This document shows positions 1 through 52,071 of a stretch of 52,071 bases of DNA, in pieces (the stretch's first letter is position 1; the number at the start of each line of letters is the position of its first letter). The stretch is from Candidatus Blastococcus massiliensis AP3 (lineage in GTDB: Bacteria > Actinomycetota > Actinomycetes > Mycobacteriales > Geodermatophilaceae). The notes under the pieces were generated by a model. That model was not told the DNA's origin and made no database searches. It was given only the letters and a program-made list of their open reading frames with translations. The position numbers and the translations under genes were made by a program. The DNA lies in contig NZ_HG931173.1 in assembly GCF_000582785.1 (NCBI RefSeq), forward strand, positions 686,010 through 738,080, read 5' to 3'.

Positions 1-2810
1 GGCTCGACGGACGACCGGGTCTCCGCGTCGGGCGTGGCCGGAGCCACCGGCAGCGGCGGAACCACGACCTGCTCGGGCTCGGCCGGCGCGGCCTCGGCGG
101 GGGTGGCCTCGGCAGGCGCCGCCTCGGGGGCGGCGTCCGCGGTCGCGGGCTCCTCCTCCGTGGTCGACGGCTCGTCCGCGTCCTCGGCCCCGGTCACGAC
201 GGCGGCGTCCTCCGCGGCACGCTCCTCGCCCGACTGCCCACGGTTGCGACGGCCTCGGTTGCGCCGTCCACTGCGCCCGCCCTCGGGCGCCTCGCCGTCG
301 CCGGCCTCCGCGGTCGGCTCGTTCTCCTTGGGTGCCTGGTCGGCGGCGGCCTCGTCCTTGGCGCCGCCGGTGTCGCCCTTGCCCGAGCGGTCCCGCCGGT
401 TCCCACCGCCGTTGTCACCCTTGCCGGAGCGGTCGCCGCCGGAGCCGTTGCCGCCGGAGTTGCCACCGCCGCCACCGCCACCGCGACGCTTCTCGTCGAC
501 CGGGTCGGTGTGGACCATGATCCCGCGGCCGCGACAGTGGTCGCACGGCTCGGAGAAGACCTCGAGGAGGCCCTGACCGACGCGCTTGCGGGTCATCTGG
601 ACCAGGCCCAGTGAGGTGACCTCCGCGACCTGGTGCTTGGTGCGGTCGCGGCCCAGGCACTCGGTGAGCCGCCGCAGCACGAGGTCGCGGTTGCTCTCGA
701 GCACCATGTCGATGAAGTCGATGACGATGATGCCGCCGATGTCGCGCAGCCGGAGCTGGCGGACGATCTCCTCCGCGGCCTCCATGTTGTTGCGCGTGAC
801 GGTCTGCTCGAGGTTGCCCCCGGAGCCGACGAACTTGCCGGTGTTGACGTCGACGACCGTCATCGCCTCGGTGCGGTCGATGACCAGCGAGCCGCCCGAG
901 GGCAGCCACACCTTGCGGTCGAGCGCCTTCATCAGCTGCTCGTCGATCCGCAGGTCGCGGAAGACGTCGCCCTCCCCCGTGTAGCGGGTCAGCCGCGGGC
1001 TGAGCTCCGGCGAGACGTGCGCGACGTAGGCCTCGACGGTGTCCCAGGCGTCGTCGCCCTGGACCACGAGCTCCTTGAAGTCCTCGTTGAAGACGTCGCG
1101 GATGACCCGGATCGCCAGGTCCGGCTCGCCGTAGAGCAGCGTCGGCGCGCTGGAGGTCGACTCCGACTTCTGCTTGATGACGTCCCACTGCGCCTTGAGC
1201 CGGTTGACGTCGCGGGTGAGCTCCTCCTCGGAGACACCCTCGGCGGCGGTCCGGATGATGACGCCGGCGTCCTCGGGGACGATCCGCTTGAGGATGTCCT
1301 TGAGGCGGGTGCGCTCGGTGTCGGGCAGCTTGCGGCTGATGCCGGTCATCGAGCCGCCGGGCACGTAGACCAGGAAGCGGCCGGGCAGGTTGATCTGCTG
1401 GGTGAGCCGGGCGCCCTTGTGCCCGATCGGATCCTTGGTGACCTGCACCAGCACCTTGTCGCCGGACTTCATCGCGGTCTCGATCGAGCGCTGCTTGCCC
1501 GAGAGGCCGGCGGCGTCCCAGTTGACCTCGCCGGCGTAGAGGACGGCGTTGCGCCCCTTGCCGATGTCGACGAACGCCGCCTCCATCGAGGGCAGCACGT
1601 TCTGGACGCGGCCGAGGTAGACGTTGCCGGCGAACGAGGTCGCCTGCGCCTGGGTCACGTAGTGCTCGACCAGCACGTCGTCCTCGAGGACGGCGATCTG
1701 GGTGCGCTCGCCCCGCTGGCGGATGACCATCGTGCGGTCGACGGCCTCGCGGCGGGCCAGGAACTCGCTCTCGGTCAGGATCGGAGCGCGCTTGCGGCCG
1801 GTGTCGCGGCCGTCGCGACGGCGCTGGCGCTTGGCCTCCAGGCGCGTGGAGCCGGCGACGCCGCGGACGTCGTCGTCGCTCGTCGTGCGGCCGTTGCGGC
1901 CGGCCCGCTCGGGCCGGTCGTCGTCGTCAGCGTCATCGGTAGAGCCGTCGGATCCGTTCAGTCCCCCACCGCTGCGACGGCGGCGGCGACGCCGGCGGCG
2001 CGTGCCCGAGCCGGTGCCGCCCTCCTCGGAGTCGCCGTCCTGCTCGTCGTCGCCGTCGTCGCCCGACTCGTCGCCGTCGTTCCCGGCGGTCGGCTCGTCG
2101 GCGCTGTCGTCGTCGCCGTCGCCGGAGTCCTCACCGGTGCGGCCACGGCCGCGGCCCCGGCGACCGCGCCGGCGCCGGCGGCTGCCCGAGCCGTCGGCGG
2201 AGTCGCCGTCGTCCTCGGAGCCGCCGCTCTCGTCGTCGCTGTCGGTGTCCTCGGCCTTGTCGGTCTCCTCGGCTGCCTGCTCCCCCGCGGGTCGGCGGCG
2301 CGAGCGCTGGCGGGGGCGGGCCGGCTCGGCGTCGTCCTCGAGCACGTCGGGGGTCTCGGTCGCGTCCTGCTCGCCGTCGGGCGACTCCGCCGGGCGGCGG
2401 CTGCGACGACGCGGGGCCGGCGGCACGTCGACGGGCGGGGCGACGAAGCTGACGAAGGCCGGCACGGCAGCGGCGGGGGCCGCAGGCGCCACCGGTTCGA
2501 CGGCGTCGGGATCGGGCGCCGCAGCGGGGCGGGTGGCCCGGCGACGGGGACGGGCGACCACGGCGGTCGGCTCCGGCGAGCTGAACTGCGCGCCGAACCG
2601 GGGGCCGGCCGGCTCCTCGGGCTCCGGATCGGGTTCCGCGGCGGCCGGCTCGGCGACGGCGTCGTCAGCCGTCTCCTCCTCGTCCTCCTCGGGGACCGAG
2701 GAGTCCTCGGAGACCGCGGGCACCTCCGTCACCTCCGCCGGTTCCTGGCCGGCTCCGGGGTCGACCTGGCTGTTCGCGGTGGTCTCGTCCGAGTTGTCGA
2801 TGTCGTTCAC
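1..2810 (-). CDS. rne: Ribonuclease E/G (Rne/Rng), C-terminus outside window
   Basis: Endoribonuclease of the RNase E/G family, acting in mRNA decay and rRNA/tRNA processing. The GTG start at 2810 has an AGGAGG-type ribosome site about 10 bases upstream, and the frame is open for 936 codons to the window edge. Residues 1 to about 340 are low-complexity, with acidic blocks (D/E/S/G) alternating with arginine runs (one of eight). An S1-type RNA-binding region lies near 370-460. The catalytic DNase I-like region follows, with VDVNTGKFVG near 650 and IVIDFIDM near 695 supplying the two metal-binding aspartates. The zinc-link CDHC motif is near 755. A second glycine/arginine-rich, then Ala/Glu/Pro-rich tail follows, as in mycobacterial and Streptomyces RNase E. 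Loss of the 3' end here is a window effect. It lies downstream of the DUF2344 gene after a 342-base gap. Confidence 0.96.
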   Translation of the reverse strand, partial: MNDIDNSDETTANSQVDPGAGQEPAEVTEVPAVSEDSSVPEEDEEETADDAVAEPAAAEPDPEPEEPAGPRFGAQFSSPEPTAVVARPRRRATRPAAAPDPDAVEPVAPAAPAAAVPAFVSFVAPPVDVPPAPRRRSRRPAESPDGEQDATETPDVLEDDAEPARPRQRSRRRPAGEQAAEETDKAEDTDSDDESGGSEDDGDSADGSGSRRRRRGRRGRGRGRTGEDSGDGDDDSADEPTAGNDGDESGDDGDDEQDGDSEEGGTGSGTRRRRRRRRRSGGGLNGSDGSTDDADDDDRPERAGRNGRTTSDDDVRGVAGSTRLEAKRQRRRDGRDTGRKRAPILTESEFLARREAVDRTMVIRQRGERTQIAVLEDDVLVEHYVTQAQATSFAGNVYLGRVQNVLPSMEAAFVDIGKGRNAVLYAGEVNWDAAGLSGKQRSIETAMKSGDKVLVQVTKDPIGHKGARLTQQINLPGRFLVYVPGGSMTGISRKLPDTERTRLKDILKRIVPEDAGVIIRTAAEGVSEEELTRDVNRLKAQWDVIKQKSESTSSAPTLLYGEPDLAIRVIRDVFNEDFKELVVQGDDAWDTVEAYVAHVSPELSPRLTRYTGEGDVFRDLRIDEQLMKALDRKVWLPSGGSLVIDRTEAMTVVDVNTGKFVGSGGNLEQTVTRNNMEAAEEIVRQLRLRDIGGIIVIDFIDMVLESNRDLVLRRLTECLGRDRTKHQVAEVTSLGLVQMTRKRVGQGLLEVFSEPCDHCRGRGIMVHTDPVDEKRRGGGGGGGNSGGNGSGGDRSGKGDNGGGNRRDRSGKGDTGGAKDEAAADQAPKENEPTAEAGDGEAPEGGRSGRRNRGRRNRGQSGEERAAEDAAVVTGAEDADEPSTTEEEPATADAAPEAAPAEATPAEAAPAEPEQVVVPPLPVAPATPDAETRSSVE

Positions 2811-3152
2811 GAGGGCTCTCGCCTCCTCATGCGCTCCCGGGCGCCATGAGCTGGCGGCCGCGCAGGAGCACGGGGTTGGGGCGGGGCGAGCCATCGCACG
2901 GGGTACGGCGACCGGCTCGTCCTGCGAAGTCTGTGGGCGGCTCTCGCGCGACGGTTGCCGCGGCGGGGAGCCGGACTGCTGTGGTGCGCGCGCCCGGTGC
3001 TGCTGGGTGCGGTGGTGCGGGTGGTACTGGTCTGCGGGGTCTGCGTGGTGCGGGGTCTGCGGTGCCCGGATCGGGGTGGCCCGGAGCGGGTGCGGCACGT
3101 CTGGCAGCCGTGTCGCGGCGACGTCGCGTGGCCTCCGTGGGCCTCCGGCCGG
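2811..3152 (-). promoter_or_regulatory. Long leader / intergenic region upstream of rne
   Basis: There is no credible gene in these 342 bases. Read on the minus strand, towards rne, a stretch of about 70 bases (3065 to 2997) is rich in A and C and poor in T. It carries a 13-base direct repeat, CGCAGACCCCGCA on the minus strand, at 3033-3045 and 3049-3061. Such a strand would be weakly structured, unlike the rest of this GC-rich DNA. A promoter and untranslated leader for rne is the likely content. RNase E mRNA in Escherichia coli is controlled by its own product through the leader, so a similar role here is a reasonable guess and is not shown by the sequence. Confidence 0.4.
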
Positions 3153-3920
3153 TCAGACCCCCGCGTGCGCTCCCGTGTGGGGAACACCTGCCGTGCGGTC
3201 AGGACCGAGCGGATCGGCCACGGTCCCGGTGTCGTCGAGCCGGCCCTGCGCCTCACGCACGGCCCGGGGGGGCAACGGCGGGCGCAGGTCGGCGACGGCA
3301 GCCAGGGCGGCCAACACGTCATCGGGTCGTACGGCGGGCGTCACCTGCCGGACGACCATGTGCAGTATGGCACAACCGGCCCCTGCCGACGCAGACGCGC
3401 TGGTCACGGCCACGCGCGCGTCGACGTCCTTGAGGCCGTTCTTCGTGCGCTTGGCGACGGTCACCACGTCGGCGGCCAGGAACTTCTCCAGCGCCGGTGC
3501 GAGCTCGGCCAGGTCGACGCCGGGCAGCTCGACCCGCCAGACCGCGGCGTCGATCCGGTCGGCCAGCGAGCCGGTCCCCTCCCCCGCCTCGACGCACTCG
3601 ACGACGGCGACGTCCTCGGGCAGGGCGGCGTCCAGGGCGGTGCGCACCTCCTCGGGGTCGCACCGGACCGACAGCCCGATCTCCACGTACTCCGCCTCGC
3701 TGGCCGCACCGGTGGGCGCGGCGCCGAGGTAGGAGATCTTGGGGTGGGGGCTGAAGCCCGCGGAGAACGCCATCGGCACCCGCGCGCGGCGCAGTGCCCG
3801 CTCCAGGGTGCGGGCGAGGTCGCGGTGGCTGGCGAAGCGGAGCCGGCCGCGCTTGGCGTAGCGGATGCGGAGCCTCTGGACCGTCGGCGGCGGCGGCGGG
3901 CCCGTGGGCTGACGGGCCAT
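3153..3920 (-). CDS. DUF2344 protein (TIGR03936-type radical-SAM partner)
   Basis: This 255-residue protein matches the DUF2344 / TIGR03936 family. Recognisable pieces are the N-terminal RLRIRYAKRGRLRFASHRDL block (about residues 13-32) and the FSAGFSPHPKISYLGAAPTG block that follows. In many bacteria this domain is fused to the C-terminus of the TIGR03960 radical-SAM protein; here it is a separate gene. Its ATG at 3920 shares one base with the TGA of the upstream radical-SAM gene (TGATG), a typical translational-coupling junction, so the two products probably work together. The biochemical function of the pair is not established. The C-terminal tail (about 25 residues, Pro/Gly/Asp-rich) looks poorly conserved. 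Confidence 0.9.
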   Translation of the reverse strand: MARQPTGPPPPPTVQRLRIRYAKRGRLRFASHRDLARTLERALRRARVPMAFSAGFSPHPKISYLGAAPTGAASEAEYVEIGLSVRCDPEEVRTALDAALPEDVAVVECVEAGEGTGSLADRIDAAVWRVELPGVDLAELAPALEKFLAADVVTVAKRTKNGLKDVDARVAVTSASASAGAGCAILHMVVRQVTPAVRPDDVLAALAAVADLRPPLPPRAVREAQGRLDDTGTVADPLGPDRTAGVPHTGAHAGV

Positions 3921-5863
3921 CAGACGACCGTGAGCGGCAGCAGGGTGCGGCCGGTGGGGCCGATCTGGATCTCGGTCCCCATGGTCGGGCAGACACCGCA
4001 GTCGTAGCAGGGGGTCCACCGGCAGTCGGCGACCTCGTCCTCGGAGATGGCGGCCTGCCAGTCCTCCCAGAGCCACTCCTTGTCCAGCCCGGAGTCCAGG
4101 TGGTCCCAGGGAAGGATCTCGTGCTCGGTGCGCTCGCGGGTGGTGTACCAGTCCAGGTCGACGCCCCAGGCCGCCAGCTCCTCCGCCGCCGCCGTCGTCC
4201 AGCGGTCGAAGGAGAAGTGCTCGCTCCAGCCGTCGAACCGGCCACCCTCGCGCCACACCCGCTCGATGACCCGGCCGACGCGGCGGTCGCCCCGGGAGAG
4301 CAGGCCCTCGATCACGCCCGGCTTGCCGTCGTGGTAGCGCAGGCCGATGGAGCGGCCGATGCGCCGGTCCTCGTTGATCTTCTGCCGCAGCACCCGAAGC
4401 CGATGGTCGATGGTGTCCGCGCTGGCCTGCGCCGCCCACTGGAAGGGCGTGTGCGGCTTGGGCACGAACCCGCCGATCGAGACGGTGCAGCGGATGTCCT
4501 TGCGGCCGCTGGCCTCCCGGCCCGCCTTGATCACCTCGACCGCGAGGTCGGCGATCTCCAGGACGTCCTCGTCGGTCTCCGTGGGCAGACCGCACATGAA
4601 GTAGAGCTTCACCTGGGTCCACCCGTTGGCGTAGGCGGTGGTGACCGTGCGGACGAGGTCCTCCTTGGACACCGTCTTGTTGATCACCCGCCGGATGCGC
4701 TCGCTGCCACCCTCGGGGGCGAAGGTGAGCCCGCTGCGCCGGCCGTTGCGGGACAGCTCGTTGGCCAGCGTGACGTTGAAGGCGTCGACCCGGGTGCTCG
4801 GCAGGCTGAGGCTGGTGTTGGTGCCCTCGTACCGGTCGGCGAGCTGCTTGGCGAGCTGGCCGATCTCGGAGTGGTCGGCGCTGCTCAGCGAGAGCAGCCC
4901 CACCTCCTCGTAGCCGGTTGCCTTGAGCCCCTGGTCGACCATCGAGCCGATGCCGGTGATCGTGCGTTCGCGCACCGGGCGGGTGATCATCCCGGCCTGG
5001 CAGAACCGGCAGCCCCGGGTGCAGCCGCGGAAGATCTCCACGCTCATGCGCTCGTGGACGCTCTCGGCCAGCGGCACCAGCGGCTGCTTCGGGTAGGGCC
5101 ACTCGTCGAGGTCCATGACCGTGCGCTTGCCGACCTTCTCCGGCACGTCGTCCCGGGTGCGCGTGACGGCGGCGATGGCGCCGTCCGGCCCGTAGGAGAC
5201 CGCGTAGAAGCGTGGCACGTAGACGCCGTCGATCCGGGCCAGGCGGGCGAGCAGCTCCTCGCGCCCACCGGGGCGCCCCTGCTCCTTCCACGCCTTGACG
5301 ACGTCGGTGATGTCGCCGACGGCCTGCTCGCCGTCGCCGAGGACGGCGCAGTCGACGAAGTCGGCCACCGGCTCGGGGTTGAACGCGGCGTGCCCGCCGG
5401 CGACGACCACCGGGTGGCTCTCGTCGCGGTCGATCGCGTGGAGGGGGACGCCGGCGAGGTCGAGCGCCTCGAGCAGGTTGGTGTAGCCGAGTTCGGTGGC
5501 GAAGCTGACGCCGAGCAGGTCGAAGTCGGCGACGGCGCGGTGCCCGTCGACGGTGAACTGCGGGACGCCGTTCTCGCGCATCAGGGCGGCGAGGTCCGGC
5601 CAGACCGCGTACGTGCGCTCGGCCAGGGCGTCGGACCGCTCGTTGAGCACCTCGTAGAGGATCATCAGGCCCTGGTTCGGCAGCCCCACCTCGTAGGCGT
5701 CGGGATACATCAGCGCCCAGTGGACGGCGGCGGCGTCCCAGGGCTTCACCTGGGCGTTGAGCTCACCACCGACGTACTGGATGGGCTTCTGGACCTGGGC
5801 CAGCAGGGGCTCGAGCCGCGGGTAGAGCGACTCGCCTGTGGTCGTGCGGAGCTCAGCAGTCAT
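3920..5863 (-). CDS. TIGR03960 family B12-binding / radical-SAM protein
   Basis: This 647-residue protein is a radical-SAM enzyme with an N-terminal cobalamin-binding-like (Rossmann) region and the iron-sulfur motif CTRGCRFC (Cys281, Cys285, Cys288). The family is TIGR03960, of unknown substrate, regularly encoded beside rne, rplU and rpmA in actinobacteria. The ATG at 5863 (MTAELRTTTG) was preferred over an in-frame start 15 codons earlier. The extra residues are Gly-rich and unconserved in character, and a TACCCT box lies 9 bases upstream of the ATG. The stop overlaps the start of the DUF2344 gene by one base. Upstream lies a 58-bp palindromic repeat, then the ndk stop, so it is probably transcribed apart from ndk. 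Confidence 0.93.
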   Translation of the reverse strand: MTAELRTTTGESLYPRLEPLLAQVQKPIQYVGGELNAQVKPWDAAAVHWALMYPDAYEVGLPNQGLMILYEVLNERSDALAERTYAVWPDLAALMRENGVPQFTVDGHRAVADFDLLGVSFATELGYTNLLEALDLAGVPLHAIDRDESHPVVVAGGHAAFNPEPVADFVDCAVLGDGEQAVGDITDVVKAWKEQGRPGGREELLARLARIDGVYVPRFYAVSYGPDGAIAAVTRTRDDVPEKVGKRTVMDLDEWPYPKQPLVPLAESVHERMSVEIFRGCTRGCRFCQAGMITRPVRERTITGIGSMVDQGLKATGYEEVGLLSLSSADHSEIGQLAKQLADRYEGTNTSLSLPSTRVDAFNVTLANELSRNGRRSGLTFAPEGGSERIRRVINKTVSKEDLVRTVTTAYANGWTQVKLYFMCGLPTETDEDVLEIADLAVEVIKAGREASGRKDIRCTVSIGGFVPKPHTPFQWAAQASADTIDHRLRVLRQKINEDRRIGRSIGLRYHDGKPGVIEGLLSRGDRRVGRVIERVWREGGRFDGWSEHFSFDRWTTAAAEELAAWGVDLDWYTTRERTEHEILPWDHLDSGLDKEWLWEDWQAAISEDEVADCRWTPCYDCGVCPTMGTEIQIGPTGRTLLPLTVV

Positions 5864-5872
5864 GACCCGTCC

Positions 5873-5878
5873 AGGGTA
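5873..5878 (-). promoter_or_regulatory. Candidate -10 box (TACCCT) of the radical-SAM gene
   Basis: TACCCT on the minus strand fits the actinobacterial TANNNT -10 consensus and sits 9 bases before the ATG at 5863. That would give a leader of only a base or two. No good -35 box is visible. Confidence 0.35.
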
Positions 5879-5916
5879 GCCGCCGCTCCCGGCGGCGCCC
5901 CCGCCCACGACGTGCG

Positions 5917-5974
5917 CGAGATCTGCACACTCGCCTGCGTCAGGCGCCCGATGGGGACGAGTGTGCAGATCTCG
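5917..5974 (-). repeat. Family A palindromic element, copy 1 (58 bp)
   Basis: Two perfect 17-base arms, CGAGATCTGCACACTCG and its reverse complement, enclose a 24-base loop. The element starts 7 bases past the ndk stop codon. Read in the direction of ndk transcription it matches copy 2 (42082-42139) at 51 of 58 positions, including most of the loop. The loop can itself form two small hairpins (CCC/GGG and CCTG/CAGG), giving a branched structure. It could end ndk transcription, but no T-run follows. It could also be a mobile REP-like element. Confidence 0.85.
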
Positions 5975-5981
5975 TCGGTAT

Positions 5982-6392
5982 TCAGCCCAGGTCGGGGAAG
6001 AACAGGCCGATCTCGCGGGCGGCGGACTCGGGCGAGTCCGAGCCGTGCACGATGTTGTTCTGCACCTCGAGGGCGAAGTCGCCGCGGATGGTGCCCGGAC
6101 CGGCCTTGACCGGGTCGGTGGCGCCGGCCAGCGCGCGGAACGCCTCGATGGCCCGCGGCCCCTCGACGACCAGTGCCATCAGCGGGCCGCTGGTGATGAA
6201 CTCGACCAGCGAGCCGAAGAACGGCCGCTCGCGGTGCTCGGCGTAGTGGGTCTCGGCCACGTCGGCGGTCAGCGTGCGCAGCTCGGCAGCGACCAGCCGC
6301 AGGCCCTTGCGCTCCAGGCGGGTGATCACCTCGCCGACGAGGCCACGGGCGACGCCGTCGGGCTTGACGAGGACGAGGGTGCGTTCGGTCAC
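5982..6392 (-). CDS. ndk: Nucleoside diphosphate kinase
   Basis: Transfers the gamma-phosphate between nucleoside tri- and diphosphates through a phosphohistidine. The 136-residue length is standard. The N-terminal [12 protein letters not shown] motif and the active-site NIVHGSDS with His116 are intact. The ATG at 6392 lies 11 bases after the stop of the DUF4233 gene, so ndk is the last gene of a folC-DUF4233-ndk operon, the same order as Rv2447c-Rv2446c-Rv2445c of M. tuberculosis. The gene ends just before the family A palindrome. Confidence 0.98.
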
Positions 6393-6403
6393 GGGGCGGC
6401 AGC

Positions 6404-6808
6404 CTACGTGGTGGCCGCCGCCGCCCCGTCGCCGTCGTCCTCACCGGGAACCGGGACCGGCCCGAACATGGAGCCGAGGAGTTCCTTGCGCACCTGCAGC
6501 AGGTAGAGCCAGATGAGCACGAAGACGCCGCCCACGAACCACATCGCGCCGGTCATCAGGCCGGTGAGCAGCAGGGGCACCTGCAGCGCGGTCCCGATGT
6601 GCAGACCTCGTTCGCGCCGCTGGATGCCGCTGGCCAGGATCAGCAGCAGCGCCAGGGAGATCAGCACCGTCAACCGGAACGCGCCCAGCCCCTCGGTCGG
6701 TGCGATGCCCCGGGGCACGAACAGCACGGCGATGCCCTCGAGCACCAGGATCGCCGCGGCGGCCCCACCCAGTGCCCGGCCGGCCCGCACCGGGTCGGCC
6801 GCCCTCAC
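6404..6808 (-). CDS. DUF4233 membrane protein
   Basis: This 134-residue protein has four hydrophobic segments (about residues 13-31, 43-61, 75-88 and 90-106) and a short acidic, alanine-rich C-terminal tail. It belongs to DUF4233 (Rv2446c type), conserved between folC and ndk in actinobacteria and of unknown function. Its GTG start at 6808 overlaps the folC stop by four bases (GTGA), so translation is probably coupled to folC. Membrane topology is inferred from hydropathy by eye. Confidence 0.88.
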
Positions 6809-8160
6809 GGACGGCGTCCCGACAGGAGGGCGCGGGCCTCCCCCGCGGTGATCACGCTGCCGGTGACGAGGACACCGGAGCCGCCCAGGGCGTCGTCCCG
6901 GCCCGCCTCGGCCAGCTCGATCGCCTCGGAGACCGCCTCGCCCAGCACCGGCTGGACGCTGACCCGGTCGGCACCGAACACGTCGACGGCCAGCGCGCCC
7001 AGCTCGTCGGCGGGCAGCGCGCGCTCCGAGCTGTTCTGGGTGACCACCAGTTCGGCGCAGAGCTCCTCGAGCGCGGCCAGCATCCCGGCGACGTCCTTGC
7101 CGCGGACGGCCCCGACCACCCCGACCAGGCGGGTGAAGTCGAAGGACTCGCGGATCGCCTCGACCGTCGCCGTCATCCCCGCGGGGTTGTGGGCGGCGTC
7201 GACCAGCACGGTGGGGCTGGTGCGCACGCGCTCCAGCCGGCCGGGCGAGCGGACGGCGGCGAACGCCGCCCGGACCGTCTCCTGCTCGATCGGCCCGGTC
7301 GCGGCCCCGGCACCCAGGAACGCCTCGACGGCGGCCAGCGCGGTGGCGGCGTTCTGCGCCTGGTGCGCGCCGAACAGCGGGAGGTAGACCTCCTCGTACT
7401 CACCGCCCAGGCCCTGCAGCCGCACCTGCTGCCCGCCGACGGCGACCCGGCGCTCGAGGACCCCGAACTCGGTGCCCTCGCGTGCGACGACGACGTCCAT
7501 CTCGACGGCGCGCCGGATCAGGGCGTCGAGCGCGCCGGGCTGCTGGTGGGCGAGCACGGCGATCGCGTCGGCCTTGATGATCCCGGCCTTCTCCCCGGCG
7601 ATGGTGGCGACGTCGGGCCCGAGGTACTCGGCGTGGTCCATCGCGACCGGGGTGACGACGGCGACCCGCGCATCGGCCACGTTGGTCGCGTCCCAGGTGC
7701 CGCCCATGCCCACCTCGACGACGGCGACGTCCACCGGGGCGTCGGCGAACAGCGCGTAGGCCATGCCGACCATGACCTCGAAGAAGCTCATGGGGTGCTC
7801 GCCGCCGGCATCGACCATCTGCACGTAGGGCGCGATGTCGGCGTAGGTCTCGACGAACCGCTCGGCGCTCACCGGTTCGCCGTCGAGGACGATCCGCTCC
7901 CGCATCGACTCCAGGTGCGGGCTGGTGAAACGGCCGACGCGCAGGCCGAACCCGCGCAGCAGCTCGTCGATCATGCGCGCCGTCGTCGTCTTGCCGTTCG
8001 TGCCCGCGACCTGGATGACCGGCATGGCCCGGTGCGGCGACCCGAGGAGGTCGACCAGGGCCGAGATCCGGGTCAGGGAGGGCTCCAGGCGGCTCTCCGG
8101 CCACCGCGCCAGCAGCTCCTTCTCGACCCGGGCCATGTCACCGGTGCTGCTGCTGCTCAT
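6805..8160 (-). CDS. folC: Bifunctional folylpolyglutamate / dihydrofolate synthase
   Basis: Mur-ligase-family enzyme that adds glutamate to dihydropteroate and to folates. At 451 residues it is a normal length. The ATP-binding loop GTNGKTT is at residues 53-59, followed by the folate-loop [10 protein letters not shown] and the C-terminal-domain motif DAAHNPAG. It starts at an ATG at 8160, facing valS across a 42-base divergent intergenic region, and heads the folC-DUF4233-ndk operon. An alternative ATG at residue 9 cannot be excluded. Confidence 0.97.
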
Positions 8161-8189
8161 CCTGCTCAGGATGCCAGGGGTCCACTACC

Positions 8190-8195
8190 TACGAT
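8190..8195 (+). promoter_or_regulatory. Candidate leaderless promoter -10 box of valS
   Basis: TACGAT fits the TANNNT -10 consensus, and the last T is separated by 7 bases from the A of the ATG at 8203. Transcription would begin at, or next to, the start codon. The -35 region is not recognisable. Confidence 0.45.
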
Positions 8196-8202
8196 GAAGC
8201 GC

Positions 8203-10785
8203 ATGACCACCGACATTCGCACCCCGGACGCTGCGGCCCCGGGAGCCGGCGGTGGCGTACCCGAGAAGCCGACGATCGACGGGCTCGAGGAGAAGTGGGT
8301 CCAGCGCTGGGCGGCCGAGGACACCTACGCCTTCGACCGTGCCGCCGCGCTGCAGGCTCCCCGGGAGCAGATCTACTCGATCGACACTCCCCCGCCGACG
8401 GCGTCCGGCTCGCTGCACGTCGGGCACGTGTTCAGCTACACGCACACCGACTTCGTCGCCCGCTACCAGCGCATGCGCGGCAAGCACGTCTACTACCCGA
8501 TGGGCTGGGACGACAACGGCCTGCCGACCGAGCGCCGGGTGCAGAACTACTACGGCGTGCGCTGCGACCCCGCGCTCCCCTACGACCCGACCTTCGAACC
8601 GCCCGCCAAGCCGGGCAAGGACCAGGTGCCGGTCTCGCGGCGCAACTTCGTCGAGCTGTGCATGCAGCTCACCGAGGCCGACGAGGCCGAGTTCGAGAAG
8701 CTCTGGCGCCGCGTCGGGCTCTCGGTGGACTGGTCGAACGTCTACCGCACGATCTCCGAGCGCTCCCGGGCCACGGCGCAGAAGATGTTCCTCGGCAACC
8801 TGGCCCGCGGCGAGGCCTACGCCCAGGAGGCGCCGACCCTGTGGGACGTGAGCTTCCGGACCGCCGTCGCGCAGGCCGAGCTCGAGGACCGCGAGCGCCC
8901 CGGCGCCTATCACCGGGTCTCCTTCGCCGGCCCGGCCGGCCCGGTCGTCATCGAGACCACCCGCCCCGAGCTGCTGCCCGCCTGCGTGGCCCTCGTGGCG
9001 CACCCGGACGACGAGCGCTACCAGCCGCTGTTCGGGCAGACCGTGCGGACGCCGCTGTTCGACGTCGAGGTGCCCGTCGTGGCGCACCGCCTGGCCGAGA
9101 AGGACAAGGGCTCGGGCATCGCGATGATCTGCACGTTCGGCGACCTGACCGACGTCATCTGGTGGCGCGAGCTGCAGCTGCCGACGCGCGCCGTCATCGG
9201 CTGGGACGGCCGCTTCCTCGCCGAGCCGCCGCCGGGTGTGCCCGCGCAGCCCTACGACGAGCTGGCCGGCAAGACGTCGTTCAGCGCGCAGCAGCGGATC
9301 GTCGAGCTGCTCCGGGAGTCCGGTGACCTGGAGGGCGACCCGAAGCCGATCACGCACCCGGTCAAGTTCTACGAGAAGGGCGACCGCCCGCTCGAGATCG
9401 TCACCACGCGGCAGTGGTACATCCGCAACGGCGGCCGGGACGGCGACCTGCGCGATGCCCTGGTCGCCCGCGGCCGCGAGATCCAGTGGGTGCCCGAGCA
9501 CATGCGGCACCGCTACGAGAACTGGGTCGAGGGCCTCAACGGCGACTGGCTGATCAGCCGGCAGCGGTTCTTCGGCGTTCCGTTCCCGGTCTGGTACCGG
9601 CTGGACGCCGAGGGCGAGCCGATCCACGACGAGCCGATCCTGGCCTCCGCCGAGTCGCTCCCGGTGGACCCGTCCTCCGACGTGCCGCCGGGCTTCGACG
9701 AGTCCCAGCGCGGCAAGCCGGGTGGGTTCATGGCCGATCCCGACGTCATGGACACCTGGGCGACGTCGTCGTTGTCGCCGCAGGTCGCCTCGGGCTGGGA
9801 CACCGACCCGGAGCTGTTCGCCGCCGTCTTCCCGATGGACCTCCGGCCGCAGGCGCACGACATCATCCGCACCTGGCTGTTCTCCACCGTCGTGCGCTCG
9901 CACTACGAGTTCGGCGCGGTGCCGTGGTCGCACGCGGCCATCTCCGGGTTCGTCGTCGACCCCGACCGCAAGAAGATGTCGAAGTCGAAGGGCAACGCGA
10001 CCACGCCGATCGACGTCCTGGAGCGCTACGGCACCGACGCCGTGCGCTGGCGTGCCGCGGGTGCGCGCCCGGGTGCCGACTCGCCGTTCGACGAGACGCA
10101 GATGAAGGTCGGCCGCCGGCTGGCGATGAAGATCCTCAACGTCGGCAAGTTCGTGCTGGGGCTCGGCGCCTCGGCGTCGTCGACCGTGGAGCAGGTGACC
10201 GAGCCGATCGATCTCGGCCTGCTCACCGCGCTGGGTCGCGTGGTCGACGAGGCGACGGCGGCTATGGAGGCCTACAACTACACCCGCGCGCTCGAGGTCA
10301 GCGAGACGTTCTTCTGGTCGTTCTGCGACGACTACGTGGAGCTGGTGAAGTCCCGCGCCTACGGCTCCGGGCCGGAGGCCGCGTCCGCGCAGGCGGCGCT
10401 GGCGGTGGCGCTGGAGGTGCAGCTGCGGCTGTTCGCCCCGGTGCTGCCGTTCGTGACCGAGGAGGTCTGGTCCTGGTGGCAGTCCGGCTCGGTGCACCGC
10501 GCCGCGTGGCCGGTCGCTTCCGCGCTGCCCGCGGACGGCGACCCGGCCGTGGTGAGCGCCGCCGCGGATGCGCTCGCGGGTGTCCGGAAGGCGAAGTCGG
10601 ACGCGAAGGTGTCGATGCGCGCCGACGTGGAGACCGCGACGGTCATCGCGCCGGAGTCGCAGGTGGCGCTGATCGAGGCGGCACGCGCCGACCTCGTCGA
10701 CGCCGGCCGGATCGCCACGCTGTCGGTCGTCGCCGGCGAGGGCCCGCTCACCGTCGACGTCGTCCTCGCCCCTGTCGACGCCTGA
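8203..10785 (+). CDS. valS: Valine--tRNA ligase
   Basis: Class Ia aminoacyl-tRNA synthetase charging tRNA-Val. The HIGH-type signature HVGH is at residues 72-75 and KMSKS at 591-595; the editing (CP1) domain and anticodon-binding domain follow in normal order. Its 860 residues and text such as [19 protein letters not shown] resemble the Streptomyces-type ValRS. An ATG at 8194 (MKR extension) is in frame, but the -10 box at 8190-8195 would place transcription start at the second ATG, so 8203 was chosen. In M. tuberculosis valS is co-directional with folC; here it is reversed and divergent. The stop is 12 bases before family B repeat copy 1. Confidence 0.97.
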
Positions 10786-10797
10786 CCGCCCGGCCGG

Positions 10798-10856
10798 ACC
10801 GTTGAACCCGGACGACCCACGGTCTGCCCCATCGCGGGTCGCCGGGGTTCAAGGGT
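10798..10856 (+). repeat. Family B hairpin element, copy 1
   Basis: Imperfect inverted repeat with 17-base arms (left 10802-10818, right 10836-10852; 15 of 17 bases pair) and a 17-base loop. It begins 12 bases after the valS stop. The left arm supplies a TTG codon that opens the reading frame of the next gene. The same 17+17+17 layout recurs at 11505-11563 and 12535-12593. Confidence 0.85.
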
Positions 10857-11512
10857 CGGAGGGCAGCGCCGCGCGGTTCGCGGAGCTGGCGGCGCGGGTG
10901 CCCGACCGCGGGGGCGAACACGTCGTGGTCGCGATCGACGGGGTGGACGGCGCCGGCAAGACGGTCTTCGCCGATCAGCTCGCCGCAGCGCTCCCTGCGT
11001 GCGGCCGACCAGCGGTCCGGGCGAGCGTGGACGACTTCCACCGGTCTCGGGGGGTCCGCTACCGACGCGGTCGCCGCTCTTCCGAGGGCTTCTGGCTCGA
11101 CTCCTACGACTACCCGGCCTTGGAGCGCGAGCTGCTCTATCCGCTGCGTGCCGGTGCCCCTGTCCGGCTGCGCTGGCACGACCTGGCCACCGACCGTCGG
11201 GTCGACGAGCCGCGGGTCGCCGTTCCGCCGGGTGCGGTCGTCGTGATCGACGGGCTGTTCCTGCACCGTGACGAGCTCGTCGACCATTGGGACTTCTCCG
11301 TCTGGCTGGACGTGCCCTTCGCGGTCACCGCGGCCCGGATGGCGGTTCGCGACGGAACGCCGGCCGATCCCGACGATCCGGCAATGGCGCGGTACGTGGG
11401 CGGGCAGCGGCTGTACTTCGACGCCTGCGGGCCGTGGGACCGGGCCGACGTCGTCGTCGACAACACCGACTGGACCTCCCCGCGGTTCGTTCGGCGGCCC
11501 TCCGACCGTTGA
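10802..11512 (+). CDS. Uridine-kinase-like P-loop protein
   Basis: A 236-codon frame for a P-loop NTPase of the uridine kinase / phosphoribulokinase-like group. Walker A is GVDGAGKT at residues 47-54, followed by SVDDFHRSR and a Walker B-like VVVIDGLFLHRDEL strand. These hypothetical nucleoside-kinase-like proteins are common in actinobacteria; the substrate is not known. The start is uncertain. The only upstream codon is a TTG inside the family B repeat, without a clear ribosome site. GTG at 10898 has GGAG 12 bases upstream but would remove residues (RFAELAARV) that look like part of the domain. The TGA stop lies inside repeat copy 2. The gene is not part of the mycobacterial core order, so it is accessory here. 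Confidence 0.72.
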   Translation: MNPDDPRSAPSRVAGVQGSEGSAARFAELAARVPDRGGEHVVVAIDGVDGAGKTVFADQLAAALPACGRPAVRASVDDFHRSRGVRYRRGRRSSEGFWLDSYDYPALERELLYPLRAGAPVRLRWHDLATDRRVDEPRVAVPPGAVVVIDGLFLHRDELVDHWDFSVWLDVPFAVTAARMAVRDGTPADPDDPAMARYVGGQRLYFDACGPWDRADVVVDNTDWTSPRFVRRPSDR

Positions 11513-11563
11513 ACCCCGGCGACCCGCCGCCGGGCCCGTCGTGGGTCGCGGGGGTTCAACGGT
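11505..11563 (+). repeat. Family B hairpin element, copy 2
   Basis: The left arm TTGAACCCCGGCGACCC (11509-11525) pairs with the right arm at 11543-11559, with one mismatch, across a 17-base loop. ACCG and CGGT at the ends extend the stem to 21 bases. The stop codon of the kinase-like gene (TGA at 11510-11512) lies in the left arm. Confidence 0.88.
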
Positions 11564-11618
11564 TCCCCCGTCCACAGGCCGCCAGCGGCGAGTCCCGCCG
11601 GTCGGCCAGCCTGTCAGG

Positions 11619-12542
11619 GTGCCCCGGCCGGTCGACCTCCTCCCCCAGGGCGTCGCGCGCCGCTCGGACGTCGCCGCGTCCGCCAGCACCAGCACCGTCG
11701 GACGCTGGTTGGCCGCGGGTGAGCTGCTGCTGGTGGCGCCGGGTGTAGTCGCGCTGCCCGACCGCACGCAGCGGTGGGAGGACCGTGCGCGGGCGGCGAC
11801 CCTGTACGCGGATGCACCGTTGAGCCACCTGTCCGCGCTCACCGCGGCGGGGCTCGTTCGCCGGACCGCCGGACCGCTGCACGTGACGGTCGGGCTCGAG
11901 CGCTGCCTCCGCGACGCCCCGGACGTCTGGGTCCACCGCTCAGGACGGCGTCTCGCCACGATCCGCTGCGACGGCCTCGAGGTCGTCGAGCCGGCGCGGA
12001 GTCTCGTCGACGCGTGGTCGTGGGCGTGGTCGCCCGTCCGGAACGAGCGCGCGGAAGCCGAACGCTCCCTGGTGCGGCAGGCGGTCATCGAGGCGGTGCG
12101 GACCCGGGAAGTCCGGGCCCCGGCGGTACGGCGTGAGTCGGACCGGATGCCGCGCCATGCCGGTCGAGCGGAGCTGGTCGCGCTGCTCGAGCTGATCGGA
12201 CGCGGGTGCCAGAGCGAGCTGGAGATCTTCGGGGTGCAGCACGTGCTCCCGGGCCCACCGGCGGTGCCGGCCTACCTCCAGCAGCACCGGGTCGTCCTCC
12301 CCGACGGACGGGCCGCCGACCTGGACGCCGCGTGGCCGGAGGCCCGGGTCGCCGTGGAGCTGGACGGCGCCGCCTTCCACGGCAGCCGCGAGGCTCGCGA
12401 GCGGGATCTGCGCCGCGACAACGCACTCGCCACGCTGGGCTGGGTGGTCCTGCGCTTCAGCTACGAGCGGCTGATCAACGATCCGCTGGGATGCCGGCGC
12501 GAGATCGAGACCGTCGTGCGCCGGCGACTGCTGGACCGTTGA
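11619..12542 (+). CDS. AbiEi-like / DUF559 endonuclease-fold protein
   Basis: A protein of about 307 residues. The N-terminal part ([20 protein letters not shown], then [14 protein letters not shown]) resembles the winged-helix AbiEi antitoxin-like domain. The C-terminal part is DUF559, a Vsr-like PD-(D/E)xK nuclease fold: Asp236, then VAVELDG with Glu247 and Asp249, then a basic RERDLRRDN helix and [12 protein letters not shown]. Such AbiEi-N/DUF559 proteins are numerous in actinobacteria and their role is undefined. No toxin partner is encoded next to it. The GTG at 11619 is the only reasonable start after the repeat, but its ribosome site is poor. The stop codon lies inside family B copy 3. 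Confidence 0.75.
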
Positions 12543-12593
12543 ACCCCGGCGACCCAGGACGCGGGCCTCTCTGGGTCGCCCAGGTTCAACGGT
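12535..12593 (+). repeat. Family B hairpin element, copy 3
   Basis: The left arm (12539-12555) is identical to that of copy 2. The right arm (12573-12589) pairs at 15 of 17 positions, the loop is 17 bases, and outer ACCG/CGGT bases extend the stem. It contains the TGA (12540-12542) of the DUF559 gene. The loop sequence differs from the other copies while its length is constant. Confidence 0.88.
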
Positions 12594-12610
12594 GCCGTCG
12601 CACACGCGAA

Positions 12611-12639
12611 ACGGCCCGCCCCCGGTGGGGACGGGCCGT
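12611..12639 (-). terminator. clpX terminator hairpin
   Basis: ACGGCCCG and CGGGCCGT arms with a C/G-paired interior form a strong hairpin 14 bases after the clpX stop, followed on the minus strand by TTCG. It separates clpX from the convergent plus-strand block. Confidence 0.7.
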
Positions 12640-12653
12640 CGACGCTGGTCGCG

Positions 12654-13928
<1,275 letters not shown>

Positions 13929-14251
13929 CTGCTGACCTCCACCTCGGAATCGCAAGCCTGGTGCCAGGAACCTGCGTCGTCATCGTTGCTGTTCGCCCCT
14001 GCACGTCCTCGCTCCGCGAGGCTCTCCTCCCGGCGCTTCCGGCCGGGGTTTCGGGCGCCCGCCGAACGTACCTGCCGCCACCGACGCGGCCGGGCAATGA
14101 CTCACCCGGGTTCCTCGCCGGCTGTCCCACTTCCGTACCGCTCGCCTCTCGATCCCACCCCCTCGCGGGAGTGCCCTCCAGACCCGCTGGAACCTTCGAC
14201 GGTACGGGCCGAGGACGCGACACGCGCGCCCTCCGCCCGTACCGACGCGGG
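13929..14251 (-). other. clpP2-clpX intergenic region
   Basis: There is no credible coding frame in these 323 bases. A 10-bp perfect inverted repeat sits just after clpP2 and is listed separately. The rest presumably carries the clpX promoter and leader. I see no clear palindromic ClgR box; only the half-site-like GTTCGCC appears, near 13992. Confidence 0.5.
14200..14244 (-). terminator. Hairpin after clpP2
   Basis: CGGTACGGGC (14200-14209) and GCCCGTACCG (14235-14244) pair perfectly across 25 bases, starting 7 bases past the clpP2 stop. It could end or attenuate clpP1-clpP2 transcription before clpX. Confidence 0.5.
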
Positions 14252-14878
14252 TCAGGAGGAGAGCGCGTTGAGCTTCCGGCTCTGGATCACCTGGTCGACC
14301 ATTCCGTAGTCCTTCGCCTCCTGGGCGGTGAGGATCTTGTCGCGGTCGATGTCCTGGCGGACCTGCTCGGCGGACCGGCCGGTGTGCCGCGCGAGGATCT
14401 CCTCCATCTGCGTGCGCACCCGCTGGATCTCCGCGGCATGGATCTCCAGGTCCGACACCTGGCCGCCGGCCTCACCCGAGGGCTGGTGGATCAGCACGCG
14501 GGAGTACGGCAGGGCCAGCCGCTTGCCCGGCGTCCCGGCCGCGAGCAGGACCGCAGCCGCCGAGGCGGCCTGGCCCATGACCACGGTCTGGATGTCCGGG
14601 CGGACGAACATCATCGTGTCGTAGATCGCCATGAGCGACGTGAACGAGCCGCCGGGCGAGTTGATGTAGATCGTGATGTCGCGGTCCGGGTCGGTGGACT
14701 CCAGCGTGATCAGCTGGGCCATGACGTCGTTGGCCGAGGCGTCGTCGATCTGCACCCCGAGGAAGATGATGCGTTCCTCGAAGAGCTTGTTGTAGGGGTT
14801 GGACTCCTTCATGCCGTAGCTCGTGCGCTCCACGAAGGAGGGCAGGATGTACCGGCTGGAGGGCATCTGGAAGCTCAT
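14252..14878 (-). CDS. clpP2: ATP-dependent Clp protease proteolytic subunit ClpP2
   Basis: Serine protease subunit that, with ClpP1, forms the mixed actinobacterial ClpP1P2 barrel. It has 208 residues. The catalytic triad is Ser106 (GQAASAAAV), His131 (LIHQPS) and Asp180 (DIDRD), with the canonical spacings of 25 and 49. The [12 protein letters not shown] start and the [18 protein letters not shown] block are ClpP2-type. It begins 20 bases after clpP1 and is presumably cotranscribed with it. Confidence 0.97.
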
Positions 14879-14898
14879 CTGTGTCTGTCCTCGGGAGC

Positions 14899-15537
14899 TC
14901 AGTTGTCGGAGACCGGGTTGGCGCTGTCGGTCATGGTCGCCCTGCTCACCACGTGATCGACGAAGCCGTACTCGAGGGCCTCCTGCGCGGTGAACCAGCG
15001 GTCGCGGTCGGAGTCCTTCTCGATCTGCTCGACGCTCTGCCCCGTGTGCTGGGACTGCAGCTCGTTGAGCTCCTGCTTGGTGCGGCGGAACAGGTCGGCC
15101 TGGATGGCGATGTCCGCCGCCGTACCGCCGACGCCGGCGGAGGGCTGGTGCATCATGATCCGCGCGTGCGGCAGGGCGTAGCGCTTGCCCTTCGTACCGG
15201 CGGTCAGCAGGAACTGGCCCATCGAGGCGGCCAGACCCATGCCGTAGGTGGCGACGTCGCAGTCGATGAACTGCATCGTGTCGTAGATGGCCATGCCGGC
15301 GCTGACGGAGCCACCGGGCGAGTTGATGTAGAGGTGGATGTCCCGCTTGGGGTCCTCGGCCGAGAGCAGCAGCATCTGGGCGGCGAGCTGGTTGGCGATG
15401 ACGTCGTCCACCTGCGTGCCCAGGAAGATGATCCGCTCGCGCAGCAGGCGCTCGTAGACCGAGTCGCCGAGGTTCATCATCGAGCTGGCGCCGCGCATCA
15501 TCGGTGCGCTCGCGAGGTTCGGGTGGGGGGTGCTCAC
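14899..15537 (-). CDS. clpP1: ATP-dependent Clp protease proteolytic subunit ClpP1
   Basis: First gene of the clpP1-clpP2 operon. A GTG at 15537 ([10 protein letters not shown]) preceded by GGAGG gives 212 residues; ATGs about 12 codons in are possible alternatives. The triad is Ser105 (GLAASMGQF), His130 (MMHQPS) and Asp179 (SDRD). [16 protein letters not shown] and [18 protein letters not shown] are ClpP1 hallmarks. The N-terminal extension before LGDSVYER is longer than in mycobacteria and may be a propeptide, since actinobacterial ClpPs are matured by cleavage. Two proteolytic subunits in tandem is the normal actinobacterial arrangement. Confidence 0.97.
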
Positions 15538-15743
15538 GGGTGCGGTGACCTCCGTTGAACTGTCTGAGCAGTCGGTCTCGTGGACGGGATTGCCGGGCCG
15601 GTCAGGGCTTGGACGGCCCCCGGGGTGGCGGTACCCCCGGTGAATCGCCTGAGTCCTGTCGACCCTAACGCGCACCTCCGACGACCCATGCCCTGTACGG
15701 GCGGTGTTCGCCGTCGGCGCAGCGACGGACCCCGGAATGCCGC

Positions 15744-15778
15744 GACGCCGCCCTGCCCACGAGGGGCAGGACGGCGTC
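15744..15778 (-). terminator. tig terminator hairpin
   Basis: GACGCCG(C)CCTGCCC pairs with GGGCAGG(A)CGGCGTC across a 5-base loop, about 36 bases downstream of the tig stop. It isolates tig from the clpP1 promoter region. Confidence 0.75.
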
Positions 15779-15814
15779 GTCGGAGCGGCCCGTCCATCAG
15801 GAGCGGGCCTTCGC

Positions 15815-17230
15815 TCAGGCCTGGGCGGCGTCCTCGGTGTCCTCGGTCGCCGCGTCGGCGTCCTCGGCCGACTCCTCGGCGGACTCCTCGGCCGAGGAAG
15901 CCTGCACCGTCTTCGGCCGCAGCGCCTCGAGGTCGACCTTCTTGCCCGACGCGTCGGTGATCGTCGTCTGCTCGAGCAGCTGGGCGAGGGTCTTGGTGCG
16001 GCGGACGTCGGCGACGAACTCGGCGATGTTGCCGCCCTGTTGCAGCTGCTGCGCGTACTGCTCCGGGCTCATCCGGTTCCGCTGCGCCTGCGCCATGATC
16101 TGCGCCGACAGGTCGTCGTTGTCGACGGTGACCTCACGGGCGTCGGCGATGGCGTCCAGGATGAACTGCGTGCGGACGGCCTCCTCGACGTTCTTGCGCT
16201 GGTCGGCGTCGTAGGCCTCCCGGCTCTCGACACCGGACATCTGCAGGAAGCTGTCCCAGTCCATGCCGGCCTGCTGCAGCTCACCCTCGAAGGCGCGGTT
16301 GCGCCACTCGATCTCGCGCTCGACCAGGTTCTCCGGGATCGGCACCTCGACGGTCTCGATCAGGTGCTCGACCAGCTTGTCCCGCGCCTGCGCGCCCTGC
16401 TGGAGGACCTTGGTGCGGGCCAGCCGGGTGCGGACGTCCTCGCGCAGCTCGGCCAGGGTGTCGAACTCGCTGGCCGTGGAGGCGAACTCGTCGTCGAGCT
16501 CGGGGAGCTCCTTCTCCTTCACCGAGCGGACGGTGACGGTGACGTCGGCCGTCTCGCCGGCGTTCGGGCCGGAGAGCAGCGCCGTCTGGAAGGTCTTCGA
16601 CTCGTCGGCCGACAGCCCGCGGACGGCGTCGTCGAGGCCCTCCATGAGGCTGCCGGAGCCGACCTCGTAGGACATGCCGGTCGTGGAGCCGTCCTCCAGC
16701 ACCTCGTCGCCGAGCTTGGCCTCGAGGTCGATGGACACGAAGTCGCCGTCCTGGGCGGCTCGCTCGACGGCCTGCAGCATCCCGAAGCGCTCGCGCATGA
16801 CCGAGATCTGCTGGTCGATCTCCTCGTCGGTGACCTCGACGTCGTCGACGGTGACGGCGAGCGAGTCCAGCGCCGGGAGCTCGAGCTGCGGGGCGACGTC
16901 GACCTCGGCGGTGAACTCGAGGGTCTCGTTGTCCTCGAGCTTGGTCACCTCGATGTCGGGCTGGCCGAGCACGCGCACCTGGTTCTCGCGGACGACCTCG
17001 GAGTAGACCTCGGGGATGGCGTGCTGGACGACCTGCTCGAGGACGACGGGACGGCCGATGCGCTGGTCGAGCACCCGGTTGGGGACCTTGCCGGGGCGGA
17101 AGCCGGGGACCCGGACCTGCTTGCCCAGCTCCTTGTAGACCTCACCGAAGGCGTGGTCCAGGTCCCCCCATGCCACCTCGATCGCCATCCGGACCCGCGT
17201 GGGGCCCAGTTCCTCGATGGTGCTCTTCAC
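15815..17230 (-). CDS. tig: Trigger factor
   Basis: Ribosome-bound chaperone with peptidyl-prolyl isomerase activity. The GTG at 17230 with GAGGAG 12 bases upstream gives 471 residues. The ribosome-binding signature GFRPGKVP is at 43-50. An FKBP-like PPIase domain (about 150-240) and a helical C-terminal chaperone domain follow. The C-terminal 30 residues are an Asp/Glu/Ala-rich tail, common in actinobacterial trigger factors. It lies upstream of clpP1P2 as in Rv2462c-Rv2460c, which links folding and degradation of nascent proteins. Confidence 0.97.
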
Positions 17231-17372
17231 AGCGGCAGTGCTCCTCGGTAAGTCAACTGGTGGGGACGCTCGGTGCTCGACGGCGCCGCGTCGACCCACG
17301 AGTCTACGGGCGGCGCGAGGGCGCGCGGCGGGACGGGATAGCGGTCGGATGCGTTCCCGCAGCACGACCTCG

Positions 17373-17446
17373 TCGGGGTGACAGGATTTGAACCTGCGGC
17401 CCCCCGCTCCCAAAGCGGGTGCGCTACCAAGCTGCGCTACACCCCG
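17373..17446 (-). tRNA. tRNA-Pro (UGG)
   Basis: A 74-base cloverleaf on the minus strand. The 7-bp acceptor stem is CGGGGTG/CACCCCG. The anticodon stem CCCGC/GCGGG has the loop TTTGGGA (anticodon TGG), and the T-loop TTCAAAT closes on a GC stem. Discriminator base A; CCA is not encoded. It lies upstream of tig, outside any gene. Confidence 0.96.
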
Positions 17447-17498
17447 TGGCCCGGGTGGAGTCTAGGCGCGGTCCGACCCGCCGGGGAGGACGCAGGCC

Positions 17499-18953
17499 TC
17501 AGGCCGAGACCGGCGGACGACGGTCGGCCCATGGAGCGGCCTGCTCCAGCGCCGCCGCCACGCGGACCAGCACGTCCTCCCGCCCGAACGCGGCGACGAT
17601 CTGCACGCCGACCGGCAGCCCGTCCTCCGTCCAGTGCAGCGGAAGGCTGATCGCGGGCTGGCCGGTGACGTTGAACTGGGCGGTGTACGGCATGAAGCTG
17701 CCGATCCGCCGACCCTCCTCCTCCGGCCCGGCCGCGCCGAACCACCCCAGCTCCGGCGGAGGGGTCGCGACCGTCGGGGTGACGAACAGGTCGAAGCCCT
17801 GCCCGCCGAGCACCTGCGGCGCCCAGAAGGCCGACATCCGGCGGACCCACGCGCCCAGGTAGGCGCGGGCGCCGAGGTAGTCGGCCGCCGTCATCTGCCG
17901 GCCGACGGCGCGGTACATCGCGTTGCGCGGCTCCAGCTCGTCGTCGGCCACCGCCCTGCCCAGCACGAGGCGTTCGAAGGTGTCGAGCGTGAGGGCGGTG
18001 TCGGCGGCGATCGTCGCGGTGAAGAACCGCGAGAACATCTCGTCGAACATGCCCTCCGGGGTGCCGGGCTCGACGACGCACCCGATCTCCTCGAGCAGCC
18101 CACCCGCTCGCTCCACCGCCGCGCGGCACTGCGGATGTTCCAGGGACCGCTCTCCCGGGTCGGCGTCGAGCAGGCCGACCCGGAGCCGACCGACCGGCGC
18201 GCCCACCTCGTCGGCGAGCGGGCGGGCGAACGGCGGCGCGACGTACGGGTCGCCGGGCATGGGGTTGCTGATCGCGTCCAGGACGGCGGCCGCGTCACGG
18301 ACCGTCCGGGTGATGGCGCCGTCGGTGGTGGCGCCGGCCCAGCTCTCCCCCACGTCGGGACCGTGGCTGACCCGGGCGCGGGTGGGCTTGAGGCCGACCA
18401 GGCCGCACTCGCTGGCCGGGATGCGGATCGACCCGCCTCCGTCGCTCGCGTGCCCGACGGGGACCAGCCCGGCCGCGACCGCCGCTGCGGCGCCGCCGCT
18501 GGAGCCACCGGTCGAGTGCCCGGGGTTCCAGGGGTTGCGGGCCGGCGGGTTCGCGACCGGCTCGGTCGTGATGGTCGTCCCGAATTCCGGCACGTTGGTA
18601 CGCCCGAGGAAGACGAACCCGGCGGCGCGGAACTGCCGGGCGAGGTAGCTGTCCGTGGGCCACCGGAAGCCCGCATCGCGCAGGAACGACGTCCCGTAGT
18701 GCGTCTCGTCGCCGGCGACGTGGCAGCCGAGGTCCTTGAGCAGCAGCGGCACCCCGCGGAAGGGGCCGGCCGGCAGGTCGCCGCGGGCTTCCTCGCGCGC
18801 GGCGTCGAACCTGTCGCGCAGCACGGCATGCAGCTGCGGGTTGACCCGCTCGATGCGCTCGATCGCGTCGTCGACGAGCTCGGCCGGCGAGGCCTGGCCC
18901 GTGCGCACCAGCTCGGCCTGCGCGGTGGCGTCCATCCACGTGGTCTGCGTCAC
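17499..18953 (-). CDS. Amidase-signature family hydrolase
   Basis: A 484-residue amidase-signature enzyme with an intact Ser-cisSer-Lys triad: Lys73 (LLLKDLG), Ser151 (GGSSGG) and Ser175 (DGGGSIRIPA). The 24-residue gap between the two serines is as in GatA. The substrate cannot be predicted; no gatB or gatC is nearby, so it is not the tRNA amidotransferase. The GTG at 18953 (VTQTTWMDAT) was preferred; an in-frame ATG 10 codons upstream is possible. It follows the LLM-type oxidoreductase gene by 30 bases and is probably cotranscribed. A paralogue lies at 33709-35145. Confidence 0.9.
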   Translation of the reverse strand: MTQTTWMDATAQAELVRTGQASPAELVDDAIERIERVNPQLHAVLRDRFDAAREEARGDLPAGPFRGVPLLLKDLGCHVAGDETHYGTSFLRDAGFRWPTDSYLARQFRAAGFVFLGRTNVPEFGTTITTEPVANPPARNPWNPGHSTGGSSGGAAAAVAAGLVPVGHASDGGGSIRIPASECGLVGLKPTRARVSHGPDVGESWAGATTDGAITRTVRDAAAVLDAISNPMPGDPYVAPPFARPLADEVGAPVGRLRVGLLDADPGERSLEHPQCRAAVERAGGLLEEIGCVVEPGTPEGMFDEMFSRFFTATIAADTALTLDTFERLVLGRAVADDELEPRNAMYRAVGRQMTAADYLGARAYLGAWVRRMSAFWAPQVLGGQGFDLFVTPTVATPPPELGWFGAAGPEEEGRRIGSFMPYTAQFNVTGQPAISLPLHWTEDGLPVGVQIVAAFGREDVLVRVAAALEQAAPWADRRPPVSA

Positions 18954-18983
18954 GCGCCGGACCGTAGCAACCCCGTCGGGCAC

Positions 18984-20042
18984 TCAGCCCGCAGCTTCGA
19001 CGAGGGCACGCATCGTCGCCGGATCCGACACCCCGCTCAGCAACAGGGTGCGCACGGGGCCGGAGCGCCACAGCTCGAGCCGCTCGACGATTCGCGGGAG
19101 TGGGCCGCACAGGGCGACGCCGTCGCAGAGCTCGTCGGGCACCGCTCGGACCGCGCCCTCCCTGTCGCCGTCCAGGTACAGCTGCTGCACCCGGAGGGCC
19201 TCCTCCTCGAAGCCCATGCGCGAGACGACATCGAGGTGGAAGTTCTTCCCCTTGGCGCCCATGCCGCCGATGTAGAGGGCCATCGTGGGCTTGACCCGGT
19301 CGAGGGCGGCCTGGACGTCGTCGTCGACGACGACCGAGACGGGGCACGCCACGTCGAAGTCGGCTGCCGCCCCGGCGAGGGAGCCGGCGTACAGGGCGGG
19401 GCTGCGCTCGACGTGGAAGAACATCGGCAGCCAGCCGTCGCCGATCTCCGCGGCGAGGGCGACGTTCTTCGGTCCCTCGGCTCCCAGGTACACCGGGATG
19501 TCCGGCCGGAGCGGGTGGATGTTGGTCTTGAGCGGCTTCCCCAATCCGGTGCCGCCCGGATAGGGCAGCGGGTAGTGCTCCCCGTCGTTGGTGACGGGCT
19601 CCTCGCGCCGCCACACGTCGCGGAGGACGTCGACGTACTCCCGGGTGCGGGCGAGCGGCTTGGGGAACGGCATTCCGTACCAACCCTCGACCACCTGCGG
19701 GCCGCTCACCCCGAGACCGAGGATCATCCGGCCGCCGGAGAGCCGATCAAGGGTCATCGCGGTCATGGCGGTGGCCGCCGGGGTGCGGGCCGACATCTGG
19801 CACAGCGCGGTCCCGAGCTTGATCCGGCGGGTGTGGGCACCGATCCAGGCCAGCGGGGTGAAGACGTCGGATCCGTAGGACTCCGCCGTCCACACCGAGT
19901 CGAAGCCGGCGTCCTCGGCGGCGAGCACGAGCGGGAGCTGATCCCCCGGACCCGGTCCGACCCAGTAGCCGAGCATCAGGCCGAGCTTCAGCCGGCCGGG
20001 CCCGTCCGGGGTCGCCGTCACGTCGCGAGGTCCGTCGTCCAT
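18984..20042 (-). CDS. LLM-class F420-dependent oxidoreductase
   Basis: A 352-residue luciferase-like TIM-barrel protein. Recognisable pieces are the N-terminal [10 protein letters not shown] strand, [12 protein letters not shown], and [20 protein letters not shown], which fit the F420-dependent (or FMN-dependent) LLM class. The cofactor is inferred from the family and host. An imperfect inverted repeat of CTCTC/GAGAG flanks a GGTA core just upstream of the ATG at 20042 and might be an operator. It heads a two-gene unit with the amidase, which suggests a catabolic role on an amide substrate; that is a guess. Confidence 0.88.
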
Positions 20043-20157
20043 GCTGCTCTCTCTACCGGGAGAGCTCGGGCGTGGCCAGAGCGGCCGGCGGGAGCCGCGG
20101 CACCCGACGGCGTCGCACGCGTGGTGAGGCCGGGCCGTTAGGCTGTCCGGGCACCTC

Positions 20158-20231
20158 GCGGGTGTAGCTCAATGGTAGAGCCCCAGCCTTCCAAGCTGGC
20201 CATGCCGGTTCGATCCCGGTCACCCGCTCCA
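20158..20231 (+). tRNA. tRNA-Gly (UCC)
   Basis: The acceptor stem GCGGGTG/CACCCGC is perfect. The anticodon stem CCAGC/GCTGG carries the loop CTTCCAA (anticodon TCC). T-arm CCGGTTCGATCCCGG. Discriminator T, and CCA is encoded, giving 74 bases. I see no duplicated 3' end downstream, so there is no sign of an integrated element. Confidence 0.96.
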
Positions 20232-20589
20232 CGTACTGACCAGCTCGTTCGCCCTCTCCGCAGCTCAGCGCGGCTTCGGCGCCACTCTCGTGCCCTCAGG
20301 ACGCTGACCCCTGGTACCCCCTGAGCACCGGACTTGGCCGCTGCTCAAGGCACGCGTGAGGCAGGGCCTCCGGCGCTCGCCGCATGGGCCGCCGAGCGAC
20401 AGACCGACGACGGCGCCCTGCCCAGCGACGAGCCGTACGCGCACCGGTGAGGTGCCGGTGGCCGTCCCGGTCTCACGGCGGCGAACGGGGCACATGACGT
20501 TTCGGTGTCGGCGGGCCCGCCCATGCGCATGATCAGCCGTAGCGGGGCACACCGGAGCCGACCCCATCCTCGATCCGGGAGCTACCGCC
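20232..20589. other. Intergenic region without recognisable gene
   Basis: These 358 bases lie between tRNA-Gly and the lipoprotein gene. The frames here have no recognisable domain and no start with a ribosome site. Nothing could be identified except the lipoprotein's own upstream region (CGGGAG before 20590). Confidence 0.5.
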
Positions 20590-21087
20590 GTGCGAACTCG
20601 AACGCTCATCCCCGCCATGACCCTGCTGCTCTCCGTGGCGGCCTGCGGCTCCGACGAGCCGGAGGACGAGGGGCCCGGCACCGGTGCGACGGCCGAGACC
20701 ACCGCTCCCGACCAGCGGTCGACCGAGCTCGTCGACCCCGAGGGGAGCTCCCTCGGCACGGCGTGGCTGCGCGACGCGGACGACCGCACCGAGATCGAGC
20801 TGGACGTCTCCGGCCTCCCCGAAGGCCTCCAGGACGTGAGCCTGTTCGAGACTGCCGACTGCGAGTCGGTGAACCCGGAGGCGCCGGTCATCGCACTTCC
20901 CGCCCTGTCTGTGCTCGAGGACGGCACCGGGGCGCTCACCACCGACGTCGAGGACACGGCGCTCGCCGACCTCCTCGAGGGCGAGGGCCTGGCCGTCGTG
21001 ATCACCGACGCCACCGTCGACACGGAGGCCGGCGCGGGGTCGGACCTCCCGGACTCCTACCTCGCCTGCGGGGTCTTCTCCGAGTGA
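20590..21087 (+). CDS. Lipoprotein with Cu/Zn-SOD-like sequence lacking metal ligands
   Basis: A 165-residue putative lipoprotein. The signal peptide ends in LLLSVAAC, with Cys19 as the lipidation site, followed by an acidic linker. The body (about 45-165) has the strand pattern of Cu/Zn superoxide dismutases: GTAWLRDADDRTEIELDVSG, then GLPEGLQD, two cysteines, and LSVLEDGTGAL. The metal-binding histidines of the family are absent: GFHGFHVHE of real enzymes is replaced by GLQDVSLFE. It is therefore probably not a dismutase, and the resemblance may be fold only. GTG start with GGGAG about 9 bases upstream. Confidence 0.72.
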   Translation: MRTRTLIPAMTLLLSVAACGSDEPEDEGPGTGATAETTAPDQRSTELVDPEGSSLGTAWLRDADDRTEIELDVSGLPEGLQDVSLFETADCESVNPEAPVIALPALSVLEDGTGALTTDVEDTALADLLEGEGLAVVITDATVDTEAGAGSDLPDSYLACGVFSE

Positions 21088-21233
21088 CGGCCTCCGCGCC
21101 CGGCTCCTGAGCGAGGGAGTGGAGCGCAGCCGCATCCAGACCGGCGGCCGAGACCGGCTCACGGCGTCCTACACCGGCACGGTGGATCTGGGCCATCCGC
21201 CGCACATCGGGTCCCATGCGCGGCTTCCGCGCC

Positions 21234-21239
21234 TACGCT
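21234..21239 (+). promoter_or_regulatory. Candidate leaderless promoter -10 box of the YjbR gene
   Basis: TACGCT is followed by 7 bases and the GTG at 21247, the same geometry as at valS. No ribosome site precedes the start, consistent with a leaderless mRNA. Confidence 0.45.
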
Positions 21240-21246
21240 GCCCGCC

Positions 21247-21660
21247 GTGACCACCGACCGCCCGGCGCGGGTCGAGGACGTGCACGAGCTCGCGCAGGCG
21301 ATGCCGCACGTCACCGTCGTCCGCGGGCCGCGCGGCAACGAGGTCTACCAAGTCGGCGGGAAGTCCTTCGTCTTCTTCCGCACCCCGCGACCGGACGCCG
21401 TCGATCCCGTGACCGGGGAACGGCTGCAGGACGTGATCATCTTCTGGGTGGAGTCGGAGGCCGACAAGCTGGCCCTGATCCAGGACGAGACGACGCCGTT
21501 CTTCACCACCCCGCACTTCGACGGTCACCGCTCGGTGCTCGTCCAGGCCGGCCGGCTCGGTGAGATCACCCGGCAGGAGCTGGCCGAGATCGTGCAGGAC
21601 GCCTGGCTCGCCCAGGCCTCCAACCGGCGGCGCACCGCCTGGCTGGCCGCACAGGCCTGA
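21247..21660 (+). CDS. MmcQ/YjbR family protein
   Basis: A 137-residue single-domain protein of the MmcQ/YjbR (CyaY-like fold) family. Pieces include VYQVGGKSFVFFRTP, VESEADKLALIQ, FFTTPHFDGHRSVLV and the C-terminal EIVQDAWLAQA helix. The family is sometimes annotated as DNA-binding, but its function is unproven. It is preceded by a TANNNT box rather than a Shine-Dalgarno site. Flanking genes are unrelated. Confidence 0.88.
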   Translation: MTTDRPARVEDVHELAQAMPHVTVVRGPRGNEVYQVGGKSFVFFRTPRPDAVDPVTGERLQDVIIFWVESEADKLALIQDETTPFFTTPHFDGHRSVLVQAGRLGEITRQELAEIVQDAWLAQASNRRRTAWLAAQA

Positions 21661-21772
21661 GCCCTCGTCCTGTGCTCGACACGGCTCCGGAAGGTGCGTA
21701 TCTCCGCCCCGGGACGAGCGCCGGCGCGTGGGAGGCTGCCGCGGCCCATCGACCTCGCCACCTGGAGCAGTT

Positions 21773-22606
21773 ATGCGCATGACCCGACTTCTCGTCGGCA
21801 CCTTCGCCGTCACAGCCGCCGTCCTGACGGGCACCGTGTCCCCTGCGGCAGCCGCCACGGAGACCGACACGGTCCGCCCCGACCGGGTGGGCGCCGACTG
21901 GCACCTCGGTGACACGCGGCCGAGCGGGACGGCGACGTTCTCGGACGCCTACGGCGGAGGCGGGTCCACCTCCAGCGCCGTCGTCCTCTCCACGCCGGAG
22001 TCCGGCGCCAAGGTGCAGATGCTCAGCGACGACTGGGCCGGGACGCCGATCGCGGACATCACCGCCCTGAGCTACGAGACCTACCTGGCGGAGTCGCCCC
22101 CGAACGGCGTGGCACTGCCCGCGCTCAACCTGCGCGTCGACCTCTCCGGTGACGGCCTCCCCGACTACTACCTGGTGTTCGAGCCGTACCAGGCCTACGG
22201 GAACGAGGCCATCCAGTCCGGCACGTGGCAGGAGTGGGACGCCTTGAAGGGCGGCGACGCGGTGTGGTGGCTGAGCGGCCACCCCACCTGCGGCCAGGCA
22301 CATGACTGCACCTGGGACGAGATCGTGGCGCTCCACCCGGCCGCGACCGTCCAGGAAGGCGCCAACTTCCGGGGAAGCCTCGGCTTCAACCAGGGGTCGG
22401 GCAACGGCGGCGTCGTGGCCGCGGCCGATCTGCTCCGCGTGGCCACCGCCGACCGGGACGTCACCTACGACTTCGAGACCGACGTCGTGCTCAGCAGCAA
22501 GGACCAGTGCAAGGACGGGGGCTGGGCGACCAGCACCGCGCCGGTCTACCGCAACCAAGGCGACTGCGTGAGTTCCTTCGCGAGCCAGGGCAAGTCCCGC
22601 CGCTGA
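21773..22606 (+). CDS. Secreted hypothetical protein
   Basis: A 277-residue protein with a Sec signal peptide (MRMTRLLVGT, a hydrophobic core, then a PAAAAT cleavage region near residue 28). The ATG at 21773 has CTGGAG 6 bases upstream. The middle looks like a beta-rich extracellular domain (SGTATFSDAYGGGGS at about 42-56; DLSGDGLPDYYLVFEP at about 121-136). The C-terminus has two cysteines in the pattern KDQCKDGGW...NQGDCVSSF, a motif seen at the ends of several secreted actinobacterial proteins. I do not recognise a function. A strong terminator follows. Confidence 0.8.
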   Translation: MRMTRLLVGTFAVTAAVLTGTVSPAAAATETDTVRPDRVGADWHLGDTRPSGTATFSDAYGGGGSTSSAVVLSTPESGAKVQMLSDDWAGTPIADITALSYETYLAESPPNGVALPALNLRVDLSGDGLPDYYLVFEPYQAYGNEAIQSGTWQEWDALKGGDAVWWLSGHPTCGQAHDCTWDEIVALHPAATVQEGANFRGSLGFNQGSGNGGVVAAADLLRVATADRDVTYDFETDVVLSSKDQCKDGGWATSTAPVYRNQGDCVSSFASQGKSRR

Positions 22607-22623
22607 GCAGCGACCCGAACCGC

Positions 22624-22656
22624 AGCGGCCCGTTCCCACCCCGGGAACGGGCCGCT
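22624..22656. terminator. Bidirectional terminator
   Basis: A perfect 14-bp stem, AGCGGCCCGTTCCC with GGGAACGGGCCGCT and a 5-base loop. It lies between the convergent secreted-protein gene and sigma-factor gene and can serve both. Confidence 0.85.
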
Positions 22657-22693
22657 CCGGTTCACAGCGGCGCGCGGGACGGGCCGGGAAGCC

Positions 22694-23680
22694 TCAGTCG
22701 AAGCTCGCCGGGAGCCCCAGCTTCGTGAACAGTCCGGTACCGAGGTCGAGGAAGCTGGAGATGTGGGCCACCCGCCCGTTCTCGATCTCCAGCACGTGCA
22801 GCCCCCACGGCTCGTGTCCACCACCAGCGCGGGGCCGGTACTGCGCCACCGCCGGCGCCCCGTTCGCCGTCACCGGGAACACCCGCGATCCCCGGCACTC
22901 GGCGCCCGGCCCCTTCATCCAGGTGCCGATGTCCTCCGCACCCCGCAGCCACATCTCGAAAGGGGGCATGTGCTGGGTGGCGTCCTCGTGCAGGAGCTGC
23001 ACGAAGGCGTCGATGTCGTAGCGCTCGAACGCGTCGAGGTACCTGGCCAGCAGCTCGCGGTCCGCATCGTCCAGATCCCGGGGTGCCGGGCGGTCACCGA
23101 GGTCGGCCAGCGTGGCACGCGCCCGCTGGAGTGCGCTGTTCACCGACGCGACCGTCGCGTCCAGCAACCGCGCGACCTCCTCGGCCTTCCAGCGCAGCAC
23201 CTCGCGGAGGATCAGCACCGCCCGCTGCTTGGGCGGTAGGTGCTGCAGCGCGGCGACGAAGGCCAGCCGCACGGACTCCCGGGCGATCGCCTGCTCGGCC
23301 GGATCGCCGTCCTCGGGCAGGACCTGGCGGTCGAGCACCGGCTCCACCCACGCCGTCATCGGCCGGCGGCCGGCCAGCGACGCCGGGACCGGCGGGTACG
23401 GGTCGCCGCCGGCGAGGTCCATCGGCAGGGCCCGACGCTGCCGCCCGTTCAGCTGGTCGAGGCAGACGTTGGTGGCGATCCGGTACAGCCAGGAACGCAG
23501 CGCGGAGCGGCCCTCGAAGTCGGCCAGCCCGCGCCAGGCCCGGACCATCGTCTCCTGGACGGCGTCCTCGGCGTCGAAGATCGAACCGAGCATCCGGTAG
23601 CAGTAGCCGGTGAGCTCGCGGCGGTGTTCGAGCAGCCGTGGGTCGAGCTCTTCTGCTGGGCTGAGCGCAGCGGTGGACAC
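22694..23680 (-). CDS. ECF sigma factor, SigG-like with SnoaL C-terminal domain
   Basis: A 328-residue alternative sigma factor. Sigma-2 region: GYCYRMLGSIFDAEDAVQET and WLYRIATNVCLDQLNG. Sigma-4 region: LPPKQRAVLILREVLRW followed by the helix-turn-helix. The last 125 residues form a SnoaL_2-like domain (DAFERYDIDAFVQLLHEDA onward), as in M. tuberculosis SigG, where this domain replaces a classical anti-sigma factor. No anti-sigma gene is adjacent. The GTG at 23680 has GGAAGG at good spacing. Its target promoters are unknown. Confidence 0.9.
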   Translation of the reverse strand: MSTAALSPAEELDPRLLEHRRELTGYCYRMLGSIFDAEDAVQETMVRAWRGLADFEGRSALRSWLYRIATNVCLDQLNGRQRRALPMDLAGGDPYPPVPASLAGRRPMTAWVEPVLDRQVLPEDGDPAEQAIARESVRLAFVAALQHLPPKQRAVLILREVLRWKAEEVARLLDATVASVNSALQRARATLADLGDRPAPRDLDDADRELLARYLDAFERYDIDAFVQLLHEDATQHMPPFEMWLRGAEDIGTWMKGPGAECRGSRVFPVTANGAPAVAQYRPRAGGGHEPWGLHVLEIENGRVAHISSFLDLGTGLFTKLGLPASFD

Positions 23681-23756
23681 CGGGCATGCCTTCCTGTCGG
23701 GGACGTCGGAGAGCACACCACAGGGGACCGACAAAAAGGCAGGGTCGAACGGACGC

Positions 23757-25403
23757 CTACTGGTAGGTCACCAGGTCGGGCGTCGGCTGCACCTGTTCCA
23801 TCGTCTGCTCCGGGGTCAGCATCGGGACGTCCTCGTCGTAGAAGTTCTTCCACCCCCAGGTGATCCCCTCCGGCGCGCCCTGCCGCAGGGCGTTCCAGGT
23901 CGCCTGCTTGCTCCCCTGGGGGCCCTGGCCGTCGGCGTGGATCATGATCGCGAGCTCGTCGCGGGAGGTGTCGAGGAACTCCCGCCCGGGCAGCATGTCA
24001 AGCCGGAACTGGTGCAGGACCAGCAGCTTCTGCGGCAGCCGGCCCTCGCGGGTCAGGTCGGCCAGCCAGGTGACGACGCGGTTGACCTCCTCGATGCCCA
24101 CCGAGCCGATCTGGGTCAGGTGGACCTCGCCGGGACCGAGCCGCCACTCGGGGTCCAGCGCCAGCCCGACGTGCGGCAGCTCGAGCAGCGGGCGGTACAG
24201 CTCGGCCTGGGTCACGAAGTCGGTGCGCCCGGGCTGCAGATCGAGGACCACGTAGACCCCCGCCTCCCCGGCGGCCTCGACCCACGGCCGCAGCAGCTCG
24301 ATGTCGGCCTCGTTGGAGTAGTCGCCGTCGGCACCGGCCTCGGTGGAGGCCACCGTCGCGATGATCTCGAAAGCGGGGACGACCGTCCGGTCGCCGGCCA
24401 GCGGCTCGTACGGGGCGGCGTGGTCGCGGGCCCGCTGGATCGCGGCCTCCAGCGGCTGCTCGCCGAGGACGCCGAGCGCCCCGGTACCGGGGTGGCCGTA
24501 CAGGGCGATGAGCAGCCGGCCCGGGAACAGCAGCTGACCTCCGCCGGGCAGCTCGGTCCCGGTCGCGGCGGTCTCCAGCTTCCAGTCGAACCCGTCCGCG
24601 TCACCCAGGCCCCCGCCCAACGCGACGACCGCCTCGGTGCCCTCGTCCGAGAGCGCGCTGCGCGCGGCCTCCGAGCCGCGCGGATCGGTGTCGTCCAGCA
24701 CGACCACCATCGCGCCGGCCGCGCGGGCGGTCGCGACGGCGGCGACCGAGGCGTCGTCGTCGCCGGAGACCAGGACGACGGTCTCGGTGCGGGCATCCCC
24801 GGGGTCGATCTCGGGCACCCGCTCGACGTCCGCGTCGCCGTCCTCGGGCTCCTCGCCCACGGGGATCAGCGCAGCCGGCGCGTCGCTGTCGAGGCCTGCC
24901 ACGGCGTCGAGCCCGCCTTCGTCCGGGACCGGATCGGCCTCGGCCAGGGACAGGCGGGCGGCCTCGGCCACGGCGTGGGGCGTCGCCGGTACCCGGATCA
25001 CGTCGGGCCCGTCCCCGCCGATGTCGCCGTCGGCCTCCCCCACGGCCAGCACCGTGTCGGCGCCGAGCCGGTCGAGCTCGTCGGCGAGCGCGTCGGCCTC
25101 ACCCTCCAGCAGGAGCGGCACCCCCAGGCCGACGGCGGCCGACGCACCGAGCAGGAGTCCCGCCCGGTCGTCCTCGCGCACGGTGACGACCACGGGTGCC
25201 CGGTCGAAGAGCAGGCCGCTCGTCCCGAGCGCCAGCTCGGCGGCGTCGTCCTCCGGCAGCACCGTCAGTGACTCGGCGGGCGACGACGTCGTCACGGAGT
25301 CCACGTCGGTCCCCGGACTGCCGGACTCGTCCTGGCCGGACCCCGTGCACCCGGCCGCGACGAGTCCGGCGGCCAGGACGACGGGCAGGGCACGGGCGCG
25401 CAC
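23757..25403 (-). CDS. Large lipoprotein with cell-wall-binding-repeat-like and barrel-like parts
   Basis: A 548-residue protein. The GTG at 25403 follows GGAGGAG, and the signal ends in GLVAAGC, with Cys19 for lipidation. Residues about 55-290 contain two segments resembling putative cell-wall-binding repeat 2 domains (LLLGASAAVGLGVPLLLEGE with LGADTVLAVGEADG, then VVLVSGDDDAS with EAVVALGGGLG). Residues about 290-548 resemble a glycoside-hydrolase-like TIM barrel, with YVVLDLQPGRTDF, VGLALDPEWRLG and ITWGWKNFYDE, but no catalytic pair could be assigned. It probably sits on the outer face of the membrane or in the wall. It ends 76 bases upstream of the sigma-factor start, so cotranscription is possible. 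Confidence 0.82.
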   Translation of the reverse strand: MRARALPVVLAAGLVAAGCTGSGQDESGSPGTDVDSVTTSSPAESLTVLPEDDAAELALGTSGLLFDRAPVVVTVREDDRAGLLLGASAAVGLGVPLLLEGEADALADELDRLGADTVLAVGEADGDIGGDGPDVIRVPATPHAVAEAARLSLAEADPVPDEGGLDAVAGLDSDAPAALIPVGEEPEDGDADVERVPEIDPGDARTETVVLVSGDDDASVAAVATARAAGAMVVVLDDTDPRGSEAARSALSDEGTEAVVALGGGLGDADGFDWKLETAATGTELPGGGQLLFPGRLLIALYGHPGTGALGVLGEQPLEAAIQRARDHAAPYEPLAGDRTVVPAFEIIATVASTEAGADGDYSNEADIELLRPWVEAAGEAGVYVVLDLQPGRTDFVTQAELYRPLLELPHVGLALDPEWRLGPGEVHLTQIGSVGIEEVNRVVTWLADLTREGRLPQKLLVLHQFRLDMLPGREFLDTSRDELAIMIHADGQGPQGSKQATWNALRQGAPEGITWGWKNFYDEDVPMLTPEQTMEQVQPTPDLVTYQ

Positions 25404-25494
25404 GGAATCTCCTCCTCGCAGGCGGACCGCCGACCGTCCGGCAGCGGCTCCCACCCGACCCTAGGGTTCCGGCGTTCCGGGCGCTGGACGTCGC

Positions 25495-25911
25495 TCAGTC
25501 CCGGCGCAGCACCCGCTCCACGTTCTCGACCATCCGGCGAAGGACCAGGATGGTGCGCTCGTACTCCTGGCGGGAGAGCCCGTCAGCGGTGTGCCGGCGC
25601 ACCCGGCCCACGGCCCGCGACACCCGGTCGTGCGCCGCGACGCCGTCTCCGGTCAGCCGCACCACGCCGGCCCGCGGCCGGTCCACCCAACCGCGGTCCG
25701 CCAGATCGGCCAAGACGGCGGGCGCGTCGTCGGGGACGTCGGCCGGCGAGGCGACGACGTCGCTCTCCTGCTCGACGCCCTCGGCCAGCGCGTGCAGCAC
25801 CTGCCAGTGCCGGCGGGTGAGCCCCTCGCCGGCCACGACCGAGTCGACCGCCTCCTCGAGGAGCGCGTCGAGCCGCTTGACCCACCAGCCGATCGGCCGT
25901 TCGTCGTCCAT
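25495..25911 (-). CDS. MarR family winged-helix regulator
   Basis: A 138-residue small regulator. The N-terminal WWVKRLDALLEEAVD dimerisation helix, the helix-turn-helix part (RRHWQVLHALAEG, ... PAVLADLADRGWVDRP) and the C-terminal YERTILVLRRMVENVERVL helix match MarR-type proteins. It is divergent from the Eis-like acetyltransferase gene across 75 bases, so control of that gene and of itself is likely. No strong operator palindrome is obvious in the gap. Confidence 0.82.
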   Translation of the reverse strand: MDDERPIGWWVKRLDALLEEAVDSVVAGEGLTRRHWQVLHALAEGVEQESDVVASPADVPDDAPAVLADLADRGWVDRPRAGVVRLTGDGVAAHDRVSRAVGRVRRHTADGLSRQEYERTILVLRRMVENVERVLRRD

Positions 25912-25986
25912 CCGCGCATCCTGACAGCGGATCGGTCCCGCACAACCCGTTGGCGTTCCCGCAGCCCCGAGCGGTAGACCTGTCCC

Positions 25987-27231
25987 GTGCCCGACGACCT
26001 CGCCGACCAGCTCCGCCCGATCACGGCCGAGGAGTGGCCCCGGTTCCTCCGCTCCATGTACGGCGTGTTCGGCGAGGAGCCCACCGGTCGGTACGTGGAC
26101 ACCCCCAGCCCGGTGGCCGAGCTGGACCGGTCGCTCGCCCTGTGGGACGGCGACCGCGTCGCGGCGACGGCGGGCCTCTACAGCCTCGAGCTCACCGTCC
26201 CGGGTGCGGTCGTCCCGTGCGCCGGCGTCACCTGGATCACCGTCGCGCCGACCCACCGGCGCCGCGGCGTCCTCACCGCGATCATGCGTCGCCAGCTCGA
26301 CGAGGTCCGGGCGGCGCAGCGGGAGCCTGTCGCGGCACTGTGGGCAGCCGAGTCGGCGATCTACGGCCGGTTCGGATACGCACCGGCGACCTGGCGGGGC
26401 GGGTGGAGCGGCCCGACCGAGCGGCTGCGGCTGCGCCGGGACGCCGACACCGGCGCCGGCTCGGTCCGGCCGGTCGAGGCCGAGGAGTTCCGCGCCGGCG
26501 CCGTCGGCCTGCACGACCGGCTGCGCCGGTGGGTGCCGGGCAACATGGCCCGCGACGAGCGCTGGTGGGACCGGCTGCTGCTGGACGAGCCCGAGTCCCG
26601 GCACGGGTGGTCGGCGCAGCAACTGCTGCTGCACAGCGAGCCCGACGGCACGCCGACCGGCTACGCCACCTACCGGCGCAGGCAGAAGTGGAGCGACGAG
26701 GGCGAGCCCGAGGGCCGGATCCGCGTCGGGGAGGTGCGTGCCGCCACGCCGGCCGCCTACGCCGCGCTGTGGTCGTACCTGCTCTCCCTCGACCTGGTCC
26801 GCACGGTGGAGGCGCCGTCGGCCTCGGTGGACGACCCCCTGCGCCACCTGCTGCACGACGCACGGGCGCTGCACGCGCGTCCCTACGACGCGCTGTGGGT
26901 ACGGCTCGTGGACGTCGGCCCGGCGCTGTCGGCTCGCCGCTACCCGGCGCCGCTGGACATGGTCTTCGAGGTGCGGGACAAGTTCTGCCCGGAGAACAGC
27001 GGGCGCTGGCACCTGCGGGGTCATCCGGCCGGCGCGCGCTGCGACCGCACCGACCGGGACCCCGACGTGGTGCTCGGCATCGAAGAGCTGTCGGCGGTCT
27101 ACCTCGGCGGGGTCTCGCTGGCCGGCCTGCAGGCCGCCGGGCGGGTGCACGAGGTCAGCCCCGGAGCGGTCGTCCAGGCGTCGACCGGCTTCGGCTGGCC
27201 CATCGCGCCGTGGTGTCCCGACGAGTTCTAG
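25987..27231 (+). CDS. Eis-like GNAT N-acetyltransferase
   Basis: A 414-residue three-part protein of the Eis family: an N-terminal GNAT fold with the acetyl-CoA motif VAPTHRRRGVLTAIM (about residues 82-96), a second GNAT-like domain, and a C-terminal sterol-carrier-like domain. It ends in Asp-Glu-Phe. In M. tuberculosis Eis the terminal Phe carboxylate is the catalytic base, and the same end residue is kept here. Eis proteins acetylate amines, including aminoglycosides, but the natural substrate here is unknown. GTG start at 25987. The TAG stop overlaps the stop of the convergent gene within CTAG. Confidence 0.92.
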   Translation: MPDDLADQLRPITAEEWPRFLRSMYGVFGEEPTGRYVDTPSPVAELDRSLALWDGDRVAATAGLYSLELTVPGAVVPCAGVTWITVAPTHRRRGVLTAIMRRQLDEVRAAQREPVAALWAAESAIYGRFGYAPATWRGGWSGPTERLRLRRDADTGAGSVRPVEAEEFRAGAVGLHDRLRRWVPGNMARDERWWDRLLLDEPESRHGWSAQQLLLHSEPDGTPTGYATYRRRQKWSDEGEPEGRIRVGEVRAATPAAYAALWSYLLSLDLVRTVEAPSASVDDPLRHLLHDARALHARPYDALWVRLVDVGPALSARRYPAPLDMVFEVRDKFCPENSGRWHLRGHPAGARCDRTDRDPDVVLGIEELSAVYLGGVSLAGLQAAGRVHEVSPGAVVQASTGFGWPIAPWCPDEF

Positions 27232-27806
27232 TCGTCCGAGGGCACCATCGCGTAGGTCCACCCGGCCCGGCGCTCCCGGCCGGGCAGGTCTCCGCGCCCC
27301 GTCGCCCAGAGCAGCCCGACGATCGGGTCCTCGACGCCGGTGACCTCCGGGAACAGCCGTCCGAGGACCCCCGCGGCGACGTCGGCCGGAGGCGACCAGT
27401 CGAGTCCGAGGGCGTCGGCCACGTCGGTGCCGTGGACGAGCAGCTCCGCGCAGCCGATCGCGGCGAACCCGGCGGCGTCGGCGACGCCGTGCGAGTGCCA
27501 GCCTTGGTCCTCGGGGGCGGCGCCGTCGACCGTGCGGGCGAGCACCTCGCCCCACGCTCCGACGGTCCGGCCCACCACGGCGAGCGAGGCCTCGGGCAGT
27601 GGGACGAGGTCGGCGGGGCTGGTCTCCTGGGCGCCCGCCGCCAGGTCGTGGGCATACCAGGCCAGACACGTCGCCACGTGCTGCCCGACCGCCGTCACCG
27701 TCGAGCCCATCACCGGCACCTCGGCGTCCCCGTCCGGGACGCCGTCGAGCAACTCGCGCACCGCCGTTCCGGCAGCCCGGACGGCGTCGCCGTCCAGTGC
27801 TCTCAC
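27228..27806 (-). CDS. Maleylpyruvate isomerase N-terminal / DinB-like protein
   Basis: A 192-residue four-helix-bundle protein of the mycothiol-dependent maleylpyruvate isomerase / TIGR03086-type superfamily. Possible metal ligands are His43 (VGQHVATCLAWY) and the CAELLVHGTDVADALG motif. The substrate is unknown. The GTG at 27806 overlaps the rpiB stop by four bases (GTGA), so it is translated after rpiB. The TAG stop lies in the CTAG shared with the Eis-like gene. Confidence 0.83.
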   Translation of the reverse strand: MRALDGDAVRAAGTAVRELLDGVPDGDAEVPVMGSTVTAVGQHVATCLAWYAHDLAAGAQETSPADLVPLPEASLAVVGRTVGAWGEVLARTVDGAAPEDQGWHSHGVADAAGFAAIGCAELLVHGTDVADALGLDWSPPADVAAGVLGRLFPEVTGVEDPIVGLLWATGRGDLPGRERRAGWTYAMVPSDD

Positions 27807-28297
27807 GGGTGCTGTTGCGGCCCGGTCGGCTGACCGCCGGCCGGACGGTGCCGGTCCCGCTCGTAGTCGCTGATCAGCCCGATCCGGCGGACGTGCCGCT
27901 CGTCGCCGCTGAACGGGGTGCGGAGGAACTCCAGCACCAGCTCGGTGGCCTCCTCGACGCTGTGCTGACGCGCACCGATGGAGACGACGTTGGCGTCGTT
28001 GTGCTCGCGCGCCAGCTGTGCGGTCGCGGTGTTCCACACGAGCGCGGCACGGACGCCGGGCACCTTGTTCGCGGCGATCTGCTCGCCGTTCCCGGAGCCA
28101 CCGATGACGACGCCGAGCGAGCCGGGCTCGGTGACGGTCCGCTCCCCCACCTCGAAGCAGAACGGCGGGTAGTCGTCCTGGGCGTCGTACTCGAACGCTC
28201 CGCAGTCGACGGGCTCGTGCCCGGCCTCCGCGAGCGCCTTCTTCAGGTGCTCCTTGAACTCGAGGCCGGCGTGGTCGGTACCGACGAAGACGCGCAT
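27803..28297 (-). CDS. rpiB: Ribose-5-phosphate isomerase B
   Basis: RpiB/LacA-type sugar isomerase of the pentose phosphate pathway. Of its 164 residues the last 15 are a Pro/Gln-rich tail. FVGTDHAGLEFKEHL, the phosphate-binding GGSGNGEQIAANK loop and REHNDANVVSIGAR are family signatures. The position next to the Rv2466c-like gene matches Rv2465c of M. tuberculosis. It is coupled with the downstream maleylpyruvate-isomerase-like gene by a four-base overlap. Confidence 0.96.
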   Translation of the reverse strand: MRVFVGTDHAGLEFKEHLKKALAEAGHEPVDCGAFEYDAQDDYPPFCFEVGERTVTEPGSLGVVIGGSGNGEQIAANKVPGVRAALVWNTATAQLAREHNDANVVSIGARQHSVEEATELVLEFLRTPFSGDERHVRRIGLISDYERDRHRPAGGQPTGPQQHP

Positions 28298-28413
28298 GGC
28301 GGCAAGTTTGACAGGCTGGTTCCGTGGCGGTGCTGGGGGTCGACCGCTGGCGGGGCGGCTGGGTGCGCGCGCTGCTGGTGGGCCGGCCGATGCGCATCTG
28401 CTGGTGAGCGCGC

Positions 28414-28467
28414 GGACTTTCGGCGCCGAAAGTCCCGGGGCGGCCCGGACTTCCGGCGCCGCAAGCC
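28414..28467. repeat. Tandem palindromes after the SDR gene
   Basis: GGACTTTCGGCGCCGAAAGTCC (28414-28435) minus its end bases contains a perfect CTTTCGGCGCCGAAAG core; the whole 22 bases are self-complementary. A degenerate second copy with the same CGGCGCCG centre follows at 28447-28467, one base before the SDR stop codon. Its family membership is unknown. It may act as a double terminator for the SDR gene. Confidence 0.75.
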
Positions 28468-28468
28468 C

Positions 28469-29230
28469 TCAGGAGCCGGTGAGTCGGCGGACGATCGAGA
28501 GCGGCAGCAGGCGCAGCAGCCGGGCGACCGGGCGCCACGGCCATTCCGGCACGTAGCCGCGCACCGGCTCGCGCTCGACGACGGCGACCAGTGCGTCCAC
28601 GCCCTTGTCCAGGCCGACGGTCAGCGGACCGCGCCGTCCCTCGTTGATGTCGGTGGCGATGTAGCCGGGCAGGATCGCGGACACCACGATCTGCGAGCCG
28701 TAGACGTCCGAGCGGATGCCCTCGGCCAGGGAGTTCAGCGCCGTCTTGCTGGCGCCGTAGGCGGTGCGCGTGCCCGGCATGCCGCGGACGGAGGCGACCG
28801 AGGAGATGAGCACCAGGTGCCCTGCGCCCTGGCTGTGGAAGATCTCCATCGCCGCCTCGCACTGCGCGTGCGAACCGAGGACGTTGGTGAGCAGGACGGC
28901 GCGGTTGTCGGCGGCGTGCCCCGTGCCGACCGAGCCGCCCTTGCCGATGCCCGCGTTGACGATCACCCGGTCGAAGCCGCCCAGCTCCTCGGCCAGCCGC
29001 GGCATCACGGTCGCGACCGATCCCGGGTCGTCGACGTCCATGGCCGCGACGACGACGCGGATGCCGGGGTGCGCGGCGAGCAGTTCCTCGCGCAGCGCCT
29101 CGAGCCGGTCGAGCCGGCGTGCGGTCAGGGCGAGGTCGCGGCCCATGGCGGCGAACCGGCGGGCCATGCCCTGGCCGAGGCCGGCGCTGGCGCCGGAGAT
29201 GAAGATCCGCTGACGGACGGGACTCGGCAT
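28469..29230 (-). CDS. Short-chain dehydrogenase/reductase (SDR)
   Basis: A 253-residue classical SDR with NAD(P)-binding GASAGLGQG, NAG motif (VNAGIGKG), Ser of LISSVAS and the YGASK active site. The C-terminal RPVARLLRLLPLSIVRRL helix is hydrophobic/basic and may touch the membrane, as in SDRs acting on lipids. The substrate is not predictable. The ATG at 29230 with AGGA 9 bases upstream was chosen over one 6 codons earlier. Tandem palindromes abut the stop codon. Confidence 0.9.
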   Translation of the reverse strand: MPSPVRQRIFISGASAGLGQGMARRFAAMGRDLALTARRLDRLEALREELLAAHPGIRVVVAAMDVDDPGSVATVMPRLAEELGGFDRVIVNAGIGKGGSVGTGHAADNRAVLLTNVLGSHAQCEAAMEIFHSQGAGHLVLISSVASVRGMPGTRTAYGASKTALNSLAEGIRSDVYGSQIVVSAILPGYIATDINEGRRGPLTVGLDKGVDALVAVVEREPVRGYVPEWPWRPVARLLRLLPLSIVRRLTGS

Positions 29231-29313
29231 CAGGACATCCTGCCGCACCCCCTGGCCCCGGTTCAGGGGCCCGCCGCGAGCTCGCGAGTGGTGGGGGGAA
29301 GCGGGGTCCCTTC

Positions 29314-29976
29314 TCAGGAGCGGGTGAGCTCGAGGGTCTCGGCGGGGACGGACTCCAGGTCGGGACCGGACTGCCGGGTGCGCTTGAGCTCCCAGAAGTC
29401 GGGGAGATTGGCCAGCAGGACGGCGCCGTCGAAGGCCTTGCCCGCGTCCTCACCGGTGGGCACCTTGCTGATGACCGGACCGAAGAAGGCCACGCCGTCG
29501 ATGTGCATGACCGGCGTGCCGACGTCGTCACCGACCGGGTCCATGCCCGCGTGGTGGCTCTTCTCGAGTGCTTCGTCGTACTCGGTGGAGGTCGCTGCCT
29601 CGGCGAGGGACGCCGGCAGGCCGACGCGCTCCAGGGCGGGCGCGACCAGGTCCTCGAGCTCCACGCCCTCGTGGTGCCGCAGGGTGCCCATGGCGGTGTA
29701 GAGGTCGCCGAGGACCTCGTCGCCGTGCTGCTGGGCGGCGGCGATCGCGACCCGGACCGGGCCGATCGCCTTCTTCATCATCGCCTGGTAGTCCTCGGAC
29801 AGGTCACGCCCGCGGTTCAGGACGGCCAGCGACATGACGTGCCAGTGCAGGTCGATGTCGCGCACCTTGGCCGCCTCGAGCACCCAGCGGCTGGTCAGCC
29901 AGGCCCACGGGCACAGCGGGTCGAACCAGAAGTCGACGCGCGCCTTCACGGGGGCGCTCTGCACTGCCTCGGTCAT
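29314..29976 (-). CDS. DsbA-fold protein, mycothiol-dependent nitroreductase (Rv2466c) family
   Basis: A 220-residue thioredoxin-fold protein with a DsbA-like helical insert. The active site reads Cys22-Pro-Trp-Ala25, so only the first cysteine of the CPWC seen in M. tuberculosis Rv2466c is present. [12 protein letters not shown] contains the cis-proline region. The family reduces substrates with mycothiol; a monothiol site implies a mycothiol mixed-disulfide mechanism, which is inference. The ATG at 29976 has GAGGAG at good spacing. It is divergent from pepN exactly as Rv2466c/Rv2467. Confidence 0.9.
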
Positions 29977-30140
29977 GCGGTTCTCCTCGCGTCGGGGGGC
30001 CCGGGCGGCCTCACGGGCTCTGCTCCGGTGCCAATCAGCATCACCGCCGCGTTGTTCCCCCGCGCGACGGACCGCGTGCTGTGCCCGAGGTCCCACCGCG
30101 GCCGCGAATGCCGTCGTCCCGACGTGGGAAGCTGCCGCAC

Positions 30141-32693
<2,553 letters not shown>

Positions 32694-32697
32694 GGCG

Positions 32698-32750
32698 CTC
32701 GGGCGCGCCCGAGGTGGACCGATCGCGGGGGCCGGAGGCTCCCCGATCGG
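32698..32750. terminator. pepN terminator (two hairpins)
   Basis: A CTCGGGCGCGCCCGAG palindrome (32698-32713) is followed by a CCGATC...GATCGG hairpin with a GGGG/CCCC interior (32719-32750). Both lie within 60 bases of the pepN stop and between convergent genes. Confidence 0.65.
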
Positions 32751-32823
32751 GACACGGGCAGCCGCTCAGCCCGGATGGGGGACGGCTCCTGGCCGCGGTG
32801 CGGTCCGGGAGGACCGCGATGTT

Positions 32824-33273
32824 CTAGTGGCGGCGGGAGGGCCGGCCGGCCTGGTCGGACAGCTGGCGCAGTCCGTTGACGATGCCGCCGACGAGGTCGC
32901 CGCCGGCGAAGGCGGTGGTCATCGAGAGCACCGCGAGCGCGCAGGCCCGGTCGGGCAGCCGCCGGGCCGCCGCGGCGCCGGTGACGACCTCCACCACGCG
33001 CTGGCCAGGGGAGACGGCGATCAGCACCGCCTCGGAGGTGTCGCCGCCGGAGTAGGCGTGCAGCTCCTCGGCGCGCCGCCGGGTGGGGGTGCCGAGTTCG
33101 CCGACGTAGAGCGTGAAGCGCAGGCCGGTCTCCCGCGAGGACATCGTGAGCGCCTCGTCGATGCGGGCCAGCTCGCGGAAGCTGAAGATCTGGTCGAGGG
33201 ACTCGTCCGTGCGCGCCGCATCGGTCTGGGTCGTCGCGGTGTCGTGGGACTGGACTTCGAGCGCGCTGGTCAT
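32824..33273 (-). CDS. DUF5130 (TPM-like) protein
   Basis: A 149-residue protein of the DUF5130 family (Rv2468c type), TPM-like in sequence: FSFRELARIDEALTMSS, TGLRFTLYVGELG, AVLIAVSPGQRVVEVVTGAAAARRLPD, then a hydrophobic C-terminal stretch. Its role is unknown. The ATG at 33273 follows GGAGG. It is next to the ctaJ-like gene and convergent with pepN, as in mycobacteria. TAG stop. Confidence 0.87.
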   Translation of the reverse strand: MTSALEVQSHDTATTQTDAARTDESLDQIFSFRELARIDEALTMSSRETGLRFTLYVGELGTPTRRRAEELHAYSGGDTSEAVLIAVSPGQRVVEVVTGAAAARRLPDRACALAVLSMTTAFAGGDLVGGIVNGLRQLSDQAGRPSRRH

Positions 33274-33325
33274 CGCGGGCCTCCGGGCAGGTCGATCGCG
33301 GATCCGGCAGGGGTCATCGGGACGC

Positions 33326-33679
33326 TCACCAGGTGCCCCGCGCGCCGCCGAGCGGGCCGCCCGGCACGGGCCGGGGCGCCGTCGCGCCGTCGCCACCGGA
33401 CGTGCCGCCGCTGACCGCGTGGGTCGCGGCGGCGTCGCTGCCGTGCCGCTCCCCGTAGACCGAGGAGCCGATCGCGGCGGTCTCGCCGTCGTGTCCGCCC
33501 CCGTGCCCGGTGCTCTCCGGGTGGGGCTCGTACCAGACGGGCTCGTGCGTCCACGCCTGGCCCGGCTTGTACCGGGGGCGCCGGTTGCGCACTCCGGGTC
33601 CCAGGGTCAGGAACGCCAGCACCAGGAACACGGCCAGTGGGGCCCCGACGAAGACGAGGATGGTCTCGGCAACGGTCAC
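33326..33679 (-). CDS. ctaJ: CtaJ-like small membrane protein (aa3 oxidase subunit)
   Basis: A 117-residue protein with one N-terminal membrane helix (about 4-27) followed by RNRRPRYKPGQAWTHEPVWY and a long Gly/His/Ser/Pro-rich tail. The helix-plus-GQ.W....VWY pattern, and the position beside DUF5130 and pepN, match the actinobacterial family annotated as cytochrome aa3 oxidase subunit CtaJ, found in the mycobacterial III2-IV2 supercomplex. The identification rests mainly on this motif and on synteny. GTG start at 33679. Confidence 0.7.
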   Translation of the reverse strand: MTVAETILVFVGAPLAVFLVLAFLTLGPGVRNRRPRYKPGQAWTHEPVWYEPHPESTGHGGGHDGETAAIGSSVYGERHGSDAAATHAVSGGTSGGDGATAPRPVPGGPLGGARGTW

Positions 33680-33708
33680 GCCGGTCAACTTACCGGCACC
33701 CTCCGCGC

Positions 33709-35145
33709 TCAGCCCGCCGCGCTCCCCCAGACGGCCGGGTGTCGGTGCGCCCAGGGCCGGGCAGCCTCCAACTGGGCCGCCAGGGAGATCAGCATGGACT
33801 CGTCGGCGGGCCGTCCCACCAGCATCGAACCGATGGGCAGGCCGCCGACCGTCCAGTGCAGCGGCACGCTGACGGCGGGCTGCCCCGTCACGTTGTAGAG
33901 GGCGGTGAAGGCGGCGTAGCGCTTGTTGCGCTCGAAGTCCTCGGCGCCGTCGGCCCCGTCGGTGAACCAGCCGATCGGCCGCGGCGTCATGGTGGTCACC
34001 GGTGCGAGCAGGACGTCGAACCCCGCGGTCGCCTGCAGGAACCGGCGGGAGAACAGCCGCAGCGCCGTCAGCGCCTCCATCGCGTCCTTCGCCGACATGG
34101 CCAGGCCGCGGGCGCGCAGTTCCTGGGTGATCGGTCGCAGCTCCCCCACGCGTTCCGGCGGAACCGGCAGGGTCGCGCCGGAGAGCGACCACACCCGCTC
34201 GAACGCGGCCAGCACCTCGGGCCCCAGCAGGCCGGGCGGCGCCGGCTCGACGACGTGACCGACGTCGGTGAGCAGCCGCTCCGCGTCGTCCAGGGCGGTG
34301 ACGATCTCCGGCTGCAGCTCCGCGCCGGGCATCACCGATTCGGTGAACCGGCCGATCCGCAGCCGCCCCGGCTCGCGGCCGGCCGCGGCCAGGAAGGTCT
34401 CCCCCGGGGGCAGCGGCGGCGCCCACGCGAAGTCCCCGGGCTCGGGCCCGGCCATCGCGTCGAGCATCGCCGCGGCGTCCCGGACGGTCCGCGCCAGCGG
34501 TCCGCTGGTGCCCAGGCCGGTGGCGTCGCCGCCCATCGGCGCGCTGCTGATCCGTCCCCGTGCGGGCTTGAGGCCGACCAGCCCGTTGATGCTGGCCGGG
34601 ATCCGGATCGAGCCGCCGCCGTCGCTGCCCTGGGCGAACGGCACGAACCCGGCGGCGACCGCGACCGCCGACCCGCCGCTGGAGCCGCCGGCCAGCAGGG
34701 CGGGGTCCCACGGGCAGCGGGCCGGGCCGACGAGGTCGTTGTCGGTGTAGCAGGGGTAGCCGAACTCCGGCGTGTTCGTCTTGCCCAGGCTGATCGTCCC
34801 GGCCGCGGCCAGCCGGGTGACGACGGCGTCGTCCACCGTGGGCACGAAGTCGGCGGTGACCCGCGAGCCGTACGTCGTCCGCACCCCCGCGGTGCTGTTC
34901 AGGTCCTTGATCGCGGTGGGGACGCCGAGCAGCGGCGGTAGCTCGCCGCCTGCAGACAGCCGGCGCTCGGCGGCGGCCGCGGCAGCCAGCGCGCGCTCGG
35001 GGGTGACGGTGATGAAGGCACCGAGCCCGGCGTCGTGGGCCTCGATCCGGCGCAGCGCGTGCTCGACCAGCTCGGTGGGCGTCACCTCGCCCCCGCGGAC
35101 GGCGGCGGCCTGCTCGAGCGCGGTCAGGTCGTGCAGCTGGGTCAC
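33709..35145 (-). CDS. Amidase-signature family hydrolase (second copy)
   Basis: A 478-residue amidase-signature enzyme. The triad is Lys80, Ser155 (GGSSGG) and Ser179 (DGGGSIRIPA), again 24 residues apart. It shares with the amidase at 17499-18953 the C-terminal NVTGQPA-S-PLHWT pattern and is a clear paralogue. The GTG at 35145 is preceded by a TAGCGT box 8 bases upstream and no ribosome site. It is divergent from kynureninase across 66 bases. As a kynurenine-pathway neighbour it could act as a formamidase-like hydrolase, but no sequence feature proves this. Confidence 0.9.
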   Translation of the reverse strand: MTQLHDLTALEQAAAVRGGEVTPTELVEHALRRIEAHDAGLGAFITVTPERALAAAAAAERRLSAGGELPPLLGVPTAIKDLNSTAGVRTTYGSRVTADFVPTVDDAVVTRLAAAGTISLGKTNTPEFGYPCYTDNDLVGPARCPWDPALLAGGSSGGSAVAVAAGFVPFAQGSDGGGSIRIPASINGLVGLKPARGRISSAPMGGDATGLGTSGPLARTVRDAAAMLDAMAGPEPGDFAWAPPLPPGETFLAAAGREPGRLRIGRFTESVMPGAELQPEIVTALDDAERLLTDVGHVVEPAPPGLLGPEVLAAFERVWSLSGATLPVPPERVGELRPITQELRARGLAMSAKDAMEALTALRLFSRRFLQATAGFDVLLAPVTTMTPRPIGWFTDGADGAEDFERNKRYAAFTALYNVTGQPAVSVPLHWTVGGLPIGSMLVGRPADESMLISLAAQLEAARPWAHRHPAVWGSAAG

Positions 35146-35153
35146 GGACGGCG

Positions 35154-35159
35154 ACGCTA
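35154..35159 (-). promoter_or_regulatory. Candidate -10 box of the second amidase
   Basis: TAGCGT on the minus strand lies 8 bases before the GTG at 35145, in the 66-base divergent gap with kynureninase. It fits TANNNT and a leaderless transcript. Confidence 0.38.
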
Positions 35160-35211
35160 GTCCGGTGCCCCTGCGGGCAGCCGCCCACCGGGGTGACGTA
35201 CACAGGACGGC

Positions 35212-36468
35212 ATGGACCTCTCCCGTGCCGCCGCGGAGGCCCTCGACGCGGCCGATCCCCTCGCCGGCTTCCGCGGGCGCTTCGCCGGTGCCGGCGAGGA
35301 CGGGCTGCTCTACCTCGACGGCAACTCGCTGGGCCGGATGCCCCTGGCCACGCCGGCCACGCTGAGCCGCGTGGTCGAGGAGGAGTGGGCCCGCGGGCTG
35401 GTCGGATCGTGGTCGCAGTGGATCGGCGCGGCGACACGGATCGGCGACGCGCTCGGCACCGGCGTGCTCGGAGCCGCGCCCGGTCAGGTCCTGGTCGGCG
35501 ACTCCACCACGGTGAACCTCTACAAGCTGCTGGTCGCCGGTGCGGCGTCCCGGCCCGGCCGGGACGTGCTGGTCTGCACCGCCGACGACTTCCCCACGGA
35601 CCGATACGTGGTCGCGGGCGTCGCCGAGGCGCGCGGCATGACCGTGCGCGAGATCGAGGCCGACATCGACCAGGGACTCGACCTCGAGGTGCTCGCTGCC
35701 GGGCTGGACGAGCGCGTCGCCGTCGTCGTGCTCTCGCTGGTGGCCTACCGCTCCGGTGCGCTGGCCGACGTCGCCGAGGTCACCCGGCTCGTGCACGAGT
35801 CCGGCGCCCTGCTGCTCTGGGACCTCTCCCACGCCGTGGGCGCGGTGCCGGTCGACCTCGACGCGAGCGGCGCCGACCTGGCCGTCGGCTGCACGTACAA
35901 GTACCTCAACGGCGGGCCGGGGGCGCCGGCGTTCCTGTACGTGCGGCGCGAACTGCAGGAGGAGCTGCGCTCGCCGATCCAGGGCTGGTTCGGTCAGCGC
36001 GACCAGTTCGAGATGGGCCCGGAGTACGTCCCGGCCGAGGGCATCGAGCGGTTCGGCGTCGGGACGCCGCCGGTGCTCGGCATGGCGTCGGTGGAGGTGG
36101 GCGCGGCGCTGGTCGCCGAGGCCGGCATCGAGACGCTGGCCGCCAAGGGCCGGGCGATGACCGACCTGATCGTGGCGCTCGGCGACGCGTGGCTCGTGCC
36201 CGAGGGCGTGGCGCTGGCCTCACCGCGGGAGGCGTCGCGCCGCGGCTCGCACGTCACGTTCGCCCATCCGCAGGCGTGGCAGCTGACGCAGGCGCTGGTC
36301 GACCGCCAGGTGGTGCCGGACTTCCGGACGCCCGACCGCGTGCGGCTGGGGCCGGCGCCCCTCTACACCCGGTTCGTCGACGTGTGGGACGCGATGGCGC
36401 GGTTCCGCGAGATCCTGACCGACCGCTCCTACGAGGCCTTCCCCGCCGAGCGCGCCCGCGTCACCTGA
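35212..36468 (+). CDS. kynU: Kynureninase
   Basis: PLP enzyme cleaving kynurenine to anthranilate and alanine in tryptophan catabolism. It has 418 residues, with YLDGNSLGRMP near the N-terminus, WDLSHAVGAVP for the cofactor-binding Asp, and PLP lysine 230 in CTYKYLNGGPG. The ATG has AGGA 5 bases upstream. No tryptophan dioxygenase gene is in the window. The divergent amidase might supply the deformylation step; that is inference. Confidence 0.94.
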   Translation: MDLSRAAAEALDAADPLAGFRGRFAGAGEDGLLYLDGNSLGRMPLATPATLSRVVEEEWARGLVGSWSQWIGAATRIGDALGTGVLGAAPGQVLVGDSTTVNLYKLLVAGAASRPGRDVLVCTADDFPTDRYVVAGVAEARGMTVREIEADIDQGLDLEVLAAGLDERVAVVVLSLVAYRSGALADVAEVTRLVHESGALLLWDLSHAVGAVPVDLDASGADLAVGCTYKYLNGGPGAPAFLYVRRELQEELRSPIQGWFGQRDQFEMGPEYVPAEGIERFGVGTPPVLGMASVEVGAALVAEAGIETLAAKGRAMTDLIVALGDAWLVPEGVALASPREASRRGSHVTFAHPQAWQLTQALVDRQVVPDFRTPDRVRLGPAPLYTRFVDVWDAMARFREILTDRSYEAFPAERARVT

Positions 36469-36478
36469 ACGTCGGGAG

Positions 36479-37354
36479 TCAGTCCGGGTCGGGGACGCCG
36501 ATCGGGTTGTTCGCGGGCCACACCCCCGCGGTGACGACGGCGCGGCGCACCGGCCGGAGCAGCTCGGCGAGCCGGTCGCAGCCGGCCGCGCCCAGCGCCT
36601 GCCACGGCCCGAGCGCCAGCCGATCGGTGTCGGCCTCGATCGCGGTGACCATCGCCAGCCCCTCGGCGGTGAGCTCCGCATCCGGCTCGGCCCCGGTGAG
36701 CCAGCCGCGGTCGGCGAGCCGGGCGGCGGCGCCGTCCCAGGCGGCGTCGTCCCACCCCCGGGCCTTCTGCAGCCACGCGCGGTCCGACCGGCCGGCCGCG
36801 ACGGCGAGCACGTGCGCCTGCACGCCGTCGACCTCGCGCTGCACCAGCGCGACGGTGTGCCCGTCGCCGCGGTGCTCGCGCAACGTCGTCAGCGCCTGCC
36901 ACAGCACCAGGTGCGGCTCGCCGGGTCCGTCCAGCGCGCTGTTGGCGGCCGCCAGCGGGCGGCCGGGCAGGTCGACGGCGGCCGCCGCGGACGACGCCAG
37001 CTCCCTCGCCTCGACCGCGTCGGCGGAGGTGATCCACTCCTCCCCCAGCACCCGGCGAACCGCTGCGTCCACCCCGGCCAGCCGGGCGTCCAGCGCCGCA
37101 GCGGGGCTCGCCTGCTCCCAGACGCCGGGAACCCGCCGGGCCACGAACCCCGGCGCGAAGTTCACGAACGTCGCGGTGACCACCGCAGGCCCGACCGCGC
37201 CCAACGGCGCCGCCCGGCCGGCGAAGTAGCCGGCCCAGAACCCGCGCAGGCCGGCGGCTGCGAAGGCCGCGCCCGCCTCCTCGGCGAAGTACGTGAGCGC
37301 GTGGAACGGCTCGCCCAGACTCCACAGGAGCCGGGCGGTGGCGGGAGAGGTCAT
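36479..37354 (-). CDS. SCO6745/SalK-like protein
   Basis: A 291-residue protein resembling the SalK / SCO6745 family: the N-terminal block LWSLGEPFHALTYFAEEAG, then FWAGYFAGRAAPLG and VVTATFVNFAPGFV, then a second half of similar helical make-up. The family is widespread in actinobacteria and of unknown function. The ATG at 37354 overlaps the HNH gene stop by four bases (ATGA), so the two are translated together. Confidence 0.8.
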   Translation of the reverse strand: MTSPATARLLWSLGEPFHALTYFAEEAGAAFAAAGLRGFWAGYFAGRAAPLGAVGPAVVTATFVNFAPGFVARRVPGVWEQASPAAALDARLAGVDAAVRRVLGEEWITSADAVEARELASSAAAAVDLPGRPLAAANSALDGPGEPHLVLWQALTTLREHRGDGHTVALVQREVDGVQAHVLAVAAGRSDRAWLQKARGWDDAAWDGAAARLADRGWLTGAEPDAELTAEGLAMVTAIEADTDRLALGPWQALGAAGCDRLAELLRPVRRAVVTAGVWPANNPIGVPDPD

Positions 37355-37959
37355 GCGCTGACGCTCTCAGGGATGCCCAGCCACTCCCGCCAGCGCGGGT
37401 CGACGGTGCGGTGCCCGAGCAGCCGCCAGGCCGCGCCGCTCGGGGTGCGCGGCGGGTGCGGGAGCTGCCAGCCCAGCTCGGCCAGGGAGCGGTCGGCCTT
37501 GGTGTGGTTGCACCGCCGGCAGGCGGCTACGACGTTGTCCCACGTATGGGTGCCGCCCCGGCTCCGCGGGACGACGTGGTCGATGCTGGTGGCCGAGCCG
37601 CCGCAGTAGACGCACGTCTGCCCGTCACGGGTGAACACGGCCCGCCGCGACAGCGGCACGGACGACGGGTACGGCACCCGCACGTACCGGTTCAGCCGCA
37701 CCACGACCGGAACCGGGAGGCTCACGCGCTCGGCGTGGACCACGTCGGACGACGAGTCGACCGGCTCGGCCTTCTGGGCGAGCACGAGCACGATCGCCCG
37801 CCGGCTCGAGACGACGCAGAGCGGCTCGAACGTGGCGTTGAGCAGCAGGGTCGCGCTGGTCGTCCCGGGCGAGGGCACGGGCAGGACCGATGGATGGTGT
37901 GGGTCGCGGCGGGGGCCTGGGTGACCCACCGGCGTCGACCCGGACGCGGCGCGCAGCAC
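37351..37959 (-). CDS. HNH endonuclease domain protein
   Basis: A 202-residue protein with a C-terminal HNH nuclease domain: zinc cysteines Cys116/Cys119 and Cys147/Cys150, the Asp127-His128 pair in SIDHVVPRSRGG, Asn142, and the NHTK end. It matches the Rv2469c family, which is conserved in single copy across actinobacteria; its cellular role is unknown. The GTG at 37959 is preceded, after one base, by GGAGGTGATC, a ten-base perfect match to the 16S anti-Shine-Dalgarno region, which fixes the start. Confidence 0.92.
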   Translation of the reverse strand: MLRAASGSTPVGHPGPRRDPHHPSVLPVPSPGTTSATLLLNATFEPLCVVSSRRAIVLVLAQKAEPVDSSSDVVHAERVSLPVPVVVRLNRYVRVPYPSSVPLSRRAVFTRDGQTCVYCGGSATSIDHVVPRSRGGTHTWDNVVAACRRCNHTKADRSLAELGWQLPHPPRTPSGAAWRLLGHRTVDPRWREWLGIPESVSA

Positions 37960-38090
37960 GGATCACCTCCGGTCGCCCCGGACCGCCGGTGGCTCCGAGA
38001 CCCGCGGGCTGCCCCATTCTGACCCGGAAGCAGCCGATCGGCGCTGCCGGATTTCGCGGGCGCCCCGTCCTGGCGGGTCAGCGACGCCTC

Positions 38091-38096
38091 TACCGT
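38091..38096 (+). promoter_or_regulatory. Candidate leaderless promoter -10 box of the S9 peptidase
   Basis: TACCGT lies 6 bases before the ATG at 38103. No separate ribosome site is needed if transcription starts at the ATG. Confidence 0.4.
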
Positions 38097-38102
38097 GGCC
38101 GG

Positions 38103-40217
38103 ATGCGTTATCCCGAGGCCCCCCGGCTCGACCTCGTCGAGGACCTGCACGGACGTCCCGTCGCCGACCCCTACCGCTGGCTGGAGGACGACGCCGACCC
38201 TCGCACGGCCGCGTGGAGCCAGGAGCAGGACGCCCTCGCCGCGGAGGTGCTCGGCGCCCTTCCCCTGCGTCCGGCGTTCGCCGCCCGGATGGAGGAACTG
38301 GTCCACTCCGGCGCCGTCGGCCTGCCCGCGTGGCGCGGGACGCGCGCCTTCTCCACCCGCCGCGACCCCGGCCAGGAGCACGCGGTGCTGCGCGTCCGCG
38401 AGGCCGACGGCACGGTCCGCGTGCTGATCGATCCCATGGCACTCGACCCCGACGGCACGACGACGCTCGACGCGTGGTCGCCGTCCGTCGAGGGCGACCG
38501 CCTCGCCTACCAGCTCTCCACCGGCGGCGACGAGGAGTCGCGGCTCTTCGTGCTGGACGTGGCGACCGGCGAGGTCATCGACGGCCCGGTCGACCGGTGC
38601 CGCTACTCCCCCGTGGCCTGGCTGCCCGGCGGCGAGGAGCTGTTCTACGTCCGCCGCCTGGCTCCCGATCAGGTGCCGGCCGGCGAGGAGCAGTTCCACC
38701 GCCGGGTCTGGCGGCACCGCGTCGGCACACCGGCCGACGACGACGTCCTCGTGCACGGCGAGGGCAGCGACCCGGCCAGCTACTTCGGCGTGCACACCAG
38801 CCGGGACGGCCGGTGGCTGGTCGTCTCCCGCTCGGTGGGCACCGCGCCGCGGGACGACGTCTGGCTGGCCGACCTCGCCGGGAACGGCCCCCTGCGCGAC
38901 CTGCAGGTGGGCGTCGACGCGCAGACCGCGGCCTGGGTGGCCCGCGACGGCCGGCTGTGGCTGATGTCGGATCGCGGCACGCCGCGGTGGCGGCTGGCGG
39001 TCGCCGACCCCGCCGACCCCGCCACCTGGGCGCCGGAGTCCTGGCGCGACGTCGTCCCCGAGCAGGAGGGCGCCGTCCTGTCCGACGTCACCCTCGTGGA
39101 CGGTCCCGACGGCGACCTGCGGGTCCTCGCCGTGCACGCGGTGGACGCGACCGACCGGCTCTCCGTGTGGGCCGCGGACGGCTCGGGCCGCATCGGCGAC
39201 GTGCCTGCCCCGGGCGCCGGCAGCATCGCCGGCGTCGTCTCCCGGCCGGAGGGCGGCTCCGAGGCATGGGTGGGCTACACCGACTACGCCACTCCCCCGT
39301 CGGTGCTGCGCTGGGACGCCGGCTCCCCGTCGGCGCTCGAGGACTGGGAGCGGGCCGCCGTCGCCGGCGCCGTCCCGGAACTGACCGTCGTCGAGACGCA
39401 CGCGACCTCCGCCGACGGGACGCCGGTGCACCTGTTCGTGCTGTCCGGGACCGGCACGCCGGAGACCCCGCTGCCGGCGGTGCTCTACGGGTACGGCGGC
39501 TTCAACGTCTCGCTCACCCCGGCGTACAGCGCGCAGGCGCTGGCCTGGGTCGCGGCGGGTGGCGTCTGGGCGGTGGCGAACCTGCGCGGTGGCTCCGAGC
39601 ACGGCGAGGAGTGGCACCGGGCGGGCATGCGCGAGCGCAAGCAGAACGTCTTCGACGACTTCGCCGCCGCCGCCGAGCACCTGGTCGCCGAAGGGTGGAC
39701 GACGCACGGGCAGCTGGGCGTCTTCGGCGGCTCCAACGGCGGGCTGCTCGTGGGCGCCACCCTCACCCAGCGACCGGAGCTCGCCGCCGCCGTCGTCTGC
39801 AGCGCGCCGTTGCTCGACATGGTCCGGTACGAGCTGTTCGGCCTGGGCCGCACCTGGAACGACGAGTACGGCACGGCCGAGGACCCGACCGAGCTCGGTT
39901 GGCTGCTGGGCTACTCGCCGTACCACGCGGCGCGGGAGGGCACGGCGTACCCGGCGGTGCTGTTCACGACCTTCGAGTCCGACACCCGCGTGCACCCGCT
40001 GCACGGCCGCAAGCTCGCCGCGGCGCTGCAGCACGCGACCACCTCGTCGGCACCCGTCGTGCTGCGCCGGGAGGTCTCCGTCGGCCATGGTGCGCGGGCG
40101 GTCAGCCGCACCGTCGGGCTCGCCGCCGACCAGTTGGCCTTCCTCGCCGCGCACACCGGCCTGACACCTGGGGAGGACGCCACCGCGCCGGTCGCTGACA
40201 GGACGGCGGGCGCCTGA
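38103..40217 (+). CDS. Prolyl oligopeptidase family (S9A) serine peptidase
   Basis: A 704-residue protein with an N-terminal seven-bladed propeller and a C-terminal alpha/beta-hydrolase domain. The nucleophile Ser544 is in FGGSNGG, the catalytic His662 is in VGHGA, and the Asp lies before it in TFESDTRVHPLHGRK. YPEAPRLDLVEDLHGRPVADPYRWLED is the usual prolyl-oligopeptidase start. There is no signal peptide, so it is cytoplasmic and probably cuts short proline-containing peptides or acts in peptide turnover. Confidence 0.94.
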   Translation: MRYPEAPRLDLVEDLHGRPVADPYRWLEDDADPRTAAWSQEQDALAAEVLGALPLRPAFAARMEELVHSGAVGLPAWRGTRAFSTRRDPGQEHAVLRVREADGTVRVLIDPMALDPDGTTTLDAWSPSVEGDRLAYQLSTGGDEESRLFVLDVATGEVIDGPVDRCRYSPVAWLPGGEELFYVRRLAPDQVPAGEEQFHRRVWRHRVGTPADDDVLVHGEGSDPASYFGVHTSRDGRWLVVSRSVGTAPRDDVWLADLAGNGPLRDLQVGVDAQTAAWVARDGRLWLMSDRGTPRWRLAVADPADPATWAPESWRDVVPEQEGAVLSDVTLVDGPDGDLRVLAVHAVDATDRLSVWAADGSGRIGDVPAPGAGSIAGVVSRPEGGSEAWVGYTDYATPPSVLRWDAGSPSALEDWERAAVAGAVPELTVVETHATSADGTPVHLFVLSGTGTPETPLPAVLYGYGGFNVSLTPAYSAQALAWVAAGGVWAVANLRGGSEHGEEWHRAGMRERKQNVFDDFAAAAEHLVAEGWTTHGQLGVFGGSNGGLLVGATLTQRPELAAAVVCSAPLLDMVRYELFGLGRTWNDEYGTAEDPTELGWLLGYSPYHAAREGTAYPAVLFTTFESDTRVHPLHGRKLAAALQHATTSSAPVVLRREVSVGHGARAVSRTVGLAADQLAFLAAHTGLTPGEDATAPVADRTAGA

Positions 40218-40370
40218 AACAATTACGGTGATGAACAGGTCACTATCCGTGGTCGCGACGGTCACCCGACCGGCGTCCGCGCGGCGCGGGGGCCGCGCGG
40301 GGGCGAGCGACGCCGTACTCGTGCCGGCACGCACCGGGTCGGGGCTCCGCTGACCGCCGACGACGCGCCG

Positions 40371-41639
40371 GTGGAGGTGCCCGGCCGCCCGGCGTCGTAC
40401 CGCGAGGTCTTCGCCGTCCCGGAGTTCCGGCCGCTGTTCGGCACGTTCCTGCTGTCCACCGCCGGGGACGAACTGGCCCGCGTCGCCCTGACGGTGCTGG
40501 TCTACCAGCGCACCAACTCGCCGCTGCTGTCGGCGCTGACCTTCGCCATCAGCCACTTCCCGTGGATCATCGGCGGCCCGCTGCTGTCCACCCTGGCCGA
40601 CCGGCTGCCCCGGCACCGCGTGCTCGTCGTCACCGACGTCGCCCGGGCCGCCCTCCTGGCGCTGATGGCCATCCCCGGGATGCCCCTGCTGGTCCTGCTC
40701 GGCCTGCTGCTGCTCGTGGCGCTGTGCGCGCCGCCGTTCGAGTCGGCCCGGTCGGCGCTCATGGCCGATGTGCTCGACGGCGAGCGCTACGCGGTCGCGA
40801 TCTCCCTCACCACGGTGACCCTGCAGGTGGCCCAGGTCGCCGGCTTCCTGGTGGGGGGCGCGCTGGTCGCCCTGCATCCCTCTCTCGCGCTGGGCATCAC
40901 CTCGGTCGCCTTCGCGGTGTCGGCGGTCTGGCTGGGCGCACGGCTGCAGCGCAGGCCTGCCCCGGCGCCGGGCGCGGGCCAGTCCCTGTGGCGCGACACC
41001 GCCGAGGGCCTGCGCTTCCTCGGCGGGACCCGCCGCATGCTGTCCATCGTCGCCCTCCTGTGGCTCGGTGCGCTGTTCGGCAACGCCTGGGAGGGCGTGG
41101 CAGCACCGCTGGCGGCGGAGCTGGAGCGGGGTGCTGCCTCCGTCGGCGTGCTGCTGGCCGCCACTCCCGCCGGTGTCGTCGTCGGCGGACTGCTGCTGGG
41201 GCGGTTCGTGCCGGCGGCGCGCCGGGAACGGCTGATGGCCCCGCTGATGCTCCTGTCGCTGGCCCCACTCCTGGCCGGTGGTCTCGTGGTCGCCCTCACC
41301 GACGCCGACGCATCGTCGTTCGGCGCGCTGCTCGCCCTGCTGTTCCTCAGCGGCCTCGGGGCGACCTGGTTCATCCCGCTCAACATCGCCTTCGTGCAGG
41401 CGACGCCGGCTGCCTTCCGCGGGCGCGCGTTCGGCGTCGCCGTCAGCGGCCTCTACGGCGTGCAGGGCATCGGCGCCCTCGCCGCGGGACTGGCGGCGGA
41501 GGGGATGATGCCCAGCGGTGTGCTGATGCTGTGCGGTGGCGTCGGAATGATCGCCGTCGTCCCGGCGCTGATCGCGTATCGACGGACGCAGCAGCAGGCG
41601 TCCGACGCAGTCGAGGTCGAGGGAGCAGCGCGGGCATGA
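40371..41639 (+). CDS. MFS transporter
   Basis: A 422-residue major-facilitator protein with about 11-12 hydrophobic segments and a central loop near residues 190-220. [26 protein letters not shown] and [12 protein letters not shown] (loop 2-3) are typical of drug/macrolide-efflux-like MFS members. The substrate is unknown. The GTG start at 40371 lacks a ribosome site and the true start may differ. The stop overlaps the glbO start by four bases (ATGA), coupling the transporter to a haemoglobin gene. Confidence 0.87.
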
Positions 41640-42067
41640 GTCAGTCGAGGCGGTCGCCGTCCGAGCGGACGACGTTCTACGAGGAGGTCGGCGGGCACGC
41701 GACCTTCGACCGCCTGGTCACCCGCTTCTACGCCGCCGTCCGCACCGATCCGGTGCTCGCGCCGATGTATCCGCAGGACGACTGGGAGGGCGCCGAGACG
41801 CGGCTGCGCGGGTTCCTCGAGCAGTACTGGGGCGGCCCGACCACCTACTCCGACGAGCGCGGCCACCCGCGACTGCGGATGCGGCACGCGCCGTTCGCGA
41901 TCGGCCCGGCCGAGCGGAACGCCTGGCTCGCGCACATGCGCGACGCCGTCGACTCGCTGGAGCTCACCCCCGAGCAGGACGCCACGCTGTGGGGCTACCT
42001 GGAGATGGCGGCACGCAGCATGCAGAACCGCTTCCCCGCCGACGCCGGCAGCGACCTCACCCCCTGA
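41636..42067 (+). CDS. glbO: Group II truncated haemoglobin
   Basis: A 143-residue trHbO. The proximal haem ligand is His84 (RMRHAPF). The distal-pocket residues of group II are all present: Tyr32 (B10), Tyr45 (CD1) and Trp97 (G8), with the same relative spacing as in M. tuberculosis GlbO. It is proposed to handle O2, NO or peroxide. Start overlaps the MFS gene stop. Followed 14 bases later by family A repeat copy 2 and then the alpha-glucosidase, the same order as Rv2470-Rv2471. Confidence 0.96.
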
Positions 42068-42081
42068 GCCTTCCGGGGGGG

Positions 42082-42139
42082 CGAGATCTGCGCACTCGTC
42101 CCCATCAGGGGCCTGAAGGCGCCGAGTGTGCAGATCTCG
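42082..42139 (+). repeat. Family A palindromic element, copy 2 (58 bp)
   Basis: Arms CGAGATCTGCGCACTCG (42082-42098) and CGAGTGTGCAGATCTCG (42123-42139) pair with one G-T wobble around a 24-base loop. The loop contains CCCC/GGGG and CCT/AGG mini-stems. It is the counterpart of 5917-5974, in the same orientation relative to the upstream gene (glbO here). It ends 33 bases before the aglA start. Confidence 0.85.
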
Positions 42140-42172
42140 TCGCCATCCGATCCCACGAGCACGAGGAGTCCG

Positions 42173-43729
42173 GTGACCCCGGAATGGTGGCGGAACGCCG
42201 TCTTCTACCAGGTGTACATCCGCAGCTTCGCCGACGGGAACGGCGACGGCGTCGGTGACCTGGCGGGCATCCGGGCCCGCCTGCCGCACCTGGTCGACCT
42301 GGGCGTCGACGCCCTCTGGATCACGCCCTTCTACCCCTCGCCGATGGCCGACCACGGCTACGACGTGGCCGATCCGCGCGACGTCGAGCCGATCTTCGGC
42401 GACCTCGCCGAGTTCGACGCCCTGCTGGCCGACGCCCACGCGGCCGGCCTGAGAGTCACGGTGGACGTGGTGCCCAACCACAGCTCGCACGCCCACGAGT
42501 GGTTCGAGGCGGCGCTCGCCGCCGGCCCGGGCTCACCCGAGCGGGCCCGGTACCTGTTCCGCGACGGCCGGGGGCCCGACGGCGCCGAGCCGCCGAACAA
42601 CTGGCCGTCGGTCTTCGGTGGCCCGTCGTGGACGCAGGTCCCCGACGGGCAGTGGTACCTGCACCTGTTCGCCCCGGAGCAGCCCGACCTGGACTTCACC
42701 CACCCCGAGGTGCTCGCCGACCTCGAGGAGACGCTGCGCTTCTGGCTGGACCGCGGGGTCGACGGCTTCCGCATCGACGTCGCGCACGGCATGGCCAAGC
42801 CGGAGGGGCTGCCGGACATGGTCCCGATGGAGGACACCGGCCTCCTGGCCGACCACGGTCCCGGCGACCACCGCTTCGACGACGACGGCGTGCACGAGGT
42901 GCACCGACGCATCCGGCGGGTGTTGGACGAGTACCCCGGCCGGATGGCCGTCGGCGAGGTCTGGGTCTCCGACGACGACCGGCTGGCCCGGTACCTGCGA
43001 GCCGACGAGCTCCAACTGGCGTTCAACTTCAAGCTGCTCACGGCCGACTGGGACGCCGAGGAGCTGCGGACGGCGATCGAGCACTCCCTCGCGACCGTGG
43101 AGGGGACACCGGCACCGGCCTGCTGGGTGCTGTCCAACCACGACCGCCCGCGCCACGTCACGCGTTACGGCGACGGAAACCTCGGCATCCGCCGGGCGCG
43201 GGCGGCAGCCCTGCTCCAGCTCGCGCTGCCCGGCGTCGTCTACGTCTACAACGGCGACGAGCTGGGCCTGCCCGACGTCGACCTGCCCGACGAGGCGCTC
43301 CAGGACCCGATCTGGGAGCGGTCCGGGCGCACGGAGCGCGGCCGCGACGCCTGCCGCATCCCGCTGCCGTGGTCGGGCGCCGAGCCTCCGTACGGATTCT
43401 CCGCACGCCCCGACACCTGGCTGCCGATGCCGGAGGGCTGGGCGACGCTCACCGCGGCGGCGCAGGCAGCGGACGACAGCTCGATGCTGTCGCTGTATCG
43501 ACGGGCTCTGGCGCTCCGGGCCACCTCGCCCGCCATGCGCGGTGACGGGATGGAGTGGCTGCCCGCGCCGGAAGGCTGCCTGGCGTTCCGCCGTCCCGGA
43601 GGGCTGGTCTGCCTGGTGAACCTGTCCCCCGCCGCCGTGCCCCTGCCGGAGGGAGAGGTGCTGCTGGCCAGCGCCGTGGTGTCGGCCGGGACGCTGCCGG
43701 TGGACGCCGCCGTGTGGCTCCGGGCCTGA
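42173..43729 (+). CDS. aglA: GH13 alpha-glucosidase / alpha-amylase family
   Basis: A 518-residue GH13 enzyme. WWRNAVFYQVYIRSFADGNGDGVGDL and VVPNHSS are oligo-1,6-glucosidase-like. The catalytic residues are Asp202 (FRIDVAHG), Glu262 (VGEVWV) and Asp324 (SNHDRPR), with the C-terminal beta-sandwich present. The GTG at 42173 has GAGGAG 5 bases upstream; an upstream in-frame GTG lies inside the family A repeat and was rejected. Orthologue by position of Rv2471. Probably cytoplasmic, acting on alpha-glucosides. Confidence 0.94.
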   Translation: MTPEWWRNAVFYQVYIRSFADGNGDGVGDLAGIRARLPHLVDLGVDALWITPFYPSPMADHGYDVADPRDVEPIFGDLAEFDALLADAHAAGLRVTVDVVPNHSSHAHEWFEAALAAGPGSPERARYLFRDGRGPDGAEPPNNWPSVFGGPSWTQVPDGQWYLHLFAPEQPDLDFTHPEVLADLEETLRFWLDRGVDGFRIDVAHGMAKPEGLPDMVPMEDTGLLADHGPGDHRFDDDGVHEVHRRIRRVLDEYPGRMAVGEVWVSDDDRLARYLRADELQLAFNFKLLTADWDAEELRTAIEHSLATVEGTPAPACWVLSNHDRPRHVTRYGDGNLGIRRARAAALLQLALPGVVYVYNGDELGLPDVDLPDEALQDPIWERSGRTERGRDACRIPLPWSGAEPPYGFSARPDTWLPMPEGWATLTAAAQAADDSSMLSLYRRALALRATSPAMRGDGMEWLPAPEGCLAFRRPGGLVCLVNLSPAAVPLPEGEVLLASAVVSAGTLPVDAAVWLRA

Positions 43730-43832
43730 CCCACCGCCGCGGCAGCGCGGGCAGGCCGTAGTGCAGACTCTCCGATGCCCCTCGGCCCCCCGTCCGCCCG
43801 ACGGAGGCCGACCCGCCCTACCAGGAGGTTTC

Positions 43833-44429
43833 GTGGCCACCGCTTCGATGCCGGCGCTGCCGTCACGTCCGCTCGTTCTCGCCGACCTCGTCCCTGACGT
43901 CCGCGCCCGCAACGTGGCACTGGTGGCATCCGGTGTGCTGCTCACCGCGCTGCTCGCCCAGGTGTCCGTCCCGGTGCCCGGCTCGCCGGTCCCGATCACC
44001 GGACAGACGCTGGCCGTCGTCCTCACCGCCGCCGCTCTGGGCCCGGTGCGCGGCATCGCGGTGCAGGTCGCCTACATGGCGTGCGCGCTGGTCGGGCTGC
44101 CGTTCTACTCGGAGGCCAGCGGCGGCGTCGACGCCGTCTTCGGCGCGACCGGTGGCTACGTCATCGGCTTCATCCCGGCCGCGTTCCTGATCGGTCTGGC
44201 CGCCCGCTACGGCGCCGACCGCAACCCGCTCAAGTCGGTGCCGCTGTTCGTGGCCGGCCAGGCTGTCATCTTCGCCGTGGGTGTCCCGTGGCTGGCCGTC
44301 GCGGCCGACATGTCCGCCGCGCAGGCGCTGGACGCCGGTTTCTACCCGTTCATCCTCGGTGGCCTGGTGAAGGCCGCGATCGCGGCCGGCGTCCTCGGGG
44401 CGGCCTGGAAGTTCCTCCGCCGCGGCTGA
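43833..44429 (+). CDS. bioY: Biotin transporter BioY (ECF S-component)
   Basis: A 198-residue membrane protein with about six hydrophobic helices. VPVPGSPVPITGQTLAVVL and the glycine-rich FGATGGYVIGFIPAAFLIG segment are BioY signatures. It captures biotin and works with a shared EcfAA'T module, or alone; no EcfA or EcfT gene is nearby. GTG start with AGGAGG 5 bases upstream. A strong terminator follows. Confidence 0.95.
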   Translation: MATASMPALPSRPLVLADLVPDVRARNVALVASGVLLTALLAQVSVPVPGSPVPITGQTLAVVLTAAALGPVRGIAVQVAYMACALVGLPFYSEASGGVDAVFGATGGYVIGFIPAAFLIGLAARYGADRNPLKSVPLFVAGQAVIFAVGVPWLAVAADMSAAQALDAGFYPFILGGLVKAAIAAGVLGAAWKFLRRG

Positions 44430-44442
44430 GCCGTTCCGCATT

Positions 44443-44474
44443 CGACCCCCTGGCGCCTCGGCGCCGGGGGGTCG
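44443..44474. terminator. bioY / thioesterase bidirectional terminator
   Basis: CGACCCCCTGGCGC pairs fully (one T-G wobble) with GCGCCGGGGGGTCG across a 4-base loop, followed by TTGCAT. It lies between convergent genes. Confidence 0.85.
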
Positions 44475-44510
44475 TTGCATGTCCGGGGCACGAGGCTGGG
44501 AGGGCCCGGA

Positions 44511-44924
44511 TCAGGCCTCGGGCTCGTCGGCCCAGCGGGCCAGGAACTCCTTCTCCTCGGGCGTGAGCCGGCGCGGGCGCGCCAGGCCGAAGTCGAACGG
44601 CACGATCTTGGTGGAGCCGGTGACGGCGAGATTGCCGTGGTCGAAGAGCTCGTAGCGGCACAGGAAGGTCGCCGCACGGACGTCGGTGACCCAGACGTCG
44701 ACCTGCAGCGGGGTCGAGGAGTAGACGACCTGGCGCTTGTAGGCGATCTCGTGCGCGGCGACGATCAGACCCTGCCGCCGCCCGGTCCGGTGATCGTGAT
44801 CGGGCTGCTCACGGAACAGGCTGATGCGGGCCATCTCGAAGTAGCCGAGGAAGGCCACGTTGTTGATGTGCTGGTAGGCGTCCATGTCCGACCAGCGCAT
44901 CGGGACAGCCGCGGTGTGCCTCAC
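44511..44924 (-). CDS. Acyl-CoA thioesterase (4HBT hotdog fold)
   Basis: A 137-residue hotdog-fold thioesterase. MRWSDMDAYQHINNVAFLGYFE carries the catalytic Asp of the 4-hydroxybenzoyl-CoA thioesterase type. The acyl group is unknown. Its position before ettA and ssb matches Rv2475c. GTG start at 44924, probably with GGTGG as ribosome site. Confidence 0.9.
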   Translation of the reverse strand: MRHTAAVPMRWSDMDAYQHINNVAFLGYFEMARISLFREQPDHDHRTGRRQGLIVAAHEIAYKRQVVYSSTPLQVDVWVTDVRAATFLCRYELFDHGNLAVTGSTKIVPFDFGLARPRRLTPEEKEFLARWADEPEA

Positions 44925-44971
44925 GCCGCCACCCTGCCGCACGACCGACCGCCGAGCCGGACCGGGGCGGT

Positions 44972-45595
44972 TCAGCCGGCCAGCCGGCGGGCCACCCGCT
45001 CCTGGCCCGGCCCGGACAACTCGGCGACGGCGACCCCTCGCCCGGCCGCGACCATGAGGATCGCCTCCGCCTTCCCCCGCACCTCGGGACCGCGGCCGAA
45101 GGTCCAGTCGATGTCGGTGGCCACCAGGCGGACGTCCCGCAGGCGCAGCACGCCGTGGAGAACGGGTGAGAGGAGGGCGGTGCGCAGCGCGGGTACCAGC
45201 CGCTCGGCGGGGATCTCCCGCGGCAGGCCGAGCGGTCGGCGGATGTCCTGCTGGTGGACCATCCCGTCGGTCAGCGCGATCGCCCCGCCCAGGCCGGCGG
45301 TGAGGCCCGCGGGCGTCAGGTGGTCGTCCAGGAGTTCGACCAGCTGGGCGGGCGTGCGTGTCCCGTACTCCCGCAGCCCGGCCGCGTTGGTGCGATGGAG
45401 GCTGAAGCGACCTCGGGCCAGCCGTTCGACGAGCCGCCGCGCACCGAGTTCCTCGTAGCTCAGCACGTGCGCGACGACGTCCTGGACCGTCCACCCGGCG
45501 CACAGCGACGGGGTTCGCCACTGCTCCGGGGTCAGCCCGCCCAGCAGCTCGCGCAGGTCCTCGCGCTCGGCCCGTGCCAGCCCCATCACCGTCAT
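44972..45595 (-). CDS. Maleylpyruvate-isomerase-like mycothiol-dependent enzyme
   Basis: A 207-residue DinB/MDMPI-fold protein of the TIGR03083 type. It has the CAGWTVQDVVAHVLSYE motif (possible metal ligand His43) and DGMVHQQDIRRPLG (His114, Asp117). Members use a metal and mycothiol to modify small molecules; the substrate is unknown. It starts at an ATG at 45595 without a strong ribosome site (an internal ATG lies three codons later). It ends 47 bases before the thioesterase gene start. Confidence 0.85.
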   Translation of the reverse strand: MTVMGLARAEREDLRELLGGLTPEQWRTPSLCAGWTVQDVVAHVLSYEELGARRLVERLARGRFSLHRTNAAGLREYGTRTPAQLVELLDDHLTPAGLTAGLGGAIALTDGMVHQQDIRRPLGLPREIPAERLVPALRTALLSPVLHGVLRLRDVRLVATDIDWTFGRGPEVRGKAEAILMVAAGRGVAVAELSGPGQERVARRLAG

Positions 45596-45688
45596 GTCGT
45601 GCCCTCCGGGTGGGCCGCTTTCGCGGCGGGCGACCGATGTGGCCGGACCCTAGAGGCGCGGACCGCCGAGGTCCACGGAGACGACGAC

Positions 45689-45721
45689 GGCCGGCGCGGA
45701 GCCAGGTGCTCCACGCCGGCC
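45689..45721 (-). terminator. ettA terminator hairpin
   Basis: A double stem: GGCCGGCG/CGCCGGCC outside and GGAGC/GCTCC inside, with a 5-base loop, 25 bases after the ettA stop on the minus strand. No T-run follows, as is usual in these genomes. Confidence 0.75.
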
Positions 45722-45746
45722 GCCGTGACGTGCCGGAGCGGCCCCG

Positions 45747-47417
<1,671 letters not shown>

Positions 47418-47449
47418 TGGGCTTCGGAGCCTTCCGTCGTCTCGCGAGC

Positions 47450-47481
47450 GGGGGCGGGCCGGCGTTCCCGGCCCTGCCCCC
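47450..47481 (-). terminator. Hairpin between ssb and ettA
   Basis: GGGGGCGGGCCGG pairs with CCGGCCCTGCCCCC, with a single bulged T and a 5-base loop. It starts 39 bases after the ssb stop and lies 32 bases ahead of the ettA start. It is probably the ssb terminator; it could also attenuate ettA. Confidence 0.65.
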
Positions 47482-47520
47482 TTGCGTTCTCACCTCCGAT
47501 CCTCCCAGCCGGGGCAACCG

Positions 47521-48039
47521 CTATGCGTGCGCGGGCTCCCGCTGGAGGTCGTCGGCGTCCGGAGAGGTGAACGCCTCGTCGGCCACCTCGTAGTCCCGGC
47601 CGTCGGTCGGGTCCTCGGGCGAGCCGGTGAACTGCTCCTCGGTCGGCGCCGGGGGCTCCTCCGCCGCCGACGCCCCCGCGGCACGGGGCATCCGGCGGAA
47701 CTCGGCGATCCCGCGGGCCAGGTTCAGGGCCACCGCCTCGGCCCTCATCTGCGGCCGGCTGCGCCGGCCCTGGTCGGAGTCCCACTCGTGCGTCCGCATG
47801 CTGCCCACGACGACGACCGGGTCGCCCTTGCTGATGCTGTGCGCGACGTTGCCGCCCAGGTCGTTCCAGCACTCGACGTCGAGGAAGAAGGTGGAGCCGT
47901 CGACCCACTCCTGCCTGCCGCTGTCGAAGTACCGCTCGGTGGACGCGACACGGAAGTTGGTGACGCTGCCGTTCTGCGTGCGCTTGCGGGTCGGCGACGT
48001 GACGACGTTGCCGACGAGGGTCATCTTGGTGGCGCTCAC
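47521..48039 (-). CDS. ssb: Single-stranded DNA-binding protein (SsbB-like)
   Basis: A 172-residue OB-fold SSB: MTLVGNVVTSPTRKR, NFRVASTERYFDSGRQEWVD and FFLDVECWNDLGGNVAHSISKGD are diagnostic. The C-terminal tail is acidic in the middle but ends Glu-Pro-Ala-His-Ala, without the Asp-rich DDIPF tip that recruits replication partners. That points to the paralogous SsbB type (Rv2478c) and not the replicative SSB. GTG at 48039 with GAGGAG 6 bases upstream. Confidence 0.93.
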   Translation of the reverse strand: MSATKMTLVGNVVTSPTRKRTQNGSVTNFRVASTERYFDSGRQEWVDGSTFFLDVECWNDLGGNVAHSISKGDPVVVVGSMRTHEWDSDQGRRSRPQMRAEAVALNLARGIAEFRRMPRAAGASAAEEPPAPTEEQFTGSPEDPTDGRDYEVADEAFTSPDADDLQREPAHA

Positions 48040-48226
48040 GGTGCTCCTCGGATCTGCTGCGCCCGGTGGCGCGGCCGACGCGGTGCCGGCGTGCTCCGAC
48101 CTTCGGGCGCCGGGCGGCCGGCGGGGTGGCCGCGGGCGGATCTGTGGATGCGTCTCCCCGCTGTGGACGCCGCAGCACTCGGCGCCGACCACCACGAGGG
48201 CCCGCGATGCGATGATCAGCGACCGA

Positions 48227-48299
48227 GCGCCCGTAGCTCAGTGGATAGAGCAGGTGCCTTCTAAGCACTTGGTCGCAGGTTCGATCCCTGCCGGGCGCG
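48227..48299 (+). tRNA. tRNA-Arg (UCU)
   Basis: The acceptor stem is GCGCCCG/CGGGCGC. The anticodon stem GGTGC/GCACT (one G-T pair) has the loop CTTCTAA (anticodon TCT). T-arm GCAGG TTCGATC CCTGC. 73 bases, discriminator G, CCA not encoded. Confidence 0.96.
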
Positions 48300-48335
48300 C
48301 TCAGGGCGCCACCCGTGACCGCCCGCTCGTCGCTG

Positions 48336-50354
48336 TCAGAGCTCCCAGTGGAGATCGAGCCGAGGATCCGGCGCGTAGCAGCAGAAGGTTCCTGTCCGCA
48401 CGGTCCGGGTCAGATGGTCGCCCAGTCCGGCGTGGTGCTGGGTGATCCGGTCGATCGAATAGCGCAGTGCCCGCGTGACACTCGCCCGCGCCCGCTCCGC
48501 GGACGAGCCCAGCAGCCGGTGCCGCCCACCGAGACCGAAGGCCCCGGCCAGTTCCCGGACCAGGAACTCGCGGTCGGCGCGGCCCAGCGCAATCCGGAGG
48601 TCGTCACCGAGGGCAGCGGCCTCGTCCATGTCCTCGTCGATCTCGGCGAGGCGCCGCTTGTAGGCGGCTCGCGCCTGGTCGTCCAGCGCCGGTCCGGTGT
48701 CGTTCCCGCCGGCGCGCACGGCGTCGCCGCCTTCGGCTGCCGTCAGGTCCAGGACGTGGAACTCCCGGTCGGGGGCGGCGAGGAGCCGAGCCAGGTGGTG
48801 CATGCCCTTGAGATCCCGCAGCAGCACGGACCGCCCACCGAAGACGACGGTGCGCGTGTCGCCGTCCAGGCGGAAGGCGCACCGGCCACCGTCGGCCACC
48901 CGCTCCCGTGAGGGGCGCGGCGACCTCGCGCCGATCCGCTCGAGCGTCGTCCGCGCAACGCCTTCCTCCAGGTCCGACCGGTCGGCACGGCCCATGAGCC
49001 GGCACGCCTCGGCCAGCACCAATCGCGCCGAGGCGCACTCGTAGGGCGCACCCACCTCGCTCCAGGCGGCGAGCGCCTCCTCGCACCACCGAACGGCCGG
49101 AGCGGGATCCCCCTCGGCGAGCGCGACCCGCCCGTGCGCCAGAGCGGCGGCGGCCGCCAGTGCGGGGCTGCGGTAGGTGGAGGCGATCTCCGAGAGCCGG
49201 GCGGCAGCCGCCCGCCCCGTCGCGATGTCGCCCGCCGTCAGCACGATCTCGACCTGGGCGGCGAGAAGTGGTGCGGAACGGAGTGCGCCGTAGGGCGGCC
49301 ATTCCTTCGACGGCACGGCGCAGGGGTGCTCGAGCGCGTCCTCGATGAGGGTCGACGCGGCCGCGACGTCGGCTTGAGCGAGCCGGAGGAGCGCCAGTCC
49401 GGGTTGCGGATCCCAGCCGTGCTGGTGCGCCTCGAGGAACGCTTCCTCCGCACCGGGCAGGTCGCCCTTGCGCAGGCGGATGACGCCGAGCTCGGTGAGG
49501 GGCCAGCCGAACTCCCGGCGCATCCAGGGCCGCAGCTCGCGACAGGCCTCCAGGGCCTCACGCTCCGCCTCGGCGCAGGAGCCGCGCAGCCGGAGGATCT
49601 CCGCGCGGTGCACCCGACAGCGGCCGTTGATCCCGCCGTACGCCGTCCCCGCGCGCCACCGGTCCATGGCCTCGGTCCACTGCTCGGCCCGGTCGTACTG
49701 AGCGAGCCCCTGCATGGCGCAGATCAGCTCGCAGTAGACCATTCCGGCACCGAGGGGATCGAGCTCGCCCGAGACGACGCTGACCGCCGCCTCGTCGAGC
49801 AGTTCCAGGCCGCGGTCCACGTCGCCGTCGAGGATCACGATGCGGGCTCTGGCTACGCGCCCGAGCGCCACGGCCAGCGGTACGGCCTGCCTCAGGCCGT
49901 AGTCGATGGCCGCCTCCGCCCAGGCTCGGGCGGCCTCCATGTCGCCGCACATGAATCGCTCGTAGGTCCGCGCCATCGCCACCAGGGCCGACGTCGGCGA
50001 TTCCGGGCTGCCCGCGGACAGGCTGTCGGCCCGTGCGAGCCAGCCTCGCACCGGCGCCATCAGGCCCGTGTCCATCATCAGGTACATCGCGATGGTCGCG
50101 GCCGTGGCGGCGGCGGCAGGGAGGTCACCCGCGGCCTGGCGGTCGGCGAAGCGCTGCTCCCAGGACGTGATGGCGAGTTCGAACTCACCGGCCCCGTAGG
50201 CGGAGCGGGCCAGCATGTCCAGCTCGACGGCCGACAGGCGCCGCTGCTCGCCGATCAGCCGGAGAGCATCCAGGGCCACCGTCCACTCACCACGGGCCAG
50301 CGCCGTCCCGGCCGCGGCGTCCGGAACCGTCCGGTCGAGCTCCGTGGCCGCCAT
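48336..50354 (-). CDS. TPR-rich protein with an unassigned conserved C-terminal domain
   Basis: A 672-residue protein; ATG at 50354 with GGAGG 4 bases upstream. Residues about 15-470 are a helical solenoid of tetratricopeptide-like repeats (for example LARGEWTVALDALRLIGEQ, YGAGEFELAITSWEQRFAD, LRKGDLPGAEEAFLEAHQHG). Residues about 490-672 form a separate domain: VVFGGRSVLLRDLKGMHHLA, a FHVLDL motif, a charged helix (AYKRRLAEIDEDMDEAAALG), RADREFLVRELAGAFGLGGR, ERARASVTRALRYSIDRI, and RTVRTGTFCCYAPDP. I recall similar C-terminal domains on large actinobacterial AAA/LuxR-like and cyclase-linked regulators. No ATPase core or classical DNA-binding motif is present here. It is divergent from a small cupin gene. 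Function unknown; a sensor or regulator role is inference. Confidence 0.8.
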   Translation of the reverse strand: MAATELDRTVPDAAAGTALARGEWTVALDALRLIGEQRRLSAVELDMLARSAYGAGEFELAITSWEQRFADRQAAGDLPAAAATAATIAMYLMMDTGLMAPVRGWLARADSLSAGSPESPTSALVAMARTYERFMCGDMEAARAWAEAAIDYGLRQAVPLAVALGRVARARIVILDGDVDRGLELLDEAAVSVVSGELDPLGAGMVYCELICAMQGLAQYDRAEQWTEAMDRWRAGTAYGGINGRCRVHRAEILRLRGSCAEAEREALEACRELRPWMRREFGWPLTELGVIRLRKGDLPGAEEAFLEAHQHGWDPQPGLALLRLAQADVAAASTLIEDALEHPCAVPSKEWPPYGALRSAPLLAAQVEIVLTAGDIATGRAAAARLSEIASTYRSPALAAAAALAHGRVALAEGDPAPAVRWCEEALAAWSEVGAPYECASARLVLAEACRLMGRADRSDLEEGVARTTLERIGARSPRPSRERVADGGRCAFRLDGDTRTVVFGGRSVLLRDLKGMHHLARLLAAPDREFHVLDLTAAEGGDAVRAGGNDTGPALDDQARAAYKRRLAEIDEDMDEAAALGDDLRIALGRADREFLVRELAGAFGLGGRHRLLGSSAERARASVTRALRYSIDRITQHHAGLGDHLTRTVRTGTFCCYAPDPRLDLHWEL

Positions 50355-50450
50355 CGATCCTCCGCCGCCTGGGAGCCCGAGGGTAGAGGCGCGACCGGCC
50401 CCGCGGGAGAACCCGGTCCTTCCCGCCGGAACACGATTTCTTCCGCCTTC

Positions 50451-50474
50451 TCCTGCAACCGGCAGGAATGCCGG
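50451..50474. promoter_or_regulatory. Overlapping dyads in the TPR/cupin divergent gap
   Basis: TCCTGC-AACCG-GCAGGA (50451-50467) overlaps CCGGCA-GGAA-TGCCGG (50459-50474). The pair sits 27 bases before the cupin start and about 97 bases before the TPR-protein start, a suitable place for a shared operator. Confidence 0.4.
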
Positions 50475-50501
50475 CCACGACGCCGACGAGAGGACGCCAC
50501 C

Positions 50502-50864
50502 ATGAACGCCGAACTCGACGCACTGCCCCTCGAGGTCCAGCAGGGCGAGATCGTCACCCGCTACACCGAATGGGGAGAGATGGGGGTGCGCTACGCCCGC
50601 GTTCCCGCGGGAACGGACATGGGTCCGGTCCTGGAGGGCCTGCCCGGTGACCGTTGTCCGAGCCCGCACTGGGGTGTGGTGCTGGAGGGCGCCGTTCGGA
50701 TCACGGGTGCCGACGGCACCGAGGAAGTCACGCGCGCGGGCGAGGCCTACTACTGGCCGGCGGGGCACACGGCCCGCATGGACCACGCCACTGCCTTCCT
50801 GGAGATCGGTCCCGCAGCGGCCATGCGTCAGTTCAGCGAGCACGCCAAGGCCAAGTTCGCCTGA
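50502..50864 (+). CDS. Small cupin-domain protein
   Basis: A 120-residue single cupin. CPSPHWGVVLEGAVRI with His56 resembles the first cupin motif and AGEAYYWPAGHTARMDH (His89, His95) the second. Fewer metal ligands than usual are visible, so metal binding is uncertain. Small stand-alone cupins often bind a ligand or modify a sugar or hormone-like compound; no substrate can be assigned. ATG at 50502 with GAGAGG upstream. It is divergent from the TPR protein, and a terminator hairpin follows. Confidence 0.85.
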   Translation: MNAELDALPLEVQQGEIVTRYTEWGEMGVRYARVPAGTDMGPVLEGLPGDRCPSPHWGVVLEGAVRITGADGTEEVTRAGEAYYWPAGHTARMDHATAFLEIGPAAAMRQFSEHAKAKFA

Positions 50865-50876
50865 CCGGAGGCCACC

Positions 50877-50912
50877 GGGACGCCGGCGCCGGCGCCGGGC
50901 GTCCGGCGTCCC
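50877..50912 (+). terminator. Cupin gene terminator
   Basis: GGGACGCCGG (50877-50886) and CCGGCGTCCC (50903-50912) form a perfect 10-bp stem 12 bases after the cupin stop. Confidence 0.75.
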
Positions 50913-50923
50913 GGGAAGGGCAC

Positions 50924-50947
50924 GTCGTGTGATTGAGACCACACGAC
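50924..50947 (+). promoter_or_regulatory. Inverted repeat upstream of the lytic transglycosylase gene
   Basis: GTCGTGTG-ATTGAGAC-CACACGAC is a perfect 8-bp dyad with an 8-base spacer, about 76 bases before the ATG at 51024, and is followed by GGGTAACGAGG. Its position after the cupin terminator suggests a regulator site or an mRNA-leader hairpin for the transglycosylase gene. Confidence 0.45.
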
Positions 50948-51023
50948 ACGGGTAACGAGGCCCCGCCGGACGGGGGGACGGCATCGGTTCTGCACGCAAT
51001 GCGGCGACGGGTGCGAGGGGTCC

Positions 51024-52071
51024 ATGGGCATCGTCCGGAACGGCCGACCAGGAGCAGGTCACGAGCGACGGCGCTTCCGCTGGCTGCTCCTCGCGGCCTT
51101 CGTCCTCGCCTGGGCCGGCCTCATCGGCGGCGTCAGCGCACAGAACGCAGACGACGGCGGCCTGCAGGAAGCCGACGCCACGACCAGCACCGAGGAACGG
51201 GACGACGACGTGTCCGACCTCTCCCGCGGCGCCCCGGAGGGGTCGGTCACCCTCCCCGCAGCTCCGGTCCCGGTCGCCAGGCCCCAGCCGGCCACCCCGG
51301 TGGTGATCACCGGCCTCGCCGAGAACGGCATCCCGAACGTCGCGCTCAACGCCTACCGGGTCGCCGCCACACGCATGAACGCCTCGGACCCGGGCTGCGG
51401 CATCGACTGGTCGCTGCTCGCCGCGATCGGCCGGGTGGAGTCCAACCACGGCCGTTTCGGCGGCGCCGTCCTCAACCCGGACGGGACCTCCACCCCGGAG
51501 ATCCGCGGTCCCGCGCTCGACGGCGGGAAGTTCGCCTACATCGGCGACAGCGACGGCGGCCGGTTCGACCGCGACACCCGGTACGACCGCGCCGTCGGCC
51601 CCATGCAGTTCATCCCGACGACCTGGCGCTCGTACGCGGTCGACGGCGACGGCGACGGCGCCTCGAACCCCTTCGACATCGACGACGCCGCGCTGGCCTC
51701 GGCCAACTACCTCTGCGTCGCCGGCGGCAACCTGCGGACCGACGCCGGCCAACGCCGGGCCGTGTTCGCGTACAACCACTCCGACGAGTACGTCGCCCAG
51801 GTGCTCGCGCTCGCCCGGGCGTACGCCTCCGGCATCCCGGTCGACTCCCTGCCGCTGAGCGGTGACACGACCAGCCCGGTTCCGCCGCCGTCCGGCGCCT
51901 ACCGCTCCCCGGCCGCCCCGGGACCGGCGATCGGCGCCCGCGACAGGACGTCGTCCCCGGGTGAGGAGACCGTCGCCTTCCGGCCCGAAGGGAGTCCGCC
52001 GCCGGCGGGTCCGCCGCCGGAGCAGCCCCCACCCCCGCCCGGCGGTCCCGCACCGGCCGCGCCGCCGGCCG
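51024..52071 (+). CDS. Secreted/membrane-anchored lytic transglycosylase, 3' end outside window
   Basis: 349 codons are visible. An N-terminal membrane anchor or signal (about 18-40, RWLLLAAFVLAWAGLIGGV) is followed by a Pro/Ala-rich linker and an SLT/MltB-like lysozyme-fold domain: CGIDWSLLAAIGRVESNHG with catalytic Glu139, then GPMQFIPTTWRSY and ASANYLCVAGG. The C-terminal part (after about 270) is Pro/Gly/Ala-rich and continues past the window. It cleaves peptidoglycan glycan strands. ATG at 51024 with GAGGGG upstream. Cys125 and the Cys in NYLC may form a disulfide. Confidence 0.9.
   Translation, partial: MGIVRNGRPGAGHERRRFRWLLLAAFVLAWAGLIGGVSAQNADDGGLQEADATTSTEERDDDVSDLSRGAPEGSVTLPAAPVPVARPQPATPVVITGLAENGIPNVALNAYRVAATRMNASDPGCGIDWSLLAAIGRVESNHGRFGGAVLNPDGTSTPEIRGPALDGGKFAYIGDSDGGRFDRDTRYDRAVGPMQFIPTTWRSYAVDGDGDGASNPFDIDDAALASANYLCVAGGNLRTDAGQRRAVFAYNHSDEYVAQVLALARAYASGIPVDSLPLSGDTTSPVPPPSGAYRSPAAPGPAIGARDRTSSPGEETVAFRPEGSPPPAGPPPEQPPPPPGGPAPAAPPA

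Follow-up and report, generated by a model that had tools for sequence, protein, structure and literature searches.

Matched hairpins bracket DUF559 genes in Blastococcus and other Actinomycetota: a probable REP/RAYT-like element with an unrelated enzyme

Intrinsic terminators of Actinomycetota may lack a T run, and I-Bth0305I is a Vsr-like, 'EDxHD' homing endonuclease. For REP/RAYT systems, two published accounts describe a low-copy nuclease gene lying between palindromes that occur scattered in extragenic space as well and that form gene-specific families (PMC3116915, PMC3733652). The AbiEi family is described in another account as binding inverted repeats (PMC7319586). A comparable arrangement was found in the window, which is the whole stretch of 52,071 nucleotides from Candidatus Blastococcus massiliensis AP3 that we analyzed: between valS and clpX lie three hairpins of one family (family B), two of which bracket a DUF559 gene (Table 1).

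Table 1. Coordinates of the valS-clpX interval and of other hairpins in the window.
Feature	Position	Strand	Remarks
Solo hairpin, CGAGATCTGCACACTCG..	5917..5974	.	matches brackets of DUF559 gene L223; similarity 44
valS	8206..10785	+	left anchor of interval; stop ends at 10785
Hairpin copy 1 (family B)	10798..10856	.	between valS and kinase-like gene; R1 68.3 bits as training sequence
Kinase-like gene (PF00485)	10802..11512	+	between copies 1 and 2; start unsure, first TTG inside copy 1
Slot between copies 1 and 2	10857..11504		compared with L083 8544-9233
Hairpin copy 2 (family B)	11505..11563	.	5' bracket of DUF559 gene; L225, -1037..-979 from DUF559 stop
DUF559 gene, 307 aa	11619..12542	+	start codon inferred from B. 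aggregatus alignment
Hairpin copy 3 (family B)	12535..12593	.	3' bracket of DUF559 gene; L225, -7..+51 from DUF559 stop
Short clpX hairpin, ordinary terminator form	12611..12639	-	outside hairpin family; L225 1776-1804
clpX	12654..13955	-	right anchor, converging on interval; start unsure
Further family-B-type hairpin	22612..22670	.	GAACC..GGTTC, fully paired; 47.9 bits; fold -43 kcal/mol
Solo hairpin, GGACTTTCGGCGCCGAAAGTCC family	28414..28468	.	matches brackets of DUF559 gene L227; similarity 39
Solo hairpin, CGAGATCTGCACACTCG..	42077..42144	.	matches brackets of DUF559 gene L223; similarity 43

An earlier note on this DNA had reported the three hairpins 3' of valS, the kinase-like gene and the DUF559 gene, with stop codons inside the left arms of copies 2 and 3. 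These statements were borne out. The copies share a 53-nt core, GTTGAACC-N37-GGTTCAA(C or G), and their RNA folds are stable, with energies of -36.4, -46.7 and -41.1 kcal/mol for copies 1, 2 and 3 (z -4.3, -5.4 and -5.7). Their coordinates follow the three genes, and the left arms of copies 2 and 3 contain the TGA stops of the kinase-like gene (11510-11512) and of the DUF559 gene (12540-12542), respectively. The same note described a constant 17-base loop of free sequence, which was not supported as a design feature. In each of the three folds some of the inner 17 bases are paired, and inspection and alignment of the sister copies of identical core length showed pairing down to a 5-nt loop in five of six; the three sisters that were folded had energies of -45.7 to -55.2 kcal/mol. 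The free loop of the window copies is a partly decayed inner stem, and the constant feature of family B is its total length. Palindromy in the family was maintained via two-sided changes at 12 of 27 pairs (10 aligned sequences), and 0 of 500 shuffles of the 10 aligned copies scored as high for covariation. No T run was found 3' of copies 1-3, despite their stable stems. A resemblance of GGTTCAA in the hairpin arm to a tRNA-derived element was noted.

A fixed-length pattern with up to three mismatches gave 11 matches in the 3.87-Mb AP3 genome, comprising nine family-B hairpins (three in the window, six elsewhere) and two chance matches, and the reversed pattern gave none in the same genome. Because nine of the 11 matches were hairpins and the reversed control found nothing, the family is not a product of chance, and with six copies elsewhere it is not unique to this spot. 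Exact pattern matches occurred in just two of 23 Blastococcus genomes, since the hairpin sequence varies between species. A covariance model of family B, with nine of its ten training sequences from the AP3 genome, had matches in all 23; the scan counted both strands and scored, in each genome, 150 candidates out of about 15,000, and its copy counts are thus not totals.

The window also carries solo hairpins that match the brackets of other DUF559 genes (Table 1). The earlier note overlooked these three solo hairpins, and it overlooked the DUF559 protein as the common partner of the hairpins. In 452 kb of the AP3 genome, matches to the genome's own brackets included two of the L223 type, two of the L227 type and window copies 1-3, and two more weak matches resembled chance; three foreign bracket families had no match in the same 452 kb. 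The GGACTTTCGGCGCCGAAAGTCC unit of the L227 family is a 22-nt palindrome used twice.

We found nine DUF559 genes in the AP3 genome, six of which had a hairpin with a score of at least 13 at both ends, each with its own hairpin sequence. The Blastococcus sample covered 77 of 128 DUF559 matches (nine own, 28 returned, and 40 picked down the E-value list before their hairpins were looked at). Among these 77 loci, 49 had a 5' hairpin, 46 a 3' hairpin, 34 both and 16 neither, compared with 15, 46 and one (both) for the 707 ORFs that served as controls, drawn from 1.25 Mb of sequence of three genomes. The sole control ORF with both hairpins was the window DUF559 gene itself. The 5' and 3' zones were set for a gene length of about 300 aa, and genes of unusual size were therefore scored as misses. 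The loci include orthologs; single linkage yielded nine hairpin clusters. The earlier note had offered inserted cassette boundaries as one reading, and as boundaries copies 2 and 3 do enclose a DUF559 cassette, an arrangement repeated at the 34 loci with both hairpins. In the assembly, the 5' bracket hairpin of L240 has NN at its tip, and such palindromes may therefore break short-read assemblies.

The two hairpins of one gene resembled each other far more than hairpins of different genes (mean similarity 37.2 vs 11.2, 34 pairs). All but two of the 34 bracket pairs beat the largest of 680 random-hairpin trials, and the pair of L274 does not match. Different DUF559 gene lineages had different hairpins, and hairpin similarity rose with protein similarity (Mantel r 0.76 over 44 genes, a value that none of 2000 permutations reached). 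When the 1.25 Mb of the control ORFs was scanned without bias for similar hairpins (score at least 30) no more than 4 kb apart, six pairs emerged. Three of them are formed by the window copies with one another, one surrounds a DUF559 gene of G006, and two lie in repetitive coding sequence.

Matches to PF04480 (DUF559) were present in 74 of 197 sampled Actinomycetota genomes. Outside the genus, 55 loci were examined, and 16 of them, spread over 11 genomes and eight families, had a matched hairpin pair at the gene ends (hairpin score at least 10, pair similarity at least 18). The controls gave none, either with hairpins exchanged between loci (0/958) or with the position shifted (0/376). These 55 loci consist of 15 kept from 29 (L300-L328) and 40 more; the 14 dropped were L300-L307, eight matches to short or different proteins, and L311, L315-L318 and L322, which had a contig edge, a very long frame or a short frame. 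One of the dropped matches, L307 (G158), is a short DUF559 gene with TGTTTCACGTGAAACA hairpins at -649..-586 and -1..+45 from its stop, and we take TGTTTCACGTGAAACA to be the parS motif. At the thresholds used, the full signal was missing from 43 of the 77 Blastococcus loci and 39 of the 55 loci outside the genus. Among 50 pairs from within the genus and beyond it, the orientation was direct in 20 and inverted in three, and 27 were too symmetric to assign. Direct copies would be the expected trace of a gene and hairpin joining as a unit at an existing hairpin.

To compare the valS-clpX interval among relatives, we used 23 congeneric genomes. A DUF559 gene occupied the interval in 22 of them and was absent in G008, and in G004, G013, G015 and G016 it lay on the opposite strand. 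Long hairpins accompanied the gene in many genomes, with differing sequences: GTTGAAC or GAACC, GCGTTG(T/C/G)CC, GATGTGCGC, and GTGTGCGCTGATG. In a tree of 86 DUF559 proteins, the interval genes (21 rows, G016 missing) fell into several lineages with five label changes, at least four of them forced by well-supported branches, and bracket hairpin type tracked DUF559 lineage wherever a bracket was detected. Several intervals were mixed, for example those of G005 and G019, which have hairpins of another type near the end of valS or clpX. A PRK-family kinase gene fills the slot separating copies 1 and 2 in AP3 and G003. In B. aggregatus this slot contains a DUF1697 gene in the opposite orientation, so the content between hairpins has been exchanged. 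Beyond the genus, bracketed DUF559 genes were found in the same interval of named Geodermatophilus and Modestobacter species. The interval was empty in Klenkia terrae, where ~200 nt contain a terminator in addition to an unrelated hairpin, and in a Modestobacter MAG, where ~180 nt contain a terminator only. The hairpin in the Klenkia terrae gap is 68 nt long (L103 8575-8642), and the core of the terminator there, AGAGGCCCGGAACC, is close to that of family-B solos.

The DUF559 gene at L232-L240 has the GGCATAGG..CCTATGCC hairpin as its bracket, and this hairpin also occurs as dispersed copies. Counts of the GGCATAGG hairpin, which include bracket copies, were 13-34 in six of the 23 genomes (G004, G005, G006, G008, G020, G022), 1-2 in five and zero in 12. 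The cognate gene, at 70% identity or more, was present in G004-G008, G015, G020 and G021. Ten or more copies were found in five of the eight genomes with the cognate gene vs one of the 15 without it (p 0.009). This one, G022, had 13 copies and no gene at that identity, and its hairpins are possibly orphans left after gene loss. G010, G011 and G019 had 1-2 copies without the gene; G015 and G021 had the gene and just two exact copies each; G007 had the gene and no copy, and carries the GGCATGGG variant. Of 69 compared copies, 66 were exactly 60 nt long, and the two arms within one copy were alike beyond the level expected from other copies. In the comparison of solos with brackets, which covers the hairpins of G004-G006, solos of G005 and G006 were closest to the brackets of their own gene, and those of G004 were nearer to the G006 brackets (13.1 of 16) than to their own (11.1).

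Using a rough gene finder, all 19 GGCATAGG loci and seven of nine family-B loci were intergenic, and the remaining two are window copies 1 and 2, which it wrongly called coding. None of 28 solo and window places lay between divergent genes where the neighbours were callable, and the gap from the preceding stop to the hairpin was often -7 to +30 nt. Among the 26 classed places, which omit window copies 1 and 2 and count L013 (one neighbour called) as neither divergent nor convergent, none was divergent and 15 were convergent, compared with 116 and 112 of 534 background gaps. The solo copies thus agree with the gene-capping half of the "gene-capping mobile hairpin" that the earlier note had suggested; its mobile half would be a reading of the different states seen in different species.

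Orthologous sites were checked for the four GGCATAGG solos that 400 kb of the G006 sequence contained. One site was empty in G021, and a second had a decayed copy there. The third site had different hairpins in G021 and in AP3, the latter a shorter GGACTTTCGG palindrome. The fourth gap, the L224 site, contained a bracketed DUF559 gene in AP3, G010, G014 and G016 and no such gene in G006 and G021, the last of which also had no hairpin. These varied states indicate that the same gene ends are reused by different hairpin families. The occupied and empty states at the L224 site belong to different species and are not alleles of one. No target duplication was evident at the four solo sites, where the flanks have diverged.

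The N-terminal half of the DUF559 protein is predicted by PADLOC models and fold to be an AbiEi-like winged helix. For the C-terminal half, the models predict a Vsr/MTES_1575-type nuclease fold of the homing-endonuclease type, and by this prediction it has the fold of a known homing endonuclease family; the fold comparison covers the listed folds. The putative catalytic residues, which include E200, D236 and H254, are conserved and intact. Pfam-scanned neighbours of the gene in the window are the PRK-family kinase, valS and clpX, and no AbiEii partner was found next to it in the interval.

Matched brackets, co-divergence, dispersal and site turnover are most simply explained if the DUF559 protein acts on its own hairpin. 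We therefore favour the reading that each DUF559 protein probably has as its cognate site the hairpin whose copies enclose its gene, and that gene and palindromes together make up a small selfish or domesticated element, similar to REP/RAYT and built on an unrelated enzyme. For the wider proposal our confidence is evenly balanced, namely that this is a new class of mobile or domesticated element of Actinomycetota in which a nuclease with an AbiEi winged helix and a Vsr fold recognises its own palindrome of ~60 nt, the palindrome being at once the bracket, the site of recombination and the repeat that disperses, with gene lineage and palindrome co-evolving as lock and key in dozens of specificities. 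The AbiEi-like half would bind the inverted repeat, as duplex or as extruded hairpin, and the Vsr/homing-endonuclease-fold half would nick or cut at the hairpin. Hairpins could then be added, moved or removed, either by repair with another copy as template or by a single crossover at the hairpin. If the hairpin alone were affected, solo copies would arise; alternatively, the whole hairpin-gene-hairpin unit would be. Insertions would survive at 3' gene ends, where a long palindrome may be harmless or useful, since it could act as a two-way terminator and might supply a stop codon. Counting against this reading are the loci that lack the full signal, the G022 copies without a gene, the few or no exact copies in G015, G021 and G007 despite the gene, the G004 solos, the unmatched L274 pair, mixed intervals such as those of G005 and G019, and the absence of an evident target duplication between flanks that have diverged.

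Long stable stems at 3' gene ends are also what ordinary two-way intrinsic terminators would show, with DUF559 genes sitting in convergent or isolated spots and hairpins homogenised by gene conversion or template switching. The gene orientations (0 of 26 places divergent, 15 of 26 convergent vs 112 of 534 background pairs), the arms of each copy staying complementary to one another, and the unrelated solo hairpin plus terminator in the empty Klenkia terrae gap fit such terminators. However, the 5' bracket sits upstream of the gene, the matched pairs track the protein and not the locus (Mantel), and the dispersed copies have a common sequence and, in 66 of 69, exactly 60 nt. Moreover, the window copies have no T run, a separate short clpX terminator is present, and a 3' hairpin was seen in 46 of 707 control ORFs and both hairpins in one. 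We consider this explanation unlikely, and terminator action as such would be compatible with the favoured reading. The AbiEi-like N-terminal half, together with one hairpin just upstream of the gene, would suit operators for DUF559 autoregulation in the AbiEi style, the 3' copy and the solos being further targets; AbiEi and Rv2827c are described as binding promoter inverted repeats and autoregulating (PMC7319586). This explanation leaves the matched copy at the stop codon unexplained, as well as solos at the 3' ends of unrelated genes in copy numbers of up to 34, and it would make the conserved nuclease half idle. It appears improbable to us.

A defence or toxin-antitoxin nuclease, with the hairpins as markers of self or as carriers of an RNA partner, would agree with the AbiEi-type half and with weak C-terminal matches to anti-phage proteins (PADLOC, NCBIfam), but every C-terminal match was far below the model cut-off, no partner toxin gene was found in the window interval, and dispersal of hairpins is not predicted, making this a very improbable explanation. 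REPIN/RAYT systems likewise have a gene between palindromes that also occur elsewhere in the genome; on this explanation a Y1 (HUH) transposase would move the palindromes and the DUF559 genes would be passengers. This is scarcely credible, as PF01797 was found in none of the 23 Blastococcus genomes vs five of 14 controls, including E. coli. Two further candidates were rejected. TTGAAC/GTTCAA occurs 15 times in the window, six of them inside the three hairpins, and is not the genome-wide signal of a DNA-uptake sequence. An attC site, judged by the box consensus, would have its outer boxes facing the other way, and other hairpin families lack the boxes.

If the reading of DUF559 as the partner of its own hairpin is true, a very common protein of unknown function would be matched with a DNA partner identifiable directly in the genome sequence, and many intergenic hairpins of these G+C-rich genomes that so far lack an explanation could be assigned to a protein. 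The system would also constitute a second, independently evolved route for the spread of short palindromes in bacteria, and provide many natural protein/hairpin pairs for specificity tests. Literature searches on endonuclease genes between palindromes, and on DUF559 in connection with mobile elements, AbiEi, hairpins or actinobacteria, found no description in sources among which subscription journals were mostly outside reach.

Compared to known systems, the hairpins resemble bidirectional intrinsic terminators in their stable stems at 3' ends and in convergent gaps, and differ in forming conserved sequence families, in having an upstream 5' copy and, for the window copies, in lacking a T run. 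The predicted AbiEi-like half recalls AbiEi antitoxins; here it is fused to a nuclease-fold domain with palindromes at both ends, and no AbiEii lies in the window interval. Members of the Vsr/TnsA/MTES_1575 superfamily provide a further comparison, and no mismatch-repair or Tn7 neighbours were present in that interval. In contrast to free-standing homing endonuclease genes, the DUF559 gene lies outside any intron or intein, and its putative target is kept at both ends and dispersed as solos. The closest likeness is to the REPIN/RAYT 'REPtrons' (TnpA-REP), with their flanked low-copy nuclease gene, extragenic dispersed palindromes and gene-specific families, whereas here the flanked gene is DUF559 (AbiEi-like plus Vsr-fold) instead of Y1/HUH and the palindromes are about 45-70 nt and in Actinomycetota. 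Because the enzyme, repeats and lineage differ and the Y1 enzyme that defines REP/RAYT was not found in the 23 Blastococcus genomes, the DUF559-hairpin system is in our view new in kind; it would work like a known kind.
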